From NCBI RefSeq assembly GCF_947492715.1, contig NZ_CANLNS010000005.1, positions 124,001 through 188,000 on the forward strand: 64,000 nt of DNA. Direction: 5' to 3'. Made by a program: the position numbers and the translations under genes. The notes beneath the pieces are model-generated. The model made no database searches. It was not told the origin of the DNA and was given only the letters and a program-made list of their open reading frames with translations. Positions within the stretch are counted from its first letter, which is position 1. Each line of letters starts with the position of its first letter. Shown here one piece after another: positions 1-64,000 of this stretch. Source of the stretch: an uncultured Psychroserpens sp. (GTDB taxonomy: Bacteria > Bacteroidota > Bacteroidia > Flavobacteriales > Flavobacteriaceae).

Positions 1-254
1 AGAATAATAGTTTTGCAACATCGCTTATTTTAAATCAATGGTTTTTAATTGGGATGACCTTATTAAGCTGCTATTTACTTAATTCTAAAATAAAATTATT
101 TGCTTTAAAGTTTAAAGATTTTAGCATAACTAATAACAAATTTAGATATCTTCTTATTGTTTTAACTATTGGGCTTCTGGTGTTTTTTCATTTTCTTGCC
201 ATTCCAATAATTATATTATTATATATCATTTTATCTCTAATTAAAAATAACTAA
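1..254 (+). CDS. pssA: CDP-diacylglycerol-serine O-phosphatidyltransferase, C-terminal part (cut by window edge)
   Basis: The frame stays open upstream of its first ATG (position 54) to the window edge, so this is the 3' end of a longer gene. The visible ~84 residues contain hydrophobic stretches that look like the last membrane helices, ending in a helix rich in Ile and Leu before the stop. The motif of short basic loops (LFALKFKDF) followed by two helices resembles the tail of flavobacterial PssA, which makes phosphatidylserine from CDP-diacylglycerol and serine in the inner membrane. The catalytic CDP-alcohol phosphotransferase motif is outside the window, so the call rests on resemblance of the tail only. 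terC follows after 6 bases on the same strand. Confidence 0.55.
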   Translation, partial: NNSFATSLILNQWFLIGMTLLSCYLLNSKIKLFALKFKDFSITNNKFRYLLIVLTIGLLVFFHFLAIPIIILLYIILSLIKNN

Positions 255-260
255 TTACTC

Positions 261-1094
261 ATGTTAGAAATTATTTTCACGCTATTAATGCTTGTGATGT
301 TGCAAGCTGTTTTAGGATTTGATAATCTACTTTATATTTCTTTAGAATCGAAAAAGGCGCCAGCGTCTGATCAGAAAAGAGTACGAAAGGTTGGTATCCT
401 AATTGCTATTGTTCTAAGAATTGTGTTATTATTTGTTCTTGTATCTATTATCGATTTCTTTCAAGAACCGTTTTCTTTTATGACTGGTAAAATAGAAAAT
501 GTGCTCGATTTTGCTTTTAACGGTCACAGTTTAATTGTATTAGCTGGAGGTGGATTTATTATTTACACGGCAATTAAAGAAATATGGCATATGATAGGAC
601 ATACAGATTTGAACGATGAGGTGGGTGAAGATTCTAAACGTAGAAAGTCGGCCAATGCGGCAATTACTAGTATTGTAATTATGAATTTGGTGTTTTCTTT
701 TGATTCTATCTTGGCCGCTATTGGACTAACGAGCGAAATAGAAAATTCAACAACAGCATTTATTGTTATGGCAATTGCCATTGTAGCTAGTGGATTATTA
801 ATGTTATTACTGGCAGATAAAATTTCGGTATTTTTAGCTAAGAATAGAATGTATGAGGTATTAGGTCTATTTATTCTATTTATAGTTGGAATTATGCTAG
901 TTACCGAAGGTGGTCACTTAGCTCATTTAAAAATCTTTGGAAATGAAATAGTTCCAATGAGTAAAACAACATTTTATTTTGTAATTGTGGTGTTGGTTAT
1001 TACAGATATCGTGCAAGGACGTTACCAAAAAAAGCTAATCGCAGAGCAGGAAAGCTTGAAATCACACGCTCAAACCAAAAATGACGACGCCTAA
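261..1094 (+). CDS. TerC family integral membrane protein
   Basis: A 277-residue polytopic membrane protein with about seven hydrophobic segments. The two acidic signatures of the TerC family are present: GFDN at residues 19-22 in the first helix and FSFDS near the middle, which are thought to form an intramembrane metal site. TerC proteins are linked to tellurite resistance and, in better studied members, to manganese export. The substrate of this one is not known from sequence. The C-terminal tail is short and charged. It starts 6 bases after the pssA-like gene and is followed after 9 bases by the LURP-one-like gene, so the three probably form one transcript. Confidence 0.9.
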   Translation: MLEIIFTLLMLVMLQAVLGFDNLLYISLESKKAPASDQKRVRKVGILIAIVLRIVLLFVLVSIIDFFQEPFSFMTGKIENVLDFAFNGHSLIVLAGGGFIIYTAIKEIWHMIGHTDLNDEVGEDSKRRKSANAAITSIVIMNLVFSFDSILAAIGLTSEIENSTTAFIVMAIAIVASGLLMLLLADKISVFLAKNRMYEVLGLFILFIVGIMLVTEGGHLAHLKIFGNEIVPMSKTTFYFVIVVLVITDIVQGRYQKKLIAEQESLKSHAQTKNDDA

Positions 1095-1103
1095 TTTATA
1101 CCT

Positions 1104-1700
1104 ATGAAAGACTTAAAATTCCCTATCAATTTCACTTTTAATGTGACAACCATATCTAACGATTTTTCCGCAACTGATGCCACTGGTAAAACGGTTGCTT
1201 ATGTGCGTCAAAAAATGTTTAAACTGAAAGAGGATATCAATATTTATAGCAATGAATCCAAGAACCATTTAGTTTATAATATAAGAGCGGATAAATGGAT
1301 AGACTTCTCTGCAGCTTACAGCATGAAGGATGCTCAAGGAAGGGAGATTGGTAAAATAGCAAGAAAAGGTTGGGCTTCTATTTGGAAAGCTCATTACGAA
1401 CTTATAGATCAGCATCAGAAATTACAGTATCATATTAGAGAGGATAATGCTTGGGTGAAAGTTCTGGATGGCGTCTTGGGAAATATTCCAATTATTGGTG
1501 GGTTTACGGGCTACTTGTTTAACCCGAGTTATACTGTAACTGATTTAAAAGGGCAAGCTGTATGTCAATTAAAAAAGGAACCATCATTTTTTGGTAGGAA
1601 ATTTAAACTCTCTAAATTAAAACCTATAGATAATGATGATGATGAACGCATCATTTTAGGCTTTATGATGATGGTGTTGTTAGAGAGAAGAAGAGGGTAA
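1104..1700 (+). CDS. LURP-one-related / tubby-like beta-barrel protein
   Basis: A 198-residue protein without signal peptide. The pattern of short beta strands (YVRQKMFKLKEDINIY, then GREIGKIARKG and a hydrophobic GFTGYLFNP stretch) matches the LURP-one-related fold, a 12-stranded barrel around a central helix related to tubby and scramblase-like proteins. Family members in bacteria have no assigned enzymatic role. Membrane association or lipid binding is the usual guess. The C-terminus has an acidic run of Asp residues followed by a hydrophobic Met-rich stretch. It is the last gene of the pssA-terC group, with a 9-base gap. Confidence 0.65.
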   Translation: MKDLKFPINFTFNVTTISNDFSATDATGKTVAYVRQKMFKLKEDINIYSNESKNHLVYNIRADKWIDFSAAYSMKDAQGREIGKIARKGWASIWKAHYELIDQHQKLQYHIREDNAWVKVLDGVLGNIPIIGGFTGYLFNPSYTVTDLKGQAVCQLKKEPSFFGRKFKLSKLKPIDNDDDERIILGFMMMVLLERRRG

Positions 1701-1855
1701 CCTTTAATTATCCGCTTCAATAAAATTGTGAAAACATGTGCTATTCTTGTAATTTCAACGAGTCTGTAGTGCAGCATATTAAACAAACCAATTTCAATTT
1801 TTTCAAAACAAAAAAGAGACGTTGATTAATTGAGAAGGATGTGCTTAAATAGTAT

Positions 1856-2599
1856 TTAGAACTCAAGTTTCTTTTTACGAAGCTCAAAGTTTTGACCTAG
1901 ATAGACTTTTCGTACCATCTCATCATTGGCTAATTCTTCTGGCTTTCCAGCTTTTAAGATGCTACCTTCAAACATTAAATATGTTCTATCTGTAATGGCC
2001 AAGGTTTCTTGAACATTGTGATCTGTGATTAAGATACCAATGTTTTTCTTTTTCAGTTGCGCTACAATACGTTGAATGTCTTCAACGGCAACTGGGTCAA
2101 CACCCGCAAATGGTTCATCGAGTAAAATGAAATCAGGGTCAGTAGCAAGTGCACGAGCTATTTCGGTACGTCGACGCTCACCACCAGATAATAAATCACC
2201 TCTGTTTTTTCGGATATGCTCTAAACTAAATTCATCAATTAGAGACTCCATTTTATCTTGTTGCTGTTTTTTACTCAACTTGGTCATTTGAAGAACACTT
2301 AAGATATTATCTTCAATACTTAGTTTTCTAAAAACAGAAGCTTCTTGAGCTAGATAACCTATACCATTTTGTGCACGCTTATACATTGGGTAATTGGTAA
2401 TATCTGTGCCTTCAAGATAGATATTTCCGCCATTAGGTTTTATTAAACCGACAATCATATAAAATGACGTGGTTTTACCAGCCCCATTCGGGCCAAGTAA
2501 TCCAACAATCTCGCCTTGATTTACTTCAAGAGAAACGTCTTTTACCACCTTTCGCCCACTATAGGACTTCATTAGATTTTTGGCTTTTAATGTCTTCAT
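1856..2599 (-). CDS. lptB: LPS export ABC transporter ATP-binding protein LptB
   Basis: The 247-residue ATPase has Walker A GPNGAGKT (residues 36-43), the ABC signature LSGGERRR, Walker [14 protein letters not shown] and the H-loop ITDH, all intact. This motif set and length are typical of LptB, which powers extraction of lipopolysaccharide from the inner membrane with LptF/LptG and passes it to LptC/LptA. It is the last gene of the leftward operon kdsD-tatC-CMD-lptB, with a 52-base gap to the preceding gene. Sharing a transcript with kdsD, which makes the Kdo precursor, fits an LPS role. Confidence 0.93.
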
Positions 2600-2651
2600 A
2601 AGTGCTAAAATAGCAAATTCAAAACGACTCGCTTTTTAATTTATTAAAAGT

Positions 2652-2999
2652 TTAACTGTGAGATTCTAAGGCATCCCAGTATTCATAGGCTTTTCTTAAG
2701 TGAGGAATAACAATTGTGCCACCAACTAAAGTAGCTATACTTAAAGCCTCTACAACTTCTTTTTTACTAAGACCAATTTTATAACTGGATTCTAGATGGT
2801 ATTTAATACAGTCATCACAACGCAATACAGTTGAGGCCACGAGACCTAATAACTCTTTAGTTTTTTTGTCTAGAGCACCTTCTGTAAACGCATTGGTATC
2901 TAGATTGAATATACGTTTGATAATTTTATTATTATCTGCAAGAATGGCATCATTCATTTTAGAACGATAGGCATTAAATTCGGAAACAGGATTAGACAT
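2652..2999 (-). CDS. carboxymuconolactone decarboxylase / AhpD-like family protein
   Basis: A small all-helical protein of about 115 residues with the motif CDDCIKYH, the CxxC...H arrangement of AhpD-like members of the CMD family, which usually act as peroxidase partners or disulfide reductants rather than as decarboxylases. The longer frame begins at 3032, but the Met at 2999 (MSNPVSEF) is preferred because it overlaps the tatC stop by only 8 bases. Position between tatC and lptB in an envelope operon does not explain its substrate. Confidence 0.82.
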   Translation of the reverse strand: MSNPVSEFNAYRSKMNDAILADNNKIIKRIFNLDTNAFTEGALDKKTKELLGLVASTVLRCDDCIKYHLESSYKIGLSKKEVVEALSIATLVGGTIVIPHLRKAYEYWDALESHS

Positions 3000-3825
3000 T
3001 GATGTTTTGTTTTTTGTTTTGGTTTCTAACAACCACTTTAGAAATATAAATACTTACTTGATATAAAATTAAAATTGGAATTGCCACAATAACCTGACTA
3101 GCAATATCTGGAGGGGTAATAATTGCTGCTAATATTAAAACAAGTACTAAGGCAAATTTGCGATATTTCCTCATGATTTTAGGTGTTACCAAACCTATTT
3201 TAGTTAAGAAATATACGACTATAGGTAATTCAAAAATAAAGCCAGCAGCAATCGACGAGGATCTAACCGTTGAAATATATGAACTAAGATCAAATTCGTT
3301 AGACACTTCTGCACTTACAATATAATTTCCTAAGAAATTTATAGTTAAGGGTGTCACAATATAGTATCCAAAAAGAACACCTAAGAAAAACAAAAATGAA
3401 GAAGCAAAAATAAAGCCTCTTGAATGGCGACGCTCACTGGCATGTAAACCAGGACTAATAAAACGCCAGAATTGATAAATGATATATGGGAACGCTAAGA
3501 TGAAACCAGCGTATATAGAGGTCCAAATGTCTGCTGAAAATTGTCCAGCAACTGTTCTGTTTTGAATTCTAAAAGGAAACTCAGCGGCACAGAATGTTGA
3601 GTCATCTACACCAACCATTGTAGATACATCACATAGCCATTGATAAGTTGGAAAAGTCATTCGCTTAGGAGCAAAAATGATATTTTCAAAAATGAAACCA
3701 CTAAAAATAAATGCTACAGTAGCGCAAATTAGTATCGAAACTGTAATACGAATTAAATGCCATCTTAAGTCTTCGAGATGGTCAAGAAATGACATTTCTT
3801 TCTCATCGGTATTCTGTTTTGCCAT
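2992..3825 (-). CDS. tatC: Sec-independent protein translocase TatC
   Basis: 277 residues with six hydrophobic segments and the N-terminal TatC signature FLDHLEDLRWHLIR just before the first helix. TatC is the receptor for twin-arginine signal peptides in the inner membrane. The first periplasmic loop (roughly residues 45-90) is longer than in Escherichia coli and holds two cysteines. The start codon shares one base with the stop of kdsD (TAATG), which implies translational coupling. The tatA/tatB partners are not in this window. Confidence 0.95.
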   Translation of the reverse strand: MAKQNTDEKEMSFLDHLEDLRWHLIRITVSILICATVAFIFSGFIFENIIFAPKRMTFPTYQWLCDVSTMVGVDDSTFCAAEFPFRIQNRTVAGQFSADIWTSIYAGFILAFPYIIYQFWRFISPGLHASERRHSRGFIFASSFLFFLGVLFGYYIVTPLTINFLGNYIVSAEVSNEFDLSSYISTVRSSSIAAGFIFELPIVVYFLTKIGLVTPKIMRKYRKFALVLVLILAAIITPPDIASQVIVAIPILILYQVSIYISKVVVRNQNKKQNINV

Positions 3826-4790
3826 TATATAATACCTTCTTTTATTAAATCATGTAAATGTATGACACCTGAGTATTCACCGTTGTTTTCTACCAATAAT
3901 TGTGAGATACCATTTGTTTCCATAAGTTCCATGGCATCCACAGCCATAGCATCTTCATTAATCCTTTTAGGATTACTACTCATAATATCTTTGGCCGTTA
4001 GATGCAGAAACTCATTACTTTTAGTGAGCATTCGTCTCAGGTCACCATCAGTAATAATTCCAATTATTTTATTGTTTTCAACAACAGCTGTAACACCTAA
4101 CATTTTTTCAGAAATCTCAACAATCACGTCTCTCGCTGAAGTATCTGGTGCGACCTTTGGTTTTTGATTAATTGACGATAAATCACTTACCCTTAGGTAT
4201 AGTCGCTTCCCCAAAGCTCCTCCGGGATGATATTTTGCAAAATCTTTACTAGAAAACCCTCTTAACTCTAATAGGCAAACTGCTAAGGCATCACCAATTA
4301 CAAGTTGAGCAGTTGTGCTTGTTGTAGGAGCCAAATTATTAGGACAAGCCTCTTGTTCAACATAAGCATTAAGAATAAAATCAGCCTGTTGAGCTAAAAA
4401 CGATTTGTCATTCCCTGTAATAGCAATCATTTTGTTCTTAGCATTTTTAATTAAAGGAACAAGAACCTTGATTTCGGGTGTGTTTCCACTTTTAGAGATG
4501 CAGATCACTACATCATCTTCTAAAATTAAGCCTAAATCACCATGAATGGCATCTGCAGCATGCATAAAAATAGAAGGTGTACCTGTAGAATTTAGTGTTG
4601 CTACAATTTTATTTGCAATGATGGCACTTTTACCAATTCCAGTAATAATGACACGCCCTTTAGAATTGTACATTAGAGCTACTGCATTGGCGAAATCATC
4701 GGTTAATAAATGACTTAAATTTGCAATCGCATCACGCTCTAAATCTATAGTTTTTCTGGCCGTTTCAAGGATAGATTGTGTACTGTTCAA
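3825..4790 (-). CDS. kdsD: arabinose-5-phosphate isomerase, KpsF/GutQ/KdsD family
   Basis: 321 residues: an N-terminal SIS sugar-phosphate isomerase domain (about residues 30-170, with GIGKSA near residue 51) followed by two CBS domains (about 205-315). This is the normal architecture of KdsD, which converts ribulose-5-phosphate to arabinose-5-phosphate for Kdo synthesis in LPS. The only usable start in frame is TTG at 4790, because an in-frame stop lies at 4818-4820 and no ATG precedes the conserved N-terminus. First gene of the kdsD-tatC-CMD-lptB operon, divergent from recQ. Confidence 0.92.
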   Translation of the reverse strand: MNSTQSILETARKTIDLERDAIANLSHLLTDDFANAVALMYNSKGRVIITGIGKSAIIANKIVATLNSTGTPSIFMHAADAIHGDLGLILEDDVVICISKSGNTPEIKVLVPLIKNAKNKMIAITGNDKSFLAQQADFILNAYVEQEACPNNLAPTTSTTAQLVIGDALAVCLLELRGFSSKDFAKYHPGGALGKRLYLRVSDLSSINQKPKVAPDTSARDVIVEISEKMLGVTAVVENNKIIGIITDGDLRRMLTKSNEFLHLTAKDIMSSNPKRINEDAMAVDAMELMETNGISQLLVENNGEYSGVIHLHDLIKEGII

Positions 4791-4807
4791 AATTAATTTT
4801 TTTTGAG

Positions 4808-4838
4808 TTTGATGGGTTTAAAGAAATTGTTATCTTTA
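4808..4838 (+). promoter_or_regulatory. recQ promoter (Bacteroidetes type)
   Basis: TTTG at 4808-4811, a 19-base spacer and TATCTTTA at 4831-4838 fit the Bacteroidetes primary sigma consensus TTTG-N19-TAnnTTTG with one mismatch. Transcription would start near 4843, 34 bases ahead of the recQ start codon. Confidence 0.6.
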
Positions 4839-4876
4839 GGTTTATGCAAATGTATCAAAAATACTAATAGGGATTA

Positions 4877-7078
4877 ATGAGTATAAAAGAAATTGATATA
4901 CATTCTGCACTTAAACAGTACTTCGGTTTTACAAAATTTAAAGGACTTCAAGAAAGTGTAATAAAAAGCGTTGTTGCTGGTGAGGATGTATTCGTTATAA
5001 TGCCTACAGGAGGAGGAAAATCATTGTGTTATCAACTTCCTGCGTTAATAAAAGATGGGACAGCAATTATTGTATCACCACTAATTGCGCTAATGAAAAA
5101 CCAGGTGGATGCCATTAGAGGTGTTTCAAATGAAGAAGGTGTTGCCCATGTTTTAAATTCTTCACTTAATAAAACGGAAGTTAAACGCGTTAAAGAAGAT
5201 ATTACCAACGGCGTAACAAAACTACTATATGTAGCTCCAGAATCATTAACCAAAGAGGAACATGTTGAGTTTTTAAGAACTGTGACTATCTCTTTTATGG
5301 CTGTAGATGAAGCGCATTGTATTAGTGAATGGGGTCATGATTTTAGACCAGAGTACCGAAACCTGAGACACATTATTAAACGAATTGGTGATAATATCCC
5401 AATTATTGGATTAACCGCTACTGCGACACCTAAGGTTCAAGAAGATATTTTAAAGAGTTTGGATATTCAAGGTGCTACGACATTCAAAGCGTCTTTTAAT
5501 AGACCTAATTTATACTATGAGATCCGACCTAAAACGAAAAATGTCGATGCAGATATTATTCGATTTGTAAAAAAGAACGAAGGAAAATCAGGTATTGTAT
5601 ATTGTTTAAGTAGGAAACGTGTTGAAGAGTTAGCACAGGTTCTACAAGTAAACGGAATAAAAGCTGTTCCTTACCATGCAGGACTAGATCCCAAAACTCG
5701 TGTAAAGCATCAAGACATGTTTTTAATGGAAGATTGTGATGTCGTTGTTGCTACCATTGCATTTGGAATGGGAATTGATAAACCCGATGTACGTTTTGTT
5801 ATTCATCATGATATTCCTAAAAGTATTGAAAGTTATTATCAAGAAACAGGACGCGCTGGACGAGATGGAGGAGAAGGTCATTGCTTGGCATATTATGCAT
5901 ATAAGGATATAGAAAAACTTGAAAAATTCATGTCTGGAAAACCAGTAGCTGAACAAGAAATTGGTCATGCATTGTTGCAAGAAGTGGTGGCTTTTGCAGA
6001 GAGTTCAGTGTCTAGACGAAAGTTTATTCTACACTATTTTGGCGAAGAATTTGATAATGCGACAGGTGAAGGAGGAGATATGGATGATAATGTTCGTAAT
6101 CCTAAAAAACAGAATGAAGCCAAAGATGAGGTGGTGACTTTGTTACAAACTGTAGAGAAAACAAATGAAAAATATAAGTCTAAAGATTTAGTACAAGTGT
6201 TGGTTGGTCAAACGAATGCATTAATTTCTTCTCACAAAACCGATGGACAACCCTTTTTTGGTGTTGGAAAAGCTAAAGATAAACGCTATTGGATGGCTTT
6301 GATTCGTCAAGTACTTGTAGCAGGATTGCTCAAAAAAGATATTGAAACATATGGAGTTTTACGTCTTCCTGAACTTGGAAAAGTCTTTTTAAAGTCTCCT
6401 CAATCCTTTATGATGGCTGAGGATCATGTTTTTGATGAAGGAACCGATGATGGCATCGTAACAGCTGCTAAAGGTGGTGGAGGTGTTGCAGATGAGGCAC
6501 TTATGAAAATGCTTAAAGATTTACGTAAACAAAATGCTAAAAGACTAGGAGTTCCTCCTTTTGTTATTTTTCAAGATCCATCGCTGGAGGATATGGCATT
6601 GAAATATCCAATCACGTTAGATGAATTGAGTAATGTTCATGGTGTTGGAGATGGTAAGGCTAAAAAATACGGAAAAGATTTTGTGGCATTAATTGCCCAA
6701 TATGTGGATGATAATGGTATTGATAGACCTGACGATTTTGTGGTTAAAAGTACAGGCTCTAATTCGGCAATCAAACTTTATATTATTCAAAATGTTGATA
6801 GAAAACTGCCATTAACAGACATCGCATCTTCTAAGGGTATGTCTATGCCAGATTTTGTTAAAGAAATGGAAGCTATTGTATTCTCTGGAACAAAGCTCAA
6901 TATTAATTATTGGTTAGATGATATTTTAGATGAAGATCAACAAGAAGAAATCCATGAATATTTTATGGAGTCTGAAACCGACAAAATTGATGTTGCAATA
7001 GAAGAATTTGATGGTGATTATGACGATGAAGAACTGCGATTGTATCGTATCAAATTTATTAGCGAAGTGGCTAATTAA
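4877..7078 (+). CDS. recQ: ATP-dependent DNA helicase RecQ
   Basis: 733 residues. Helicase motifs are complete: Walker A TGGGKS (44-49), DEAH (144-147), the aromatic loop SEWGHDFR and motif VI QETGRAGRDG. A winged-helix region follows, then an HRDC-like domain around residues 555-630 (KRLGVPPFVIFQD) and a long acidic C-terminal extension. RecQ unwinds DNA 3' to 5' in recombination repair. Odd point: the RQC zinc-binding cysteines are missing. Where other RecQs have Cys-Arg-Arg and a CxxCxxC cluster, this protein reads SVSRRK (about residue 377) and GEGGDMDDNV (about 398-407). Confidence 0.95.
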   Translation: MSIKEIDIHSALKQYFGFTKFKGLQESVIKSVVAGEDVFVIMPTGGGKSLCYQLPALIKDGTAIIVSPLIALMKNQVDAIRGVSNEEGVAHVLNSSLNKTEVKRVKEDITNGVTKLLYVAPESLTKEEHVEFLRTVTISFMAVDEAHCISEWGHDFRPEYRNLRHIIKRIGDNIPIIGLTATATPKVQEDILKSLDIQGATTFKASFNRPNLYYEIRPKTKNVDADIIRFVKKNEGKSGIVYCLSRKRVEELAQVLQVNGIKAVPYHAGLDPKTRVKHQDMFLMEDCDVVVATIAFGMGIDKPDVRFVIHHDIPKSIESYYQETGRAGRDGGEGHCLAYYAYKDIEKLEKFMSGKPVAEQEIGHALLQEVVAFAESSVSRRKFILHYFGEEFDNATGEGGDMDDNVRNPKKQNEAKDEVVTLLQTVEKTNEKYKSKDLVQVLVGQTNALISSHKTDGQPFFGVGKAKDKRYWMALIRQVLVAGLLKKDIETYGVLRLPELGKVFLKSPQSFMMAEDHVFDEGTDDGIVTAAKGGGGVADEALMKMLKDLRKQNAKRLGVPPFVIFQDPSLEDMALKYPITLDELSNVHGVGDGKAKKYGKDFVALIAQYVDDNGIDRPDDFVVKSTGSNSAIKLYIIQNVDRKLPLTDIASSKGMSMPDFVKEMEAIVFSGTKLNINYWLDDILDEDQQEEIHEYFMESETDKIDVAIEEFDGDYDDEELRLYRIKFISEVAN

Positions 7079-7139
7079 AATTCAAAACTAATAGAACGAG
7101 TGAGGCTAATTTCTAAAATTAAATGTTAAATATTTTTAT

Positions 7140-7164
7140 TAGTTAGGAATCCTAACTATATTTA
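7140..7164 (+). promoter_or_regulatory. 19-bp palindromic operator overlapping a promoter -7 element
   Basis: TAGTTAGGA-A-TCCTAACTA at 7140-7158 is a perfect inverted repeat with 9-base arms. It fills the spacer and touches the -7 element TATATTTA (7157-7164) of a promoter for the glutaredoxin-like gene. A core of the same type recurs at 7451-7463 and, imperfectly, at 8494-8506 before the MarR gene. It is therefore most likely the binding site of that MarR protein acting as repressor (inference). Confidence 0.65.
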
Positions 7165-7200
7165 CAAAGCAATAATGCAAAATCAAAAACAAAGAATCTT

Positions 7201-7434
7201 ATGAGTAAATCAATTTTTTATCACGCTGGCTGTTCTGTTTGTGTGAGCGCAGAGCATGACATCGTAAATTTAGTAGGACAAGACAACGTAGAAATTGTCA
7301 ATATTGGGGAAGATAGATCACGAATCCCAGAAGCCGAAGCAGCAGGTGTCGAATCAGTTCCGGCCTTAGTAACGCCAAACGGTCACGCTCTCCATATTAA
7401 TTTTGGAGCCTCAATGGCAGACGTAAAAGGCTAA
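7201..7434 (+). CDS. glutaredoxin/thioredoxin-like small protein
   Basis: 77 residues, no signal peptide. The N-terminus reads as a beta strand followed by a redox-type CSVC motif (residues 11-14), and a likely cis-proline follows in VESVPALV, which together outline a minimal thioredoxin fold of the glutaredoxin/NrdH size class. It probably acts as a cytoplasmic thiol-disulfide carrier, with the partner unknown. It is preceded by a perfect 19-bp palindrome over its promoter and followed by a second copy of the palindrome core. Both sites tie it to the MarR regulator 1 kb downstream. Confidence 0.7.
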   Translation: MSKSIFYHAGCSVCVSAEHDIVNLVGQDNVEIVNIGEDRSRIPEAEAAGVESVPALVTPNGHALHINFGASMADVKG

Positions 7435-7450
7435 TTTTTAATCAATATAG

Positions 7451-7463
7451 TTAGGACTCCTAA
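7451..7463. promoter_or_regulatory. second TTAGGA-n-TCCTAA palindrome
   Basis: TTAGGA-C-TCCTAA is a perfect 13-bp inverted repeat between the glutaredoxin-like gene and the secreted-protein gene. Its right part can also pair with GGAGTC at 7471-7476 to form a weak hairpin. No good -7 element was found close to it, so it may act as a roadblock or serve an unseen promoter. Confidence 0.55.
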
Positions 7464-7502
7464 TACAAAAGGAGTCTTGGCTATTCTAAATCAAAAGGAA
7501 TA

Positions 7503-8225
7503 ATGAAAACAATAAGTTTATCAATAGCAATAGTATTTATTTTAAGTACAACATGGTCTTGTGCGCAGGATAATCCATACAACAATGCAGATTTCAAGAT
7601 TGAAGATGTTCGTGTGACTCATAACGCAGATTTAAGTTTAACTGTTTGCGAAATTGACGTAAATGGTAAGGCAGCACATACAACTCCAATAAAAGCTGGA
7701 CAACTAGATGGTGCTCCAGTTTTAGGTTATGTATTTCCTACCTCCTTAAAACCTACAGATGTTGGTTTTAACCAAACCAATGGGATAGTAGCATTGGCTT
7801 TAACTTCGCATCCCGATTTTGATGACACCCCATTATGGGATGAAAATAATGACAAAATATATGATAACGACGGTATTGTGTGGCATCCGCATTGGGTTGT
7901 CTTGCACGAAGATAAAAGAGTGGCTGGTGGGCTCTCGGTTAAGCAGTTTAAGAAAGCAGATAAAACAGTTGTTTTGCCTCCAACAAATCCAGGAATGCCT
8001 ATGTACATGGATTCTCCAGGTTATGCCGTAGTAGCAAATGCCAATACAATTAAAGTCATTGTACCAGATTATAGAATTAACAATCAAATCAATTTTAACT
8101 ACGATGGTGTTACGGCTTTCATGAAAGTGAATACGAGCAATGATAATCTACCAATGTTAGGTGTATATGACGTGTTTAGTGTGGCTAGCGGAGATTTGTC
8201 ATTACCTTATAAAGTGAAGAAATAA
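7503..8225 (+). CDS. secreted protein of unknown function in the MarR/DUF2024 island
   Basis: 240 residues with an N-terminal signal sequence. The end of the hydrophobic stretch reads TTWSCAQD, which could be a weak lipobox at Cys20 or a signal peptidase I site. The mature part is predicted beta-rich, with a DENNDKIYDNDG stretch and an adjacent HPHWV motif that might bind a metal. I do not recognise the family. Its stop codon overlaps the start of the DUF2024 gene by one base (TAATG), so the two are translationally coupled. A TTAGGA-type palindrome lies about 50 bases upstream. A role linked to the redox or metal signal read by the MarR protein is a guess. Confidence 0.75.
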   Translation: MKTISLSIAIVFILSTTWSCAQDNPYNNADFKIEDVRVTHNADLSLTVCEIDVNGKAAHTTPIKAGQLDGAPVLGYVFPTSLKPTDVGFNQTNGIVALALTSHPDFDDTPLWDENNDKIYDNDGIVWHPHWVVLHEDKRVAGGLSVKQFKKADKTVVLPPTNPGMPMYMDSPGYAVVANANTIKVIVPDYRINNQINFNYDGVTAFMKVNTSNDNLPMLGVYDVFSVASGDLSLPYKVKK

Positions 8226-8488
8226 TGAGAGTTTCAGTTTGGGATACTTATGTGAAACGCGATGATGGAAATGTAATGCATTTTGACATTCTCGTATCGA
8301 GCACGACAACTGATGAAGCTACAATTTTTAGCTTCGGAAATGACTATTTAAAAAGCAAATCCATTTATAATAAGATGTTATCGACAAAAGAATGTCGTTT
8401 GTGTCATATGGAACAAGCAACGGAAGACGTCGAAAAAGAAATTTTAAAAAAGGGCTATTTTATTATCGAAATGGAAAATTGTAATTAA
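8225..8488 (+). CDS. DUF2024 family protein
   Basis: 87 residues. The N-terminal RVSVWDTYVKRDDGNVMHFD and the C-terminal CRLCHMEQA...IIEMENC arrangement match the small DUF2024 family, whose structure is known but whose function is not. The CRLCH motif and a further Cys near the C-terminus suggest metal binding or redox sensitivity. Coupled to the upstream secreted protein by a one-base overlap. Downstream there is a hairpin with a T-run (8511-8538), then the MarR gene. Confidence 0.85.
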   Translation: MRVSVWDTYVKRDDGNVMHFDILVSSTTTDEATIFSFGNDYLKSKSIYNKMLSTKECRLCHMEQATEDVEKEILKKGYFIIEMENCN

Positions 8489-8493
8489 TTTAA

Positions 8494-8511
8494 TTAGGAT
8501 GACTAACTTTG
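8494..8511 (+). promoter_or_regulatory. MarR gene promoter with imperfect operator
   Basis: TAACTTTG at 8504-8511 is an exact match to the Bacteroidetes -7 consensus TAnnTTTG. The imperfect palindrome TTAGGATGACTAA (8494-8506) overlaps it, which suggests autorepression. A TTG at 8479-8481 could serve as -33 element, though its 22-base spacing is longer than usual. Confidence 0.6.
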
Positions 8512-8538
8512 TCCCGCAATTAAATGCGGGACTTTTTT
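8511..8538 (+). terminator. hairpin with T-run immediately before the MarR start codon
   Basis: GTCCCGCA (8511-8518) and TGCGGGAC (8525-8532) form a perfect 8-bp GC-rich stem with a 6-base loop, followed by six T residues. It should end transcripts of the DUF2024 operon. The predicted MarR start site (about 8516) lies inside the first arm, so MarR's own transcript would not fold this stem. Confidence 0.7.
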
Positions 8539-9144
8539 ATGAAAGACAACAGTATTTTTAATCCAGATCAGCAACAAAAAGACTTATCAAGTAAAATTGT
8601 TACAGGGCTTGAGCGCATTTCTGAAGTGTTTAAAATACTACTTTGGGAGAAATCAAAAGTAGTAGGTTTGAGTCCAATTCAAATTCAAATTCTAGTTTTT
8701 ATATCCTTTCATAAGAGTGATTTGTGTAATGTAAGTCATTTAGCCAAAGAATTTAATGTGACTAAACCAACCATTAGTGATGCCATTAAAATTCTAAATA
8801 AAAAAGGCTTAGTTATTAAAGACTATTCTACAATAGATAGTCGCAGGTATAATATTCAATTATCACCTTCAGGAAAAGACATCATTGCTCAAGTTCATGA
8901 TTTTGCAAATCCACTTAAAACGCAATTAGATCATTTTGAGCAATCTGATTTAGAAGGTTTATTTAGTACATTAAGTGAGCTTATTTATAAGTTGAATAGA
9001 ATAGGACTATTAAGTGTTCAGCGTACCTGTTTTGGCTGTAAGTTTTATCAAAAACATACAACGTCAGATTATTGTAGTTTGCTTGAAAAAGAATTACTGA
9101 GTGAAGCGATTAGACTTGATTGTCCTGAGTTTGAAGAGAAGTAG
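8539..9144 (+). CDS. MarR family regulator with C-terminal four-cysteine cluster
   Basis: About 201 residues: an N-terminal dimer helix, a winged helix-turn-helix (SHLAKEFNVTKPTISDAIKI is the recognition region) and a wing containing DSRRYN, then a C-terminal extension with the spacing C-X2-C-X11-C-X15-C (residues 164, 167, 179, 195). Ordinary MarR proteins are ~145 residues and lack this tail, which looks like an iron-sulfur or zinc site. An alternative ATG at 8524 falls inside the terminator stem, so 8539 is preferred. Three related palindromes at 7140, 7451 and 8494 mark its likely regulon: glutaredoxin-like protein, secreted protein, DUF2024 and itself. Confidence 0.85.
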   Translation: MKDNSIFNPDQQQKDLSSKIVTGLERISEVFKILLWEKSKVVGLSPIQIQILVFISFHKSDLCNVSHLAKEFNVTKPTISDAIKILNKKGLVIKDYSTIDSRRYNIQLSPSGKDIIAQVHDFANPLKTQLDHFEQSDLEGLFSTLSELIYKLNRIGLLSVQRTCFGCKFYQKHTTSDYCSLLEKELLSEAIRLDCPEFEEK

Positions 9145-9148
9145 CTAA

Positions 9149-9601
9149 TTATGCTTTCTTATCGTTGTTAATTGCTGAAAATCTAATCTCATACTTTTTG
9201 CATTTCAACACTAATTCGTCTAGTTTCGAGTTAGTGATTTTTGCCGCATCATCTTCTTCAATTTGAAAATCAATTTTCGTAATACTTCGACCTTTTACGT
9301 CTGTTGGGTCAGATTCGAATTCAACCGAGTCTGATGCCAATGTTAATTCAAAATTTTCACCTCTTATTATTAATTGACCACCTTTTTTCGTTTTAACTTG
9401 AAAGTTCCCAACTATAACAGTTTGAAAAAAATAATAACCACCAAGTTCATTTAGCCCAGAATACATAACATTGTGTTCGGCAATAGCAAAAGGTTCATGC
9501 TCAATATCACTAGTAATAGCTTCAATAGTGTCTGAGGAAGATGCTGTATCTATTGGTTTTGAATTTCCGAGGGCAGATTTTAACTTAGTAAAAAAACTCA
9601 T
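9149..9601 (-). CDS. hypothetical cytosolic protein
   Basis: About 150 residues from the Met at 9601 (MSFFTKLKSALG); the frame is open to 9649 but the upstream part looks non-coding. No signal peptide or membrane segment. The N-terminus is a short amphipathic helix followed by a Ser/Thr/Asp-rich linker, then a beta-rich domain (about residues 40-140) with alternating strands and charged turns. I do not recognise a family. It converges on the MarR gene with only 4 bases between stops and is divergent from the immunophilin gene. Confidence 0.7.
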   Translation of the reverse strand: MSFFTKLKSALGNSKPIDTASSSDTIEAITSDIEHEPFAIAEHNVMYSGLNELGGYYFFQTVIVGNFQVKTKKGGQLIIRGENFELTLASDSVEFESDPTDVKGRSITKIDFQIEEDDAAKITNSKLDELVLKCKKYEIRFSAINNDKKA

Positions 9602-9679
9602 GGTATTGTTATTTTTGGCAAAGCTAATCTTATGATGTTCAAATTCCAAATCTAGGGTCTCACTTCTAACAGAGTTTGT

Positions 9680-9687
9680 TATCTTTG
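9680..9687 (+). promoter_or_regulatory. -7 promoter element of the immunophilin gene
   Basis: TATCTTTG is an exact TAnnTTTG match 24 bases before the ATG at 9711. No clear TTTG was found 19 bases further upstream. Confidence 0.45.
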
Positions 9688-9710
9688 CACCTCAATTAAA
9701 ATTAAATACC

Positions 9711-10643
9711 ATGCAAGACGGTTTATACGCAAAATTTAATACAACAAAAGGCGAAATTTTAGTCGCTTTAGAATATCAAAAAACACCAGGAACTGTAGGT
9801 AACTTTGTTGCTCTAGCTGAAGGAAATTTAGAAAATACAGTGAAGCCTCAAGGAACACCATATTATGATGGATTGAAATTTCACAGGGTTATACCAGATT
9901 TTATGATTCAAGGTGGTTGCCCTCAAGGTACTGGAACTGGAAATCCAGGTTATAAATTTGATGATGAATTTTATCCAGATTTAAAGCATGACAGACCAGG
10001 TATATTGTCTATGGCTAATTCTGGTCCTGGAACAAACGGAAGCCAATTTTTCATTACACATGTAGAAACACCTTGGTTGGATAATAATCACACGGTTTTT
10101 GGAAAAGTAATTGAAGGTCAAGATATTGTTGATGCTATTGCACAGGGCGACCAAATAGATACATTGGAAATTGTAAGAGTAGGAGCAGAAGCTGAGAGTT
10201 TTAATGCTGTAGAGGCGTTTAGAGTGTTTGAAGGCGCTAGAGAAAAACGAGTTGCCGCAGAACGAGAGGCAGCAAGAGCAGAATTAGATAAGTTAGCTGC
10301 TGGCTTTGAGGAAACGAAAAGTGGCTTACGTTACCAAATTATCCAAAAAGGAGAAGGTAAAGCAGCTCAAGCGGGTAACATGGTTTCTGTACATTATAAA
10401 GGTCAGTTAGCAGATGGAACTGTATTTGATTCTTCTTACAAAAGAAACTCACCTTTAGATTTTCAAGTTGGAGTTGGTCAAGTTATTCCAGGATGGGATG
10501 AAGGTATTTGTTTACTTAATGTAGGAGATAAAGCACGTTTAGTTATTCCTAGTGATTTAGGTTATGGCGCGGCGGGGGCTGGTGGTGTAATTCCTCCAAA
10601 TGCAACCCTAGTTTTTGATGTAGAATTAATGGATGTGAAATAG
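9711..10643 (+). CDS. cyclophilin-FKBP dual-family peptidylprolyl isomerase
   Basis: 310 residues, two complete prolyl isomerase domains in one chain. The N-terminal cyclophilin domain (about 1-160) has FHRVIPDFMIQGG, NGSQFFIT and the WLDNNHTVFGKV loop. A charged helical linker (about 165-200, rich in Ala, Glu and Arg) leads to an FKBP domain (about 205-310) with VSVHYKGQL, FDSS and GYGAAG. Both active-site sets look intact. The order matches the CFBP type of dual immunophilin reported for Flavobacterium. No signal peptide, so cytoplasmic. A strong terminator follows. Confidence 0.93.
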   Translation: MQDGLYAKFNTTKGEILVALEYQKTPGTVGNFVALAEGNLENTVKPQGTPYYDGLKFHRVIPDFMIQGGCPQGTGTGNPGYKFDDEFYPDLKHDRPGILSMANSGPGTNGSQFFITHVETPWLDNNHTVFGKVIEGQDIVDAIAQGDQIDTLEIVRVGAEAESFNAVEAFRVFEGAREKRVAAEREAARAELDKLAAGFEETKSGLRYQIIQKGEGKAAQAGNMVSVHYKGQLADGTVFDSSYKRNSPLDFQVGVGQVIPGWDEGICLLNVGDKARLVIPSDLGYGAAGAGGVIPPNATLVFDVELMDVK

Positions 10644-10660
10644 TATATTCACTCGATATA

Positions 10661-10692
10661 AAAAAAGCACCACAAATTGTGGTGCTTTTTTA
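10661..10692. terminator. bidirectional terminator
   Basis: GCACCACA (10667-10674) pairs with TGTGGTGC (10678-10685), flanked by an A-run on the left and a T-run on the right. It can serve the immunophilin gene and the convergent gene at 10709-11089. Confidence 0.85.
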
Positions 10693-10708
10693 TTTTTCAA
10701 ATTAGAAT

Positions 10709-11089
10709 TTAATTGTTCTTATAAATTAAATCGACTAAAATCTCTGCCTTAGCTTTATTAAAGATAACTTTATAGGTAGAATTCTTAGTGTCGTTTTCTT
10801 TGATATAAAGATTGTCAACTTGCGTGAAATCGTTTTTTGAAATATAATCATCTAGGTCAACTTTGTCTGTGTCAATTTTAAATTTTGAAATTTTTCTATT
10901 GTTTTCACAAGTACAATCTGTTGATGTGATTTTTGGAATGTTAACACCTGTCCGCAATTCGATACTATCAATATTGTAGAGTTGGCAAGATTGCGTGTTA
11001 TAAATATGTCTTCCAAAGAGATGTAAACCTCCATAGAGCATTGCTACGGCAATACCTAGAAGTACACTACCAAAAAGTAACTTTTTCAT
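10709..11089 (-). CDS. hypothetical single-pass membrane protein
   Basis: 126 residues beginning with MKK and a hydrophobic segment (about residues 5-24) containing glycines, followed by a soluble domain. Three cysteines (about residues 35, 59, 61; the last two as CTC) could form disulfides if the domain is periplasmic. No lipobox. The rest alternates charged strands. No family recognised. It is transcribed on its own toward the bidirectional terminator at 10661. Confidence 0.6.
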   Translation of the reverse strand: MKKLLFGSVLLGIAVAMLYGGLHLFGRHIYNTQSCQLYNIDSIELRTGVNIPKITSTDCTCENNRKISKFKIDTDKVDLDDYISKNDFTQVDNLYIKENDTKNSTYKVIFNKAKAEILVDLIYKNN

Positions 11090-11213
11090 GGTTGGTTGAT
11101 GTTGTTTAAAATAAAACGAAATGTCTTAATTATTATTATCAATTTTTGATTCTCACCATTGATTTTATAATTAATAGTTGGCTTTTCTGAACTTAAAATG
11201 TTAAATTCAATAT

Positions 11214-11642
11214 ATGATTAGTATAAAGGAAACAGTCTTTTATGATAAAATACTTAAAGAACTCAATTATGAATTTGGAGATGTTTTCATTTTTGACGGT
11301 TTCATTATATCTGAAATGAAGGAAGGTTTCACCATAAATTGGGATGAACATATGACTAACGTATCTGATGATGTTGCTCAGTTTTCTGGAAATAATGGTT
11401 CAGATTTGATTTATATCTCACATCGCATTCATTCTTATTCTATTATGCCGAGTGATTGGCTTAAATTCTATAAGCAGAGTTATACACTAAAAGGATACGG
11501 AATTGTAGGCTATACCAGAAGTAGTTTTTTACATGTCGTTATCGAAAATTTGTTTTTTCACAAAAAAATAAAACGATTTGCTAATTTAGAAACAGCTATA
11601 CAGTGGGCAACAGATAAAGTATTATCAGAAGTTGATGACTAA
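11214..11642 (+). CDS. hypothetical protein, possibly STAS/SpoIIAA-like
   Basis: 142 residues, no signal peptide or membrane segment. The secondary structure pattern (strand-rich first half, then a helix near the C-terminus reading FANLETAIQWATDKV) resembles the small STAS-like proteins common in flavobacteria, but no diagnostic motif is present. Monocistronic: promoter region of ~120 bases shared with the divergent 10709-11089 gene, and a terminator directly after the stop codon. Confidence 0.6.
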   Translation: MISIKETVFYDKILKELNYEFGDVFIFDGFIISEMKEGFTINWDEHMTNVSDDVAQFSGNNGSDLIYISHRIHSYSIMPSDWLKFYKQSYTLKGYGIVGYTRSSFLHVVIENLFFHKKIKRFANLETAIQWATDKVLSEVDD

Positions 11643-11672
11643 AAAAAGCACTCTGTTTTTAAAAGAGTGCTT
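11641..11672. terminator. terminator after the 142-residue protein gene
   Basis: AGCACTCT (11647-11654) pairs with AGAGTGCT (11664-11671) across a 9-base loop, with an A-run on the left side. The A-run makes it a good terminator for the leftward-reading strand, and it also sits directly after the rightward stop codon. Confidence 0.6.
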
Positions 11673-11697
11673 ATGGCAATACCATATATGTTCGTCA

Positions 11698-13494
11698 TCA
11701 TTTTCGTTTGGCAACGAAGGTGCCATTAGGTTGAATGGCTTTTAATTCATTAATTGTTCCATCATCAGATTCAATAAATTCAATTTTAAAGCCTTCTAAG
11801 GTTTTGAACGAGAATTTATGTTTTGAAGTTGGAATTAATTCATATTCTGGTTGACCTTTGATAAATAAATAAAGGGCATCACCTTTGGTATAAACTTTAA
11901 AGCCTGTTCCAGAAATGTCATATTCACCAGTATAGATTTCTAGTGTTTTTGAATCTACATCAATCGTATTAGGCGTTCTCTTAAACACAACAGGATCAAC
12001 CGTAGGTTCTATTTTTGCTTTGGCACCAGAAATATCGCCTGTATCGTTAATTTCAAACGTTAGTTTGAGTGATTGGCCATAATCTGTAGTATCTACTTTT
12101 CCATCTACAACATCAACAAGTTCAAAAGTGTCGTAATGATAGTGGTGCACATATAGCTTGTCTGTGTTTATTTGTGTGAAAAGTGAATCGTTTTTAAGAA
12201 CAATTTCAAATTCTCCATAACCCTTGTTTGAGTAAGTCCCAGTATACTCTTGGTTAACATGAGAAGGTTTAGTGTTTTTAACGTTAGACGTTTCTGAATT
12301 TTCTTCCGCATCAGACTGCGCCTTTTTGTTTTTCTCTAGACCTTCCTCATAACGTCCTATCCAATCTGAACGTTCTTCGTTTAACATACGATCAGATATC
12401 GTATTTCTCACTAAAGATGGTACTGCTGAACCGTTTTGATTGGTTAACACAACGATACCTATTTTGTCACTAGGGAAGAAAGCTACATTGGCAGAAAACC
12501 CATTAATATTTCCACCATGTTCTACGCGATAATGTCCTTTGTATGATTGTAAAAACCAACCATAGCCATAGTTTGCAAAATGAATATCTGGAAATTTGTC
12601 ATCAGGCGTATTGGCACCAACTACCATTTGAGAACTGAGAGCTTCGTTAATATAACTTTCTGGGATAATGTCTTCACCTTTATATTTTCCATCATTAATC
12701 CATGTAATTAACCATTTAGACATATCATTAACACTACTGTTAATGCTTCCTGCAGGAGACATGCCAGCAATATCGTAATAATCCATTTTGCTTATCACGT
12801 TTCCTTTTTTAAGTTCATAACCTAATGCCGCATTAGAACTCGACTTCATTTCGGCAATTGTAGCATTAGATCTGTTCATGTCTAATGGCACAAAAAAGTA
12901 ATCCTTAATATTGTCCTCCCAACTTTTACCAGTAATTCTTTCGGCAATAACGCCTTGCGCTAAAAACCCAAAGTTATTGTAATACCATTGTTGTCTAATT
13001 CCCGTAAATGGCTCTTGATGTTTAATTCGTGCTAAAAGACTGTCTTTGTCGTGCGTAGGGAAATAGTACCATGAACCGTCATGTCTAGGCAAACCAGTAC
13101 TATGCCTCATAAGGTCTTTAATGATAATGTTGTTGTTCATATCATTATTATAAAATTCTAATTCAGGAATATGCGTTCTAGGGTTATCATCAAATGAGAG
13201 CTTTTCGTCTGCCCTTAATAGGCCTAAGATTGATGATGTAAATGCCTTTGTAGATGAACCAATCGCAAAAAGCGTATTGGCATCAACAGGGATTTTATTT
13301 TCATAATCTCTATACCCAAATCCTTTGGCATATACGATTTTATCCCCTTCAACGACGGCAACAGCAAATCCTGGTGCATTGGTAGCTTCTAAAATTTTGT
13401 TTAACTCCTTTTCAACACCCTTCAAACGTTTATCCTGTGCTGAAATTGAAGAAACAAAAAACAGACTTAAAATGAGTAAAGCTAATTTTTTCAT
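11698..13494 (-). CDS. serine hydrolase of the beta-lactamase / class C PBP family, exported
   Basis: 598 residues. A signal peptide (residues 1-19, ending SSISAQ) is followed by a beta-lactamase-like catalytic domain with SSTK (80-83) as the nucleophile motif, YNN as the YxN motif and HGG in place of KTG. These motifs place it among esterase/D-aminopeptidase-like serine hydrolases of class C fold. True beta-lactamases normally carry KTG. After an acidic linker the last ~190 residues form beta-rich DUF3471-like domains. Periplasmic or surface location is expected. Substrate not predictable. Monocistronic. Confidence 0.88.
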   Translation of the reverse strand: MKKLALLILSLFFVSSISAQDKRLKGVEKELNKILEATNAPGFAVAVVEGDKIVYAKGFGYRDYENKIPVDANTLFAIGSSTKAFTSSILGLLRADEKLSFDDNPRTHIPELEFYNNDMNNNIIIKDLMRHSTGLPRHDGSWYYFPTHDKDSLLARIKHQEPFTGIRQQWYYNNFGFLAQGVIAERITGKSWEDNIKDYFFVPLDMNRSNATIAEMKSSSNAALGYELKKGNVISKMDYYDIAGMSPAGSINSSVNDMSKWLITWINDGKYKGEDIIPESYINEALSSQMVVGANTPDDKFPDIHFANYGYGWFLQSYKGHYRVEHGGNINGFSANVAFFPSDKIGIVVLTNQNGSAVPSLVRNTISDRMLNEERSDWIGRYEEGLEKNKKAQSDAEENSETSNVKNTKPSHVNQEYTGTYSNKGYGEFEIVLKNDSLFTQINTDKLYVHHYHYDTFELVDVVDGKVDTTDYGQSLKLTFEINDTGDISGAKAKIEPTVDPVVFKRTPNTIDVDSKTLEIYTGEYDISGTGFKVYTKGDALYLFIKGQPEYELIPTSKHKFSFKTLEGFKIEFIESDDGTINELKAIQPNGTFVAKRK

Positions 13495-13689
13495 AATTAT
13501 GATTTATTGTTAGAATAGATATAGTGTTAGTAGCTAAGTTGCAAGATAAGTTACTTTTATTTTAAGATTTTTACAATTCGTCCATTAAATGTTACAATTC
13601 GGTTATTTCATTTTTCAAAAGGGTAGTTCGTATAGGATATTTGCTCTATCAAACAACACTGAAAGATTTTTCAGATAAAACAAACCATT

Positions 13690-14316
13690 ATGAACACAGC
13701 AGTTAAAATATTAATATTTCTTTTATTTAGCCAGGTGCTTTCGGCTCAGACCAATTTTGAAAAAGGAATGCAAAAAGCGTTTGCACTTTGGCAAGACAAT
13801 AAGACCGACGAAGCAGAAAATATGTTTGAGCGTATTTCAAAAGCAGAGTCAGATCAATGGTTACCGCATTATTATATTGCACAAATAAATAGTTTAAAAA
13901 GTTGGTCAGAAAAAGACGAGAACATTTTAAAAGCACAATTAGATAAAGCGCAAGAACATATTAATAGCGCTATAGCAATTAGTAAGGATAATCCAGAAAT
14001 TTTAGTGATGCAAGCACAAGTACTAACTAATTGGGTGGCTTTTGATGGAATGACGTATGGAATGAAATACGGCGGAAAAATAGCCGAACTTTATAATCAG
14101 GCCTATAAGTTAAATCCTAAAAACCCGAGAGTCGTTTTTGGTAAGGCCGAATGGGGTATGGGAAGTGCTAAATACTTTGGCCAAGATACAAAACCCTATT
14201 GCGCAGAAATGGAAAAATCCATTGAACTTTTCACTAACTTTAAACCAGAAAGTGATTTACACCCAAATTGGGGAAAAGAACGTGCAGAACAAGTAATTAA
14301 ATCTTGTAAAGAGTAA
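13690..14316 (+). CDS. exported TPR-like protein upstream of the sensor kinase
   Basis: 208 residues with a signal peptide (cleavage after about residue 19, LSAQ) and a helical repeat domain: several ~34-residue helix pairs with Ala, Tyr and Leu at TPR positions, e.g. AYKLNPKNPRVVFGKAEWGM. Such proteins often serve as periplasmic scaffolds. It begins the five-gene unit that ends with the LytTR regulator (gap of 5 bases to the kinase gene), so it may modulate that signalling pathway. A -7 like element GATATTTG lies at 13636-13643. Confidence 0.8.
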   Translation: MNTAVKILIFLLFSQVLSAQTNFEKGMQKAFALWQDNKTDEAENMFERISKAESDQWLPHYYIAQINSLKSWSEKDENILKAQLDKAQEHINSAIAISKDNPEILVMQAQVLTNWVAFDGMTYGMKYGGKIAELYNQAYKLNPKNPRVVFGKAEWGMGSAKYFGQDTKPYCAEMEKSIELFTNFKPESDLHPNWGKERAEQVIKSCKE

Positions 14317-14321
14317 GCATT

Positions 14322-15665
14322 ATGAGAAAATCAATTAAAAATATCATTCTAACCTTTGTCATTGGATGCGTTGTATTTGTTATCGGACAAGCATTATCTG
14401 ACGGTTTTAATTACAAAACAGTTAATGCGTTTTTAATTGATTTCGGATTTTACCAATTGTACGCTTTTGTATTAGGATATTCTAACATGGCTTTCTTTGA
14501 TTATATGGAAGGTCGCTCTTGGAAAAAGGGAGATACCATAAAGCGCATATTAGTTGGAGTTATTGGGTCGACGGTAATTACGTTAATAGCATTGTTTCTT
14601 CTAAGAACATTTATAAGTGTCGTCATATACGGCGTATCATTTAGTGCATTTATTGAACGAGAAACGTGGGAAGGATATGCTTTTGGACTTTGGATTACGT
14701 TAAGTATTGTTTCTATATTTCATGTGATATTTTTCTATAATAGATACCAGAAAAATAAAATCAAAGAACAGAAAGTAATTGCAGGAGCAGCAAGCGCAAA
14801 ATTCGATGCTTTAAAAAATCAATTGGATCCACATTTTCTTTTCAACAGTTTAAATGTATTAACGAGTTTAATAGAAGAGAACCCCAAAAATGCTCAAAAG
14901 TTTACAACGTCATTATCTAAAGTATATCGTTATGTCTTAGAGCAGAAAAACAAAGACCTAATAACAGTAGATGAAGAATTAGATTTTGCTAGAACCTATA
15001 TGTCGCTTTTGAAAATGCGCTTTGAAGATAGTATTGTCTTTGAAATACCAAATAAAGCAACAAACCCAGAAAGTAAAGTTGTACCGTTATCACTTCAGTT
15101 ATTATTAGAAAATGCTGTAAAGCATAATATGGTAACTAGCAGTAGACCTTTACATATTAAAATATTTGAAGATCAAGGCATGCTTGTCGTGCAAAATAAT
15201 CTTCAACCCAAACAAATTGTAAAAAAGAGCAGTGGTGTTGGCTTAGAAAATATCAAACAACGCTATAAATTATTATCAAATAAAAAAGTATCAATCAATC
15301 AAGAAGCAAAACGTTTTGCAGTCGCAATACCAATGCTCACAAAACAAGTAACAATCATGAAAGCAATAGAACCAAAGTCAAAATTTGACGACAGATATGT
15401 AAGAGCGCGAAAACGCGTCGAAGAACTTAAAGAATTTTATTACAGCTTGCTGTCTTACTGCATCGTAATTCCATTTTTAGCCTTTGTTAATTATTATACA
15501 TCATGGCATTACCAATGGTTTTGGTGGCCAATGTTGGGGTGGGGAATAGGACTAACATTTCATGCCTTTAAAGTATTCGTTAATGATGGTGTTTTTGGAA
15601 GAAATTGGGAACGTAAGAAAATAGAGGAGTTTATGAAAGATGAAGAAGATAACCATTGGAGTTAA
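14322..15665 (+). CDS. LytS/YehU-type sensor histidine kinase with C-terminal 2TM domain
   Basis: 447 residues. Four hydrophobic segments (about 10-25, 40-55, 75-100, 120-140) precede a His_kinase domain with DPHFLFNSLN (phosphoacceptor His171), the N box LLENAVKHN (261-269) and a G box GVGLEN (about 305). Unlike ordinary LytS kinases, the chain continues with a 2TM domain (about 357-440) of two close hydrophobic helices ending in GRNWERKKIEEFM. The same domain is encoded alone by the next two genes. Its partner is the LytTR regulator at 16396. Confidence 0.88.
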   Translation: MRKSIKNIILTFVIGCVVFVIGQALSDGFNYKTVNAFLIDFGFYQLYAFVLGYSNMAFFDYMEGRSWKKGDTIKRILVGVIGSTVITLIALFLLRTFISVVIYGVSFSAFIERETWEGYAFGLWITLSIVSIFHVIFFYNRYQKNKIKEQKVIAGAASAKFDALKNQLDPHFLFNSLNVLTSLIEENPKNAQKFTTSLSKVYRYVLEQKNKDLITVDEELDFARTYMSLLKMRFEDSIVFEIPNKATNPESKVVPLSLQLLLENAVKHNMVTSSRPLHIKIFEDQGMLVVQNNLQPKQIVKKSSGVGLENIKQRYKLLSNKKVSINQEAKRFAVAIPMLTKQVTIMKAIEPKSKFDDRYVRARKRVEELKEFYYSLLSYCIVIPFLAFVNYYTSWHYQWFWWPMLGWGIGLTFHAFKVFVNDGVFGRNWERKKIEEFMKDEEDNHWS

Positions 15666-15677
15666 AAAGAAAAGATT

Positions 15678-16010
15678 ATGAAAAATTACAATCAACCTAA
15701 GGAAGGTAAATATTTAAGAGCTAAGAGTAAAGTAGACAGAATACGTGGTTTTTATGGACATTTACTAGCTTACTTAATCGTAAACACTTTTATAACAATA
15801 ATGAAGGTTACCAGAAATTTAAATAATGGCGAATCTTTTAGTGAATCATTTTTTGAGTTTCCCACGTTTGCGCTTTGGTTTATTTGGGGTGTAGGCTTAG
15901 GCATTCATGCTTTTGCAACTTTTGGAATCGACTATATTTTAGGTAAAAACTGGGAAGATAAGCGTATACAGAAGTATATGGACGAGGAAGAAGAGAAATT
16001 TAATTTTTAA
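15678..16010 (+). CDS. stand-alone 2TM domain protein (first copy)
   Basis: 110 residues. A charged amphipathic start (YLRAKSKVDRIRGFYGH) leads into two membrane helices separated by a short loop, then the conserved GKNWEDKRIQKYM tail. Nearly the same layout is found in the following gene and at the C-terminus of the kinase, so the three arose by duplication. Gap of 12 bases to the kinase gene. Function of 2TM domains is unknown. Heteromeric contact with the kinase tail in the inner membrane is an inference from homology and linkage. Confidence 0.85.
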   Translation: MKNYNQPKEGKYLRAKSKVDRIRGFYGHLLAYLIVNTFITIMKVTRNLNNGESFSESFFEFPTFALWFIWGVGLGIHAFATFGIDYILGKNWEDKRIQKYMDEEEEKFNF

Positions 16011-16014
16011 GACT

Positions 16015-16368
16015 ATGGAAAATTACAATATAGAGCCTTATGATGAGTTGGAAGCACAAAATAGATTTGTGAAAGAAGAAGCATATTTAAGAGCCAAAAA
16101 GAGATTAGATAAGGTTATAGGTTTTTACTGGCATTTGGCCATATACATCATAGTAAATATTTTTTTAATCATACTCATAGGTACCAATACCGATGAAGGC
16201 TTTTGGTTCTTTGGAACTTTTGCCACGCCATTATTTTGGGGTATAGGTTTGTTATTCCATTTCTTAGGAGTCTTTGGTCCAAATTTTATATTTGGTAAAA
16301 ACTGGGAGAAAAGGAAAATACAAGAGTATATGGAAAAAGATAGAGAGAAGTTTAATCGCTACGAATAA
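16015..16368 (+). CDS. stand-alone 2TM domain protein (second copy)
   Basis: 117 residues with YLRAKKRLDKVIGFYWH, two membrane helices and the GKNWEKRKIQEYM tail. It is a paralogue of the preceding gene (4-base gap) with an extra acidic N-terminal ~20 residues and a loop rich in Phe, Gly and Trp. Part of the same kinase/regulator operon. Confidence 0.85.
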   Translation: MENYNIEPYDELEAQNRFVKEEAYLRAKKRLDKVIGFYWHLAIYIIVNIFLIILIGTNTDEGFWFFGTFATPLFWGIGLLFHFLGVFGPNFIFGKNWEKRKIQEYMEKDREKFNRYE

Positions 16369-16395
16369 CATTTAATAAACTACCACAAAATAAGT

Positions 16396-17154
16396 ATGAG
16401 AGTTATCATTATTGAAGACGAAAAACCATCAGCAAGACGTTTAAAACGTATGCTTGCAGAAGTACAAATTGAAACCGATATTATGTTACATTCTGTAGAG
16501 GAATCTATTGATTGGTTTCAAAATAATGAGCATCCTGATTTGATATTTTTAGATATTCAACTTAGTGATGGCTTATCGTTCGAAATCTTTGAAACGGTTG
16601 AAATTAAATCTGCTGTAATATTCACGACAGCTTATGATGAATACGCTTTGCAGGCTTTTAAACTCAATAGTATTGATTATCTGTTAAAGCCTATTGATGA
16701 AGATGATTTGGAGAAAGCTGTATCAAAATTTAAGGATCGTGCGCCCAAAAAACAGCAAGCAGTTACTCTAGATTTTAATGATATCAAAAAACTATTAGTT
16801 AATCCAATAGAGCGCGAATATAAGAAGCGTTTTTCGGTTAAGGTTGGTCAACATCTAAAATTGATTAATATTGATGATATTGAATGTTTTTATAGCGAAA
16901 ACAAAGGAACTTATGCGTTTACATCGGAAGGCAGGAATTACCTCTTAGATACCACTTTAGAACAGTTGGAGGATGAATTAGAACCACATAAATTTTTTAG
17001 AATTAGTCGGAAATTTTATGTCAATGTTAATGCCATAGCTGATATGGTAAGTTATACCAATTCTAGACTTCAAATAAAACTAAATACATTTAAGGAGCAG
17101 GATGTTATTGTTGCAAGAGAGCGTGTTAAGGATTTTAAAGAATGGCTCTCTTAA
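16396..17154 (+). CDS. LytTR family response regulator
   Basis: 252 residues: receiver domain (1-120) with the acidic pair E7-D8, phosphoacceptor Asp53 in LIFLDIQL, Thr/Ser at the ITTAYDE switch region and Lys in LLKPI, then a LytTR DNA-binding domain (about 150-250) with FYSENKGTYAF and RISRKFYVNVNAI. It should be phosphorylated by the upstream LytS-type kinase and bind direct repeats at target promoters. Its stop codon overlaps the convergent DnaJ-like gene by 4 bases (TTAA serves both). Confidence 0.93.
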   Translation: MRVIIIEDEKPSARRLKRMLAEVQIETDIMLHSVEESIDWFQNNEHPDLIFLDIQLSDGLSFEIFETVEIKSAVIFTTAYDEYALQAFKLNSIDYLLKPIDEDDLEKAVSKFKDRAPKKQQAVTLDFNDIKKLLVNPIEREYKKRFSVKVGQHLKLINIDDIECFYSENKGTYAFTSEGRNYLLDTTLEQLEDELEPHKFFRISRKFYVNVNAIADMVSYTNSRLQIKLNTFKEQDVIVARERVKDFKEWLS

Positions 17155-17591
17155 AAGATATCGAAAATATCACCCAAAGAATCACCAAGATCTTCTAATA
17201 TATCACCAGCACCAGAAAACAAACCACCACCTGTTTCTAAAAAGATGTCTAGAAGTAATAGTTCGGTAAGTGATGTACGCCAATAGTCGTCAGATTTTTT
17301 CTTAGATTCCTTCTTCCAATCTTTATATTGTTTTTCCTCTTCTTTTGGAGCAATTATAACTGGTTTGTTTGTTTCTGAAGCATTCAATAATCTATCGTAG
17401 GCTTCTCGTTTTTTGGGATTAGATAAAATATCGAAACCTTCAACAAGCTGATCAAAACGTGCACGTGCACCTGGAGCAGAATTTTTGTCGGGATGATACA
17501 TAGCAATTTCTTGTCGGAATGCTTTTTTAATCGTTTCTAAATCGGCCAATTTGTCAATATGTAAGAGTTGATAGTAATTATGTAATTCCAT
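17151..17591 (-). CDS. J-domain (DnaJ-like) protein
   Basis: About 146 residues from the Met at 17591 (MELHNYYQLL); the longer frame to 17654 runs into the neighbouring gene and lacks similarity. An intact J domain fills residues 1-70 with the HPD motif (YHPDKN), so it can stimulate an Hsp70 ATPase. No zinc-finger or C-terminal peptide-binding domains follow. Instead there is a Lys/Glu-rich linker and a hydrophobic, Gly/Asp-rich tail that might contact a specific client or a membrane. Confidence 0.88.
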   Translation of the reverse strand: MELHNYYQLLHIDKLADLETIKKAFRQEIAMYHPDKNSAPGARARFDQLVEGFDILSNPKKREAYDRLLNASETNKPVIIAPKEEEKQYKDWKKESKKKSDDYWRTSLTELLLLDIFLETGGGLFSGAGDILEDLGDSLGDIFDIF

Positions 17592-17598
17592 GATTTGA

Positions 17599-18618
17599 TT
17601 ATTTTGAAAGATGACACTCCAACTGTGATTTGAACTGTTGACGATTATCCACAAACAAGAGTAACTTCGTATAAGGTTTTGGTTTTCCGTAGATAAATTG
17701 AAGGGTATGAGGTGTTTTGGTATAAATAACCATATTACTATGCTCTAGCTCACCAAATAGCGACAGTGTTTTTGTGCCCTTATTTTTATCAAAACTCGAG
17801 GCATCAGCAAATTCAATACGCTCAATAGCACTAAAAGGAATAATGGTTTCACTTAACATTCCAAATCGTAATACCAAATGATCATTACCAACAACAATTG
17901 GTCGTTTTGGCACAGATCTAATAATGCCAATTAATTGTAACGCAGAATAAAAACTTAAGATGGTCAATACCCAAGCAACCGTAGGGCTCCATGTTGTCAT
18001 AAGCAAATGAACAGTTATCATTTCAATGCCTACTACAAAGATAATGGCAGTTAACGTAGACAAAATACCCGATCCTTTATAATTTGAAAACTCATTTGAA
18101 GCGAGTTTGATTTTTTTGAAATTAAAAAAGCCATAGTACAACAAAGCGATTTCGTTAGCAACAAGTTTTGCAACTGTCCTAGGAAATAAAGTTTTACAAG
18201 TATCTAAAAGTGCACTGTAAAAATCTTCTTCTTGGTTTACAGTGTTTTTATAAATTTTAATGGCCTTTCTAAGTTTAAAAATTACAACACTTAATACGCT
18301 TATTTCTATAATAGGAATCAACCAAATTTTTACAGTATTCAAAAGATCTTGGTTTTCTAGAGGAATAGTATATGAGGCTATAATAACACATGCAATTAAA
18401 AATGGAGCAATAGTGAAATTAGAAATGTTTTGTTTTCGTATTAATAAGAAATATATCACAGGAATTGTGATGATAAAATCAATAGTAATAAAGGCAGATA
18501 GCTGGTTTTGATTAGCCAAAAATGCACTAGAATTTAAAAGAATAACTAAGCCAAGTAGCAGTATTAAAGGAATTAAAAAGGCTATAGCATTTGGCTTTAA
18601 GAGTGTAGTTTTAGTCAT
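17599..18618 (-). CDS. hypothetical multi-pass membrane protein
   Basis: 339 residues. Membrane segments are seen at about 13-32, 42-60, 70-87, 100-118, 190-208 and 215-232, followed by a soluble C-terminal domain (about 245-339) of beta strands that resembles a PH-like domain (LRFGMLSETIIPFSAIERIEF). Not a family I can name. Seven bases separate its stop from the DnaJ-like start, so the two are probably cotranscribed. Confidence 0.75.
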   Translation of the reverse strand: MTKTTLLKPNAIAFLIPLILLLGLVILLNSSAFLANQNQLSAFITIDFIITIPVIYFLLIRKQNISNFTIAPFLIACVIIASYTIPLENQDLLNTVKIWLIPIIEISVLSVVIFKLRKAIKIYKNTVNQEEDFYSALLDTCKTLFPRTVAKLVANEIALLYYGFFNFKKIKLASNEFSNYKGSGILSTLTAIIFVVGIEMITVHLLMTTWSPTVAWVLTILSFYSALQLIGIIRSVPKRPIVVGNDHLVLRFGMLSETIIPFSAIERIEFADASSFDKNKGTKTLSLFGELEHSNMVIYTKTPHTLQFIYGKPKPYTKLLLFVDNRQQFKSQLECHLSK

Positions 18619-18768
18619 ATCTATCCACTTTTAATTATCATCTATAGGACGCAGTATAACGTAAATTGTTACGTTTTTTTGCACTTAAAACTTTAAAAAT
18701 GGCTAATCAACTGAAATATTTGCCCTAAGATTCTTAAAGTTATAGATTTCATCAACAAAAATTTAGCT

Positions 18769-20373
18769 ATGAAACTTAAATTCAGTCTATTACTCATTTT
18801 ATGTAGCATCTGTTTATCAGGCTTTGCTCAAGATTGGAAAGTGTATCCCTATTCGCCAAGTGGTCAAATAGCGTTCCCATTAGATGAAGGACGTCATGCA
18901 ACCGAACCTATAGAATGGTGGTATACGGCAGGGCATGTTGTAGGGGAAACAACAGGAAAGAGTTACAGTTTTATGTATACTTTTTTTCATTATCCGCAGT
19001 CGGGATTTGATGGGTTTAGAATTTTAAACATTACAGACGACCAAACTGGGACTTTCCTACAGGATGTTAAACCTCTTAATTATACCACACTGTCTACTAC
19101 TGATTTTGATATTGAGGCCTCGGTGTTTTTGGCAGGTACAGAATCTTGGCGAAATAAAAAAGACATCAATAACCTTCCAATTCCATTTGAATATGAGCTA
19201 TTTGCATTGACTTCAAACGCTGGTTTAGATATTGAATTTGAAACTTTAAAGCGACCATTAATTCTGGGTGATGATGGTTATTTAAATCAAGGAGAGAGCA
19301 ATTATACATACTATTACTCCCAAACCATGAATGCTATAACAGGCTCAATTACGTTTAATGGTTTAACAGAAATGGTTACTGGAACAGGTTGGATAGATCG
19401 TCAATATGGAAATTTTAATCCTTTAACTGGAGAGAAATATGAATGGTTTAGTATGCAACTTTCTAATGGCATGGATTTAAATCTATGGAATATTTTTACA
19501 CCAGATCGATTAATTCCAAACAATGATAAGTACAAAATTTTATCGGCTTATGTTGATGAGAATACACAGTATACTTCAGACGATTTTCAAATTGAACGTT
19601 TAGCGTTTAACTGTATGCCTGATGATGAGCGCTGTTATTCTAAACAATGGCGATTAACGTCATCTATGAATAATTTAGATTTGATTATTACAACCTTACA
19701 CGATAATACCGAAGTACAATTACCGTTTCGTTTTTTTGAAGGTGCAACCTCTGTGTCTGGAACAGTAAATGGTGTCGCCGTTACTGGTATTGGCTTTGCA
19801 GAGTTGTTGCATAGTTATGAAGATCCAGAAGTTACAATTACGGCACCTGTAGGAGGAATTTATGATAGTGCTTTACCGATTACTTGGAGTCTAAATAATC
19901 CTGATGACGGCCGACCAATTTTTTATGATTTGGAATATAGTATCGATGACCAAAATAATTTTAATCCAATAGCATCCGGACTTACAAGTCCAATGTATTT
20001 ATGGGAGAGTCCATCCATTTCCGATGGTGATGACCTTTGGTTTAAGATTACTGCATATTCTATTGATGGTGTGCTAAATAATAGTGTTGTTAGTTCATCT
20101 TCATCTTCGGCAACACTTTCTGTAAACCAAGTTTTTTCAAACAAAATTAAGGCCTATCCAAATCCTACTAAGAATGTTTTTAATGTAGAATTTGATACGC
20201 CTCAACAAGGTCATTATGCGATTGTAGATGTTAACGGACGTACAATTTTATCTTCTGACATAATAAGCACAAATCATATTGTTGTGTCAACAAAACTTTT
20301 GAAATCGGGAGTGTATTTCATGATTTTGGAAACAGAAGAAGGACAAGCAAACTTAAGAGTTGTGAAACAATAA
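18769..20373 (+). CDS. T9SS-exported lipocalin/CrtC-AttH-like protein
   Basis: 534 residues. Signal peptide (about 1-20, ending GFAQ), then a domain with the CrtC/AttH/Svf1-like signature EPIEWWYTAGHV and DRQYGNF (about residues 35-350), a beta-sandwich linker (about 360-450), and a C-terminal T9SS sorting domain starting at KAYPNPTKNVFNVEF. Export across the outer membrane by the type IX system is expected. CrtC-like folds bind hydrophobic ligands or hydrate carotenoids, but catalytic activity here is unproven. A -7-like AATATTTG lies upstream near 18715. Confidence 0.85.
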   Translation: MKLKFSLLLILCSICLSGFAQDWKVYPYSPSGQIAFPLDEGRHATEPIEWWYTAGHVVGETTGKSYSFMYTFFHYPQSGFDGFRILNITDDQTGTFLQDVKPLNYTTLSTTDFDIEASVFLAGTESWRNKKDINNLPIPFEYELFALTSNAGLDIEFETLKRPLILGDDGYLNQGESNYTYYYSQTMNAITGSITFNGLTEMVTGTGWIDRQYGNFNPLTGEKYEWFSMQLSNGMDLNLWNIFTPDRLIPNNDKYKILSAYVDENTQYTSDDFQIERLAFNCMPDDERCYSKQWRLTSSMNNLDLIITTLHDNTEVQLPFRFFEGATSVSGTVNGVAVTGIGFAELLHSYEDPEVTITAPVGGIYDSALPITWSLNNPDDGRPIFYDLEYSIDDQNNFNPIASGLTSPMYLWESPSISDGDDLWFKITAYSIDGVLNNSVVSSSSSSATLSVNQVFSNKIKAYPNPTKNVFNVEFDTPQQGHYAIVDVNGRTILSSDIISTNHIVVSTKLLKSGVYFMILETEEGQANLRVVKQ

Positions 20374-21561
20374 TTAATCTTCAATACGGTTGTCATCAAA
20401 TGCTGATGGCAATAAATTTGGAATTAATTTCGCAAAAAGTGGCAATAAAATAGCGCCTCCAGGAAGTAAAAAAATAGCCAAACTAGGTACAGTTTTTAAA
20501 ATATCTAAAAGCTGAGTCTGCATTTGCTTTTGTTCCTCTTTACTTAAATCGGAATGGGTTGATTTTGAAATGAGAAGCATCAACTCTTTACTTTGCTTCA
20601 TCTCTTTTACCAAGCGTTTACTATTTCGTCTAATCAATTTATTTACCAATTGTGAAGAGTTTTCGTAGAAATTACCCATAGGATTGGTTTGCAAAAATAA
20701 CATCACCTCCTTTTTATGTTTGTCATGAAATTTAGATACACACAGTATGGAATCTTGTACTTCTGAAATTTCTATTGACAATAGTTTGGCTAATTGCTTC
20801 AAAAATTGGTATTCAGATTTTTCTAGTATTTCATCGTCCCAAACAGACAAACACATGAGATCAATGAGATATTTCTTTTCATTAAAATTAATGTTGTAGT
20901 TGATATCATAGATGAGGTCTTCAATTTCAGTGCTGTCGTCTTCAAGAAAAGAGGTAGAGGATTCGAAAATATCAATAATCTCCTTATCATAATCTGTAAT
21001 TTTACTTTTAGAATTTAGTGATTGATATAACGTTCCTACGATAATACTCTCTAAATTGGCCGCATAGGCTTTTGGATCAACTTGCTGAGATAAATATTGG
21101 TCAAATGAAAGCACATCTACAAATAACAAGGAATTAGTAATAGACTTATTAAAGTTTCTCATTAATATATTGTCATCTATCTGAATGCGATCATGAATAA
21201 GACGTTCTAACATAGAACTTTGACTTTTGCCAATAACTAGTTTGTCCCAAAGTGATAAATCTGAAACTTCAAGAGATTTATAAAATGATAATAAATCTTT
21301 TATAAAGGTTTTTGTAGAAAATGTAGCGTTATGAAAATGATAAATATGATAAAGGCCTGTGATGAGGTTGACTTTGGCTAGCTCGTCTTCCGAGTAGTTG
21401 TGAATTCGATCTATTTTATCTGTAATATCAACATTAACCCCATAGATAAATCCATAGTTTTTTAAACTACTATAGAGTTTTTTATAATTCTCAAATGGGA
21501 TTCCCTTTTTAGATATTTGAGAACAAAATTTTTCAATCCAACCACTAGCAGATGGGTTCAT
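20374..21561 (-). CDS. LETM1-related biofilm-associated protein
   Basis: 395 residues, mostly helical. The C-terminus (about 330-390) has the LETM1-like pattern of a hydrophobic LPGGAILLPLFAKLIPNLLPSAF segment preceded by a Lys/Gln-rich helix. The rest is a cytosolic helical body with a TerB-like patch (LIDLMCLSVWDDEILEKSE). Named after related flavobacterial genes tied to biofilm phenotypes. The molecular role is unknown. Its stop codon directly abuts the stop of the convergent T9SS gene with no intervening base. Confidence 0.75.
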   Translation of the reverse strand: MNPSASGWIEKFCSQISKKGIPFENYKKLYSSLKNYGFIYGVNVDITDKIDRIHNYSEDELAKVNLITGLYHIYHFHNATFSTKTFIKDLLSFYKSLEVSDLSLWDKLVIGKSQSSMLERLIHDRIQIDDNILMRNFNKSITNSLLFVDVLSFDQYLSQQVDPKAYAANLESIIVGTLYQSLNSKSKITDYDKEIIDIFESSTSFLEDDSTEIEDLIYDINYNINFNEKKYLIDLMCLSVWDDEILEKSEYQFLKQLAKLLSIEISEVQDSILCVSKFHDKHKKEVMLFLQTNPMGNFYENSSQLVNKLIRRNSKRLVKEMKQSKELMLLISKSTHSDLSKEEQKQMQTQLLDILKTVPSLAIFLLPGGAILLPLFAKLIPNLLPSAFDDNRIED

Positions 21562-21618
21562 TTCTTTGATTTTAAAGACAGCGTAAAGTTAGTTTTTTAT
21601 TTGAACTCAATTTTAAAA

Positions 21619-22059
21619 TTATACACCAATATCTTCATTCCACAATTCTGGTTTGTTATTTATGAATTTTGTCATCATTTCGATACAATCTTTATCGTTC
21701 ATAACAATAACTTCAACACCTTTAGATCTTAATAAATCTTCTTCACCCATAAATGTTTGATGTTCTCCAATGACTACTTTTGGTATACCATATAGTAAAA
21801 TTGTTCCTGTGCACATTGGGCAAGGTGATAATGTCGTATATAATGTGCTTTCTCTATAAATAGCAGCTTTTTGCCTTCCTGCATTTTCTAAAGCATCCAT
21901 CTCACCATGTAAAATTACACTGCCTTCTTGAACCCGTCTATTATGTCCTTTACCTAAAATTTTATTGTTATGCACAATTACAGATCCTATTGGGATTCCA
22001 CCTTCCTGTAGCCCTAATTTAGCTTCCTTAATAGCTTCTTCTAAAAATATATCTTTCAT
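21619..22059 (-). CDS. cytosine deaminase, yeast Fcy1-like
   Basis: 146 residues of the zinc nucleoside deaminase fold. HGE (H51, E53) and PCPMC (C80, C83) are the zinc and proton-shuttle residues. Beyond these, the GHN (N40), LYTTLSPCPMCTG stretch and the C-terminal LWNEDIG match the residues that in yeast cytosine deaminase contact cytosine (the Trp and Asp of WFEDIG). It therefore most likely deaminates cytosine to uracil (pyrimidine salvage) rather than guanine or tRNA adenosine. Related guanine deaminases have different C-termini. No operon partner. Confidence 0.82.
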   Translation of the reverse strand: MKDIFLEEAIKEAKLGLQEGGIPIGSVIVHNNKILGKGHNRRVQEGSVILHGEMDALENAGRQKAAIYRESTLYTTLSPCPMCTGTILLYGIPKVVIGEHQTFMGEEDLLRSKGVEVIVMNDKDCIEMMTKFINNKPELWNEDIGV

Positions 22060-22114
22060 ATCAAAATAGGTTCATTATGAAGGTTAATGTTTTACTTGGG
22101 CTCAAATAGTTTAC

Positions 22115-22330
22115 TTATTTAGTAGTGTTAAAAAAATATTTATAAACTATAAACACTGTACCCTGAAGAATAGCATCTAAGATTCCTAGAACAATAGTTC
22201 TTTCTGTTGAGGTTTCATGATACAACAAATAATATAGTACCCAAAAAAAAGCAACTTGTGAGCAGGCCACTAGCAATCCTTGGACAATTAAGTTAAAGAA
22301 AAATCGATATATTTTTATTTTGTCATCCAT
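22115..22330 (-). CDS. small two-helix membrane protein of an unknown operon
   Basis: 71 residues with two hydrophobic segments (about 8-30 and 45-65) and charged ends. Two bases separate it from the upstream zinc-ribbon gene, so it is the third member of a tight three-gene leftward unit (23542 to 22115). No family recognised. It could anchor the other two proteins at the membrane. Confidence 0.6.
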   Translation of the reverse strand: MDDKIKIYRFFFNLIVQGLLVACSQVAFFWVLYYLLYHETSTERTIVLGILDAILQGTVFIVYKYFFNTTK

Positions 22331-22332
22331 AA

Positions 22333-22680
22333 TTAAATTGAGGCTTTTTCGGTTCTATATGTACTCGATAATTTATAAAAGGTATTAGGACTTAAGTCTT
22401 CTTTTTTAAACTCATATTTGTCTGCTTCATTCAACTGGCAATTTTGACAAACAATAGTGTCTGGAATGTCTTCAAAACGCTCTGCAGAAACTATGGTCGA
22501 ATTATCATTTGGACATCTCAACTCAATGTATTTATCAAAAAAACCGCGCTTTACAGCTGCGTCACAAAGTTTGCGAGCGATTCTAGAATTAACATTAAAA
22601 AAACTCCTGATATTCTCAGTATAAACTCTGTCTGGGTCAGTGTCTTCAATAATTCGTTTTTTTGCCGATAAAAAGCTCAT
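22333..22680 (-). CDS. winged-helix plus zinc-ribbon-like protein, unknown function
   Basis: 115 residues, cytosolic. Residues ~20-60 look like a small winged helix (SRIARKLCDAAVKRGFFDKY followed by strand ELRCP) and a CP...CQNC arrangement (about 55-82) could bind one zinc ion. Middle gene of the three-gene operon, 10 bases after the 283-residue protein. The composition resembles adaptor or middle components of multi-gene conflict systems, but this is only an impression. Confidence 0.65.
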   Translation of the reverse strand: MSFLSAKKRIIEDTDPDRVYTENIRSFFNVNSRIARKLCDAAVKRGFFDKYIELRCPNDNSTIVSAERFEDIPDTIVCQNCQLNEADKYEFKKEDLSPNTFYKLSSTYRTEKASI

Positions 22681-22690
22681 ATAATACGGT

Positions 22691-23542
22691 TTACTTATTG
22701 TACTTTAAGATGTCTAATATAACATTTATATTGCTATCGTTGGTTTTAGGATAAAGTGGAAATGCAATTGTGCCGTCTTTAGGTTCTATTCTAAATCGTT
22801 TAGAAAAATCACCATCGTTTAGAAAACAAAAATTGGTTTTAGTAATCTCTGATTTCATAATTTGCTCATATAATTTGGGGTACGCTTTTTTTAAGGTGTA
22901 TGATTCATCCATGGTTACCTTAGAAGAAGACTTAGGTTTCTTCCAATCTGCCTGAAGCGCATCAATAATATCCTTATCCCACATATGTTTTATACCTTTA
23001 TGTAAATCTACTGGAGAAAAATGTAATTTATTTTTGGTTTTGCAAATGTCAAGAAATTCTAGTTCGTCTAAAGTCCTTTGCGATTGAAGCAATTCTAATC
23101 CTTCAGGTAAATAAGGTGCAACATTACGTTCTAAAATAGTGAACTCAAAAATAGTTTCATCCTTCAGTTGGGTTATTTTTATAGGCCAAGGAAAACTGAA
23201 ATCTAACTCTTGATAGGGTTGAATAACTTTAATATTATGATTCGATTTAATAATATAAAAATTTTCAGTACCAAGGCTAGTCGATTCAACTTTTGAGTAA
23301 AGAACATCAAATGATGTGCTTAAATCAATCTTGCTAGAAATCTTTTCGAAAATATGAACATGTTTTCGTGTAAATCCAAAGTTCGAATAACAATAATCAT
23401 AAATATCTTCCTCAGGTGTCTGAGACAATATATCATCAATGAGTTCAGCTCTATTTTTGGCCTTTTCACCAAAATGAGACTTAACATTATTATATGGATA
23501 TAATCTCAATACTCTATTGAGTAGCTCTTTTTTACTGTTCAA
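22691..23542 (-). CDS. hypothetical protein, first gene of a three-gene operon
   Basis: 283 residues without signal peptide or membrane helix. The N-terminal ~60 residues are helical (RAELIDDILSQTPEEDIYDY), the middle is a beta-rich domain with FSFPWPIKITQL, and the C-terminus carries aromatic strands ending in a basic helix. The only plausible start is TTG at 23542, as no ATG occurs in the first 180 codons. I recognise no enzyme motif. Close linkage to the winged-helix/zinc-ribbon and two-helix membrane proteins suggests one complex. Confidence 0.65.
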   Translation of the reverse strand: MNSKKELLNRVLRLYPYNNVKSHFGEKAKNRAELIDDILSQTPEEDIYDYCYSNFGFTRKHVHIFEKISSKIDLSTSFDVLYSKVESTSLGTENFYIIKSNHNIKVIQPYQELDFSFPWPIKITQLKDETIFEFTILERNVAPYLPEGLELLQSQRTLDELEFLDICKTKNKLHFSPVDLHKGIKHMWDKDIIDALQADWKKPKSSSKVTMDESYTLKKAYPKLYEQIMKSEITKTNFCFLNDGDFSKRFRIEPKDGTIAFPLYPKTNDSNINVILDILKYNK

Positions 23543-23604
23543 ATTGTAAAAAATTAATAATTAATTATACAAAATACTATAGGGAAATTCAACGTACAAG
23601 TTAA

Positions 23605-23640
23605 TAAAAAAAGCGCTAAACATTTGTTTAACGCTCTTTA
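23605..23640 (-). terminator. terminator of the superoxide dismutase gene
   Basis: On the minus strand AGCGTTAAACA and TGTTTAGCGCT form an 11-bp stem with one mismatch and a 2-base core, followed by a run of T. It lies ~100 bases beyond the sod stop codon. Confidence 0.65.
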
Positions 23641-23739
23641 AAAAGTCATTTCTTTTTCATTAAGATTGTGTTACCGTACTTAGTATATACCTAATACTAG
23701 AGTTGGTGCAAGATACTACAACTTGATTTCAAAGTAATT

Positions 23740-24363
23740 TTATTCTATAATGCCACCACAACTTACGCGGCTTCCAGCTGCACCCGACGGTTGCGATGTG
23801 AAATCGTCAACACCTTGATGTACAATAATGGCTTTTCCTATAATGTCTTTGGTTTCATCACCACAGCCAATGCACCACTCATCAGTAACCTTTGTAATGG
23901 TTGCATGACCTTTTTCGTTCGCCGTGAAATTTCCAATGTCTCCTTTATGATATCCTGAGTCGTTTCCCCATTTTCCATGTGGCTGTCCCGTAGGATTCCA
24001 ATGACCTCCAGACGATTTTCCATCATCGGATGTACAGTCTGCTTTTTCATGAATATGAATAGCATGCTCACCTTCGGTCAATCCATCTAATACAGCAATC
24101 ATAGTAACTACACCTTGATCTTGAGTAAATACTACATTTCCAGTAACATCACTATTACTTTTAGCTTCAAGCGAAAGTGTTACCTTCTTCTTATCCTTAT
24201 AATAAGCTGGTTCGTCCTTTGCTGTTGGGCGTTTTGTTGTTTCTTCCTCTGGTGATGCCTCTACTTCAGTAGTTTCATTAGAGACGTCTTCTTTTTTATC
24301 TTTTTTACAAGAGAAGTTTAAGCATAAAGCCAAAATTGATATGTATAAAATAGAACGTTTCAT
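23740..24363 (-). CDS. sodC: Cu/Zn superoxide dismutase, lipoprotein
   Basis: 207 residues. A lipobox (LNFS-C19) and a Lys/Glu/Thr-rich tether put it on the outer face of a membrane in the periplasm. The catalytic domain (about 60-207) has the copper and zinc histidines in HAIHIHEKADC, GHWNP, PHG and HKGDIG, the final copper ligand in IIVHQG and the conserved Arg in GSRVSCGG. Two cysteines can form the usual disulfide. It removes superoxide in the envelope. A -7 element TATCTTTC lies on the minus strand at 24395-24402. Divergent from hemN. Confidence 0.93.
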   Translation of the reverse strand: MKRSILYISILALCLNFSCKKDKKEDVSNETTEVEASPEEETTKRPTAKDEPAYYKDKKKVTLSLEAKSNSDVTGNVVFTQDQGVVTMIAVLDGLTEGEHAIHIHEKADCTSDDGKSSGGHWNPTGQPHGKWGNDSGYHKGDIGNFTANEKGHATITKVTDEWCIGCGDETKDIIGKAIIVHQGVDDFTSQPSGAAGSRVSCGGIIE

Positions 24364-24446
24364 TAAAAATTTGTTTTTAAGTGTTATTGAAGTTGAAAGA
24401 TAGTCATTATTTGAAATGATATGAAATTTTTCAAATTATTTTCAGG

Positions 24447-24492
24447 ATATGATATAAGTCATATTTTTTACAAACTAATGGACGTAATTTTG
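24447..24492 (+). promoter_or_regulatory. Fnr-type box and -7 element of hemN
   Basis: ATATGA-TATAAG-TCATAT (24447-24464) is a perfect dyad, and TAATTTTG (24485-24492) is an exact -7 element. The box centre (24455.5) lies 41.5 bases ahead of the start site expected at about 24497, the classic position for an activator at a class II promoter. Because box and promoter fall inside the longer open frame, the hemN start must be the ATG at 24511. Confidence 0.75.
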
Positions 24493-24510
24493 ATTTATAA
24501 TTGTTTAGGT

Positions 24511-25875
24511 ATGTGCAATTCTTTAGTCAATAAGTATAATGTGGCAGGTCCACGTTATACGAGTTATCCAACAGTTCCGTATTGGGACAATCAATCGTTT
24601 TCATTAAAACAATGGAAATCGTCTTTATCTGTATCTTTTGATGAGAGTAACAATTCAGAAGGTATTAGTCTTTATATTCATTTACCTTATTGTGAGAGTA
24701 TGTGTACGTTTTGTGGCTGTAATAAGCGCATTACAAAGCAGCATGATGTTGAGTTACCTTACATAAAAACGGTTTTGAAAGAATGGAGTCTATATTGCGA
24801 GCTTTTAAATGGTCGCCCAAAGATTAAGGAACTTCACCTAGGAGGTGGGACACCTACATTTTTTTCTCCTGAAAATTTAAGTGTATTGATAAAAGGGATC
24901 CTACGAAAGGCAGCGCTTGCCGAGCATTTTGAATTTAGTTTCGAAGGTCATCCCAATAATACAACGCATCAGCACCTTCAAACATTATTCGATTTAGGAT
25001 TTTCCCGTGTGAGTTTCGGTGTTCAGGATTATAACAAGACAGTTCAAAAGGCTATTCATCGCGTGCAACCTTTCGAAAATGTGAAACAAGCAACGCGTTC
25101 AGCAAGAGCCATAGGTTATACATCTATTGGTCATGATATTATTTTTGGTCTCCCATTTCAGAATGAAGAGCATGTTGCTAAAACAATTGAACTCACAAAA
25201 GAACTGATGCCAGATCGCATAGCGTTTTATAGCTATGCTCACGTACCTTGGCTTAAAGGAAATGGGCAACGAGGTTTTAAGGAAGACGACTTGCCTTCGG
25301 GAACCTCTAAGCGTAAACAGTACGAATTAGGCAAAAGGTTGTTGAGTGAAGCGGGTTATCATGAAATTGGAATGGACCATTTTGCGTTAAAAACCGATTC
25401 ATTATTTAAAGCCATGCAAGAACAGAAATTACATCGGAATTTTATGGGATATACGGCTTCTAAGACACAAGCCATGATAGGTTTAGGTGTGTCTTCTATA
25501 AGTGATAGTTGGTATGGTTTTTCTCAAAACGTAAAAGGCATTGAAGCGTACTGTCATTTAGTAGACCAAAATATTATTCCGGTATATAGAGGCCATATTT
25601 TAAATGATGAAGACCTTGTTGTACGACAGCATATACTCAATCTCATGTGTAATTTTGAAACAAGTTGGACAGAAAACACAGGGCATTTAGAAATGCTAAA
25701 ACACAGTGTATTCAAATTACGGGAAATGGAGGTTGACGGACTTGTAGAACTCCATAATAATAGCATTAAAGTGACACCCAAAGGGAGACCTTATGTTAGA
25801 AACATATGCATGGCGTTTGACGTATTACTCCAAAGAAAACAACCCGAAACTAGGTTGTTCTCAATGACTATTTAA
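24511..25875 (+). CDS. hemN: oxygen-independent coproporphyrinogen III oxidase
   Basis: 454 residues from the ATG at 24511. Radical SAM cysteines sit in CESMCTFCGC (C61, C65, C68, with C70), and GGGTPTFF plus the N-terminal GPRYTSYPTVPYW are hallmarks of true HemN as opposed to HemW. It decarboxylates coproporphyrinogen III to protoporphyrinogen IX without oxygen, supplying heme under microaerobic conditions. An Fnr box precedes it, in line with its role alongside the cbb3 oxidase. The upstream ATG at 24421 is rejected because the promoter lies after it. Confidence 0.95.
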   Translation: MCNSLVNKYNVAGPRYTSYPTVPYWDNQSFSLKQWKSSLSVSFDESNNSEGISLYIHLPYCESMCTFCGCNKRITKQHDVELPYIKTVLKEWSLYCELLNGRPKIKELHLGGGTPTFFSPENLSVLIKGILRKAALAEHFEFSFEGHPNNTTHQHLQTLFDLGFSRVSFGVQDYNKTVQKAIHRVQPFENVKQATRSARAIGYTSIGHDIIFGLPFQNEEHVAKTIELTKELMPDRIAFYSYAHVPWLKGNGQRGFKEDDLPSGTSKRKQYELGKRLLSEAGYHEIGMDHFALKTDSLFKAMQEQKLHRNFMGYTASKTQAMIGLGVSSISDSWYGFSQNVKGIEAYCHLVDQNIIPVYRGHILNDEDLVVRQHILNLMCNFETSWTENTGHLEMLKHSVFKLREMEVDGLVELHNNSIKVTPKGRPYVRNICMAFDVLLQRKQPETRLFSMTI

Positions 25876-25888
25876 ATAAAGGTAAACT

Positions 25889-25907
25889 TATTCAAACGGT
25901 TTGAATA
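25889..25907. promoter_or_regulatory. 19-bp palindrome between hemN and uspA
   Basis: TATTCAAAC-G-GTTTGAATA is a perfect inverted repeat with 9-base arms. No T-run follows in the hemN direction, so an operator for uspA is as likely as a terminator. It does not resemble the Fnr or MarR boxes. Confidence 0.4.
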
Positions 25908-25938
25908 GGTTAAAAAAAATATAGATATAAACAAAAAA

Positions 25939-26769
25939 ATGTATCAAATGGATAAGATAATTGTACCCATAGATTTTTCTGAGTATTCTGAGTATGCTTT
26001 AGAAACAGCAGCTATTCTTGCAAAGCGAAATAATGCTGAAATTTTAGCATTGCATATGCTTGAAATAGAACGTGGTCGTGTAACCGATTCTAATAATGAA
26101 CACAATGAAAAAATGGTGTTCTTTTTGAAATTAGCCGAGCAAAAATTCGACGAGTTTTTAGCTAAGGAATTCCTTGATGGTGTAAATGTCACACCTATTG
26201 TAAAACACTTTAAAGTATTTAGTGAGGTTGCTGAAGTTGCTGAAGATCACAGTGCAGATATGATTGTAATGGGATCTCATGGAGCCAGCGGTTTGTCTGA
26301 AATATTTGTAGGTTCAAACACTGAAAAAGTAGTACGTCACTCTGAAATTCCAGTATTGGTCGTTAAGCAAAAACCGTCAAAATTAAACTTTGATACTGTC
26401 ACATTTGCCAGTGATTTTTCTACAGAAATGGTAGAGCCTTATGTGAAAGCACGTCAATTGTTTAACAATCTCAAATTGATACATGTTAATGTGCCAGGTG
26501 AAGGGTTTAGTAGTTCAATGGAAATGGAGTCTAAGGTGGCCGATTTTCTTCAAAAGGCCGATGGAAATTTAGATAAATTAAATGATGTGCATTACACTTC
26601 AGATTATACAGTAGAGAAAGGGATTTTAAATGCTTCAAATCTATTGGGAGCCGATTTAATAGCTGTTCCAACGCATGGAAGAAAAGGTTTGGCTCATTTT
26701 TTTACAGGCAGCGTTTCTGAAGATGTTGCCAATCATGCATCACTTCCAGTAATCACTTTTAAAATTTAG
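25939..26769 (+). CDS. universal stress protein, tandem UspA domains
   Basis: 276 residues with two UspA-like halves. The first (about 4-145) has VPIDFS, and VMGSHGASGLSEIFVGSNTE near 110-130 contains the GxxG...G(S/T) ATP-binding signature. The second half has a reduced version (VPTHGRKGLAHFFTGSVSE). Such proteins are induced by energy or oxygen stress. The ATG at 25948 (MDKIIVPIDF) is an equally good start. A perfect 19-bp palindrome lies 31 bases upstream, and hemN ends 63 bases before it. Confidence 0.92.
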   Translation: MYQMDKIIVPIDFSEYSEYALETAAILAKRNNAEILALHMLEIERGRVTDSNNEHNEKMVFFLKLAEQKFDEFLAKEFLDGVNVTPIVKHFKVFSEVAEVAEDHSADMIVMGSHGASGLSEIFVGSNTEKVVRHSEIPVLVVKQKPSKLNFDTVTFASDFSTEMVEPYVKARQLFNNLKLIHVNVPGEGFSSSMEMESKVADFLQKADGNLDKLNDVHYTSDYTVEKGILNASNLLGADLIAVPTHGRKGLAHFFTGSVSEDVANHASLPVITFKI

Positions 26770-26812
26770 TTTTAGTTCGTTTTAGTTAGTTATTAGAGCA
26801 TTTACTAAAACA

Positions 26813-26845
26813 AAAAAAGCTTGAGCAATTTGCTCAAGCTTTTGA
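26813..26845. terminator. bidirectional terminator between uspA and the S9 peptidase
   Basis: AGCTTGAGCA (26818-26827) pairs with TGCTCAAGCT (26831-26840) with a 3-base loop, an A-run on the left and TTTT on the right. It lies between convergent genes. Confidence 0.85.
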
Positions 26846-26864
26846 TTTTTTATCTTCAACTACA

Positions 26865-28817
26865 TTAGTTAGCGTCTTCAACTTCAATTTCGGTACTTTC
26901 AGTATCACCATCAACTGGCGCTTTATCGTTTTTAAGATGTTTATCTAAAAACTTTAAAATTCTACTGTAAGATTCTATCTGGTTTTCTTTCTTTACAAAA
27001 CCATGACCTTCATCTTCAAATAAAACATACTCAACAGGTACATTATTCTTTCTCACACCTGCCACAATTTCATCAGATTCTACCTGTAATACTCTTGGGT
27101 CTTGTGCACCTTGCAGTACAATTAAAGGTTTTGTTACTTTATCTGTATGAAACAATGGAGAAATACGCTTTAAACGAACAGAATCTGCAGAGAAAGGGTC
27201 TCCTAATTCTTTGTATAAAGATTCTCTAAATGATTCCCAATATGGAGGAATACTTTTTAATGTACGTATCCAATTAGTTACGCCAAATAGGTTCACACCA
27301 ACATCAAATTCTTCTGGTGTATAAGTTAAAGCAGCCATAGTCATATAACCACCATATGAACCTCCAATGATACCAATTTTATCGCCATCAATCTCAGATT
27401 GTCTAGCTAGCCAATTTTTACCTTCTACACAATCTTGTAGATCTTTTTCACCATGGTTTAAATCATCCATTTGAAAGAATGTTTTTCCATAACCACTGCT
27501 TCCACGATTATTAACAGCTAACACGGCATAGCCATGATTAACCATATATTGAATTAAAGAACTAAAACCTTGACGTGTTTGCCCTCCAGGTCCACCGTGA
27601 ACCCATACCATAGCTGGTACTTTGTTCTCTGATGATGCCTGATGCGGTAAATAGTAAATTGCAGGAATAACAGTACCATCAAAGGACTTAAATCGAATCA
27701 CTTTAGCGGTTACTAGATCTTCGGCATTAATTTCATCATTTAATACATTAGTGAGTTTGTGTTGTTCTTTCGTATTAAAGTTGTAGGTGTATAAATCGGA
27801 TGGTGCGTTAGACCCTCCAACATACATGCGCATCCATTGCTCATCATCACTAAAACTAACGCTTGTAATACTTTTATCACCAAAGTCTGGCAAGTCTATC
27901 GGCATGGAGGTTTCTGTATCAATAATTTCTATGGCATTTTTTCCATCTTCATTAACATAAACTACCATATACGATCCATCAGATGTGAAACCACTTCCCA
28001 TAATATCCCAAGATTTTTCAATGACTTTTTTCTTTTCTTTTGTGTTTAAGTCATAGGACATTAAATAAGAGAATTCTGCACCATCGTCTGTTGTATAGTA
28101 AAACACCGAATTGTCTTTTGAGAAATCTTGTGCTGAGTTTCCACTTAGATTATCATTAATTTTAGTCATTTCTTTAGTTGTAGCATCGTAAATAAATAAA
28201 TCACTATCATTCGTGTTTACCGTTTTCGACAGGGCAAAATAATTTTCATCATCTGACATACCACTAAAATTAAGACCGTCATTATTTTGATAGATCATTT
28301 CAGAAGTATAACCATCAATGGACATTTTGTATACATCAAAGAACCTCGGATCTCTTTTATTAGAACCAAAATAGAGATGTTTGTCATCTTTAGACCAACC
28401 ATAGAAGCTAGATTTGGCTCCTTTTTCGGGAGTAATATCTTTTATGGTACCATCTAATTCTCTCACAAAAAGGTGGTCTATTTCATCCCCATTTCCGTCG
28501 GCACGAAGTAACATTCTGTTATCATCAGGAAAGTAGGATTGTGCTACTATTGATGTGCTATCCGATTGTGTGATTGGAGTCATTTCTCCACCTTTAGATG
28601 GAATTGTATATACGTTGTAAATTCCTGAGCGATTACTCGAAACAAGTAAATTGCTATTGTCTGTAGAAAAACTTCCGCCACCAACGGCTTCGTTATCCAT
28701 AAATTGCTCAATGGTGTATTGCGGAATTTCGCGTTCGGCAATGGTCTTGTCTTTGGCATCCTCTTTACATGAAAAGAGAAGTACTATTAGACATAATCCT
28801 AAGAGTTTTGTTTGCAT
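26865..28817 (-). CDS. S9 family prolyl oligopeptidase-like lipoprotein
   Basis: 650 residues. A lipobox (LLFS-C17) is followed by a beta-propeller (about 35-370) and an alpha/beta hydrolase domain (about 390-630) with the nucleophile motif GGSYGGYM, an Asp in QGAQDPRV and the catalytic His in DEGHGF. This is the acylaminoacyl-peptidase/DPP-IV-like group of S9, which trims short peptides. Membrane-anchored in the envelope. The C-terminus is an acidic tail. It starts 15 bases after the BNR-repeat gene and is probably cotranscribed with it. Confidence 0.92.
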   Translation of the reverse strand: MQTKLLGLCLIVLLFSCKEDAKDKTIAEREIPQYTIEQFMDNEAVGGGSFSTDNSNLLVSSNRSGIYNVYTIPSKGGEMTPITQSDSTSIVAQSYFPDDNRMLLRADGNGDEIDHLFVRELDGTIKDITPEKGAKSSFYGWSKDDKHLYFGSNKRDPRFFDVYKMSIDGYTSEMIYQNNDGLNFSGMSDDENYFALSKTVNTNDSDLFIYDATTKEMTKINDNLSGNSAQDFSKDNSVFYYTTDDGAEFSYLMSYDLNTKEKKKVIEKSWDIMGSGFTSDGSYMVVYVNEDGKNAIEIIDTETSMPIDLPDFGDKSITSVSFSDDEQWMRMYVGGSNAPSDLYTYNFNTKEQHKLTNVLNDEINAEDLVTAKVIRFKSFDGTVIPAIYYLPHQASSENKVPAMVWVHGGPGGQTRQGFSSLIQYMVNHGYAVLAVNNRGSSGYGKTFFQMDDLNHGEKDLQDCVEGKNWLARQSEIDGDKIGIIGGSYGGYMTMAALTYTPEEFDVGVNLFGVTNWIRTLKSIPPYWESFRESLYKELGDPFSADSVRLKRISPLFHTDKVTKPLIVLQGAQDPRVLQVESDEIVAGVRKNNVPVEYVLFEDEGHGFVKKENQIESYSRILKFLDKHLKNDKAPVDGDTESTEIEVEDAN

Positions 28818-28832
28818 AGTGATTGGTTTTAG

Positions 28833-31800
28833 TTAATCTAATTTAAATGTTTTTAAGTCTTTAAAAGGGTTGGTTTTTACTTGTTCCATCTTTTCGCGGT
28901 AAGGCGCCCATTTGTCATTAAAGAATGTATTTACCTCTTCTATGACATTTTCTAAGGCAACTTTTGCGTTTTTGATTAATGTGGTCTCGGTTGTTGTTAT
29001 CCCATTTTGTCTAGAACCTACGTAGCTTCTGGCAAGATTTAAGCGCTGCATAACAGTTACTTCTGGATTTCTTGTAATGCCTTGTTTGCTATCATCTTTA
29101 CCTAAAAATGTATCAACAATACTATCGATACTTTTCATCACATTTTTAGAGGCTTTTATGTCTTCTTTGTACTTGTCTTTATCTAATTTACTAAGCACAG
29201 ATTGATACTCTTTTGCAATGTTTTTACTCTCAACTAGTTGTTTTACTGCATCTGCCGCGGTTTGCTGCATTTGCTCTAAGCGTTTATAGGTGTCATAAAC
29301 TTCATTAATATCGGATATTGATGCGTTGATTCTAGGATCTAACTTTACATTAATCATTTCTTCTGATGATTGATCTCCAAAATGCATGACTGCTTTATAA
29401 GTGCCTGGTTTTACAGAGACACCTCCAGGTTCATTATTTCGTTTTCTAATGCGCTTTGATGGATAGTCTACTCCGGCTTCATTCATGAACCATGTCCATT
29501 TATACAGTCCTGTTGAATCTGGTGCTTTACGTTTTAATGATCTAATTAAACGATCACCATCATAAATTTTGAGATGTATAGAATCCCATTTTACTTTGGT
29601 TTTGGTTTCTTCCAAAGCCATGTCCTTAGTTTCTTCTTTTTTATTGCCAGCTTCTTTTTTCATGTCGTCGATTTTTATGAAATAAGATAGTATGGCTCCA
29701 TAACCTCTATTTTCTCCACTGTATAATGCGTCACCACCAAAACGGCTACCAGTTGGTTGCTGATAGGCGGCTTGATAAGCCGTTGGAGGCGTAAAAAGTT
29801 CTAATTTTTGGTTAAGGACTTGCTTGTTTTTTGCTAGTGTTCGCAACGGGCGAATATCATCTAAAATCCAAGCCGCTCGCCCAAAAGTTCCAATAATTAA
29901 ATCATGCTCACGAGGATGAATAACTAAGTCTTTTACAGAAACTGTTGGAAAACCATTAGTCCACTTAGTCCAAGTATCACCAGCATTAAAAGAGATATAT
30001 AGTCCATCGTCGGTACCTAAAAACATTAAGTTTTTTTCTATAGGATCTTCAACAATAGATAGTGCATAACTTTCTACATCATTAGCATCGACAATACGTT
30101 GCCAAGTTTTTCCGTAGTCTTTAGTTCGGTAAGCGTAAGGTGTATAATTAAAGCGTCTATAATCGTTTGCAATGAGTAAGGCTTCTCCTTTGTTTTTATT
30201 AGAGGCTTTTATTTGTGCAATCCAACTTCCAGCAGGTAAGCCTTTGATGTTTTTAGAGACGTCATTCCAAGAATCACCACCATTGGTGGTGTAATGAACT
30301 TTTCCGTCGTCTGTTCCTACCCATAGCATGTTACGTTCAACAGGTGATGGCTCAATAACTAAAATGGTGGTATGATTTTCTGCTCCTGTAGCATCCATAG
30401 TAAGACCTCCACTTTCAGATTGTTTTTGTTTTTCAGGGTCATTTGTGGTTAAATCTGGAGAAATGACGGTCCATGTATCTCCCTTATCTGTAGATTTATG
30501 GACAAACTGACTTCCGAAGTAAAGTGTACTATTATTAAAAGGATCAATACTAATTGCAGCGTTCCAATTAAAACGTAGTCTTACTTCAGGATCTGGATGT
30601 GTTGGACGCACAGAATAGTTGTTTCCTGTTTGCCAGTCATAGCGACTTACAAACCCTTGTTGGCTCATAGACCATCCATATCTAGAATCGTCTTTATCTG
30701 GAACAACGTCAAAACCGTCTCCAAAGCTAATTTCTTGCCAATAACTATTACGAATACCTTGAGATCTCCATACGTATGCAGGACCTCTCCAAGATCCATT
30801 GTCTTGCATACCTCCATAGACGTTATATGGCGTTTCATTATCTACGTTGATGTGGTAAAATTGTGCGACAGGGAGGTTTCCAATAAATCGCCATGATTTT
30901 CCACCATCTTTGGTGATATTCATTCCTCCATCGTTACCATCTATCATAAAATTGCCATTTTCGGGATGAATCCACCAGGCGTGATGATCTGGATGAACAC
31001 CGTTACTAACACCATAGGCAGGCATAAGTTGTGTAAAACTTTTACCGCCATCTTCAGATACATTTACATAGGTATATATTGAATAGACGCGATTTTCATT
31101 TTGAGGGTCTACATAGATTTCAGAATAATAAAAAGGTCTGTTACCAATATCATTTTTATTATTAATCATTCTCCAGTTAAATCCACCATCTTCACTTTTA
31201 TATAGTGCATTTTTCTTGGCTTCAACTAAGGCATAAATCACATTGGGTTTGTTCGGGGCAATGGCTACACCAATACGTCCTAAATTCCCTTTTGGAAACC
31301 CTTCTTTGTCAGTAATTTTTTTCCAAGTTTTACCGCCATCATGTGTGATGTGTAAACCAGAACCTTCTCCGCCAGAATTGAAGAACCAAGGCTCGCGTTT
31401 GTGTTCCCAAAGTGCTGCAATTAATTTGTTAGGGTTTTTTGGGTCCATGACTAAATCTGCTGCTCCTGTTTTATTATTTGCAAACAAGATTTTAGTCCAA
31501 GTTTTACCACCATCTGTCGTTTTAAAAACGCCGCGTTCAGGATGCTCTCCCCAAGGCGAGCCTATTGCCGCAACGTAAACTATATCAGGATTTGTAGGGT
31601 CTATGATGACACGATGGATATGACGTGTTTTTTCGAGTCCCATGGGTTTCCAACTTTGACCACCATCTAAAGACTTAAAAATGCCATAACCTCCATTTAA
31701 ACTGTTTCTTGGGTTACCTTCACCAGTTCCGGCCCAAATAACACTTGGGTTTGATTGTTGGATGGCTATAGCTCCAATAGATGCTGTAACTTGCTTGTCG

Positions 31801-32036
31801 AATATTGGGGTCCATGTAATTCCTCCAGATTCACTTTTCCAAAGACCACCAGAGGCAGTACCAACATACATGATGTCTGGATTAGAATGCACAGCGTCAA
31901 TAGCTGTAACGCGTCCAGACATTCCACCAGGACCAATATTTCGTGGTGTCATGTTTTTTAATAGATCGAGAGAAACATCTTGAGCAAAGAGAGAAAGTGA
32001 TGCTATAAAAAGCATCAGGAACGTTGTTTTTTTCAT
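28833..32036 (-). CDS. large exported BNR/VPS10-like beta-propeller protein
   Basis: 1067 residues with a signal peptide (about 1-18, ending LFAQ). Some eight to ten Asp-box repeats of the form S-x-D-G-G-x-T-W (e.g. SESGGITW, KTTDGGKTW, ESGGLTMD) build one or two sortilin/VPS10-like propellers (about 40-740). The last ~300 residues are a beta-rich domain followed by a helical coiled segment (LEQMQQTAADAVKQLVES). No sialidase catalytic residues are evident, so glycosidase names given to such proteins are doubtful. Likely binds peptides or glycans with the S9 peptidase downstream. Confidence 0.88.
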   Translation of the reverse strand: MKKTTFLMLFIASLSLFAQDVSLDLLKNMTPRNIGPGGMSGRVTAIDAVHSNPDIMYVGTASGGLWKSESGGITWTPIFDKQVTASIGAIAIQQSNPSVIWAGTGEGNPRNSLNGGYGIFKSLDGGQSWKPMGLEKTRHIHRVIIDPTNPDIVYVAAIGSPWGEHPERGVFKTTDGGKTWTKILFANNKTGAADLVMDPKNPNKLIAALWEHKREPWFFNSGGEGSGLHITHDGGKTWKKITDKEGFPKGNLGRIGVAIAPNKPNVIYALVEAKKNALYKSEDGGFNWRMINNKNDIGNRPFYYSEIYVDPQNENRVYSIYTYVNVSEDGGKSFTQLMPAYGVSNGVHPDHHAWWIHPENGNFMIDGNDGGMNITKDGGKSWRFIGNLPVAQFYHINVDNETPYNVYGGMQDNGSWRGPAYVWRSQGIRNSYWQEISFGDGFDVVPDKDDSRYGWSMSQQGFVSRYDWQTGNNYSVRPTHPDPEVRLRFNWNAAISIDPFNNSTLYFGSQFVHKSTDKGDTWTVISPDLTTNDPEKQKQSESGGLTMDATGAENHTTILVIEPSPVERNMLWVGTDDGKVHYTTNGGDSWNDVSKNIKGLPAGSWIAQIKASNKNKGEALLIANDYRRFNYTPYAYRTKDYGKTWQRIVDANDVESYALSIVEDPIEKNLMFLGTDDGLYISFNAGDTWTKWTNGFPTVSVKDLVIHPREHDLIIGTFGRAAWILDDIRPLRTLAKNKQVLNQKLELFTPPTAYQAAYQQPTGSRFGGDALYSGENRGYGAILSYFIKIDDMKKEAGNKKEETKDMALEETKTKVKWDSIHLKIYDGDRLIRSLKRKAPDSTGLYKWTWFMNEAGVDYPSKRIRKRNNEPGGVSVKPGTYKAVMHFGDQSSEEMINVKLDPRINASISDINEVYDTYKRLEQMQQTAADAVKQLVESKNIAKEYQSVLSKLDKDKYKEDIKASKNVMKSIDSIVDTFLGKDDSKQGITRNPEVTVMQRLNLARSYVGSRQNGITTTETTLIKNAKVALENVIEEVNTFFNDKWAPYREKMEQVKTNPFKDLKTFKLD

Positions 32037-32150
32037 TTTTATCTTGATTAGTTGCTTTAAAGATACTAAAACATACTATTGATGATAAGTTAAAAAAGTT
32101 AAAACAACATCACAAATTGATTGAGGTTTGAGTTTTAAAAGGGAGAAACC

Positions 32151-32852
32151 TTAATTGAGTGTACTTAAAGCAATTTCTATCATTGTATTAAAAGTAGAGG
32201 CTCTTTCGTTGGCAGAAGTGTGTTGGTCGGTTACTAAAGAGTCTGAAATGGTTAATATTGAAAGCGCTTTTACATTATGTTTAGCCGCAATAGTGTATAG
32301 CCCAGCTGTTTCCATTTCAACACAGAGTACGCCGAATTCAGCCCACTTTTTAAAAGCATTTATGTCATCTTGATAGAATACATCAGAAGATAAAACATTA
32401 CCAGCTTTTATATTAATACTATGGTTTTTTGCATATTCAGCGGCCTTCATAAAGAGTTCGAAATTTGCTGTTGGTGCATAATCTGCGTTTATAAATCTGG
32501 AATTGTTAATACCAGAATTAGAGGAGGCAGCCATGGCAATAACGATATCTCTAATCTTAATGCCTTCTTGGTACGAACCAGCCGAACCCACACGTATTAA
32601 ATTCTTTACACCATAATCGTTAATGAGCTCATGACAATAAATTAAACATGAAGGTATTCCCATTCCTGTGCCTTGTACAGACACTCTTTTTCCTTTGTAA
32701 TGTCCAGTATAGCCTAACATGCCTCTTACGTCATTATAAAGGCTTGGGTCTTCTAAAAAGGTTTCGGCAATCCACTTTGCTCTCATTGGATCTCCTGGAA
32801 GTAATACAGTTTCCGCGATATCTCCAAAAGCTGCTTCAATATGTGTACTCAT
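32151..32852 (-). CDS. deoD: purine-nucleoside phosphorylase, DeoD type
   Basis: 233 residues, the normal length of hexameric DeoD. Visible motifs: GDPMRAKWIAE (phosphate-binding), MLGYTGHYKGK, RVGSAGSYQ and VEMETAGLY (ribose contact Met/Glu), and the catalytic Asp in TISDSLVT. It splits purine (deoxy)nucleosides to base and (deoxy)ribose-1-phosphate for salvage. Monocistronic; a 97-base gap follows the CBS gene and 114 bases separate it from the BNR gene. Confidence 0.95.
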   Translation of the reverse strand: MSTHIEAAFGDIAETVLLPGDPMRAKWIAETFLEDPSLYNDVRGMLGYTGHYKGKRVSVQGTGMGIPSCLIYCHELINDYGVKNLIRVGSAGSYQEGIKIRDIVIAMAASSNSGINNSRFINADYAPTANFELFMKAAEYAKNHSINIKAGNVLSSDVFYQDDINAFKKWAEFGVLCVEMETAGLYTIAAKHNVKALSILTISDSLVTDQHTSANERASTFNTMIEIALSTLN

Positions 32853-32890
32853 TCGTTTGGTTTATTAGTTTCTATTATGAAATTACAAAA

Positions 32891-32930
32891 TAAATCCTGA
32901 AAGATTACTTAATGAACCTTTTAGGATTTA
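32891..32930 (-). terminator. possible terminator of the CBS gene
   Basis: TAAATCCT (32891-32898) and AGGATTTA (32923-32930) form an 8-bp stem that can extend with GAAAG/CTTTT pairs around a loop of about 14 bases. It lies just beyond the CBS gene stop and before deoD. The T-run is weak, so the call is tentative. Confidence 0.4.
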
Positions 32931-32949
32931 AGGTTTTAATGATGACACA

Positions 32950-33369
32950 TTAAAACTGATCAATCAAGAAATTTATTAAATCTGTAGTAGTAACAATACC
33001 AACCAACTTATTATTATCTACTACAGGTAAAGCATGAAATTCTCTTTTAGCCAATATCTCGGCCACTTCTTTTATGGTAGAGTGGGAGTTAACACTAACC
33101 AAATTTTTAGCCATTACTTGTTCTAAGGTAAACATGTTATAGACTACGGTGTCTACATCTTGTTCTTCTGCGTCTATTGCATCTGCAAAACTGATTCTTA
33201 ATAAATCTGTATAACTAAGCATTCCTATAATTTGTTCGCCACTTATTACTGGGATGTGTCGGATATTATTTTTTTTAAACAATGATTCGGCGGTTTCCAG
33301 ATTATCGCTGAGATTTAAGGCGATAATATCTTTGGTCATAATTGTTGAAATGGGTGTTCTTTTTTTCAT
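32950..33369 (-). CDS. tandem CBS domain protein
   Basis: 139 residues consisting of just two CBS domains (about 5-65 and 75-138: TPISTIMTKDIIAL and LEQVMAKNLVSVN). Such stand-alone pairs bind adenine nucleotides and act as energy sensors by docking to partner enzymes. The gene has its own Fnr box with a well-placed -7 element and lies at the end of the cbb3 cluster, so it is likely induced when oxygen is low. Partner unknown. Confidence 0.88.
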   Translation of the reverse strand: MKKRTPISTIMTKDIIALNLSDNLETAESLFKKNNIRHIPVISGEQIIGMLSYTDLLRISFADAIDAEEQDVDTVVYNMFTLEQVMAKNLVSVNSHSTIKEVAEILAKREFHALPVVDNNKLVGIVTTTDLINFLIDQF

Positions 33370-33393
33370 AATCTTAGGTTTTTAATTCTATAT

Positions 33394-33437
33394 TAAAGTT
33401 ACCATAAGATGGACTGAAATTATATGATAAATATCAG
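33394..33437 (-). promoter_or_regulatory. Fnr-type box and -7 element of the CBS gene
   Basis: On the plus strand ATGA-TAAATA-TCAG (33424-33437) is a near-perfect dyad centred at 33430.5. On the minus strand TAACTTTA (33401-33394) matches the -7 consensus except for the last base. The centre lies 41.5 bases upstream of the start site expected at about 33389, the same geometry as at hemN and ccoS. Confidence 0.65.
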
Positions 33438-33461
33438 TTTGAATGAAATAATTCTTAAGAT

Positions 33462-34904
33462 TTAAACCAAAAGATCCTTTGCAAAAGACTCACATAAGGT
33501 TAAGGTTTCTTTGACATCCTTAAGTGTTGTTCTTGGGTTTATTAAACACATTCTCAAAACAATTTGACCTTGTAAAACAGTTGTTACCAAAAGTGCTTCT
33601 CTAGAGGCTAATACTTTTTGAGATATTTCCTGATTAATCTGATCTAATTTTTTTTCTGAAAACGACTTTTTAATAGGGTTATATCTAAAATTTATTACAG
33701 CTAATGTAGCTGGAGATATCACTTCCCAATTAGGGCTTTTTCTTAAGTGACTCTCAGTGAGTTCGGCTAAATTAATTGAATAAGTTATTGCATTTCTAAA
33801 GGCATCAAGACCAAATGTTTTCATTGATATATAGAATTTCAATGCCCTAAATCGTCTTGTTAGTTGAATACCATGATCATAAAAATTTATTTCGGAAGTA
33901 TTACCTTCAACATCTCTAAGGTATTCAGGTTTTTCGCTAAACGTATTGCTAAGCCATTTGTGATTACGTATGAGGAGGCAACCCATTTCATAAGGCTGAA
34001 ACAACCATTTGTGAGGATCAATGGTGAGTGAGTTTGCTTTTTCTATGCCTTTTAATGCTTGCTTTCCTTTTTGAGATAACATAGCCGCACCACCGTAAGC
34101 GCCATCAATATGAAACCATAGTTTTTCGGTTTTGCAAATGGCTGCTATAGCGTCTAATGGATCAATACTTCCTGTATTAGTTGTTCCGGCCGAAGCAATA
34201 ATACAGAAAGGTTGAAACCCTTCTAGTCTGTCTTTTGCAATGGCGTTTTTTAATTTATTAATTGCCATTTTAAATTCTAAATCTGTCGGAATAATTCTAA
34301 CCTGTTCTTTTTTAAAACCAAGTACTCTTATTGCTTTTATATTAGAAGAATGCGCCTGATCGGACATATAAATAACGGCCTTAGAAAAATCGTCTCCACA
34401 ATGTTGTCTTCTAGCGGTTACCAGAGCTGTTAAATTAGCCATTGAACCACCACTTGTAAATATACCACCACCCTTTTTAGTTGGAAATTTAAATAATTTT
34501 AGTAGCCAATTCATGGTGATTATTTCAATTTCTGCAGCTGCAGGAGAAGCTACCCATCCTCCCGAAAAAATATTGAACCCTGTTGCGAGTGTATCGGCCA
34601 TTACACTAACGAAGTTACTAGGCCCAGGTACAAAAGAATATGATTTAGGATGAGATACAATATTACTGTTAGGCAAAATTTTTGTGGTCACAATATCTAA
34701 GATATCCTGATAATGTGTTTCTTTTTCTGGGATGTCACTATTAAAAAGTAGGTCCATTTCTTTTCTAGATGCATAGGCTACTGGTTTTTTTAAATGTTCT
34801 GTATCAAAATGTTCCACGATGGCATCAATAACTTGATAACCATAACGTTTCATATCATCTTTGGATAATTGTAATGTATTGGTTTTAACCTGAGATTTAG
34901 ACAT
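33462..34904 (-). CDS. PLP-dependent group II amino acid decarboxylase family protein
   Basis: 480 residues of the aromatic-L-amino-acid/glutamate decarboxylase fold. The PLP lysine lies in DPHKWLFQP, with HIDGAYGG (Asp and His of the pyridine site) and TSGGSMANL upstream. Start at 34904. The substrate cannot be read from sequence; glutamate, tyrosine/DOPA, histidine or diaminobutyrate are all possible. It follows the TauE-like gene by 20 bases at the end of the cbb3 cluster, so it may be read through from it. A link to acid or redox homeostasis at low oxygen is speculative. Confidence 0.88.
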   Translation of the reverse strand: MSKSQVKTNTLQLSKDDMKRYGYQVIDAIVEHFDTEHLKKPVAYASRKEMDLLFNSDIPEKETHYQDILDIVTTKILPNSNIVSHPKSYSFVPGPSNFVSVMADTLATGFNIFSGGWVASPAAAEIEIITMNWLLKLFKFPTKKGGGIFTSGGSMANLTALVTARRQHCGDDFSKAVIYMSDQAHSSNIKAIRVLGFKKEQVRIIPTDLEFKMAINKLKNAIAKDRLEGFQPFCIIASAGTTNTGSIDPLDAIAAICKTEKLWFHIDGAYGGAAMLSQKGKQALKGIEKANSLTIDPHKWLFQPYEMGCLLIRNHKWLSNTFSEKPEYLRDVEGNTSEINFYDHGIQLTRRFRALKFYISMKTFGLDAFRNAITYSINLAELTESHLRKSPNWEVISPATLAVINFRYNPIKKSFSEKKLDQINQEISQKVLASREALLVTTVLQGQIVLRMCLINPRTTLKDVKETLTLCESFAKDLLV

Positions 34905-34924
34905 AGTTTGTTTTTAAAGTAATC

Positions 34925-35626
34925 TTAATGGCAATCTATGGCACTAGAGGCCATTTCAACAATAGGAGCGGGAGATAGAAAAGGAATTCCTAATCCCATA
35001 CCGCGAATAATAAACAATAATCCCATAAAGATAACAAAAATTGGAACGGCTTTTTGAATGCGTTGTTTGACTGTCGAGTTAAGGAATTTACCAATATAAA
35101 TAGCACTTGTCATTAGAGGTATTGTCCCTAATCCAAATAATACCATATAGAAACTACTATGTAAGGCATTCTGAGTTGAAAGAGAAGCTATAACGGCCAT
35201 GTAGACTAATCCACAAGGTAGAAACCCATTTAAAAACCCAATTGTAAGAAAGGTGTCTGGTGTTTTTTTCTTTAAGGCTTGACCTAGAGACGATTTGACT
35301 TTTGAGATTAATAGAAATATAGGTTTGGAAGCATTATATCTATTAAAGATTCTTGCAGGAATAAGCACGATAACAATCATTAATGCTCCAATTAGTATTG
35401 ATAATTGTTGTTGTATGCCGAAGAGGTATAAACCTTTTCCAACAAGTCCAAAAGCCAAGCCAATAAGACTGTAAGCAAGAAGTCTTCCAAAATGATAGAT
35501 AAGAATTTGAAGTGCCTTTTTTGCAGAATTGTTTCTGTCTACTGGTAACATAAAGGCAATAGGGCCGCACATACCTATGCAGTGAAAACTACCTAAAAGA
35601 CCAAATATGACTGCAGACCAAAGCAT
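34925..35626 (-). CDS. TauE/SafE-like membrane protein of the cbb3 cluster
   Basis: 233 residues with six membrane helices. The N-terminus GSFHCIGMCGPIAF, with paired cysteines, and GFLNGFLPCGLVY are the signature of the UreH/CcoH-like branch that is often encoded with fixGHI genes. It probably assists copper or heme insertion into the cbb3 oxidase, possibly as a metal transporter (inference from position). It follows fixH with a 10-base gap. The C-terminus holds a CH pair that may bind metal. Confidence 0.85.
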   Translation of the reverse strand: MLWSAVIFGLLGSFHCIGMCGPIAFMLPVDRNNSAKKALQILIYHFGRLLAYSLIGLAFGLVGKGLYLFGIQQQLSILIGALMIVIVLIPARIFNRYNASKPIFLLISKVKSSLGQALKKKTPDTFLTIGFLNGFLPCGLVYMAVIASLSTQNALHSSFYMVLFGLGTIPLMTSAIYIGKFLNSTVKQRIQKAVPIFVIFMGLLFIIRGMGLGIPFLSPAPIVEMASSAIDCH

Positions 35627-35636
35627 AATTTATATG

Positions 35637-36083
35637 TTAGTAGACGATCTCTTTTTTGTAGAGATATGATTTTCCTCTATATTGCCAATCTACTTTAATG
35701 TTCCAGCGACCATCTAACAAACGTTTGTCAGGTATGAGCAAATTGTGATTAGACAATGAAATTGCAGTTTCAAAGTCTACATGTTCATTAGATGGTCTAT
35801 ATAGGAACACTTTTCCAGTGATTTGATTAATATCCATAGATTTTGGAAAACAAATTTCTAATCCTTGTTCTGTTCGTTTCCAAAAGATGTTTGTTTCTAA
35901 ATTTTTGGCATTAGTCTCTTTGTCAATATCATTTTGATATTCTAGTTCTGCTTTGTAGTAATCCTCGGTTACTAGTGAGGTATTATACTTTTTAGATGTA
36001 TTCATATTAATTACAAAATACATGATGAAGCTAATAAAACCAATGAAGGCTAATACGATTCCTGTTCCCCAATTTAATTTCAT
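35637..36083 (-). CDS. ccoH: FixH family cytochrome oxidase assembly protein
   Basis: 148 residues: a short cytoplasmic end (MKLNWGTG), one membrane helix (about 8-27) and a periplasmic beta-rich domain ending in GRWNIKVDWQYRGK, the layout of FixH/CcoH. It is required for maturation of cbb3 oxidase and contacts CcoN in other bacteria. It sits between ccoG and the TauE-like gene, with gaps of 11 and 10 bases. Confidence 0.88.
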   Translation of the reverse strand: MKLNWGTGIVLAFIGFISFIMYFVINMNTSKKYNTSLVTEDYYKAELEYQNDIDKETNAKNLETNIFWKRTEQGLEICFPKSMDINQITGKVFLYRPSNEHVDFETAISLSNHNLLIPDKRLLDGRWNIKVDWQYRGKSYLYKKEIVY

Positions 36084-36094
36084 AATACTAAGTT

Positions 36095-37519
36095 TTAGTT
36101 ATAAGTTCTTGGACCTGAAAAACTAACAGTTGTGGTTTCTATAATTTGATTTTCACTATACACTTCAATCATAATTTTAATCGTTTCATCGGTGAGTTCA
36201 CGCTTATTAATTTCTATAAATAACGTGCCTTCAGCCAGTCCTTGAGCAGGAATTTCGAACGTTTCAGATGTTGAAACTGGTTTTATTTCGCCTATATGCT
36301 TACGCAATTTAAACCTCACATTACGTATTGTGTCTGTTGTTTTATTTATTAATTTATAGGTGTATACATTGCTAACAATTTGATTTTCTTTTAATTGATA
36401 TGTTTGTCCTGGGAGCTTCAAAATTTTGGCTTCAACTTCATTTCTCAATAGAAGTAATCCAGAGAGAATTCCAATTAAAATAATAAGGACGGCAGTATAA
36501 CCTTTAAGGCGAGGCGTGAACTTGAAAGTTTTTTTCTTTTCAATATTATCTTCGCTGGCGTATCTAATTAAACCTTTAGGTAAATTGATACTGTCCATTA
36601 TATGGTCGCATTCGTCAATACAAGCAGTACAGTTAACACATTCTAGTTGTGTGCCATTTCTGATATCAATTCCTGTTGGACATACATGCACGCATTGTAA
36701 ACAGTCGATGCAGTCGCCATGACCTAGTTCTTGCCTATTTTCATTTTTCCTAAATTTCTTACGACCACTTTCACCTTCACCGCGTTTATGATCGTAGGCA
36801 ACAACTATAGATTTATTATCAAGCAGAACACCTTGCAATCTGCCATACGGACAAGCGATAATGCAAACTTGTTCTCTAAACCAAGCGAAGACAAAATAGA
36901 ATACTCCTGTGAAAATAATTAATGGAAATAAGGTACTCAAGTGTTCAAATGGCCCATCTACTACGTATCTAATAAGTTTATCGCTACCTATAACATAGGC
37001 TAGGAATACATTGGCGATTAGGAATGAAATAATCAAAAAAACCAACCATTTGATTAGACGTTTTTTGATTTTTTCGGTATTCCATTTTTGTCTATCCAAC
37101 TTTCGTTGTTTATTTCTGTCACCTTCAATCCAATATTCTATTCTACGGAAAACCATTTCCATAAAAATGGTCTGCGGGCAAACCCACCCGCAAAAAATTC
37201 GCCCAAACCCAACGGTAAATAGTGTTACAAATACAACACCAATAAGCATTGAAATTACAAATAAATAAAAGTCTTGAGGCCAAAACGGAAAACCAAAAAT
37301 ATTAAATCGACGCTCTAAAACGTTAAACAGTAAGAATTGATTACCATTAACTTTTATGAAAGGTGCTGCGAACAAAAAAGCTAAAAGTAGATAGCTAACG
37401 ATCTTCCGTTTTTCGTAATAGCGTCCGCTTGGTTTTTTTGGATACACCCAAGCACGTTTCCCCTCATCGGTAACAGTACCAATAGAATCTCTAAATGTCT
37501 CGTTTTCGGGTGTTTCCAT
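36095..37519 (-). CDS. ccoG: cbb3 oxidase accessory protein CcoG (FixG), polyferredoxin-like
   Basis: 474 residues with about five membrane helices. Two cysteine clusters, CIDCLQCVHVCPTGIDI and CVNCTACIDECDHIM, are intact 4Fe-4S ferredoxin motifs on the cytosolic side; GWVCPQTIF and CIIACPYGR lie near membrane helices. A C-terminal immunoglobulin-like domain (about 350-470) faces the periplasm. CcoG reduces Cu(II) for oxidase assembly. The gene starts 2 bases after the ccoP stop. Confidence 0.95.
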   Translation of the reverse strand: METPENETFRDSIGTVTDEGKRAWVYPKKPSGRYYEKRKIVSYLLLAFLFAAPFIKVNGNQFLLFNVLERRFNIFGFPFWPQDFYLFVISMLIGVVFVTLFTVGFGRIFCGWVCPQTIFMEMVFRRIEYWIEGDRNKQRKLDRQKWNTEKIKKRLIKWLVFLIISFLIANVFLAYVIGSDKLIRYVVDGPFEHLSTLFPLIIFTGVFYFVFAWFREQVCIIACPYGRLQGVLLDNKSIVVAYDHKRGEGESGRKKFRKNENRQELGHGDCIDCLQCVHVCPTGIDIRNGTQLECVNCTACIDECDHIMDSINLPKGLIRYASEDNIEKKKTFKFTPRLKGYTAVLIILIGILSGLLLLRNEVEAKILKLPGQTYQLKENQIVSNVYTYKLINKTTDTIRNVRFKLRKHIGEIKPVSTSETFEIPAQGLAEGTLFIEINKRELTDETIKIMIEVYSENQIIETTTVSFSGPRTYN

Positions 37520-37521
37520 AA

Positions 37522-38478
37522 CTATTGTTCTATTGTACTAATAGAATCTGTTTCTTTTTCAATTATTTTGGTTTCTAGGTTTGATTCTTCTTCGGAAGAT
37601 GTTTCATTATCCCATATTTCACCATCTGGAGCTTTTGGCTCAGCAGGAGTTGTCCCTTGGAATTGAAGAAGATAACTAGATACTTGAGCAATTTCCGCAG
37701 GACTTAAACTTTGGTTCCATGCAATCATACCTTTACCATCACGACCGCCATCAGAAACAGTTTTAAATACATTGTTGATGCCGCCACCTAGTATCCAATA
37801 TTTGTCGGTTAGGTTTGGGCCAATTCCACCGCCACCATCTGCTGCGTGACAGGCTACACAGTTGGTTTCAAAAATTTTCTTTCCGTTTGCCAAATCTGAC
37901 GCTTCTGTCAATACTGTTACAGTATTAAAATCAACCAAGTTTTTTGCGTTCTTTTTGTATTCTTCGAGTTCAATCTTTGCTTGTGCAATATTAGCTTCAA
38001 GTTCTTGATATTGATCGGCACCATTAAAGATGTGATACTTTGCCATATATACAAATCCGAAAATAATGGATGCATAAAAGCCATAGAGCCACCAAGGTGG
38101 TAAATCGTTATCTAATTCTTTAATACCATCATAGTTGTGATCTAATATGATATCATGTTCTTCTTCAATTGGTTTTTGTCCTAAGGATTTTTTATAGAGT
38201 TTTTTAATCCAAGCAATAAATTTCGGTGGAGCAGATCTCTTAGCGTCATATCTTAATTTGGCTTCTGCATCCAAGCTCTGATATAAAACATTGTCTAAAG
38301 AACTCACAATACCTTCTATAGCGACTAACACAAGTAAAACCAATACTAAGAAGAGTGATATTAATGGTTCGGCTATAAAGGCCGGTTCATCGCCAGAATC
38401 TATGACATATTCTGTAAGTGCAAAAATGGTAAAAAATACAACTGGTATTCTTATCCAAGAAGGGATGTGATGTCTCAT
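37522..38478 (-). CDS. ccoP: cbb3 cytochrome oxidase subunit CcoP, mono-heme form
   Basis: 318 residues: N-terminal cbb3 anchoring domain with two membrane helices (about 8-25, 35-58 and a third at 130-147), a heme-free middle region, then one cytochrome c domain (about 200-285) with the single heme motif CVACH and Met ligand region GMIAWNQ. The usual proteobacterial CcoP has two hemes, so one is missing here. An acidic tail follows. The start overlaps ccoQ by four bases (38475-38478). Confidence 0.93.
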   Translation of the reverse strand: MRHHIPSWIRIPVVFFTIFALTEYVIDSGDEPAFIAEPLISLFLVLVLLVLVAIEGIVSSLDNVLYQSLDAEAKLRYDAKRSAPPKFIAWIKKLYKKSLGQKPIEEEHDIILDHNYDGIKELDNDLPPWWLYGFYASIIFGFVYMAKYHIFNGADQYQELEANIAQAKIELEEYKKNAKNLVDFNTVTVLTEASDLANGKKIFETNCVACHAADGGGGIGPNLTDKYWILGGGINNVFKTVSDGGRDGKGMIAWNQSLSPAEIAQVSSYLLQFQGTTPAEPKAPDGEIWDNETSSEEESNLETKIIEKETDSISTIEQ

Positions 38479-38660
38479 AGTTCTGATGGGTTTTGGTTAT
38501 CTAACGGAATGTTACTCACTCTTGTGATATAGTCTTTTTTTGCAGTAATTACCCACCAAAATAAGATGACAAAAAAACTGAAAAATATGACTAAGGAGAT
38601 CAAAGGATAGATTTCTATTCCAGTGATGCTTTCCATATGGTTTTTTACAAATTTTAGCAT
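38475..38660 (-). CDS. ccoQ: cbb3 oxidase small subunit CcoQ
   Basis: 61 residues with one membrane helix (about 18-40) and a charged C-terminus ending NPSEL, typical for CcoQ/FixQ, which stabilises the interaction of CcoP with the core. It lies 3 bases after the ccoNO stop and overlaps ccoP by 4 bases. Confidence 0.85.
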   Translation of the reverse strand: MLKFVKNHMESITGIEIYPLISLVIFFSFFVILFWWVITAKKDYITRVSNIPLDNQNPSEL

Positions 38661-38663
38661 GAT

Positions 38664-40868
38664 CTATTTGTTTTCTGTAGTTTTTGATTCGTCTAAGTCG
38701 GAAACCTTTATATCTGTTCCTAATCTTTGCAGATAGGCGATAACAGCAATAATTTCACGGTTTTTCATTTCAATATAAGTTTCACCTTTGGCTAATGCTT
38801 CTTTTTTACCTTCAATAAATGATGAGGCTAAATCTGGATCTTCTTTGAGGTTTTCAACAATTCCTTCGGCTTGAGTTTCCATATGCTGTAAGGCATTATT
38901 AATCTCTTCATCTGTATATGGCACTCCTAATTTCACCATAGCTTTCATTTTAGATTCCGTTAAAGATTTATCCAATCCGTTTCTTATGAGCCATTGGTAT
39001 GCTGGCATAATAGAACCTGGAGAAATATCCTGCGGATCATACATGTGTTTAAAGTGCCATGAGTCTGTATACTTTTTACCGATACGATGAAGATCAGGTC
39101 CAGTACGTTTACTTCCCCAAAGGAAAGGATGATCATAAACGAACTCTCCTGCTTTCGAGTATTCTCCATAACGAGCAACTTCATTTCTAAATGGTCTTAC
39201 CATTTGTGAGTGACAACCAACACAACCTTCTCTAATGTAAATGTCTCTACCTTCGAGTTCTAAAGGTGTATATGGTTTTACGCTGGTTATTGTTGGAATG
39301 TTGGACTTAACCAATAAGGTTGGAACGATTTGTACGATACCACCAATTAAGATAGCGATTGTAGCAAAAATGGTAAGTTTTATAGGTTTACGTTCTAACC
39401 ATGTATGCCATCCTTCTCCAGCTACACGCTTTTTAGAAACACGTTTGAGTGCAGCTGCTTCTGCCAATTCATCATTTACTTTACTACCATTTTTTATAGT
39501 GATTACAACATTTACAATCATGATGATCATTCCAGTTATAAACAATGTGCCTCCAATAGCTCGCATCCAATACATTGGCATAATTGCCGTAACAGTTTCT
39601 AAGAAATTACCATACTCTAATCGACCGTCTGGACTAAATTGTTTCCACATAGCCCATTGCTGAAAACCAGCTACATACATTGGTAGAGCGTAGAAAATTA
39701 TACCTAGAGTGCCTATCCAAAAATGTAAATTAGCTAATGCTAACGAATGAAGTTTTGTTTTAAATAGCTTCGGAACTAAAAAGTAAATCATTCCAAAGGT
39801 TAGAAACCCATTCCATGCTAGAGCGCCAACGTGAACGTGTGCAATAATCCAATCCGTAAAGTGTGCCATAGCATTCATACTTTTAAGGGATAGCATTGGA
39901 CCTTCAAATGTTGCCATGCCATAGCCTGTAATAGCAACAACCATAAATTTCAACACAGGATCAGTTCGCACTTTATCCCAAGCACCACGAAGTGTTAGGA
40001 GCCCATTAATCATCCCTCCCCACGATGGCATTAATAGCATTACTGAAAATGCTACACCGAGATTTTGAGCCCATCCAGGAAGTGAGGTATATAGTAAGTG
40101 GTGAGGTCCAGCCCAAATGTAAATAAAGATAAGTGACCAGAAATGGACTATTGATAATCGATAGGAATATATTGGTCTATTAGCAGCTTTAGGTACAAAA
40201 TAATACATCAACCCTAAAAATGGAGTTGTTAAGAAAAAAGCAACTGCATTATGACCATACCACCATTGTACTAAAGCATCTTGAACACCAGCGTAAACCG
40301 AGTAACTTTTAAGTCCGCTCACTGGCAATTCTAAACTATTAAATATATGAAGTACGGCAACGGTAACAAATGTAGCGAGGTAAAACCAAATGGCTACATA
40401 TAGATGGCGCTGTCTTCTTTTAAGAATGGTACCAATTAAGTTCCAACCAAAAACGACCCAAATAACAGCAATAGCAATATCAAAAGGCCATTCTAATTCG
40501 GCATATTCTTTGGAAGTTGTATAGCCTAAGGGCAATGTGATTGCTGCGCCAACAATGATGAGTTGCCAGCCCCAAAAATTAATTTTACTCAAGGTGTCGT
40601 TAAACATTCTTGCTTTTAATAAACGCTGTGTTGAATAATAAACACCAGCAAAAATGGCGTTTCCAACAAAAGCAAAAATCACAGCATTTGTATGTAATGG
40701 CCTTAATCTTCCAAAACTTAACCAAGAAATACCGTCGGTCATATTTGGGAATAGAAACATAAATGCTAATAGTAATCCTATTAACATTCCTACAACTCCC
40801 CAAAGCATGGTTGCGTAGAGGAAATTTTTAACGATTTTGTTATCGTAATGAAACTGTTGAACTTCCAT
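38664..40868 (-). CDS. ccoNO: fused cbb3 oxidase subunits CcoN and CcoO
   Basis: 734 residues. Residues ~1-480 are CcoN: twelve or so membrane helices with the histidines for hemes b and CuB (e.g. PLHTNAVIF, QWWYGHNAVAFF, AHVHVGALAWNG). After a linker with a membrane helix (about 505-525), residues ~530-734 are CcoO with one heme c site CVGCHSQM and the DLHRIG and GSIMPAYQW features. CcoN/CcoO fusion is typical of Bacteroidetes. The enzyme reduces oxygen with high affinity. Confidence 0.96.
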   Translation of the reverse strand: MEVQQFHYDNKIVKNFLYATMLWGVVGMLIGLLLAFMFLFPNMTDGISWLSFGRLRPLHTNAVIFAFVGNAIFAGVYYSTQRLLKARMFNDTLSKINFWGWQLIIVGAAITLPLGYTTSKEYAELEWPFDIAIAVIWVVFGWNLIGTILKRRQRHLYVAIWFYLATFVTVAVLHIFNSLELPVSGLKSYSVYAGVQDALVQWWYGHNAVAFFLTTPFLGLMYYFVPKAANRPIYSYRLSIVHFWSLIFIYIWAGPHHLLYTSLPGWAQNLGVAFSVMLLMPSWGGMINGLLTLRGAWDKVRTDPVLKFMVVAITGYGMATFEGPMLSLKSMNAMAHFTDWIIAHVHVGALAWNGFLTFGMIYFLVPKLFKTKLHSLALANLHFWIGTLGIIFYALPMYVAGFQQWAMWKQFSPDGRLEYGNFLETVTAIMPMYWMRAIGGTLFITGMIIMIVNVVITIKNGSKVNDELAEAAALKRVSKKRVAGEGWHTWLERKPIKLTIFATIAILIGGIVQIVPTLLVKSNIPTITSVKPYTPLELEGRDIYIREGCVGCHSQMVRPFRNEVARYGEYSKAGEFVYDHPFLWGSKRTGPDLHRIGKKYTDSWHFKHMYDPQDISPGSIMPAYQWLIRNGLDKSLTESKMKAMVKLGVPYTDEEINNALQHMETQAEGIVENLKEDPDLASSFIEGKKEALAKGETYIEMKNREIIAVIAYLQRLGTDIKVSDLDESKTTENK

Positions 40869-40878
40869 AATAATTTAA

Positions 40879-41064
40879 TTAGTCTTTTTTTGTTTTAACA
40901 GATGGTTTTGGTTGCTCTTTTATAAGTTCGTCTTCAAAAAGCATTCTAACGGAAGGCGTATAGCTGTCATCAAACTGTCCTTTTTTTACTGCAGTTATAA
41001 ATGCAATAAAAAACACAAGAGCAACAACAATGCTGATACTTAGCAAAATATATATAACACTCAT
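40879..41064 (-). CDS. ccoS: cbb3 oxidase maturation protein CcoS
   Basis: 61 residues with an N-terminal membrane helix (about 3-24) and the sequence GQFDDSYTPSVRMLFED, the FDD-type signature of CcoS. It is needed for heme and copper insertion into cbb3 oxidase. First gene of the operon ccoS-ccoNO-ccoQ-ccoP-ccoG-fixH-TauE. A perfect Fnr box lies 47 bases upstream. Confidence 0.92.
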   Translation of the reverse strand: MSVIYILLSISIVVALVFFIAFITAVKKGQFDDSYTPSVRMLFEDELIKEQPKPSVKTKKD

Positions 41065-41084
41065 ACCTATTAGAAGTTATGGTT

Positions 41085-41132
41085 CAAAATTACATTCGAA
41101 TGGAGTCTTAAAACATGACTTATATCATGTTT
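41085..41132 (-). promoter_or_regulatory. Fnr-type box and -7 element of the cbb3 operon
   Basis: AAACATGA-CTTATA-TCATGTTT (41111-41132) is a perfect dyad with 8-base arms. On the minus strand TAATTTTG (41092-41085) is an exact -7 element. The box centre 41121.5 is 41.5 bases upstream of the expected start at about 41080. This marks the cco operon as a direct target of the adjacent Crp/Fnr regulator (inference). Confidence 0.8.
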
Positions 41133-41151
41133 GAGAAATAATTTTCCGTTT

Positions 41152-43551
41152 TTATTTATGCTCATTGTTTTTGTTGTTTTTCTTTATTTTTTGCCCCAAG
41201 ATATTGGTTGCGATTGTTGTAAATATCACGATGCTGATAGAGCTTAATGGCATTAAGATTGCCGCTATCACAGGTGCCAATTGTCCAGTTACGGCAAAAT
41301 AAAGCCCTATAATATTGTATATAAATGAGAGCGCAAAGCTCCATTTGATAATTGTTATAGCACTTTTTGATGCGTTGATAAATGCATGCAGTTTATTAAA
41401 TTTCGAGGCATCTAAAATGGCGTCGCATGCAGGAGAGAAAACGTTTACGTTTTCTGATAGCGCAATACCAACGTTACTTTGAGCTAAGGCTCCTGCATCG
41501 TTCAGACCGTCGCCAACCATTAGCACTTTTGCACCTTCAGATTGATGGTATTTAATATATTCTAGTTTGTTGTCAGGGTTTTGATTAAAAATTAATTTGG
41601 TATTTGATGGTAATAGCTTTTTAAGGTTTTCTAGTTCACCTGCATTATCGCCAGAAAGAATAACTAGGTCATACTGCTTTTTAAGACTGTTAAATAGTTT
41701 AGATAGTCCTTTCCTATAGCTGTTGAAAAATGTAAATTTCCCCTTATAATGATTGTTTGTGCTCACATGTACAGTTGTGTTTAAAAGAGGAGTTTCCTTA
41801 GTGCCAACAAAACTTGCCGATCCTATTTTTATATGATTTTTATCGTAGGTAGCTTCAATACCTTTACCTAGATGTTCTTCAAAATGATTAAGTGAAATAA
41901 TACTGTGTTCATCTAAGATGTCGTAGAGGGTTCTACTCAAGGGATGATTAGAGCCGCGAAGTGTATTTTTTAATAATTGTTCTTCGGAAAAAGAAAGTAC
42001 TTCACCATCATAATTTGCGGTACTTTTTTTATGAGAGGTAATCGTGCCAGTCTTATCAAAAATGATGGTATTTATATGTGCAAGTTGCTCAATAACGGAT
42101 GCGTTTTTGACGTAAAATTTCAGCTTACCGAAAATGCGTAGCAAATTTCCGAAAGTAAAAGGAGCAGATAGAGCAATAGCACACGGGCAAGCAATAATCA
42201 AGACTGCCGTGAATACATTCATGGCTTTAGATGCATCTGTTATAAGCCAAAACAGAGTTGCGATTATGGCAATACTAAGTACAGCTATAGTAAATCGCTT
42301 ACTTATGGCATTGGTTAGCGTTGTAAAGCCGTCTTCCTTATTTTTGTTAAATACATCATTGCTCCATAATTGGGTAAGGTAGCTTTGCTCAACCGATTTT
42401 AAAGCTTCCATTTCAATAACACCAGAGGTTTGTTTACCACCCGCAAAGAGTTTATCGCCAGATAATTTACTAACCGTTTCAGACTCACCTGTAACGAAAC
42501 TATAATCAATTCTTGCTTTCCCATTAATGAGAATGCCATCAACAGGAATGAGTTCTTCATTTCTTATAAGCAGACGGTCTCCTTTTTTTATGTCATAGAC
42601 TTGAATAGGGGATTCGTTGCCATTTGAGTGCAATTTGGTAATAGCAATTGGAAAATAAGATTTATAATCACGTTCAAATGATAAGAATGTGTAAGTTTTT
42701 TGCTGGAAGAATTTTCCAAGTAGTAAAAAGAACACAAGACCAGTAAGACTATCAAAAAAACCAGACCCCAAATCAAATATAACTTCTGCTGTGCTTCTAA
42801 TAAACAAAACGGCAATTCCCAAAGCTATTGGGACATCAATATTTAAAAGTTTAGAACGTAAACCTTTATAGGCTGATATAAAATAGTCACTACCAGCATA
42901 AAAAACCACAGGTATTGAAAAGACCAACATAAGCCAACGAAATAAATGTTTGTACTGCTCTAACCAGAATTCACCTACTTCAAAGTATTCTGGAAAGGAT
43001 AAGAACATTACATTTCCGAAGGCAAACCCTGCAATACCTAACTTGTATATGAGACTTCTATTAACATTTTGTTGACCCGTTTTGAAGTCATCAAGAGAAA
43101 TGTAAGGCTCGTAGCCAATTGTAGCCAGAAGTAAAACAATAGCTTTAAGAGTTACTTTTTTAGGATTATAAGTCACTCTCACCGTTTTCTTCCCAAAATT
43201 GACTTGAGAAGACGTAACATTCTCATTTAATTTGTTGAGGTTTTCTAAAATCCAGATACAAGAACTGCAGTGAATATGTGGGATGTAAAGCGTTACAATT
43301 TGTATGTTATCATCATTAAACTCTGTAAGTTTTTCTATTATATTTTCTTGAGATAGAAAGTCATATTTACCTTGTATATCTATTGAAGGACTACCAGGAG
43401 CGTTTTGCAAATCATAATAACATGTAAGGTCGTTCTCCGAGAAAATCTCGTAAACAGTTTTACATCCATTGCAACAGAAGTTTTTTTTGTTGAAAGAAAT
43501 AACAGATGAATCACAATCATCACCACAGTGGAAACAAGATAACTTGTCCAT
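41152..43551 (-). CDS. ccoI: copper-translocating P-type ATPase CcoI
   Basis: 799 residues. An N-terminal cysteine cluster (CFHCGDDC, CCNGCK) and an HMA-type domain (HCSSCIWILENL) come first, then eight membrane helices with the transport motif CPC in ACPCAIAL, the phosphorylation site DKTGTIT, TGESETV and GDGLND. The N-terminal extra Cys pattern marks the FixI/CcoI group, which delivers copper to cbb3 oxidase. It is monocistronic upstream of ccoS with an 87-base gap. The Fnr box at 43603-43624 lies in front of it. Confidence 0.95.
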   Translation of the reverse strand: MDKLSCFHCGDDCDSSVISFNKKNFCCNGCKTVYEIFSENDLTCYYDLQNAPGSPSIDIQGKYDFLSQENIIEKLTEFNDDNIQIVTLYIPHIHCSSCIWILENLNKLNENVTSSQVNFGKKTVRVTYNPKKVTLKAIVLLLATIGYEPYISLDDFKTGQQNVNRSLIYKLGIAGFAFGNVMFLSFPEYFEVGEFWLEQYKHLFRWLMLVFSIPVVFYAGSDYFISAYKGLRSKLLNIDVPIALGIAVLFIRSTAEVIFDLGSGFFDSLTGLVFFLLLGKFFQQKTYTFLSFERDYKSYFPIAITKLHSNGNESPIQVYDIKKGDRLLIRNEELIPVDGILINGKARIDYSFVTGESETVSKLSGDKLFAGGKQTSGVIEMEALKSVEQSYLTQLWSNDVFNKNKEDGFTTLTNAISKRFTIAVLSIAIIATLFWLITDASKAMNVFTAVLIIACPCAIALSAPFTFGNLLRIFGKLKFYVKNASVIEQLAHINTIIFDKTGTITSHKKSTANYDGEVLSFSEEQLLKNTLRGSNHPLSRTLYDILDEHSIISLNHFEEHLGKGIEATYDKNHIKIGSASFVGTKETPLLNTTVHVSTNNHYKGKFTFFNSYRKGLSKLFNSLKKQYDLVILSGDNAGELENLKKLLPSNTKLIFNQNPDNKLEYIKYHQSEGAKVLMVGDGLNDAGALAQSNVGIALSENVNVFSPACDAILDASKFNKLHAFINASKSAITIIKWSFALSFIYNIIGLYFAVTGQLAPVIAAILMPLSSISIVIFTTIATNILGQKIKKNNKNNEHK

Positions 43552-43576
43552 AATATTTGCTCATTTATACCTAGTA

Positions 43577-43624
43577 CAAAGGTTGAAAATGAAAGACGTT
43601 TAAAATATGATATTTGTCATGTTT
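43577..43624 (-). promoter_or_regulatory. Fnr-type box shared by ccoI and the fnr gene
   Basis: AAATATGA-TATTTG-TCATGTTT (43603-43624) is a dyad with one mismatch, centred at 43613.5. The minus-strand -7 candidate AACCTTTG (43584-43577; first base off consensus) puts the ccoI start near 43572, again 41.5 bases from the centre. In the fnr direction the candidate TAATTTTA (43629-43636) is too close to the box for class II activation, so autoregulation may be negative. Confidence 0.65.
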
Positions 43625-43657
43625 TGATTAATTTTACAATCCGATTAAAAATCGATT

Positions 43658-44335
43658 ATGAGTAAGTGTGAACAATGCATCATTAGACAATTTAATTCGC
43701 TTAAGGCGTTAACAAGAGAAGAGTTAGTGCGTATATCTGGATGTAAAACTTCTAAAACGATAAAGAAAGGGGAGATTATTTTTGAGGAAGGCGATACCGT
43801 TAATGGCGTGTTTTGTGTTAAAGATGGTGTTTGTAAGTTGTCTAAGCTGAGCTCTAACGGAAAGGACCAAATTGTAAAATTGGTCGTTAAGGGAGACTTG
43901 TTAGGTCAACGATCTTTAATAGGAGAGGAGTCGGCAAATTTGAGCGCTGTGGCGCTTAATGATATGGAAGTGTGTTTTATTCCGAAGCGTGAAATCATGA
44001 ACGATCTTTTAAAAAATCCTAAGTTTTCTATGGATATGTTGCAGCAAATGGCTCACGATTTAAAAGATTCTGATAATGTGATTGTTGATATGGCTCAAAA
44101 ATCTGTTAAGAATAGATTAGCCGATGTCCTAATATATTTAAACGACCATTTTGGAGTTGATGACAATGGCTTTTTAGCGATTAATTTATCGAGAGAGGAT
44201 TATGCCAACATTGTTGGAACAGCAACAGAATCTGCTATTCGAATTTTATCTCAATTCAAAAAAGAAGGTTTTATTTCTACTCAAGGAAAACAAATTAAAA
44301 TCGAAAATCTTCAAAAACTAAAACACGTCGAGTAG
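43658..44335 (+). CDS. Crp/Fnr family transcriptional regulator
   Basis: 225 residues: cyclic-nucleotide-binding-like sensor domain (about 20-130), dimer helix, and a winged HTH with recognition helix TATESAIRIL (about 190-200) retaining the Glu and Arg of Fnr/Crp that read a TGA half-site. The N-terminus has CEQC (C4, C7), similar to the first iron-sulfur cysteines of Escherichia coli Fnr, but a third close cysteine is replaced (N13). Others occur at 29, 53 and 59. It is divergent from ccoI and probably controls hemN, ccoI, the cco operon and the CBS gene. Confidence 0.93.
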   Translation: MSKCEQCIIRQFNSLKALTREELVRISGCKTSKTIKKGEIIFEEGDTVNGVFCVKDGVCKLSKLSSNGKDQIVKLVVKGDLLGQRSLIGEESANLSAVALNDMEVCFIPKREIMNDLLKNPKFSMDMLQQMAHDLKDSDNVIVDMAQKSVKNRLADVLIYLNDHFGVDDNGFLAINLSREDYANIVGTATESAIRILSQFKKEGFISTQGKQIKIENLQKLKHVE

Positions 44336-44389
44336 TTTTATAAAAACTTTATTACAATTACACCGTAATAGTTGTATTTTTATACTGCT

Positions 44390-45517
44390 ATGAAACAGGG
44401 AACTCATTTCAAAAAAGGCTTCGTTTTTAAATCTTATGAAGCACCAAACCAGTCTCCATTTGAAAAACTTTTTGAAATTTTCAAAGAGTTAATTACGCAC
44501 ACATCAGGAGATTTTGATGAGGCTATTTCATGGCTTCGCGAATTGGACAAGGAATATGAACTAACAACTGCTGCATATACAATTGACGATTTTATTGAAG
44601 ACCTAAAGAAGAAAGGTTATATCAAAGAAGATATCGATCCAGATGGTAATGGAGGTATCGCTATTACCGCCAAAACCGAGCGTGCTATTAGGCAGCAGGC
44701 CTTAGATCATATTTTTGGAAAAATAAAACGTAGCGGACAAGGAAATCATAAGAGTAAAAGCCCTGGTATTGGAGATGAACATACTGGTGATTTTAGAAGT
44801 TATCAATTCGGTGATGCCTTAGATAAAGTGTCAATGACAGAAAGTTTACGAAATGCTCAAATTAATCATGGGATTGGTAATTTCAGTATCACAGAAGATG
44901 ATCTTATTGTAGAAGAAACACTTCATAAATCTCAAATGAGTACAGTCTTAATGATAGATATTAGTCATAGTATGATTCTATATGGTGAAGATCGCATTAC
45001 ACCTGCAAAGCGCGTAGCTATGGCTCTGGCAGAGCTGATTACTACACGTTATCCCAAGGATACTCTAGATATTTTAGTTTTTGGAAATGATGCATGGCAA
45101 ATAGAGATAAAAGATTTGCCATATCTTAAAGTTGGACCTTATCATACTAATACAGTTGCAGGTCTTCAACTTGCCATGGATTTGTTGAGACGGAAACGAA
45201 ATACCAACAAACAAATTTTTATGATTACCGATGGAAAACCAAGTTGTTTGAGGCTTCCAGATGGACAGTATTACAAAGATAGTAACGGGCTTAACCCTTA
45301 TATAACCAATAAATGCTATGCTATGGCGCAACAGGCTAGAAAGTTGCACATTCCAATAACTACTTTTATGATTGCTCAAGACCGTTACTTAATGCAGTTT
45401 GTTCAAGAATTCACAAGAGCTAATCAAGGAAAAGCATTTTATACAGGATTGAAAGGCTTGGGAGAGATGATTTTTGAAGACTATGAAACAAATCGAAAGA
45501 AAAGAATAAGAGGATAG
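44390..45517 (+). CDS. VWA domain protein paired with a MoxR-type ATPase
   Basis: 375 residues from the ATG at 44390; the earlier TTG at 44372 is within the promoter (TATTTTTA at 44375-44382). The N-terminal half is helical and charged. The C-terminal VWA domain (about 190-375) has a complete MIDAS: DISHS, a Thr region and ITDGKPS. No signal peptide. The next gene, 5 bases downstream, is the AAA ATPase partner. Such pairs (Mg-chelatase D/I-like, MoxR/VWA) act as chaperones that insert metal or remodel complexes; the target here is unknown. Confidence 0.85.
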   Translation: MKQGTHFKKGFVFKSYEAPNQSPFEKLFEIFKELITHTSGDFDEAISWLRELDKEYELTTAAYTIDDFIEDLKKKGYIKEDIDPDGNGGIAITAKTERAIRQQALDHIFGKIKRSGQGNHKSKSPGIGDEHTGDFRSYQFGDALDKVSMTESLRNAQINHGIGNFSITEDDLIVEETLHKSQMSTVLMIDISHSMILYGEDRITPAKRVAMALAELITTRYPKDTLDILVFGNDAWQIEIKDLPYLKVGPYHTNTVAGLQLAMDLLRRKRNTNKQIFMITDGKPSCLRLPDGQYYKDSNGLNPYITNKCYAMAQQARKLHIPITTFMIAQDRYLMQFVQEFTRANQGKAFYTGLKGLGEMIFEDYETNRKKRIRG

Positions 45518-45522
45518 AATTT

Positions 45523-46989
45523 ATGAAAATTGAAGCGATAAAAACTTTAGGAGAATTAAAAAAAGCAGGTTACAAGGCAAAATCAATAAAGGATGAATTA
45601 CGAAATAATTTAATTGATAAAATTAAAAGTAATGAGACTGTCTTTGATGGAGTACATGGCTATGAAAACACAGTAGTGCCAGAGTTAGAACGTGCTATTT
45701 TATCGAGACACAATATTAATTTGTTAGGTCTTCGTGGGCAAGCAAAAACACGTTTAGCTCGTTTGATGCTCAACCTGTTAGATGAATACATTCCCTATGT
45801 AGACGGTTCTGAAATCAATGATGATCCTTTTCATCCTATTTCGCGTTTTGCCATTGAGTTGATTTCTGAAAAAGGAGATAATACACCAATTGCATGGTTG
45901 CACAGAAGTGATCGTTTTGCAGAAAAATTAGCAACACCAGATGTAACTGTAGCAGATATTATTGGGGATGTAGACCCTATAAAAGCAGCAAATTTAAAAT
46001 TGAGCTATGCCGATGATCGGGTTATTCATTATGGTATGATTCCAAGAGCTAACCGTTGCATTTTTGTTATTAATGAATTACCCGATTTACAGGCTAGAAT
46101 TCAAGTGGCTTTATTTAATATTTTGCAAGAAGGAGATATTCAAATAAGAGGGTTTAAATTAAGATTACCTCTTGATGTTCAATTTGTATTTACTGCTAAC
46201 CCAGAAGATTATACTAATAGAGGTAGTATTGTAACGCCTTTGAAGGACCGAATTGGGAGTCAAATTCTCACACATTATCCAATGGACATAGAGACTGCAC
46301 GATTAATTACAGAGCAGGAAGCGAAGTTAGTTGAAAGTCAAAAAAATGCTGTTATGGTTCCAGATTTGGCAAGAGATTTACTTGAGCAGATTGTATTTGA
46401 AGCGAGGGAAAGTGAATATATCGATGCTAAAAGTGGTGTGAGTGCGCGTTTGAGTATTACAGCTCTTGAGAATTTACTGAGCACTGCAGAACGTCGTGCT
46501 CTTAAAGCTGGAGATCGCACAACAATGTTACGTCTTAGTGATTTTGTTGGTATTATTCCGTCAATAACTGGTAAAGTCGAATTGGTATACGAAGGAGAGC
46601 AAGAAGGTGCGGCTATGGTGGCCTATAATCTCATTGGAGAAGCTGTAAAACGTTTATTTTCGGAGTTTTTTCCGAAGATAGAAAAACTAAAAAAAGAAGA
46701 TGAAGAGACACCTTATGATACCATTGTATCATGGTTTTTTAATCAGCAAGATGGATTTGAAATTTTAGATGATCTTAGAGACAAAGAATATAAAGCCTTG
46801 TTGGATGGGATTTCTCCTTTAGATGATTTACTTGGACAGTATCAACCTAAACTAAGAAAAGAAGACAGTTACTTTGTTAAAGAATTTGTGCTTTGGGCTT
46901 TAGTAGAGTTTAAATTACTGAGTAAATATCGTTTTACTGAAGGTATCCAATTTAAGGATCCTTATGGGAGCTATATTAGGGGGATATAA
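45523..46989 (+). CDS. AAA ATPase, magnesium chelatase / MoxR-like
   Basis: 488 residues. AAA core with P-loop GLRGQAKT (69-76), a sensor/arginine finger region (RANRCIFVINELPDLQARIQVALFNILQEGDIQIRG contains Walker B and neighbouring conserved Asn/Glu), and FTANPEDYTNRGSI. The C-terminal part has a lid and an alpha-helical tail. It pairs with the VWA protein just upstream (gap 5 bases). The P-loop departs slightly from the usual GxxGxGKT, having Ala before the Lys. Cellular substrate unknown. Confidence 0.88.
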   Translation: MKIEAIKTLGELKKAGYKAKSIKDELRNNLIDKIKSNETVFDGVHGYENTVVPELERAILSRHNINLLGLRGQAKTRLARLMLNLLDEYIPYVDGSEINDDPFHPISRFAIELISEKGDNTPIAWLHRSDRFAEKLATPDVTVADIIGDVDPIKAANLKLSYADDRVIHYGMIPRANRCIFVINELPDLQARIQVALFNILQEGDIQIRGFKLRLPLDVQFVFTANPEDYTNRGSIVTPLKDRIGSQILTHYPMDIETARLITEQEAKLVESQKNAVMVPDLARDLLEQIVFEARESEYIDAKSGVSARLSITALENLLSTAERRALKAGDRTTMLRLSDFVGIIPSITGKVELVYEGEQEGAAMVAYNLIGEAVKRLFSEFFPKIEKLKKEDEETPYDTIVSWFFNQQDGFEILDDLRDKEYKALLDGISPLDDLLGQYQPKLRKEDSYFVKEFVLWALVEFKLLSKYRFTEGIQFKDPYGSYIRGI

Positions 46990-47553
46990 TTACCATGTAT
47001 CTCTACTTTTAATATTGGCTTCACATAGTTTTATGATTTCGGCAATTCGCTTTTGTCTGGTGGCTTCACGTTTGGCCTGATTTAGCCAGTATAGATAGCC
47101 TTTTTTGTATGAACGTGCAAAGTTTTGATAGTTTTCAAAAGCCTTAGGATGTTTATCGAATGCCAATTGTAATTCCTGAGGAATAATGCCTTGCTCAACA
47201 GCATCAAGGGCTGTCCAGCTTCCATTTTTTTTAGCTTTTTCTATAACATTCCATCCGCTTTGATGTATGAGATTATTTGCAGAGAGTTCTATAATGTATT
47301 TTTTGTTTAACCCACTCCAAACACTTTTTGGTTTTCTCGGACAAAAATATTGTTTACGTTTACCATTACCAAGACTCTTCACTGTGGAGTCTATCCAACC
47401 ATAACATAAAGCAACTTTAACAGCCTCTTCCCATCGCATCGATTTTTGTGCGTTTTCAACCTTGTAAAATATCAAATAAATACCATCTTCAATATGATGA
47501 TTTTTGTGGAGCCAATGTCTCCATTCTATGTCGGTTTTAAAGTAATATTCCAT
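46990..47553 (-). CDS. YdeI/OmpD-associated family protein
   Basis: About 187 residues from the ATG at 47553 (MEYYFKTDIEWRHWL); a start at 47562 adds three residues. Motifs WEEAVKVALCYGWIDS, KQYFCPRKPKSVWSGLNKKYI and the C-terminal REATRQKRIAEIIKL identify the YdeI family, which is linked to bacteriocin or peptide resistance in some species. Its biochemical role is unknown. It converges on the ATPase gene with no gap. Confidence 0.85.
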   Translation of the reverse strand: MEYYFKTDIEWRHWLHKNHHIEDGIYLIFYKVENAQKSMRWEEAVKVALCYGWIDSTVKSLGNGKRKQYFCPRKPKSVWSGLNKKYIIELSANNLIHQSGWNVIEKAKKNGSWTALDAVEQGIIPQELQLAFDKHPKAFENYQNFARSYKKGYLYWLNQAKREATRQKRIAEIIKLCEANIKSRDTW

Positions 47554-47562
47554 AAAAAGCAC

Positions 47563-48121
47563 TGTTTAACGGTAAAATAATCCGATTAAATGATGTAAAA
47601 TACTGGTTTTATACGATTTACAACTTTTTTTTTGCTAAATAAAGCCAGTACTTAAGCGGTTTTTTTAACATTTTAGTGTATTTCGTCGAATTTTGCATAC
47701 ACTTAATCGATTTTTTGTTTATGTTTGTATCTTGTAAGTATACATTTACAACGTTATTGAAATTGTAATCATATTGCAACTAAATATTTGGCCCCAAGCC
47801 TATGAAACAAAAATACCTATTTACAGCAGTTAATTCTGCAACGTTATGTTCTTTTCTTTCCAAATCTGTTAAACAGATAATTTCAGGATAGTTCAATTCG
47901 TAAACGTAATACCTAAATTGGTAATACACTTTCATAATATTTTTTCAATATCAAATTAATCCAAAATACTTTTCATAATAGAAAGTATCCTCCCTCAATG
48001 TGTTATTGCTAAACTTTGTTTAGTAGTTAATACGACATATGAACATTTAATTTAATTAACACAAAAGTAAGGGAGATTTTGCTTAACCAAATGATGCGAC
48101 ACATCATTAAAAACTATTATT
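47563..48121 (+). promoter_or_regulatory. 559-base leader region of the LamG T9SS gene
   Basis: No gene is supported here. A promoter is visible: TTG at 47763-47765 and -7-like AATATTTG at 47783-47790, giving a 5' untranslated leader of about 325 bases. The 27-base block at 47781-47807 (TAAATATTTGG plus CCCCAAGCCTATGAAA) recurs exactly before the paralogue at 52621-52647. The leader ends with a hairpin AATGATG-CGACA-CATCATT (48090-48108) just before the start codon. A ~110-base segment (about 47822-47931) is absent from the second copy. Confidence 0.6.
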
Positions 48122-51100
48122 ATGAAAGCTATTAAGAATTTTGGAAGACCTACTATTGCAAAATTATGTATTCTGATTATTGTCTTTTTGTTCAATACTA
48201 TTGCTGTATTTGGACAAGAAGTAGGACAACAAGTGTATGAGGCTCCAGAAGCATCTACTGTTGTTGCAACATCTCCGGGAAATGTAAGTACACAATTACA
48301 ATTATGGATGAAGGCAGATGCCTCAACCAGTACGACAACAAACAATCAACGTGTAGATACTTGGGGTGACAACTCAGGAAACACATTTAGTGTAACCAAA
48401 GGTTCTACTTACGGTCCTAGGTATATTACAGATGCTATTAATTTTAATCCTGCACTTAAGTTTACAAGAAGTGGAGGAGAATATATGAAAATTGCCAACG
48501 CTTCGGTTTTAGGTTCAGGTTTGGATATTACGCCTTCGCCTGATGCCGGAATTACAAACCCTTCGAGCATGTCAATTTTTGCTGCATTTTTAACAGATCA
48601 AAGTGGTGCAGGAACAATTCTATCTAGAGCTACTAGTAGCAGTAGAAGTTATCAACTTTGGTTAGGAGATAGAGATCGTGTAGTACATTATACTTTGGCT
48701 AGGACTTCGGGTACTGGGCAAGGTGATCCAAATAGTGGAATTAACTACGGAATTACCCATGCCAGAAACGATCCAAAGATTTCGTCATTAGTTGTTGACA
48801 TCAATGGAGCTTCATTAGCAAATGATCCCAATGAAGCAACTGGAAAAATAAAAAGATTTGTAAATGGTTATCAAGATCCATTAACTACTTATACAGATGG
48901 AGATGCTGGTTTTGGTACTGGTGAAACGACCAACATGGATGTTCTTATTGGAGCAAGAAGAAATACAAGTAATACTAATGTTGGTAATTTACTACAAGGA
49001 AATGTTGCCGAAATTATTGTTTACGATAGGGCATTAACAGCGGCAGAGCGACAAAAAGTTGAAACCTATATGGCTATTAAGTATGGTATTACTTTAGGTT
49101 ATAATGATGAGTATTACAGATGGGAAAACTCACCTAACCACACGACTACTTTTGGGTATTCTGGAACAAGTAATGATTATGTGCTTTCTAATGGATCGTA
49201 CGCTTGGACAGGATCTGATAATACAGGATTTGGTTATAATGTTTTCGGTATCGCAAGAGATGATAACTCTGGATTATTACAATTAAAATCTAAAAGTGTT
49301 CACGTTGCAGAAATTACTAAGGAAACTTCAGTGTTAACAATGGAAGACGAATCAGGTTCTATTGCTAACGATAGAGATTATTTATTAGTTGGAAATAATG
49401 GCGTTGAGGTTAAATTACAATCTTCTGTTGTACCAGAACGTGTAAGCAGTACAATTGGAAGAACATGGGTTGCAAGAGAAAGTTCTAATGATGTTGGAAC
49501 TGTAAAATTGGATTTTGATTTGAGTCAGTGGAGTATTTCTGGTAGTTCAGATTTAGAATTAATTATTTCAAAAAGTAGTGATTTAACTAACTATAAAAAT
49601 ATTACAGGGACCTATAACTCTTCAACAAAAACGGTGACGTTTACAGGATTAAATTTAGAGGATGGAGATTATTTTACCTTAGCTAAATTAGTTGAGATGA
49701 ATGACTCTTACCATTTCAACTTTGATGGATCTTCTAACTATGTTGATTTAGGAGATAATTACGATTTAAATGCTGGAGGCTTTACTGTCTCTGCATGGAT
49801 TAATAGAACAAGTGGAACCAGCAGATCAATTGTTTCTAAAAGAAATAATAACAACTCTCGCGGATTTGATTTAAGAATTAATGGTAGTAATAGACTGCAA
49901 TTAACATGGAAAACGGCCGACTACACATCTCAATCTATAACTTCAACGGTAGCAATTCCAACAGGTGAATGGCATCATGTAGCTGTGACTTTCAACGGTT
50001 CTAAAGCAACTCTATATTTAGATGGTGTTGCTAATATATCTGCAACAAAAACAGCACCTGGAACATCAACATCACCTTTTTTAATTGGAGCTTCTGGAGA
50101 TACACCTGGAAGATTTTTTAATGGTGACATTGATGAGGTTAGAATTTGGGATATAGAATTATCGCAAGACCAATTGCGCTATATCATGAATCAAGAGATA
50201 GAAGAGACAAGTAATTTGGTAAGTGGTTCATATTTTAAAACGAAAAATATAACACCTACAAAGAACGATATTTCTACATTACCATGGAATAACTTAAAAG
50301 GCTATTTTCCGTTTTCGCACTTGAGAGGAAATTGCTTATTTAATAAGTCTAATCAAACTAGTATAAATGGAAGATTGTACAATGTACCTAATAGTTCTAT
50401 TGATACACAAACGGCACCATTACCTTATAAGTCAACGCAAAATGGAAGTTGGGAGTCAAACTCATCATGGGTTAATGGTTCTGTACAAACGATACCAGGA
50501 GCAAAATCAATTTCTCATGCGTCAATTTCTATAGATTGGAATATTGTAGAGACATCACATAATCTAACTATGAATAATAGTTCTATTACGTCAAAAAACA
50601 GATCGTTATTAGGTTTGATTGTTAATTCAAATAAGATTACAGTAGAAGGAAATAATACATCTAAAACGGGATATGGTTTAACCGTAACACACTATTTGAG
50701 ATTAAATGGTGATATAGATTTAGAAGGAGAATCTCAGTTAATTCAATCAGATGATAGTGATTTAGAAATTTCAAGTTCTGGGTCATTGGAAAAAGATCAA
50801 CAAGGTACAAGAGATATGTTTACCTATAACTATTGGTCATCACCAGTAGGTGTATCAAGCACATCAGCTAATAATACAAACTATTCATTAAGTAGTGTAT
50901 TTAGAGATGGAACAAGTTCTTCATCTCCTCAAAATATAAATTTTATTACAAACTCATATGATGGTACTTCTGGTTCGCCAATTGGTATTGCAGATTACTG
51001 GGTTTGGAAATTTGCTAATCAGCCAGATGATGATTATTCGGCATGGCAGCATGTAAGAAGCACAGGAACATTAAAAGCTGGAGAAGGCTTTACAATGAAG

Positions 51101-52333
51101 GGTGTTGCAAATACATCTGGAAATGTATCTCAAGAACAAAACTATGTTGTAAACGGAAAGCCTAATAATGGTGACATTACATTACCTATTACTGCTGGAA
51201 ATGATTACCTCGTAGGAAACCCATATGCTTCTGCTATAGATTCTCACCAATTTATTCAGGATAATGCGCCTACGATTGAAGGTGCTGGTAATACAACTGG
51301 TACCATTTATTACTGGGAACATTGGGGTGGAGGATCTCATGTTCTATCTGAATATCAAGGAGGATATGCAACCTACAATTTGGCCGGAGCTGTTCCAGCT
51401 GCAGCCTATGGTGTGGCAGATGAAGATGTAGATCAAAGTGATTTAGTGGGTAACAAACTACCTGGACGATATATTCCGGTTGGTCAAGGATTCTTTGTTA
51501 TTGGAGAAAATACAGGAACAATTAGATTTAATAATGGTCAAAGAGTATTTATGACCGAAGCTACTAGTGCTTCTACATTTATGCGTAATGCTGGGGCTGC
51601 TAATAGTTCCGAAGATGACGAAACCGAACTGCCAGAAGTTGAGGCAGATTTAAGAATGAAAATTGGCTTGAAGTTTAATTCGTCAAGCACTTATACGAGA
51701 AAAATCTTAGTGACTGCAGATGAAAATGCATCAATGGAATATGACTGGGGGTACGATGCCGAGTTGTATGACAGTCAGGCCGATGATATGTATTGGCTAA
51801 TTGATGAAGGGAAATATGTAATTCAAGGAATTAATACAATTTCGGTTGAAACAGTACTTCCGCTCGGAATGCATGTTAATGAAACTGGATCTAATGTTAT
51901 TTCAATTGATAAATTAGAAAATATACCAGATGATATGGATATCTTTTTAAACGATAAAGAACTCGGTATTTATCACAATTTAAAAGAAGGTGAATACAAT
52001 GTGAGTTTATCTTCGGGTATTCATTTAAGCCGATTTGAAATTGTATTTAGTAATCAAGATTCTCTTGGTGTAGAAAATAGTGATATTGAAGAGTCAATTT
52101 TACAAGTCTTATTTGACGGTGAAGCTGAAGCTATTACAATACTAAACCCTAAAAATCTTGCAATTGATAATATAGAAATATTTACTATTCTTGGTCAGTC
52201 TGTTTATAATTCAGATGATCTTACAACCGAGAGTGAAATTAAAATAGAAACAAGTACGTTAAGCGCTGGCGCTTATATTGTAAAAGTTGAAACCGAAACA
52301 GGAGGGTTCTCAACAAAAATTGTAGTTAATTAG
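48122..52333 (+). CDS. large T9SS-exported LamG domain protein
   Basis: 1403 residues. Signal peptide about 1-34 (ending VFGQ). A concanavalin-like domain (about 55-325) with LQLWMKADAS and VAEIIVYDRAL, a beta region with the GNNGVEVKL stretch, a LamG domain (about 538-700; FDGSSNYVDLG, GEWHHVAVTF, DEVRIWDIEL), a long beta-rich stalk, and a homologous C-terminal block (1176-1403) ending in a T9SS type A sorting domain (ILGQSVYN, LSAGAYIVKV). Probably a surface adhesin or matrix protein. The C-terminal 228 residues are paralogous to the next T9SS gene. Confidence 0.9.
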   Translation: MKAIKNFGRPTIAKLCILIIVFLFNTIAVFGQEVGQQVYEAPEASTVVATSPGNVSTQLQLWMKADASTSTTTNNQRVDTWGDNSGNTFSVTKGSTYGPRYITDAINFNPALKFTRSGGEYMKIANASVLGSGLDITPSPDAGITNPSSMSIFAAFLTDQSGAGTILSRATSSSRSYQLWLGDRDRVVHYTLARTSGTGQGDPNSGINYGITHARNDPKISSLVVDINGASLANDPNEATGKIKRFVNGYQDPLTTYTDGDAGFGTGETTNMDVLIGARRNTSNTNVGNLLQGNVAEIIVYDRALTAAERQKVETYMAIKYGITLGYNDEYYRWENSPNHTTTFGYSGTSNDYVLSNGSYAWTGSDNTGFGYNVFGIARDDNSGLLQLKSKSVHVAEITKETSVLTMEDESGSIANDRDYLLVGNNGVEVKLQSSVVPERVSSTIGRTWVARESSNDVGTVKLDFDLSQWSISGSSDLELIISKSSDLTNYKNITGTYNSSTKTVTFTGLNLEDGDYFTLAKLVEMNDSYHFNFDGSSNYVDLGDNYDLNAGGFTVSAWINRTSGTSRSIVSKRNNNNSRGFDLRINGSNRLQLTWKTADYTSQSITSTVAIPTGEWHHVAVTFNGSKATLYLDGVANISATKTAPGTSTSPFLIGASGDTPGRFFNGDIDEVRIWDIELSQDQLRYIMNQEIEETSNLVSGSYFKTKNITPTKNDISTLPWNNLKGYFPFSHLRGNCLFNKSNQTSINGRLYNVPNSSIDTQTAPLPYKSTQNGSWESNSSWVNGSVQTIPGAKSISHASISIDWNIVETSHNLTMNNSSITSKNRSLLGLIVNSNKITVEGNNTSKTGYGLTVTHYLRLNGDIDLEGESQLIQSDDSDLEISSSGSLEKDQQGTRDMFTYNYWSSPVGVSSTSANNTNYSLSSVFRDGTSSSSPQNINFITNSYDGTSGSPIGIADYWVWKFANQPDDDYSAWQHVRSTGTLKAGEGFTMKGVANTSGNVSQEQNYVVNGKPNNGDITLPITAGNDYLVGNPYASAIDSHQFIQDNAPTIEGAGNTTGTIYYWEHWGGGSHVLSEYQGGYATYNLAGAVPAAAYGVADEDVDQSDLVGNKLPGRYIPVGQGFFVIGENTGTIRFNNGQRVFMTEATSASTFMRNAGAANSSEDDETELPEVEADLRMKIGLKFNSSSTYTRKILVTADENASMEYDWGYDAELYDSQADDMYWLIDEGKYVIQGINTISVETVLPLGMHVNETGSNVISIDKLENIPDDMDIFLNDKELGIYHNLKEGEYNVSLSSGIHLSRFEIVFSNQDSLGVENSDIEESILQVLFDGEAEAITILNPKNLAIDNIEIFTILGQSVYNSDDLTTESEIKIETSTLSAGAYIVKVETETGGFSTKIVVN

Positions 52334-52360
52334 TTAGTTTTTTAATTTTTATGTCAACTT

Positions 52361-52390
52361 AAAGGCTGCCAAATTTGGTAGCCTTTTTGG
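52361..52390 (+). terminator. terminator of the large LamG gene
   Basis: AAAGGCTGCCAAA pairs with TTTGGTAGCCTTT (52361-52386, one G/T position), followed by TTT. The sequence between the stop codon and this hairpin (TTAGTTAATTAGTTAGTTTTT) is nearly repeated after the paralogue at 53634. Confidence 0.75.
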
Positions 52391-52587
52391 TTTGTATTAG
52401 TGTTATTCTAAATACAGCAGTAAAATAATAGGTTTTTATGGTTGTTTTCACTGGTAATCAGTGGTTTGTGAAGCTGTTGTAATGAAGTATTTAATCGGTA
52501 ATTTTTGCAATTTTCATCATTATAACGAGTAAATAATTCATCTAAACGAGAATATAATAACAACTCATTTTGCGCTTTTATATTTGA

Positions 52588-52835
52588 AGTGTTATTGAAA
52601 TTGTGTGTATAACATACAATTAAATATTTGGCCCCAAGCCTATGAAATAAAATACCTATTTGACTTTCATAATATTTCTTCAATTACAAATTAATCTAAA
52701 ATACTTTTCGTAATAGCGAAGTATTCTCCCTCAATGTGCAAATACTAAATGGTATTTAAAGCACAGCATTTAATAAATAAAAAAGAGAATTTAACTAAGC
52801 AAATGATGTAAAACATCATTAAAAATTTAACTATT
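52588..52835 (+). promoter_or_regulatory. leader region of the small T9SS paralogue
   Basis: From position 52591 the sequence repeats the leader of the big gene: GTTATTGAAATTGT, the 27-base block at 52621-52647, the ACTTTCATAATAT block and the start-proximal hairpin AATGATG-TAAAA-CATCATT (52802-52820). Promoter candidates are TTG at 52601-52603 and AATATTTG at 52623-52630. The remaining bases after the terminator at 52390 up to 52590 show no gene I would support. Confidence 0.6.
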
Positions 52836-53633
52836 ATGAAAACAATTACAAATTTTCAGATTTCAAAAACAGCAAGCGTATCAACTTTACTTTTTTGTAT
52901 CGCTTTAATGTGTTCAAATTTTGTATTTGCCAATACACCTAATGATCCAGATTTAAGAAAAAAGATTGGATTGAAATTAAACTCTGCAGGTTCTTATGAA
53001 AGAGAGATTTTAGTTGTGGAAGATGAGAATGCTACAGAAGGCTATGACTCAGATTTTGATATGTCAATTGATAATGTACAATCTGATGACATGTATTGGT
53101 TAATAGGAAATGGAAAATATATCAATCAAGGAATTGATAGTATTAATGAAGAGACTGTAATGCCTATTGGTATTAACACAAATACGAGTGGAGTTAACAT
53201 GATTTCCATTCATAAATTAGAAAATATTCCTAACGCTATGAAAATTTTTGTTCATGATGTTGAATTAGGTGTTTTTCATAGTATCAAAGATGGACCATAC
53301 GAAGTTGAACTTCCAGCTGGTTTATATTTAAATCGTTTCGAAATTGTATTTATGCAACCAGAGACTTTAGGAACGACAGATTTTGAAGCAAATAAAGCAT
53401 TAGATATATTATTTGACACGAATTCAGATCAAATCAAAATATTAAATAATTCAAATTTAAAAATAGATACTGTTGAAGTATATTCAATTCTAGGTCAGTC
53501 TGTACATAGATCAAATGCTTCAAATACTTATAGTGAGTTAAACATTAATACAAATACAATGAGTACAGGTGCTTATGTTGTAATTGTAAAAGCCGAAAAC
53601 GGTATTAACTCAAAAAAGATTTTAGTTAATTAG
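52836..53633 (+). CDS. T9SS-exported paralogue of the LamG protein's C-terminus
   Basis: 265 residues. Signal peptide about 1-32 (ending VFAN), then residues 39-265 align along their whole length with residues 1176-1403 of the 1403-residue protein (shared DLR-KIGLK, DDMYWLI, KLENIP, LNRFEIVF or LSRFEIVF, ILGQSV and STGAYVV or SAGAYIV), ending in a T9SS type A sorting domain. The LamG and stalk regions are missing, so it may be a secreted partner, decoy or regulator of the big protein. Leader and trailing sequence are also duplicated. Confidence 0.88.
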   Translation: MKTITNFQISKTASVSTLLFCIALMCSNFVFANTPNDPDLRKKIGLKLNSAGSYEREILVVEDENATEGYDSDFDMSIDNVQSDDMYWLIGNGKYINQGIDSINEETVMPIGINTNTSGVNMISIHKLENIPNAMKIFVHDVELGVFHSIKDGPYEVELPAGLYLNRFEIVFMQPETLGTTDFEANKALDILFDTNSDQIKILNNSNLKIDTVEVYSILGQSVHRSNASNTYSELNINTNTMSTGAYVVIVKAENGINSKKILVN

Positions 53634-53654
53634 TTAGTTTTTTTATTTTATGTC

Positions 53655-53690
53655 AACAAAAAGACTGTCCAATGGATGGTCTTTTTGCAT
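53655..53690 (+). terminator. terminator of the small T9SS paralogue
   Basis: AAAAAGAC-TGTCCA pairs with TGGATGGTCTTTTT (about 53658-53685), with a T-run on the right. Also readable from the convergent M28 gene's side with its A-run. Confidence 0.7.
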
Positions 53691-53710
53691 TATAAAAAAC
53701 CAATAAGGTA

Positions 53711-55078
53711 TCAGTTTTGTATTCTACCATTTGGAAATACTACGATACTTTCAAAACCATCTTTGCCAACAGCAGATACGCCAAAATAATAATTGTCGAT
53801 AACAATACCTTTGAGTGTAAATTCGGTAACATTTCCAACATATCTACTGTGATCCCAAGTTGGAGATGTAGTATCTCTCCAATATATTTTATAACCTTTG
53901 GCGCCATCAACGGAATTCCATTTTAGTTTTGCAGAAGGCTCTACAATTCCACCTATTTCTACAACTGTTGGTGCCTGGGGAGCCCAAGCCAAGCTGGCCA
54001 TATTAATAGCATTTACTGCCGTAAGTTTTTTAGCATAACCAAAATTGACATGCTCAAAGGTGTCACCATAAGCAATGCCATTTTCAGTCCGAATATTTTG
54101 ATGTTGCTGTGTGTAATTTTCGTGAGCCTCCATAATTCTAATTCCAGGAAAACCTAAATCATTAAAAGGTCTATGATGACCACCTCTACCAAACCTATCC
54201 AATCGATATACCATTATTGGATTCATTTCTGGCATATAGGTTTTTACACTGTTATGAACATATCTAGCTAATTGACGAGAGGTTCCATCTACTTCACCAC
54301 CAAAAAAACGACGACCTCTAGCTTGGCGTGCAAGTACTTCGGGATCTTTTTCTGCAGTAGTTATAGGTTCAGAGAAAATTCTGAATGATCTATTATCAAT
54401 AACACCATCAACACCTTCAATGTTTCCAATCATGTCGTTATTCAAAACTCCTATAATGTCCCAACCTTGTTCTTTAGCATATTTGGCTAGTCCTGCACCA
54501 CCAAAGAGACCTTGTTCTTCTCCAGATAAGCCAACATAAACAACGCTGCTTTCAAATTTGTATTTAGAGAGTACCCTTGCGGCTTCTATGGCTCCAGCCA
54601 TGCCAGAAGCGTTATCATTAGCACCAGGAGCATCTGTAGTGAAATCCATAGTATTACTCGCTCTAGAGTCAATATCACCACTCATAATAATATAACGATT
54701 TGGATATTTTGTGCCTTTTTGAACGGCAACTACATTAACTACCCAAGCATCATGGGGAACACGTCGATTACCTTCTTTGGTAACAAAATCCTTTTGATAA
54801 AACACATCAAGGCAATTGTTACAATTCTTAGAAATGGTTTCAAATTCCTTTTTAATCCATCTTCTTGCGGCTCCAATACCCAGAGTATTACTAAGCGTAT
54901 CGCTAAATGTGTTTCTGGTACCAAATTCGGTTAAGGTTTTAACATCTTGTCTTAAGCGATCTTCAGAAACTGCATCTATAATATCGTAAATCTGTTGACT
55001 GGTTTGAGCATTGGATAGGCTAACAGTAAATAATAACATTACTGAAAGACATAATTTTAGTGAATACTGTTGTGTCAT
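53711..55078 (-). CDS. M28 family metallopeptidase with C-terminal FN3 domain, exported
   Basis: 455 residues. Signal peptide about 1-24. The M28 catalytic domain (about 60-360) carries DAPGANDNASG, SGEEQGLFGG (catalytic Glu and zinc Glu) and NNDMIGN, with a final His region (MEAHENY). The first zinc position reads SGDIDSR, where classical M28 enzymes have a His, so an Asp may be the ligand. A fibronectin-type domain (about 370-450, KWNSVDGAKGYKIYWRDT) ends the protein. Likely a secreted aminopeptidase. No T9SS sorting domain was recognised. Confidence 0.9.
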   Translation of the reverse strand: MTQQYSLKLCLSVMLLFTVSLSNAQTSQQIYDIIDAVSEDRLRQDVKTLTEFGTRNTFSDTLSNTLGIGAARRWIKKEFETISKNCNNCLDVFYQKDFVTKEGNRRVPHDAWVVNVVAVQKGTKYPNRYIIMSGDIDSRASNTMDFTTDAPGANDNASGMAGAIEAARVLSKYKFESSVVYVGLSGEEQGLFGGAGLAKYAKEQGWDIIGVLNNDMIGNIEGVDGVIDNRSFRIFSEPITTAEKDPEVLARQARGRRFFGGEVDGTSRQLARYVHNSVKTYMPEMNPIMVYRLDRFGRGGHHRPFNDLGFPGIRIMEAHENYTQQHQNIRTENGIAYGDTFEHVNFGYAKKLTAVNAINMASLAWAPQAPTVVEIGGIVEPSAKLKWNSVDGAKGYKIYWRDTTSPTWDHSRYVGNVTEFTLKGIVIDNYYFGVSAVGKDGFESIVVFPNGRIQN

Positions 55079-55102
55079 AGCTATGTGTATTGGTAAGCTT
55101 TA

Positions 55103-55597
55103 TTACTCTTTAGTCGCTTTTTTGTAATTAAATTTCACAATGTCTACTTCGCCCTTTTCATTTTTAATATCAACAAAAACATTCATTTCGTTAGCGCTCA
55201 CTTTTTCAAAGGACATCCCTTCAAAAATGACTTGGGTTGGGGTAATTTTTATTAGCGGAAAATCAACGGTTTCATTTTTGGTTTCCCAGCCTTTTAGGTC
55301 GTTATCAAAATGTTTAAGTTGAAGTACAAGCGAATTTTCAATTTCTCGAATAATTTCAATTTCATAAAAAGACACTCTACCGTCGTTAATAAGTTTGAAG
55401 GTGGCCATCATTGAACCACCCGATGGTTCGCTCCAATTTTCTTCGACCTGACCTCCAAAAGCCTCGCCTTTCCAATTCCCCGATATCCATTTGATATTCT
55501 CAAGTTTAGGAGCTAAGGAATCTTTTGTTTCTGTGGTTGCAGTCTGAGCTGTAACGCAGAAACTCATGCCAAAAAGAAGTATAAATAAGTATTTCAT
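55103..55597 (-). CDS. DUF6265-like exported protein
   Basis: 164 residues with a signal peptide (about 1-17, ending VTAQ). The conserved start IKWISGNWKGEAFGG and ENWSEPSGGSMMATF match the DUF6265 domain, a small lipocalin-like fold. No function is known. It starts 90 bases after the TolB/SnoaL gene and 24 bases before the M28 gene, so it may share a transcript with either. Confidence 0.75.
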   Translation of the reverse strand: MKYLFILLFGMSFCVTAQTATTETKDSLAPKLENIKWISGNWKGEAFGGQVEENWSEPSGGSMMATFKLINDGRVSFYEIEIIREIENSLVLQLKHFDNDLKGWETKNETVDFPLIKITPTQVIFEGMSFEKVSANEMNVFVDIKNEKGEVDIVKFNYKKATKE

Positions 55598-55687
55598 TAT
55601 TGTATTTTTATAGGGTTGTTTATGATGATAACGTTTGTAACCTACAACCCATGGACATTTTTTTTGTTAATCTACTTAAAATTAGAT

Positions 55688-56971
55688 CTATTGTATGAAT
55701 GTTACCTTAGTTATCTTTCCATTTTCAACTTCATAAATAGCTACAGCATTAAAAATTTGACCATTTGCTGTAACCTGCTCTTCATCTATAACTTTATTCC
55801 CAATAACAATACGTTTCTTTATAAATGCTCTCAAATCTTTAACACGATCAAACCAGTCTTTATAACTTTTACGCATAGCATCTTTCCCTTCAGTTTGAAG
55901 CGTATTAGGGTAAGCGTATAATTTTACATCGTCTGCGTAATCTTTCATAAAGGCGTCAATATCACGTGCATTGTATGCCTCCAGGTTTCTTTGTACAATA
56001 GCCTCTACTTTAGATGGCTCTGTTGTGCTTTCAGAGTTAGATTCTTCAGATTCGCTTGTTTCAGTTTTTGTATCGTCTGTTGTAGTTTCAGTACTACCAG
56101 ATGTTGCGTTAATATCTCCTGCAATTAACAGCTTTGTCCCTTCTGGATTGGTTGCCAACCGCGTTATTTTCGAAATACTGTTAGCTTCTAAATTAGCCAC
56201 TTTCTTCCAGTTATTATCTTTTCGTAAGGTGAGTTTGTATAATACATTGTCTTTTCCAGAGAGTATTGTTTTGTCGTCTAACCAGCAAATATCTTCTACG
56301 CCTTCCATAGTGTTAGCGATGACCTTAGTCGCTCCAGTTTTTGGATTCAGAGATTTTATTTGCCACTGATTTTCATTTTCTTTGGAAATAAAACTTACCA
56401 AATTTGAATTAGGAATTTTATGAAATGAGCGTCCAACCTTGCTTTGATACTTTCTACTTGTGCCTTCTTCCAGATTGGTTACAAACAAATTTAGATTGTC
56501 ACCTTCAATAACGGCAGCCACAGTTGTGTTTTCGTCATACCAAGTATAATAAGCCACAACCAGATCTTGTATAAGCTCATTAGATTCTCCATTGCTCATA
56601 TTATAGGCATAAAGACGTTGTTTGCCATCTTTGTCTAAACGAACAGCAGACACTTCATTTCTATTAGGGATTTTTAGTGGTGTATATTCGCCACCATCAC
56701 TAAAATTTAACCACGATTTTGAATCGTAACGCATGTCGTATTTCGAAATATCTGTTTGACCATTTCTGGTAGAAGCAAACAAAATATAGCGATCGTTTAA
56801 AAATGAAGGTTGATTATCGTAACCTTCATTATTAGAAATATTTATACCATTTTTTACTTGTATTTGCGAACCGTTAGCTTCCAAATCGAAGAGAAAAACC
56901 TCGGTATTGGATTGAGAATTACCAACATAAATTGTTGCGAATAATGCGAGTAGTGTAAACTTCAATTTCAT
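55688..56971 (-). CDS. TolB-like beta-propeller fused to a SnoaL-like domain, exported
   Basis: 427 residues. Signal peptide about 1-20. A WD40-like/TolB propeller (about 30-290) with PSFLNDRYILFASTRNGQTDI leads through a low-complexity Thr/Glu/Ser linker (about 293-320) to a SnoaL/nuclear-transport-factor-2 fold (about 322-427) with AYNARDIDAFMKDYADDV. The NTF2 part may bind or modify a small molecule while the propeller binds a partner. Unusual fusion. Monocistronic and divergent from the blaI-like gene. Confidence 0.82.
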   Translation of the reverse strand: MKLKFTLLALFATIYVGNSQSNTEVFLFDLEANGSQIQVKNGINISNNEGYDNQPSFLNDRYILFASTRNGQTDISKYDMRYDSKSWLNFSDGGEYTPLKIPNRNEVSAVRLDKDGKQRLYAYNMSNGESNELIQDLVVAYYTWYDENTTVAAVIEGDNLNLFVTNLEEGTSRKYQSKVGRSFHKIPNSNLVSFISKENENQWQIKSLNPKTGATKVIANTMEGVEDICWLDDKTILSGKDNVLYKLTLRKDNNWKKVANLEANSISKITRLATNPEGTKLLIAGDINATSGSTETTTDDTKTETSESEESNSESTTEPSKVEAIVQRNLEAYNARDIDAFMKDYADDVKLYAYPNTLQTEGKDAMRKSYKDWFDRVKDLRAFIKKRIVIGNKVIDEEQVTANGQIFNAVAIYEVENGKITKVTFIQ

Positions 56972-57024
56972 AAGAGATGATTTATGATAAAGATATAAAA
57001 GTTTTAATACGCATTTTGTAAAAA

Positions 57025-57060
57025 TTTGCTCAATTGAAATTTATTACTACATTTGTAGTA
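57025..57060 (+). promoter_or_regulatory. BlaI-type operator on a perfect promoter
   Basis: TTTG (57025-57028), a 19-base spacer and TACATTTG (57048-57055) are an exact Bacteroidetes promoter. TACTACA-TT-TGTAGTA (57045-57060) is a perfect dyad of the BlaI/MecI type overlapping the -7 element, so binding would block transcription. Confidence 0.75.
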
Positions 57061-57074
57061 TTAAAACTATAATT

Positions 57075-57458
57075 GTGGATATAAAACAGCTAAATAAATC
57101 TGAATTGCAAATCATGAAATATTTATGGATTCTAAAAAAAGGGTTTATGAAAGATATTGTTGAACAGTTTCCAGAGCCAAGACCTGCTTACACTACAATT
57201 TCAACACTTTTGAAACGAATGTGTGATAAAGACTATATAAGTTTTGAGCGACTAGGAAGAGATAAACAGTACTATCCTATTTTAAAAAAGAACGACTATT
57301 TTTCTAAGCAAGTTAACGGGATGATTAGACATTTTTTTAATGACTCTAAGTCGCAATTTGCGTCGTTTTTTACTAAAAATGCAGATTTGTCGGTAGAAGA
57401 ATTAGAAGAACTTCAAGAATTGCTTCGACATAAAATTAACCAAAAAAACAGTAAATGA
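57075..57458 (+). CDS. BlaI/MecI/CopY family repressor
   Basis: 127 residues starting with GTG at 57075. The winged-helix domain (about 1-75) has KSELQIMKYLWILKKG and YTTISTLLKRMCDK, the BlaI signature, followed by a C-terminal dimerisation helix. In this family the repressor is cleaved or released when a paired M56 membrane protease is triggered. The operator described above lies directly on its promoter. It overlaps the M56 gene by four bases (ATGA). Confidence 0.92.
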   Translation: MDIKQLNKSELQIMKYLWILKKGFMKDIVEQFPEPRPAYTTISTLLKRMCDKDYISFERLGRDKQYYPILKKNDYFSKQVNGMIRHFFNDSKSQFASFFTKNADLSVEELEELQELLRHKINQKNSK

Positions 57459-58867
57459 TTAATTACATGTTTTATACCTTGGTAAGTTTGGGATGTTCGT
57501 TTTTGGTATATTCCTGCTTTCTGAAACGTCAAAAGACATTTCAGTTTAATCGAGTATTTCTTTTAGCAACATTAGTACTTTGTATGGCGTCGCCGCTTAT
57601 GAAAGTTGAGTTATTTGATGCCGTACCTAGTATCACACAAATATCATTACACACAGACCAAGACATCCCAGTTGTTCATGAAAACTTGGAAGGTGTTACG
57701 GTTTTAGAAGTTGAAAAACCCAGTTATTCAATGACTACAGCAGTTTGGTATGCCTACATTTTAATATCCTTATGTTTTTCTTTCAGGTTTGTTAAGAATT
57801 TAATTGACATTCTTAAACGTTCTAAACACCATTATGATAGTTTTGGTCCTTTTAAATTGATTGAGACCGACACAAAAAATGCTTCGAGCTTTTTTAACTA
57901 TCTATTTGTCAATTCTGAAAGTTTAAATGATGAGCACTATGTAAGATCAATGATACAACATGAGCTTGTGCATTATAAACAGGGGCATACTATTGATGTT
58001 TTGCTCATGGAAGCCTTGCTATGCCTATTTTGGTTTAATCCTTTAATCTGGTTATACAGAAGGGCAGTGGTACAAAATCATGAATTTATTGCAGATAATT
58101 ACACCATAAAATCAGGAATAGACCTTGAAGATTATGCTCATCTCATTATTAATTCGGGTCGCATGGAACACCGCGTTCCATTAACTAGCGGATTCAATTT
58201 CATTCAAATCAAAAACAGAATTATTATGTTACATCAATCAAAATCATCAATTTTAAAACGAACATTAACTACCACAACAGCTTTACTTTTATTTTCAGGA
58301 ATATTTATGCTGAGCTCTTTCAAAGATTCAAAAAAACCACTAGTTGTTATTGTAGATGCCGCCCACGGAGGAGTAGATTCGGGGCATTTAAATGAAAAAG
58401 ACATTGTATTGAAAATATCAAATGAATTAATGAAATTTAGTGACAACACCGTTAAACTAATTACGTTAAGGTCTGAAGACAAGTTTTTCTCTTTAAATGA
58501 AAGAGTGAAATTCATTAATGCTCAAAATCCAGATCTTATGATTAGCTTACATTGTAATTCGGCACCAGATGCTGCCGCAAAGGGATTAGAAGTGTTTTAT
58601 TATGATAATGAAAAGACCAATAAGGAATCCTTAAAATATGGAATGTCGTTAATTAATCAGCAACTTCCTAAGAATTTTGATAATGCAAAAATGAAAACTG
58701 CAGGTTTCAAAATATTAAAGGATATTAAATGTCCAGGAGTTTTACTAGAATTGGGGTTTTTATCTAATCCTGAAGATAAAGCCAAATTGAATAACCATCA
58801 ATTTCAGCAAGAGATAGCCAAAGCATTATATGAAGGTTTGGCTAAAGCGAGTAAGATAAAATTATGA
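57455..58867 (+). CDS. M56 family protease fused to an N-acetylmuramoyl-L-alanine amidase
   Basis: 470 residues. The N-terminal M56 domain has membrane helices (about 2-20, 34-52, 92-112), the zinc site HELVH (169-173) and NHEFIAD. A further helix (about 268-288) leads into a periplasmic Amidase_3 domain (about 293-470) with H304 in DAAHGG, the Glu of LNEKD, SLHCNSAPD and LLELGFLSN, so all zinc ligands and the catalytic Glu are present. Typical BlaR1 proteins carry a penicillin-binding domain here instead. The protein could sense or cut peptidoglycan and signal to the BlaI repressor upstream. Confidence 0.9.
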   Translation: MINYMFYTLVSLGCSFLVYSCFLKRQKTFQFNRVFLLATLVLCMASPLMKVELFDAVPSITQISLHTDQDIPVVHENLEGVTVLEVEKPSYSMTTAVWYAYILISLCFSFRFVKNLIDILKRSKHHYDSFGPFKLIETDTKNASSFFNYLFVNSESLNDEHYVRSMIQHELVHYKQGHTIDVLLMEALLCLFWFNPLIWLYRRAVVQNHEFIADNYTIKSGIDLEDYAHLIINSGRMEHRVPLTSGFNFIQIKNRIIMLHQSKSSILKRTLTTTTALLLFSGIFMLSSFKDSKKPLVVIVDAAHGGVDSGHLNEKDIVLKISNELMKFSDNTVKLITLRSEDKFFSLNERVKFINAQNPDLMISLHCNSAPDAAAKGLEVFYYDNEKTNKESLKYGMSLINQQLPKNFDNAKMKTAGFKILKDIKCPGVLLELGFLSNPEDKAKLNNHQFQQEIAKALYEGLAKASKIKL

Positions 58868-58890
58868 TTTTCCTTATCATATGTTAGTTA

Positions 58891-58925
58891 AAAAAGCCAA
58901 TTCAATTTGAATTGGCTTTTTTTTA
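58891..58925. terminator. terminator of the BlaI/M56-amidase operon
   Basis: AGCCAATTCAA (58895-58905) and TTGAATTGGCT (58907-58917) form an 11-bp stem with a single-base centre, followed by eight Ts. Confidence 0.85.
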
Positions 58926-59026
58926 GAGAAATCACTGTAGTTGGAAGGACTTGAGCTTTAAAAGAATGCTTCTCAGGTCATAATTAGGACAAAGATATTT
59001 TATAATACAGTAGAACATGTTACAAA

Positions 59027-59060
59027 TAAAAAAGCCAATCCCACTAGTGGATTGACTTTC
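59027..59060 (-). terminator. terminator of the fad operon
   Basis: GCCAATCCCACTAGTGGATTG contains AATCC and GGATT arms with one bulged base. On the minus strand it is followed by TTTTTTATTTG. It lies about 85 bases beyond the acyl-CoA dehydrogenase stop. No gene was seen in the region 58868-59141. Confidence 0.6.
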
Positions 59061-59141
59061 CATGTTTAGAAAATTTGAATTAGTCTAAATCTTAAAAACA
59101 AACTTTGCCTCATTGAGGCAACTCAACTAAATAAAAAATCT

Positions 59142-60944
59142 TTAAAAGCAGTACTTGTTTTCTGCTTTAACTTTTTCAGCAATTTCATTGCGAAGATCTA
59201 CTATATCTGGGTAGTTTTGGTACTTCGTAAAACGTTTAAGTCCCATTAACATCATGCGCTGTTCATCACCTTCTGCAAAAGAAATAATACTTTCTTTTCC
59301 TTTTCCTTCAACAATACTTACAGCATTGTATAAATATAATTTTGACATGGCGATTTGAACCTTTTGGGCTTCTTCTCCAAAGCGTTTTGCATTTTTCTCA
59401 GTTCTTAAAACTGTAGATTCTGCCATGTAAATTTCAATTAAGATGTCGGCAGCTGCAATAAGCAATTGTTGATGCTCTTCTAGGTCTGGTCCAAATTTTT
59501 GAACAGCTGCACCAGCCACCATTAAAAAGACTTTCTTAAGTTTGGCAATCATTGCCTTCTCCTCAGAAAATAATTCGGTATAATCAGGTGTGTCGAAAGA
59601 CGGAATACCCATAAGTTCTTCTTGTACCTTCATTGCAGGACCTAATAGATCAACATGACCACGCATTGCTTTCTTTACTAACATTCCAACCGACAGCATA
59701 CGGTTAATTTCGTTAGTACCTTCATAAATACGAGCAATACGAGCATCTCTCCAAGCTGCTTCCATAGGTGTTTCTTCAGAGAATCCCATTCCGCCAAAAA
59801 TTTGAATACCTTCATCTGCACAATTCTGTACGTCTTCTGAAACAGCCACCTTTAAGATAGAACATTCAATAGCATATTCTTCAACACCTTTAAGTTCTGC
59901 TTCTTGATGAGTGTTTCCAGAGGCTTCACGAATAGCGATACGATCTTCTATGTTTTTTGCAGCTCTGTATGTTGCAGATTCTCCAGCATAAGCACTAGTT
60001 GCCATTTGAGCTAGTTTTGTTTTAATAGCTCCAAAATCTGAAATAGGTGTTTTAAACTGTTTACGCTCATTAGCGTATTGAACGCCTAAAGACATGATAC
60101 GTCTTTGTGAATCTAAACACGCAGCAGCAAGTTTAATTCGACCTACATTTAAAGCATTCATTGCAATTTTAAAGCCGTTACCTCTTTCAGATAACATGTT
60201 TTCTACAGGAACAACGGTATCGTTAAAGAATACTTGACGTGTAGAACTCGCACGAATACCTAATTTATGCTCTTCTTCACCAAGCGTAATACCATTTGAG
60301 GGATCATTTTCAACAATAAATCCAGTAATATTTTTGTCATTTTCAATACGAGCAAAAACGATAAATATTTTGCAGAAGCCTGCATTAGATATCCACATTT
60401 TTTGCCCATTAATTTTATAGGTTTTGCCATCGGCAGAAAGCTCCGCTGTAGTTTTACCAGAATTGGCATCAGATCCTGCACCAGGCTCTGTTAAACAGTA
60501 TGCGCCAAACCATTCGCCAGTAGCTAATTTTGGTACATATTTTTGTTTTTGCTCTTCGGTTCCGTATAGTGTAATTGGCATTGTTCCAATTCCAGTATGA
60601 GCACCAAATGCTGTACTAAAAGAACCTGTACCACTTGATATATAATCACAGGTTAAACATGTAGATACAAAACCCATTCCTAATCCGCCATAGGCTTCAG
60701 GAACTGCTACACCCAAGAAACCAAGCTCTCCGGCTTTACGCATACATTCTTCGGTAAGCGCATAATCTTTAGCTTCGAAGCGCGCTTTATGAGGAATGAT
60801 CTCACGGTCGTTAAATTCCATAACCGCTTCCTTCATCATTTTTTGTTCTTCTGAAAAATCTTCAGGAGTAAATACGTCTTCGCATTTCGTTTCTTTTACT
60901 AAGAATTGCCCACCTCTTAAGATATCTTTTTCTGTTGTTTCCAT
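59142..60944 (-). CDS. acyl-CoA dehydrogenase (beta-oxidation)
   Basis: 600 residues. Acyl-CoA dehydrogenase core (about 30-450) with GFLGVAVPEAYGG, CLTEPGAGSDA, MWISNAGFC and the catalytic Glu in IYEGTNEINRML. A helical C-terminal extension (about 450-600) is typical of the long bacterial type that works with fadA/fadB. The flavin oxidises acyl-CoA to enoyl-CoA and passes electrons to ETF. Last gene of the fadB-fadA-ACAD operon, 19 bases after fadA. Confidence 0.94.
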   Translation of the reverse strand: METTEKDILRGGQFLVKETKCEDVFTPEDFSEEQKMMKEAVMEFNDREIIPHKARFEAKDYALTEECMRKAGELGFLGVAVPEAYGGLGMGFVSTCLTCDYISSGTGSFSTAFGAHTGIGTMPITLYGTEEQKQKYVPKLATGEWFGAYCLTEPGAGSDANSGKTTAELSADGKTYKINGQKMWISNAGFCKIFIVFARIENDKNITGFIVENDPSNGITLGEEEHKLGIRASSTRQVFFNDTVVPVENMLSERGNGFKIAMNALNVGRIKLAAACLDSQRRIMSLGVQYANERKQFKTPISDFGAIKTKLAQMATSAYAGESATYRAAKNIEDRIAIREASGNTHQEAELKGVEEYAIECSILKVAVSEDVQNCADEGIQIFGGMGFSEETPMEAAWRDARIARIYEGTNEINRMLSVGMLVKKAMRGHVDLLGPAMKVQEELMGIPSFDTPDYTELFSEEKAMIAKLKKVFLMVAGAAVQKFGPDLEEHQQLLIAAADILIEIYMAESTVLRTEKNAKRFGEEAQKVQIAMSKLYLYNAVSIVEGKGKESIISFAEGDEQRMMLMGLKRFTKYQNYPDIVDLRNEIAEKVKAENKYCF

Positions 60945-60963
60945 TGCTATATTTTGTTCTTTG

Positions 60964-62154
60964 TTAGTTTAAAAATTCGAATATTCCACAGGCACCTTGA
61001 CCAGTTCCAACGCACATTGTAACGGCTCCATATTTACCTTTCATATCACGTTTCCGCATTTCGTCAAATAACTGTACAGACAATTTTGCTCCAGTACATC
61101 CTAAGGGATGACCTAAGGCAATGGCACCACCATTAACGTTAATAATGTCGGGGTTTAAATCGAGCTCTCTAATCACTGCTAGGGATTGCGATGCAAACGC
61201 TTCATTAAGCTCTATTAATTCTAAATCAGATTGTTTTAGGCCTGCTTGCTTTAATGCTTTTGGAATTGCTTTTACAGGACCAATTCCCATAATACGAGGT
61301 TCAACACCAGCCGCCGCATAGTTAACCAAACGTGCGATAGGCTCAATGTTTAATTCTTTAACCATATCCTCACTCATTACCATTACGAAAGCTGCACCAT
61401 CACTCATTTGGGATGAATTTCCAGCGGTAACACTTCCGCCTTGAGCGAATACAGCGCGCAACTTAGCTAAGGCTTCTTTGTTTGTTCCTTTTCTTGGACC
61501 TTCATCTTTGGTTACTGTATAAGACCTGGTCGCTTTTTTACCATTATCATCGATATAAGTTTGGTCTACTGTGATAGGAACAATTTGATCCTGAAAACGA
61601 TTTTCGGCTTGCGCTCTGAGTGCTTTCATATGGGAATTATAGGCAAACTCGTCTTGATCTTCTCTTGATACATTAAACTGGTTGGCAACAGCTTCGGCAG
61701 TATTTCCCATACCCCAATAATACTCTTCATGTCCAGCTTTTACTGTATCATAATTTAGTTCTGGTTTAAATCCGGTCATTGGCACAGAACTCATGCTTTC
61801 AGAACCACCTGCAATGATGCAATCTGCCATTCCTGCTTGAATTTTTGCGGTAGCAATACCGATGGTTTCAATTCCAGATGAACAAAAGCGATTTACGGTT
61901 ACTCCAGGAACATCAACACTATTTAATCCTATCAAAGAAATAAATCGAGCCATGTTTAGGCCTTGAGATCCTTCAGGCATTGCATTTCCAACGATAACAT
62001 CATCAATTCTTGAGACGTCAAGGTTTGGTAATTCTTTCATCATATGCTGAATGGTTTCAGCTCCTAATTCATCGGCTCTTTTAAATCTAAACACCCCTTT
62101 TGGTGCTTTGCCAACTGCAGTTCTATATGCTTTAACTATATATGCTTGTTTCAT
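60964..62154 (-). CDS. fadA: acetyl-CoA C-acyltransferase (thiolase)
   Basis: 396 residues, the usual thiolase length. The nucleophile Cys is in VNRFCSSGIET, the active His in GHPLGCTGA and the second Cys in CVGTGQGACG; NEAFASQSL supplies the remaining motif. It cleaves 3-ketoacyl-CoA in beta-oxidation. Preceded by fadB with a 4-base gap and followed by the acyl-CoA dehydrogenase, so the substrate range is that of the operon. Confidence 0.95.
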   Translation of the reverse strand: MKQAYIVKAYRTAVGKAPKGVFRFKRADELGAETIQHMMKELPNLDVSRIDDVIVGNAMPEGSQGLNMARFISLIGLNSVDVPGVTVNRFCSSGIETIGIATAKIQAGMADCIIAGGSESMSSVPMTGFKPELNYDTVKAGHEEYYWGMGNTAEAVANQFNVSREDQDEFAYNSHMKALRAQAENRFQDQIVPITVDQTYIDDNGKKATRSYTVTKDEGPRKGTNKEALAKLRAVFAQGGSVTAGNSSQMSDGAAFVMVMSEDMVKELNIEPIARLVNYAAAGVEPRIMGIGPVKAIPKALKQAGLKQSDLELIELNEAFASQSLAVIRELDLNPDIINVNGGAIALGHPLGCTGAKLSVQLFDEMRKRDMKGKYGAVTMCVGTGQGACGIFEFLN

Positions 62155-62158
62155 TGTT

Positions 62159-64000
62159 TTAGTTTCTTAAAGGTTTTCCAGTTTTTAACATGTGCTGAAT
62201 ACGTTCTAAAGTTTTGCGTTCAGTACATAACGATAAGAAGGCTTCACGTTCGAGGTCTAATAAGTATTGTTCACTTACTAAAGTGGGCTCTGATAAATCA
62301 CCTCCAGCCATTACATAGGCCAATTTATTGGCAATTTTTTGGTCGTGCTCACTAATGTAATGACTCGCTTCCATAGCATCTGTACCTACCAAAAACATAC
62401 CCAGTGCTTGTTTACCAAGTATTTTTATGTCTTTTCGTTTAACAGGTTGTGTATAGCCAGCATCCGCCAATAGTTTTGCATGTGCTTTTGCAGTAGCGAT
62501 TTGCCTGTCTTTATTGACAACAACGATATCTTTACCTTTTTGAAGAACACCTAAATCGAAGGCTTCATAGGCAGATGTAGCTACTTTTGCCATACCAATA
62601 GTTAAGAAATATTCCTGTAACACATTTAGTTCTACATCTCCTTTTCTAAATGTATCTTGAGCCCTTAAAGCCATTTCTTTAGAGCCTCCACCACCTGGAA
62701 TCACACCAACGCCAAACTCAACCAACCCAATGTAAGTTTCAGCTGCTGCAACTACTTTATCTGCGTGCATAGATAATTCGCATCCGCCACCTAATGTCAT
62801 ACCATGAGGGGCAGAAATTGTTGGAATCGAAGAGTAACGCATACGCATCATTGTGTCTTGGAAATATTTTATGGCCATGTTCAGCTCATCATATTCTTGC
62901 TCGGCAGCCATCATAAAAATCATTCCAATATTGGCACCTACAGAGAAGTTAGCGCCTTGGTTTCCAACCACTAATCCTGAAAAATCTTTTTCGGCTAAGT
63001 CGATTGCTTTATTTAATCCAGCAAGAACATCTCCACCAATAGTGTTCATTTTAGATTGAAATTCTACATTAAGAATGCCATCTCCTAAATCTTCAACAAC
63101 AACACCTGAATTTTTAAACACTTCGTTGGATTTTCTGATGTTATCTAGAATGATAAAACTGTCTTGACCAGGAATTTTTTCTTGAGACTTTTTAGGAATA
63201 TCGTACGCATAGGTTGCGCCATCTTTTACAGTATAAAAAGAAGAACTTCCCGAAGCTATCATGTCATTAACCCACGTATTAGGTTCTAAGCCTTCTGCTT
63301 TCATCATTTCAATTCCGTTTTCTACACCAATGGCATCCCAAATTTGAAAAGGTCCATGTTCCCAACCAAACCCAGCTTTCATAGCATCATCAATCTTGTC
63401 TAGGTCGTCTGTGATTTCAGGGATACGATTAGATACATAAGCAAATAAGGCTGCAAAACTCTTACGGTAAAATGCACCAGCTTTATCTTTTCCGTTTACT
63501 AAAACTTTAAAACGATCCACAACTTTATCAATGGTTTTGGTAAGCTCTAAAGTTGCAAATTTGGCACGTTGTTTTTGTCTATAATCAAGAGTGTTAAGAT
63601 CTAAGGAAAGAATTTCTTTTTTGCCTTCGTTCGAAACTGTTTTTTTATAAAACCCTTGTCCAGTTTTACTTCCTAGCCATTTGTTTTCCATCATTGTATT
63701 GATGAAATCTGGTAGTTGAAATAGCGCATGACGCTCATCGTTTGGACAATTTTCTCTAATACCGTTAGCAACATGAACTAAGGTATCTAACCCAACGACA
63801 TCAACAGTTCGAAAAGTTGCCGACTTTGGACGTCCTATAACAGGTCCAGATAACTTGTCTACTTCTTCAATAGTTAAATCTAAATCCTTAACAGCATGAA
63901 ACAAGCTCATAATACTAAAAATACCTATTCTATTTCCTATAAAGGCAGGTGTGTCTTTAGCAATTACAGAAGTTTTTCCAAGAAATTGTTCGCCATAACC
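62159..64000 (-). CDS. fadB: 3-hydroxyacyl-CoA dehydrogenase / enoyl-CoA hydratase fusion, N-terminus cut by window
   Basis: The frame is open through the right edge: the 30 codons upstream of the ATG at 63910 read on in frame and include the HCDH motif DTPAFIGNRIG, so the true start and the NAD-binding domain lie outside. The visible part holds the HCDH C-terminal domain (twice-repeated, with FGWEHGPFQIWDAIG) and an enoyl-CoA hydratase/isomerase domain with ISAPHGMTLGGGCEL and GVGVIPGGGGSKEMAL, then a helical tail. The order HCDH first, hydratase second is opposite to Escherichia coli FadB. Confidence 0.93.
   Translation of the reverse strand, partial: GYGEQFLGKTSVIAKDTPAFIGNRIGIFSIMSLFHAVKDLDLTIEEVDKLSGPVIGRPKSATFRTVDVVGLDTLVHVANGIRENCPNDERHALFQLPDFINTMMENKWLGSKTGQGFYKKTVSNEGKKEILSLDLNTLDYRQKQRAKFATLELTKTIDKVVDRFKVLVNGKDKAGAFYRKSFAALFAYVSNRIPEITDDLDKIDDAMKAGFGWEHGPFQIWDAIGVENGIEMMKAEGLEPNTWVNDMIASGSSSFYTVKDGATYAYDIPKKSQEKIPGQDSFIILDNIRKSNEVFKNSGVVVEDLGDGILNVEFQSKMNTIGGDVLAGLNKAIDLAEKDFSGLVVGNQGANFSVGANIGMIFMMAAEQEYDELNMAIKYFQDTMMRMRYSSIPTISAPHGMTLGGGCELSMHADKVVAAAETYIGLVEFGVGVIPGGGGSKEMALRAQDTFRKGDVELNVLQEYFLTIGMAKVATSAYEAFDLGVLQKGKDIVVVNKDRQIATAKAHAKLLADAGYTQPVKRKDIKILGKQALGMFLVGTDAMEASHYISEHDQKIANKLAYVMAGGDLSEPTLVSEQYLLDLEREAFLSLCTERKTLERIQHMLKTGKPLRN

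Follow-up and report, generated by a model that had tools for sequence, protein, structure and literature searches.

A conserved operator-like palindrome and a candidate Cys4 MarR autorepressor in a flavobacterial cassette of small thiol-type proteins

The question raised by this locus is whether four small genes and the palindromes lying between them form a regulated unit, and if so what such a unit might sense. The genes share one orientation within the window, by which we mean the whole 64,000-nucleotide stretch of Psychroserpens DNA that was analysed, and encode a thioredoxin-like protein (GRX), a secreted protein (SEC), a DUF2024 protein and a MarR-type regulator (Table 1). The original prediction was an island of small genes sharing palindromes, and comparison across relatives confirms it. 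Gene order is constant among the flavobacterial relatives compared while the outer flanks vary; the RecQ and FKBP flanks of the window recur at 1 of 40 loci in the first locus set and at 7-8 of 134 in the larger one. GRX and MarR are present together in 62 of 299 genomes of the same family and adjacent in 61. The core of the cassette is GRX plus MarR, and DUF2024 and SEC are optional cargo. No account of the GRX/SEC/DUF2024/MarR set as a system was found in the open-licence literature, and subscription papers may contain one.

Table 1. Positions of genes, predicted operator sites, promoter boxes and hairpins of the cassette in the window.
Feature	Position	Strand	Details
Operator site 1 (predicted)	7140-7158	.	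Perfect 19-bp palindrome TAGTTAGGAATCCTAACTA, upstream of GRX
Putative sigma-A -7 box of GRX promoter	7157-7164	+	TATATTTA, consensus TAnnTTTG
GRX	7201-7434	+	77-aa thioredoxin-like protein, CSVC motif, relative of PDB 2k8s
Intercistronic mRNA hairpin	7447-7484	+	15 bp, 8-nt loop, site 2 in 5' arm; -20.7 kcal/mol, z -5.1
Site 2	7451-7463	.	Operator-like perfect 13-bp palindrome TTAGGACTCCTAA
SEC	7503-8225	+	240 aa, signal-peptide-like N-terminus, HPDFDD and WHPHW
DUF2024 protein (PF09630)	8225-8488	+	CRLCH motif plus C-terminal Cys
Operator site 3 (predicted)	8494-8506	.	TTAGGATGACTAA, overlaps -7-like box of marR promoter
Putative marR -7 box	8504-8511	+	TAACTTTG; predicted transcription start ~8516
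Terminator-like hairpin (8511-8532) and T-run (8533-8538)	8511-8538	+	Left arm spans predicted marR transcription start; 8-base loop
MarR-type regulator	8539-9144	+	201 aa, C-terminal C-x2-C-x11-C-x15-C (Cys 164, 167, 179, 195)

The palindromes had been described as perfect over 19 bp at site 1, perfect over 13 bp at site 2 and imperfect at site 3, and this is what the sequence holds, site 3 (TTAGGATGACTAA) having two mismatches to TTAGGAnTCCTAA. Their number in the window is itself unremarkable (7 sites with at most two mismatches to TTAGGAnTCCTAA against 4.16 expected), and it is the cross-genome comparison that decides in favour of the sites. TTAGGAnTCCTwA is found exactly in 92 of 125 deduplicated GRX upstream regions, against 0.0 in shuffles, and in most of these loci the equivalent of site 1 is 50-65 bp away from the GRX start, on its upstream side. 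At the MarR start, the position of site 3 in relatives, TTAGGAnnnCTAA is exact in 77 of 126 regions. The palindromes hold fixed places across loci, for which shuffles give 0.0-0.05, and the comparison that had been proposed as a refutation test found them conserved beside DUF2024 in many genera of the family. The DNA switch looks real on this comparison. A divergent MarR group (L156, L164, L171-L173) has altered palindromes such as TTAGTTTAACTAA, and the usual operator is retained with MarRs that are equally divergent, for example at L106, L142 and L149 (compared without a tree). The operator strings were absent from the open-licence literature.

The relation of these sites to promoters is less uniform than the claim that two of the three palindromes overlap -7 elements. 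Site 3 does lie over the -7-like box TAACTTTG, but site 1 merely touches the -7-like box TATATTTA by its end, the remainder lying upstream of the box, and the window sequence has no clear promoter at site 2. According to PMC9723704, the sigma-A -7 consensus is TAnnTTTG, with the box at -12 to -5; TATATTTG is frequent at the GRX -7 position in relatives. Across the 4.2 Mb genome TTAGGAnTCCTAA occurs exactly three times, twice in the cassette, 308 bp apart, and once (C4:60263) inside a 224-codon reading frame. One-mismatch sites add 13 more, for a total of 16 against 47 for a reversed control pattern. Further regulon members in the same genome were sought at C4:60263 and at the one-mismatch site C1:299106 (L004), and both were rejected as lying within reading frames. 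Judged by the third exact site and 1 of the 13 one-mismatch sites, MarR would act as a local regulator, which is a reading rather than a result.

The regulator carries a MarR winged helix that scores above curated cut-offs (PF12802, 39.7 bits against 27; PF01047, 30.8 against 24.6; MarR_2 E 5.5e-10), and its best Foldseek matches are MepR. Alignment with relatives makes ATG 8539 a more likely start than 8524. The protein falls under the NCBIfam equivalog cut-offs for HpaR (32.1 against 121.2), OhrR (25.3 against 200), AdcR (25.6 against 175) and SlyA (24.8 against 120), and its match to the Rrf2 domain reaches 16.6 bits against a cut-off of 30, over residues 54-97 only. The Cys4 tail is invariant in 47 aligned MarRs, and all 18 of the plasmid-borne MarRs inspected carry it; in the predicted structure it has low to moderate model confidence, the four cysteines being conserved in sequence. 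A thiol, metal or electrophile signal, as originally suggested, would fit this invariant tail.

GRX matches PDB 2k8s, a thioredoxin-named structure, along its length (E 2e-23), and Cys11, Cys14 and VPA are invariant in 11 sequences; it stays below the Pfam cut-offs of Thioredoxin_3 (16.6 against 24.8 bits) and Glrx-like (15.6 against 26). The DUF2024 protein gives a full-length PF09630 match (profile 1-81 of 81, 107.6 bits against a cut-off of 27, E 3e-31) and also matches PDB 2hfq (E 1.2e-17). Both PDB entries come from Nitrosomonas europaea. With the Enterobacter copy of DUF2024 as query, phages gave zero matches. Profile searches placed no family model above cut-off for SEC, which has conserved His. 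A fold reading for SEC was dropped, with mean pLDDT at 73, antibody-like top matches and no PDB match at E<=0.001.

The best reading of these features is a local autorepressor with a Cys4 tail that may sense nitrosative or oxidative stress. We assign a probability of roughly 0.5 to a self-contained repressor cassette in which the Cys4 MarR controls GRX-SEC-DUF2024 and itself, with NO-derived or other reactive species as the signal. Given the conserved sites and positions, MarR would bind TTAGGAnTCCTwA at site 1, upstream of and touching the GRX -7 box, as well as the less symmetric site 3, which covers the marR -7 box; with MarR on both sites, GRX-SEC-DUF2024 and marR would therefore be repressed. 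The sensor would be the invariant C-terminal Cys4 site, perhaps binding zinc or iron-sulfur. NO-derived or other reactive species could modify this site so that MarR releases the DNA, and the derepressed products (thioredoxin-like, Cys/His DUF2024 and secreted His-rich) might then repair damage or scavenge.

The marR promoter itself appears to be nested in a terminator. Folding of the terminator-like hairpin gives -15.2 kcal/mol in full against -2.1 if the RNA begins at 8516. From promoter geometry and folding, the hairpin before marR would stop read-through out of the GRX operon, and RNA from the marR promoter, without most of the left arm, would escape termination. A generic terminator repeat was ruled out, as TCCCGC(4-10)GCGGGA is found at this locus and nowhere else in the genome. 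This nesting could provide a compact insulation device.

An operator role for site 2 is uncertain because its palindrome is also an arm of an mRNA hairpin, and the odds are close to even that it is no operator and acts only through that hairpin, which would serve processing, stability or partial termination between GRX and the gene after it. Of 63 loci in which SEC or DUF2024 comes after GRX, 33 have a second arm beyond the palindrome, and with MarR-next loci included the count is 35 of 88 (0.24 expected in shuffles), although the loci in these counts are related sequences and not independent. The free central base of the palindrome finds its pairing partner at 34 of those 35 loci (permuted partners: mean 22.2, never 34 in 100,000), the window hairpin has 15 pairs, and a hairpin is kept without the palindrome at L050, L052 and L061 and with a degenerate one at L042. 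The converse also occurs, however, the palindrome being kept without a second arm at L053, L059, L063, L065, L071, L073 and L078. No known RNA family was matched at gathering level at 5 loci, and two sub-threshold sRNA matches in the window are taken as chance.

NO is possibly the signal, favoured by some neighbourhoods and by co-occurrence. RIC, hemerythrin, Rrf2, ferredoxin or globin genes lie near the cassette at 11 of 134 loci (part checked). A group III truncated haemoglobin sits inside the L129 operon, a Hymenobacter neighbourhood holds hmpA, Rrf2 and protoglobin, a P460-MarR lies ~1.6 kb from nitrite reductase in Thermus thermophilus JL-18, and nirK is ~5.5 kb from MarR in Phaeobacter. 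Thermus thermophilus HB27 also has a P460-linked MarR gene, TT_RS10585. With phylogeny ignored, nirK is found in 23 of 63 family genomes with GRX against 30 of 236 without (p=5e-5), and RIC in 41 of 63 against 82 of 236 (p=2e-5). On the other side, RIC is near the cassette at 6 of 134 loci and lies within 6 kb of it in 2 of 41 family genomes with both (0.13 expected), perhaps in one lineage. In the window's own genome RIC and nirK were not found and katG is present; none of nine window proteins scanned against families is NO-specific, and the Rrf2 next to L056 falls well short of the score required for NsrR (30.6 against 182 bits). Several relatives lie near peroxide or superoxide genes; examples are tpx next to MarR in Nostoc, a redoxin and an OsmC-fusion gene in Sphingopyxis and, for rhizobia and Deinococcus, catalase, SOD, TlpA and peroxidase-related genes. 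These, with the thiol-type proteins of the cassette, would suit a general oxidant or electrophile switch with an OhrR-like job, in which peroxide, hypochlorite or reactive sulfur oxidises the cysteines of the tail and the link to NO is coincidental. We consider this rather unlikely; against it, katG, the sole peroxide gene compared, is equally frequent with and without GRX (49 of 63 against 184 of 236, p=1, phylogeny again ignored) whereas nirK and RIC are enriched. Regulation by zinc, copper or iron, with the tail sensing metal level and the Cys/His proteins binding metal, seems improbable. It could draw on the Cys4 tail, the CxxCH and C-terminal Cys of DUF2024, the conserved His of SEC, a four-helix copper-binding gene ~6 kb from the Sinorhizobium MarR and an archaeal DUF2024 protein listed as metal-binding in PMC6393860; a weak point against it is that, by eye, the 40 neighbour clusters shown, mostly without tool annotation, include no metal exporter or chaperone family.

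The core TAGGAnTCCTA also stands beside Cys4 MarRs of Nostoc, Thermus/Deinococcus and Alphaproteobacteria; it is absent from the Phaeobacter locus. A tentative wider reading, on which we would not yet rely, is that of an undescribed, phylum-spanning MarR family in which NO is sensed at the Cys4 site, perhaps by an iron-sulfur cluster. It would keep the core across Bacteroidota, Deinococcota, Cyanobacteria and Alphaproteobacteria and swap its cargo (GRX, DUF2024, SEC, truncated haemoglobin, cytochrome P460), and in Bacteroidota it would combine a marR promoter nested in the upstream terminator arm with an operator reused as an mRNA hairpin. The brevity of the operator and its conservation across phyla may suffice for predicting regulons by pattern. 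If the NO reading is true, the Cys4 MarR would be a new sensor type beside NsrR.

Among known systems, MarR autorepressors such as OhrR, MepR and SlyA share with the window MarR the winged-helix fold and short palindromes at their own and target promoters. Unlike them, the window MarR runs on into a C-terminal Cys4 tail that the Pfam and NCBIfam matches shown do not reach, and MepR and the other Foldseek matches shown align ~122-152 of 201 columns. NsrR, the Rrf2-family NO sensor, resembles the repressor proposed here in its NO response and in a Cys-ligated centre (predicted here), and some loci adjoin Rrf2, RIC and globin genes, but it belongs to another protein family with another operator and Cys spacing. 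CioR of Chromobacterium violaceum also belongs to the MarR family and, as proposed for the window MarR, represses the stress operon that encodes it (cioRAB), but it is GbsR-type, controls cytochrome bd and is cyanide-induced, according to PMC11837568. PDB 2k8s is a thioredoxin-named homologue with CxxC, as in GRX, for which the structure match and the open-licence literature gave no pathway. The 8225-8488 product is a clear member of DUF2024 (PF09630; PDB 2hfq), a family without known function, which here gains a regulator, an operator and partners. These conserved associations make it possible to ask directly whether DUF2024 and the secreted HPDFDD/WHPHW family, likewise without known function, act in nitrosative or oxidative stress.

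Both the cassette and the sites it carries are genuine, and both are old. In the window, four genes share one orientation and are flanked by RecQ and a cyclophilin/FKBP protein (see the table), in a genome of 4.2 Mb, and their closest counterparts among the named loci compared are in the Psychroserpens records L103 and L076. Among 299 family genomes, GRX, the thioredoxin-like gene, was found in 63 (E<=1e-8), MarR in 69 (E<=1e-20) and DUF2024 in 42, of which 41 pass the cut-off and 38 of these 41 also carry GRX. The original prediction treated these small genes as one set, and their order is indeed kept: GRX and MarR co-occur in 62 genomes and are neighbours on the same strand in 61, while the RecQ/FKBP flanks of the cassette in the window rarely recur (L063 alone in 40 loci, where some stretches are too short to reveal flanks, and 7-8 of 134 deduplicated loci). 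A survey of 152 loci, picked for at least one cassette gene and with duplicates counted, gave the orders GRX-SEC-DUF2024-MarR (58), GRX-MarR (37), GRX-DUF2024-MarR (28), GRX-SEC-MarR (10) and others (19), SEC being the secreted protein. A gamma-glutamyl cyclotransferase/AIG2-like gene appears as further optional cargo between DUF2024 and MarR in four loci, with PF06094 assigned in L117 and L142. In L072 and L068, DUF2024 occurs on the stretch examined without GRX or MarR, and in L072 it neighbours Rrf2, ferredoxin, hemerythrin and globin-like genes.

Features of the cassette in the window and of related loci
Feature	Position	Description
Cassette	7201-9144	four genes
GRX		first gene; 77 aa, CSVC, thioredoxin-like
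SEC		second gene; 240 aa, secreted protein
DUF2024 protein		third gene
MarR-type regulator	8539 (likelier start)	fourth gene
Site 1	7140-7158	exact TTAGGAnTCCTAA
Site 2	7451-7463	exact TTAGGAnTCCTAA
Site 3	8494-8506	TTAGGATGACTAA
-7 box	8504-8511	TAACTTTG; putative, of the marR promoter
Terminator-like hairpin	8511-8532 (8511-8538 with six T)	before marR
AIG2-like genes	L117:6633-6995; L142:2050-2412; L151:7401-7814; L088:6553-6906	between DUF2024 and MarR
Truncated haemoglobin relative	L129:6578-6952	group III (2ig3, E 2e-11); between DUF2024 and MarR, frames overlapping
Example cores ahead of genes	L202:5285, 5947; L195:7444; L201:6973; L199:5483, 9876	Nostoc; Thermus oshimai; Sinorhizobium; Rhizobium

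The sequences point strongly to MarR as the probable repressor of the cassette. The shared palindrome that had been proposed as its operator proved to be conserved when scored in 134 deduplicated loci against mononucleotide shuffles. Upstream of GRX (125 regions), TTAGGAnTCCTwA is exact in 92, off by one base in 14, by two in 8 and by more in 11, against 0.0 exact and 0.05 one-mismatch matches expected from shuffles, and in most loci it lies 50-65 bp ahead of the start codon. Around the MarR start, 77 of 126 regions contain an exact TTAGGAnnnCTAA, where shuffles give 0.05; a few of the 77 matches are site-2-type copies further upstream. The first motif is also exact in 57 of 115 stretches 3' of GRX, which take in site 3 wherever MarR directly follows GRX. 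Within the window a loose version of the pattern is not enriched (7 seen, 4.16 expected), and the exact pattern occurs three times in the whole genome, twice in the cassette and once within a 224-codon reading frame. Altered palindromes occur in L156, L164 and L171-L173, whose MarRs are 42-47% identical to that of the window, as would be expected if repressor and operator had co-evolved; other MarRs, equally divergent as judged without a tree, retain the usual palindrome.

The structure model of MarR (mean pLDDT 83), drawing on 46 of 70 references plus the MarR of the window, has the MarR fold with a short three-stranded tail that holds the cysteines at lower confidence than the rest. CxxCH and a C-terminal Cys are kept in the five DUF2024 proteins compared. 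Nine SEC proteins keep HPD-[FM]-[DE]-D, WH-x-HW and DSP, suggesting a metal site; no solved relative of SEC was found.

Site 2 is a candidate for more than an operator, a DNA palindrome that may double as an mRNA hairpin arm. In the window it is part of a 15-bp hairpin (-20.7 kcal/mol, z -5.1) with some G-U pairs, because of which its own second arm falls outside our strict-motif count. By that count the palindrome is followed by a matching arm in 35 of 88 loci (0.24 expected) and in 33 of the 63 where SEC or DUF2024 comes next. The free central base is paired with its partner in 34 of the 35 (T-A 19, T-G 5, G-C 4, C-G 4, G-T 2), against an average of 22.2 with permuted partners. The hairpin persists in some loci that lack the palindrome, and in others the palindrome is present but no second arm follows it.

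Site 3 lies at what looks like a nested promoter and terminator, with hairpins at the equivalent place in many relatives. According to PMC9723704 the -7 box spans positions -12 to -5, and the putative box in the window therefore predicts a marR transcription start at ~8516, in the left arm of the terminator-like hairpin. The full leader stretch folds at -15.2 kcal/mol and RNA starting at 8516 at -2.1 kcal/mol; read-through RNA would terminate before marR, while marR's own RNA would not. The stem pattern is found nowhere else in the genome. Among 97 loci with a site-3-like match (at most one mismatch), 69 were kept (leader 20-50 nt, fold below -7 kcal/mol); their stem bases vary while pairing holds, a selection that itself favours paired stems, and T-rich stretches come next. 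The remaining 28 lack a hairpin of this kind, have a longer leader, or lose part of the leader to an earlier ATG.

Plasmid searches led to named loci outside the family. In 21 whole plasmid loci, TAGGAnTCCTA (at least 9 of 10) occurs 16 times, 13 of them exact, against 7 for the reversed control. Fifteen precede MarR, SEC, GRX, tpx, DUF2024, P460 or TlpA genes, and one (L208:12463, 9 of 10) sits within an Rrf2 gene. The core is absent from eight of the 21, namely the gammaproteobacterial L187, L188 and L192 and also L190 (an imperfect version is present), L191, L193, L197 and L204. All 18 annotated MarR proteins examined match C-x2-C-x(8-25)-C-x(8-25)-C, L191, L193 and L200 having no annotated MarR. 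Enterobacter sp. 638 and P. aeruginosa pair GRX with DUF2024, keep MarR divergent from the pair and have TATCGAnTCGATA-like palindromes in place of the cassette operator. In L187 and L188 a Rho-binding antiterminator gene follows this divergent arrangement. MOSC-domain genes recur near MarR or SEC genes on plasmids of several phyla (L190, L197, L198, L199, L202, L206).

The signal could be one of several, nitric oxide among them. Cluster names place at least one gene for RIC, hemerythrin, Rrf2, ferredoxin or a globin close to the cassette in 11 of 134 loci (L038, L040, L045, L056, L070, L072, L082, L091, L111, L125, L129). Domain models back the first four among tested proteins of L056, L072 and L125; the globin model scores above cut-off in L082 and L125, below it in L129, and finds no match for the L056 protein. 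Hymenobacter groups hmpA, Rrf2, catalase, protoglobin, DUF2024 and MarR, and the genes close to P460-MarR in T. thermophilus JL-18 include nitrite reductase, a cbb3-type oxidase subunit and Rrf2. Genomes with GRX, which are not independent, more often carry RIC (41/63 against 82/236, p=2e-5) and nirK above cut-off (23/63 against 30/236, p=5e-5), and katG equally often (49/63 against 184/236, p=1). Against nitric oxide count the failure to find RIC or nirK in the window's own genome, the placing of RIC within 6 kb of the cassette in 2 of the 41 genomes with both (0.13 expected), an L056 Rrf2 that fails the NsrR cut-off, and peroxide or superoxide genes near other relatives. The open-licence literature searched yielded no description of this cassette, and subscription papers could hold one. 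Among the several readings of the signal, nitric oxide is the best.
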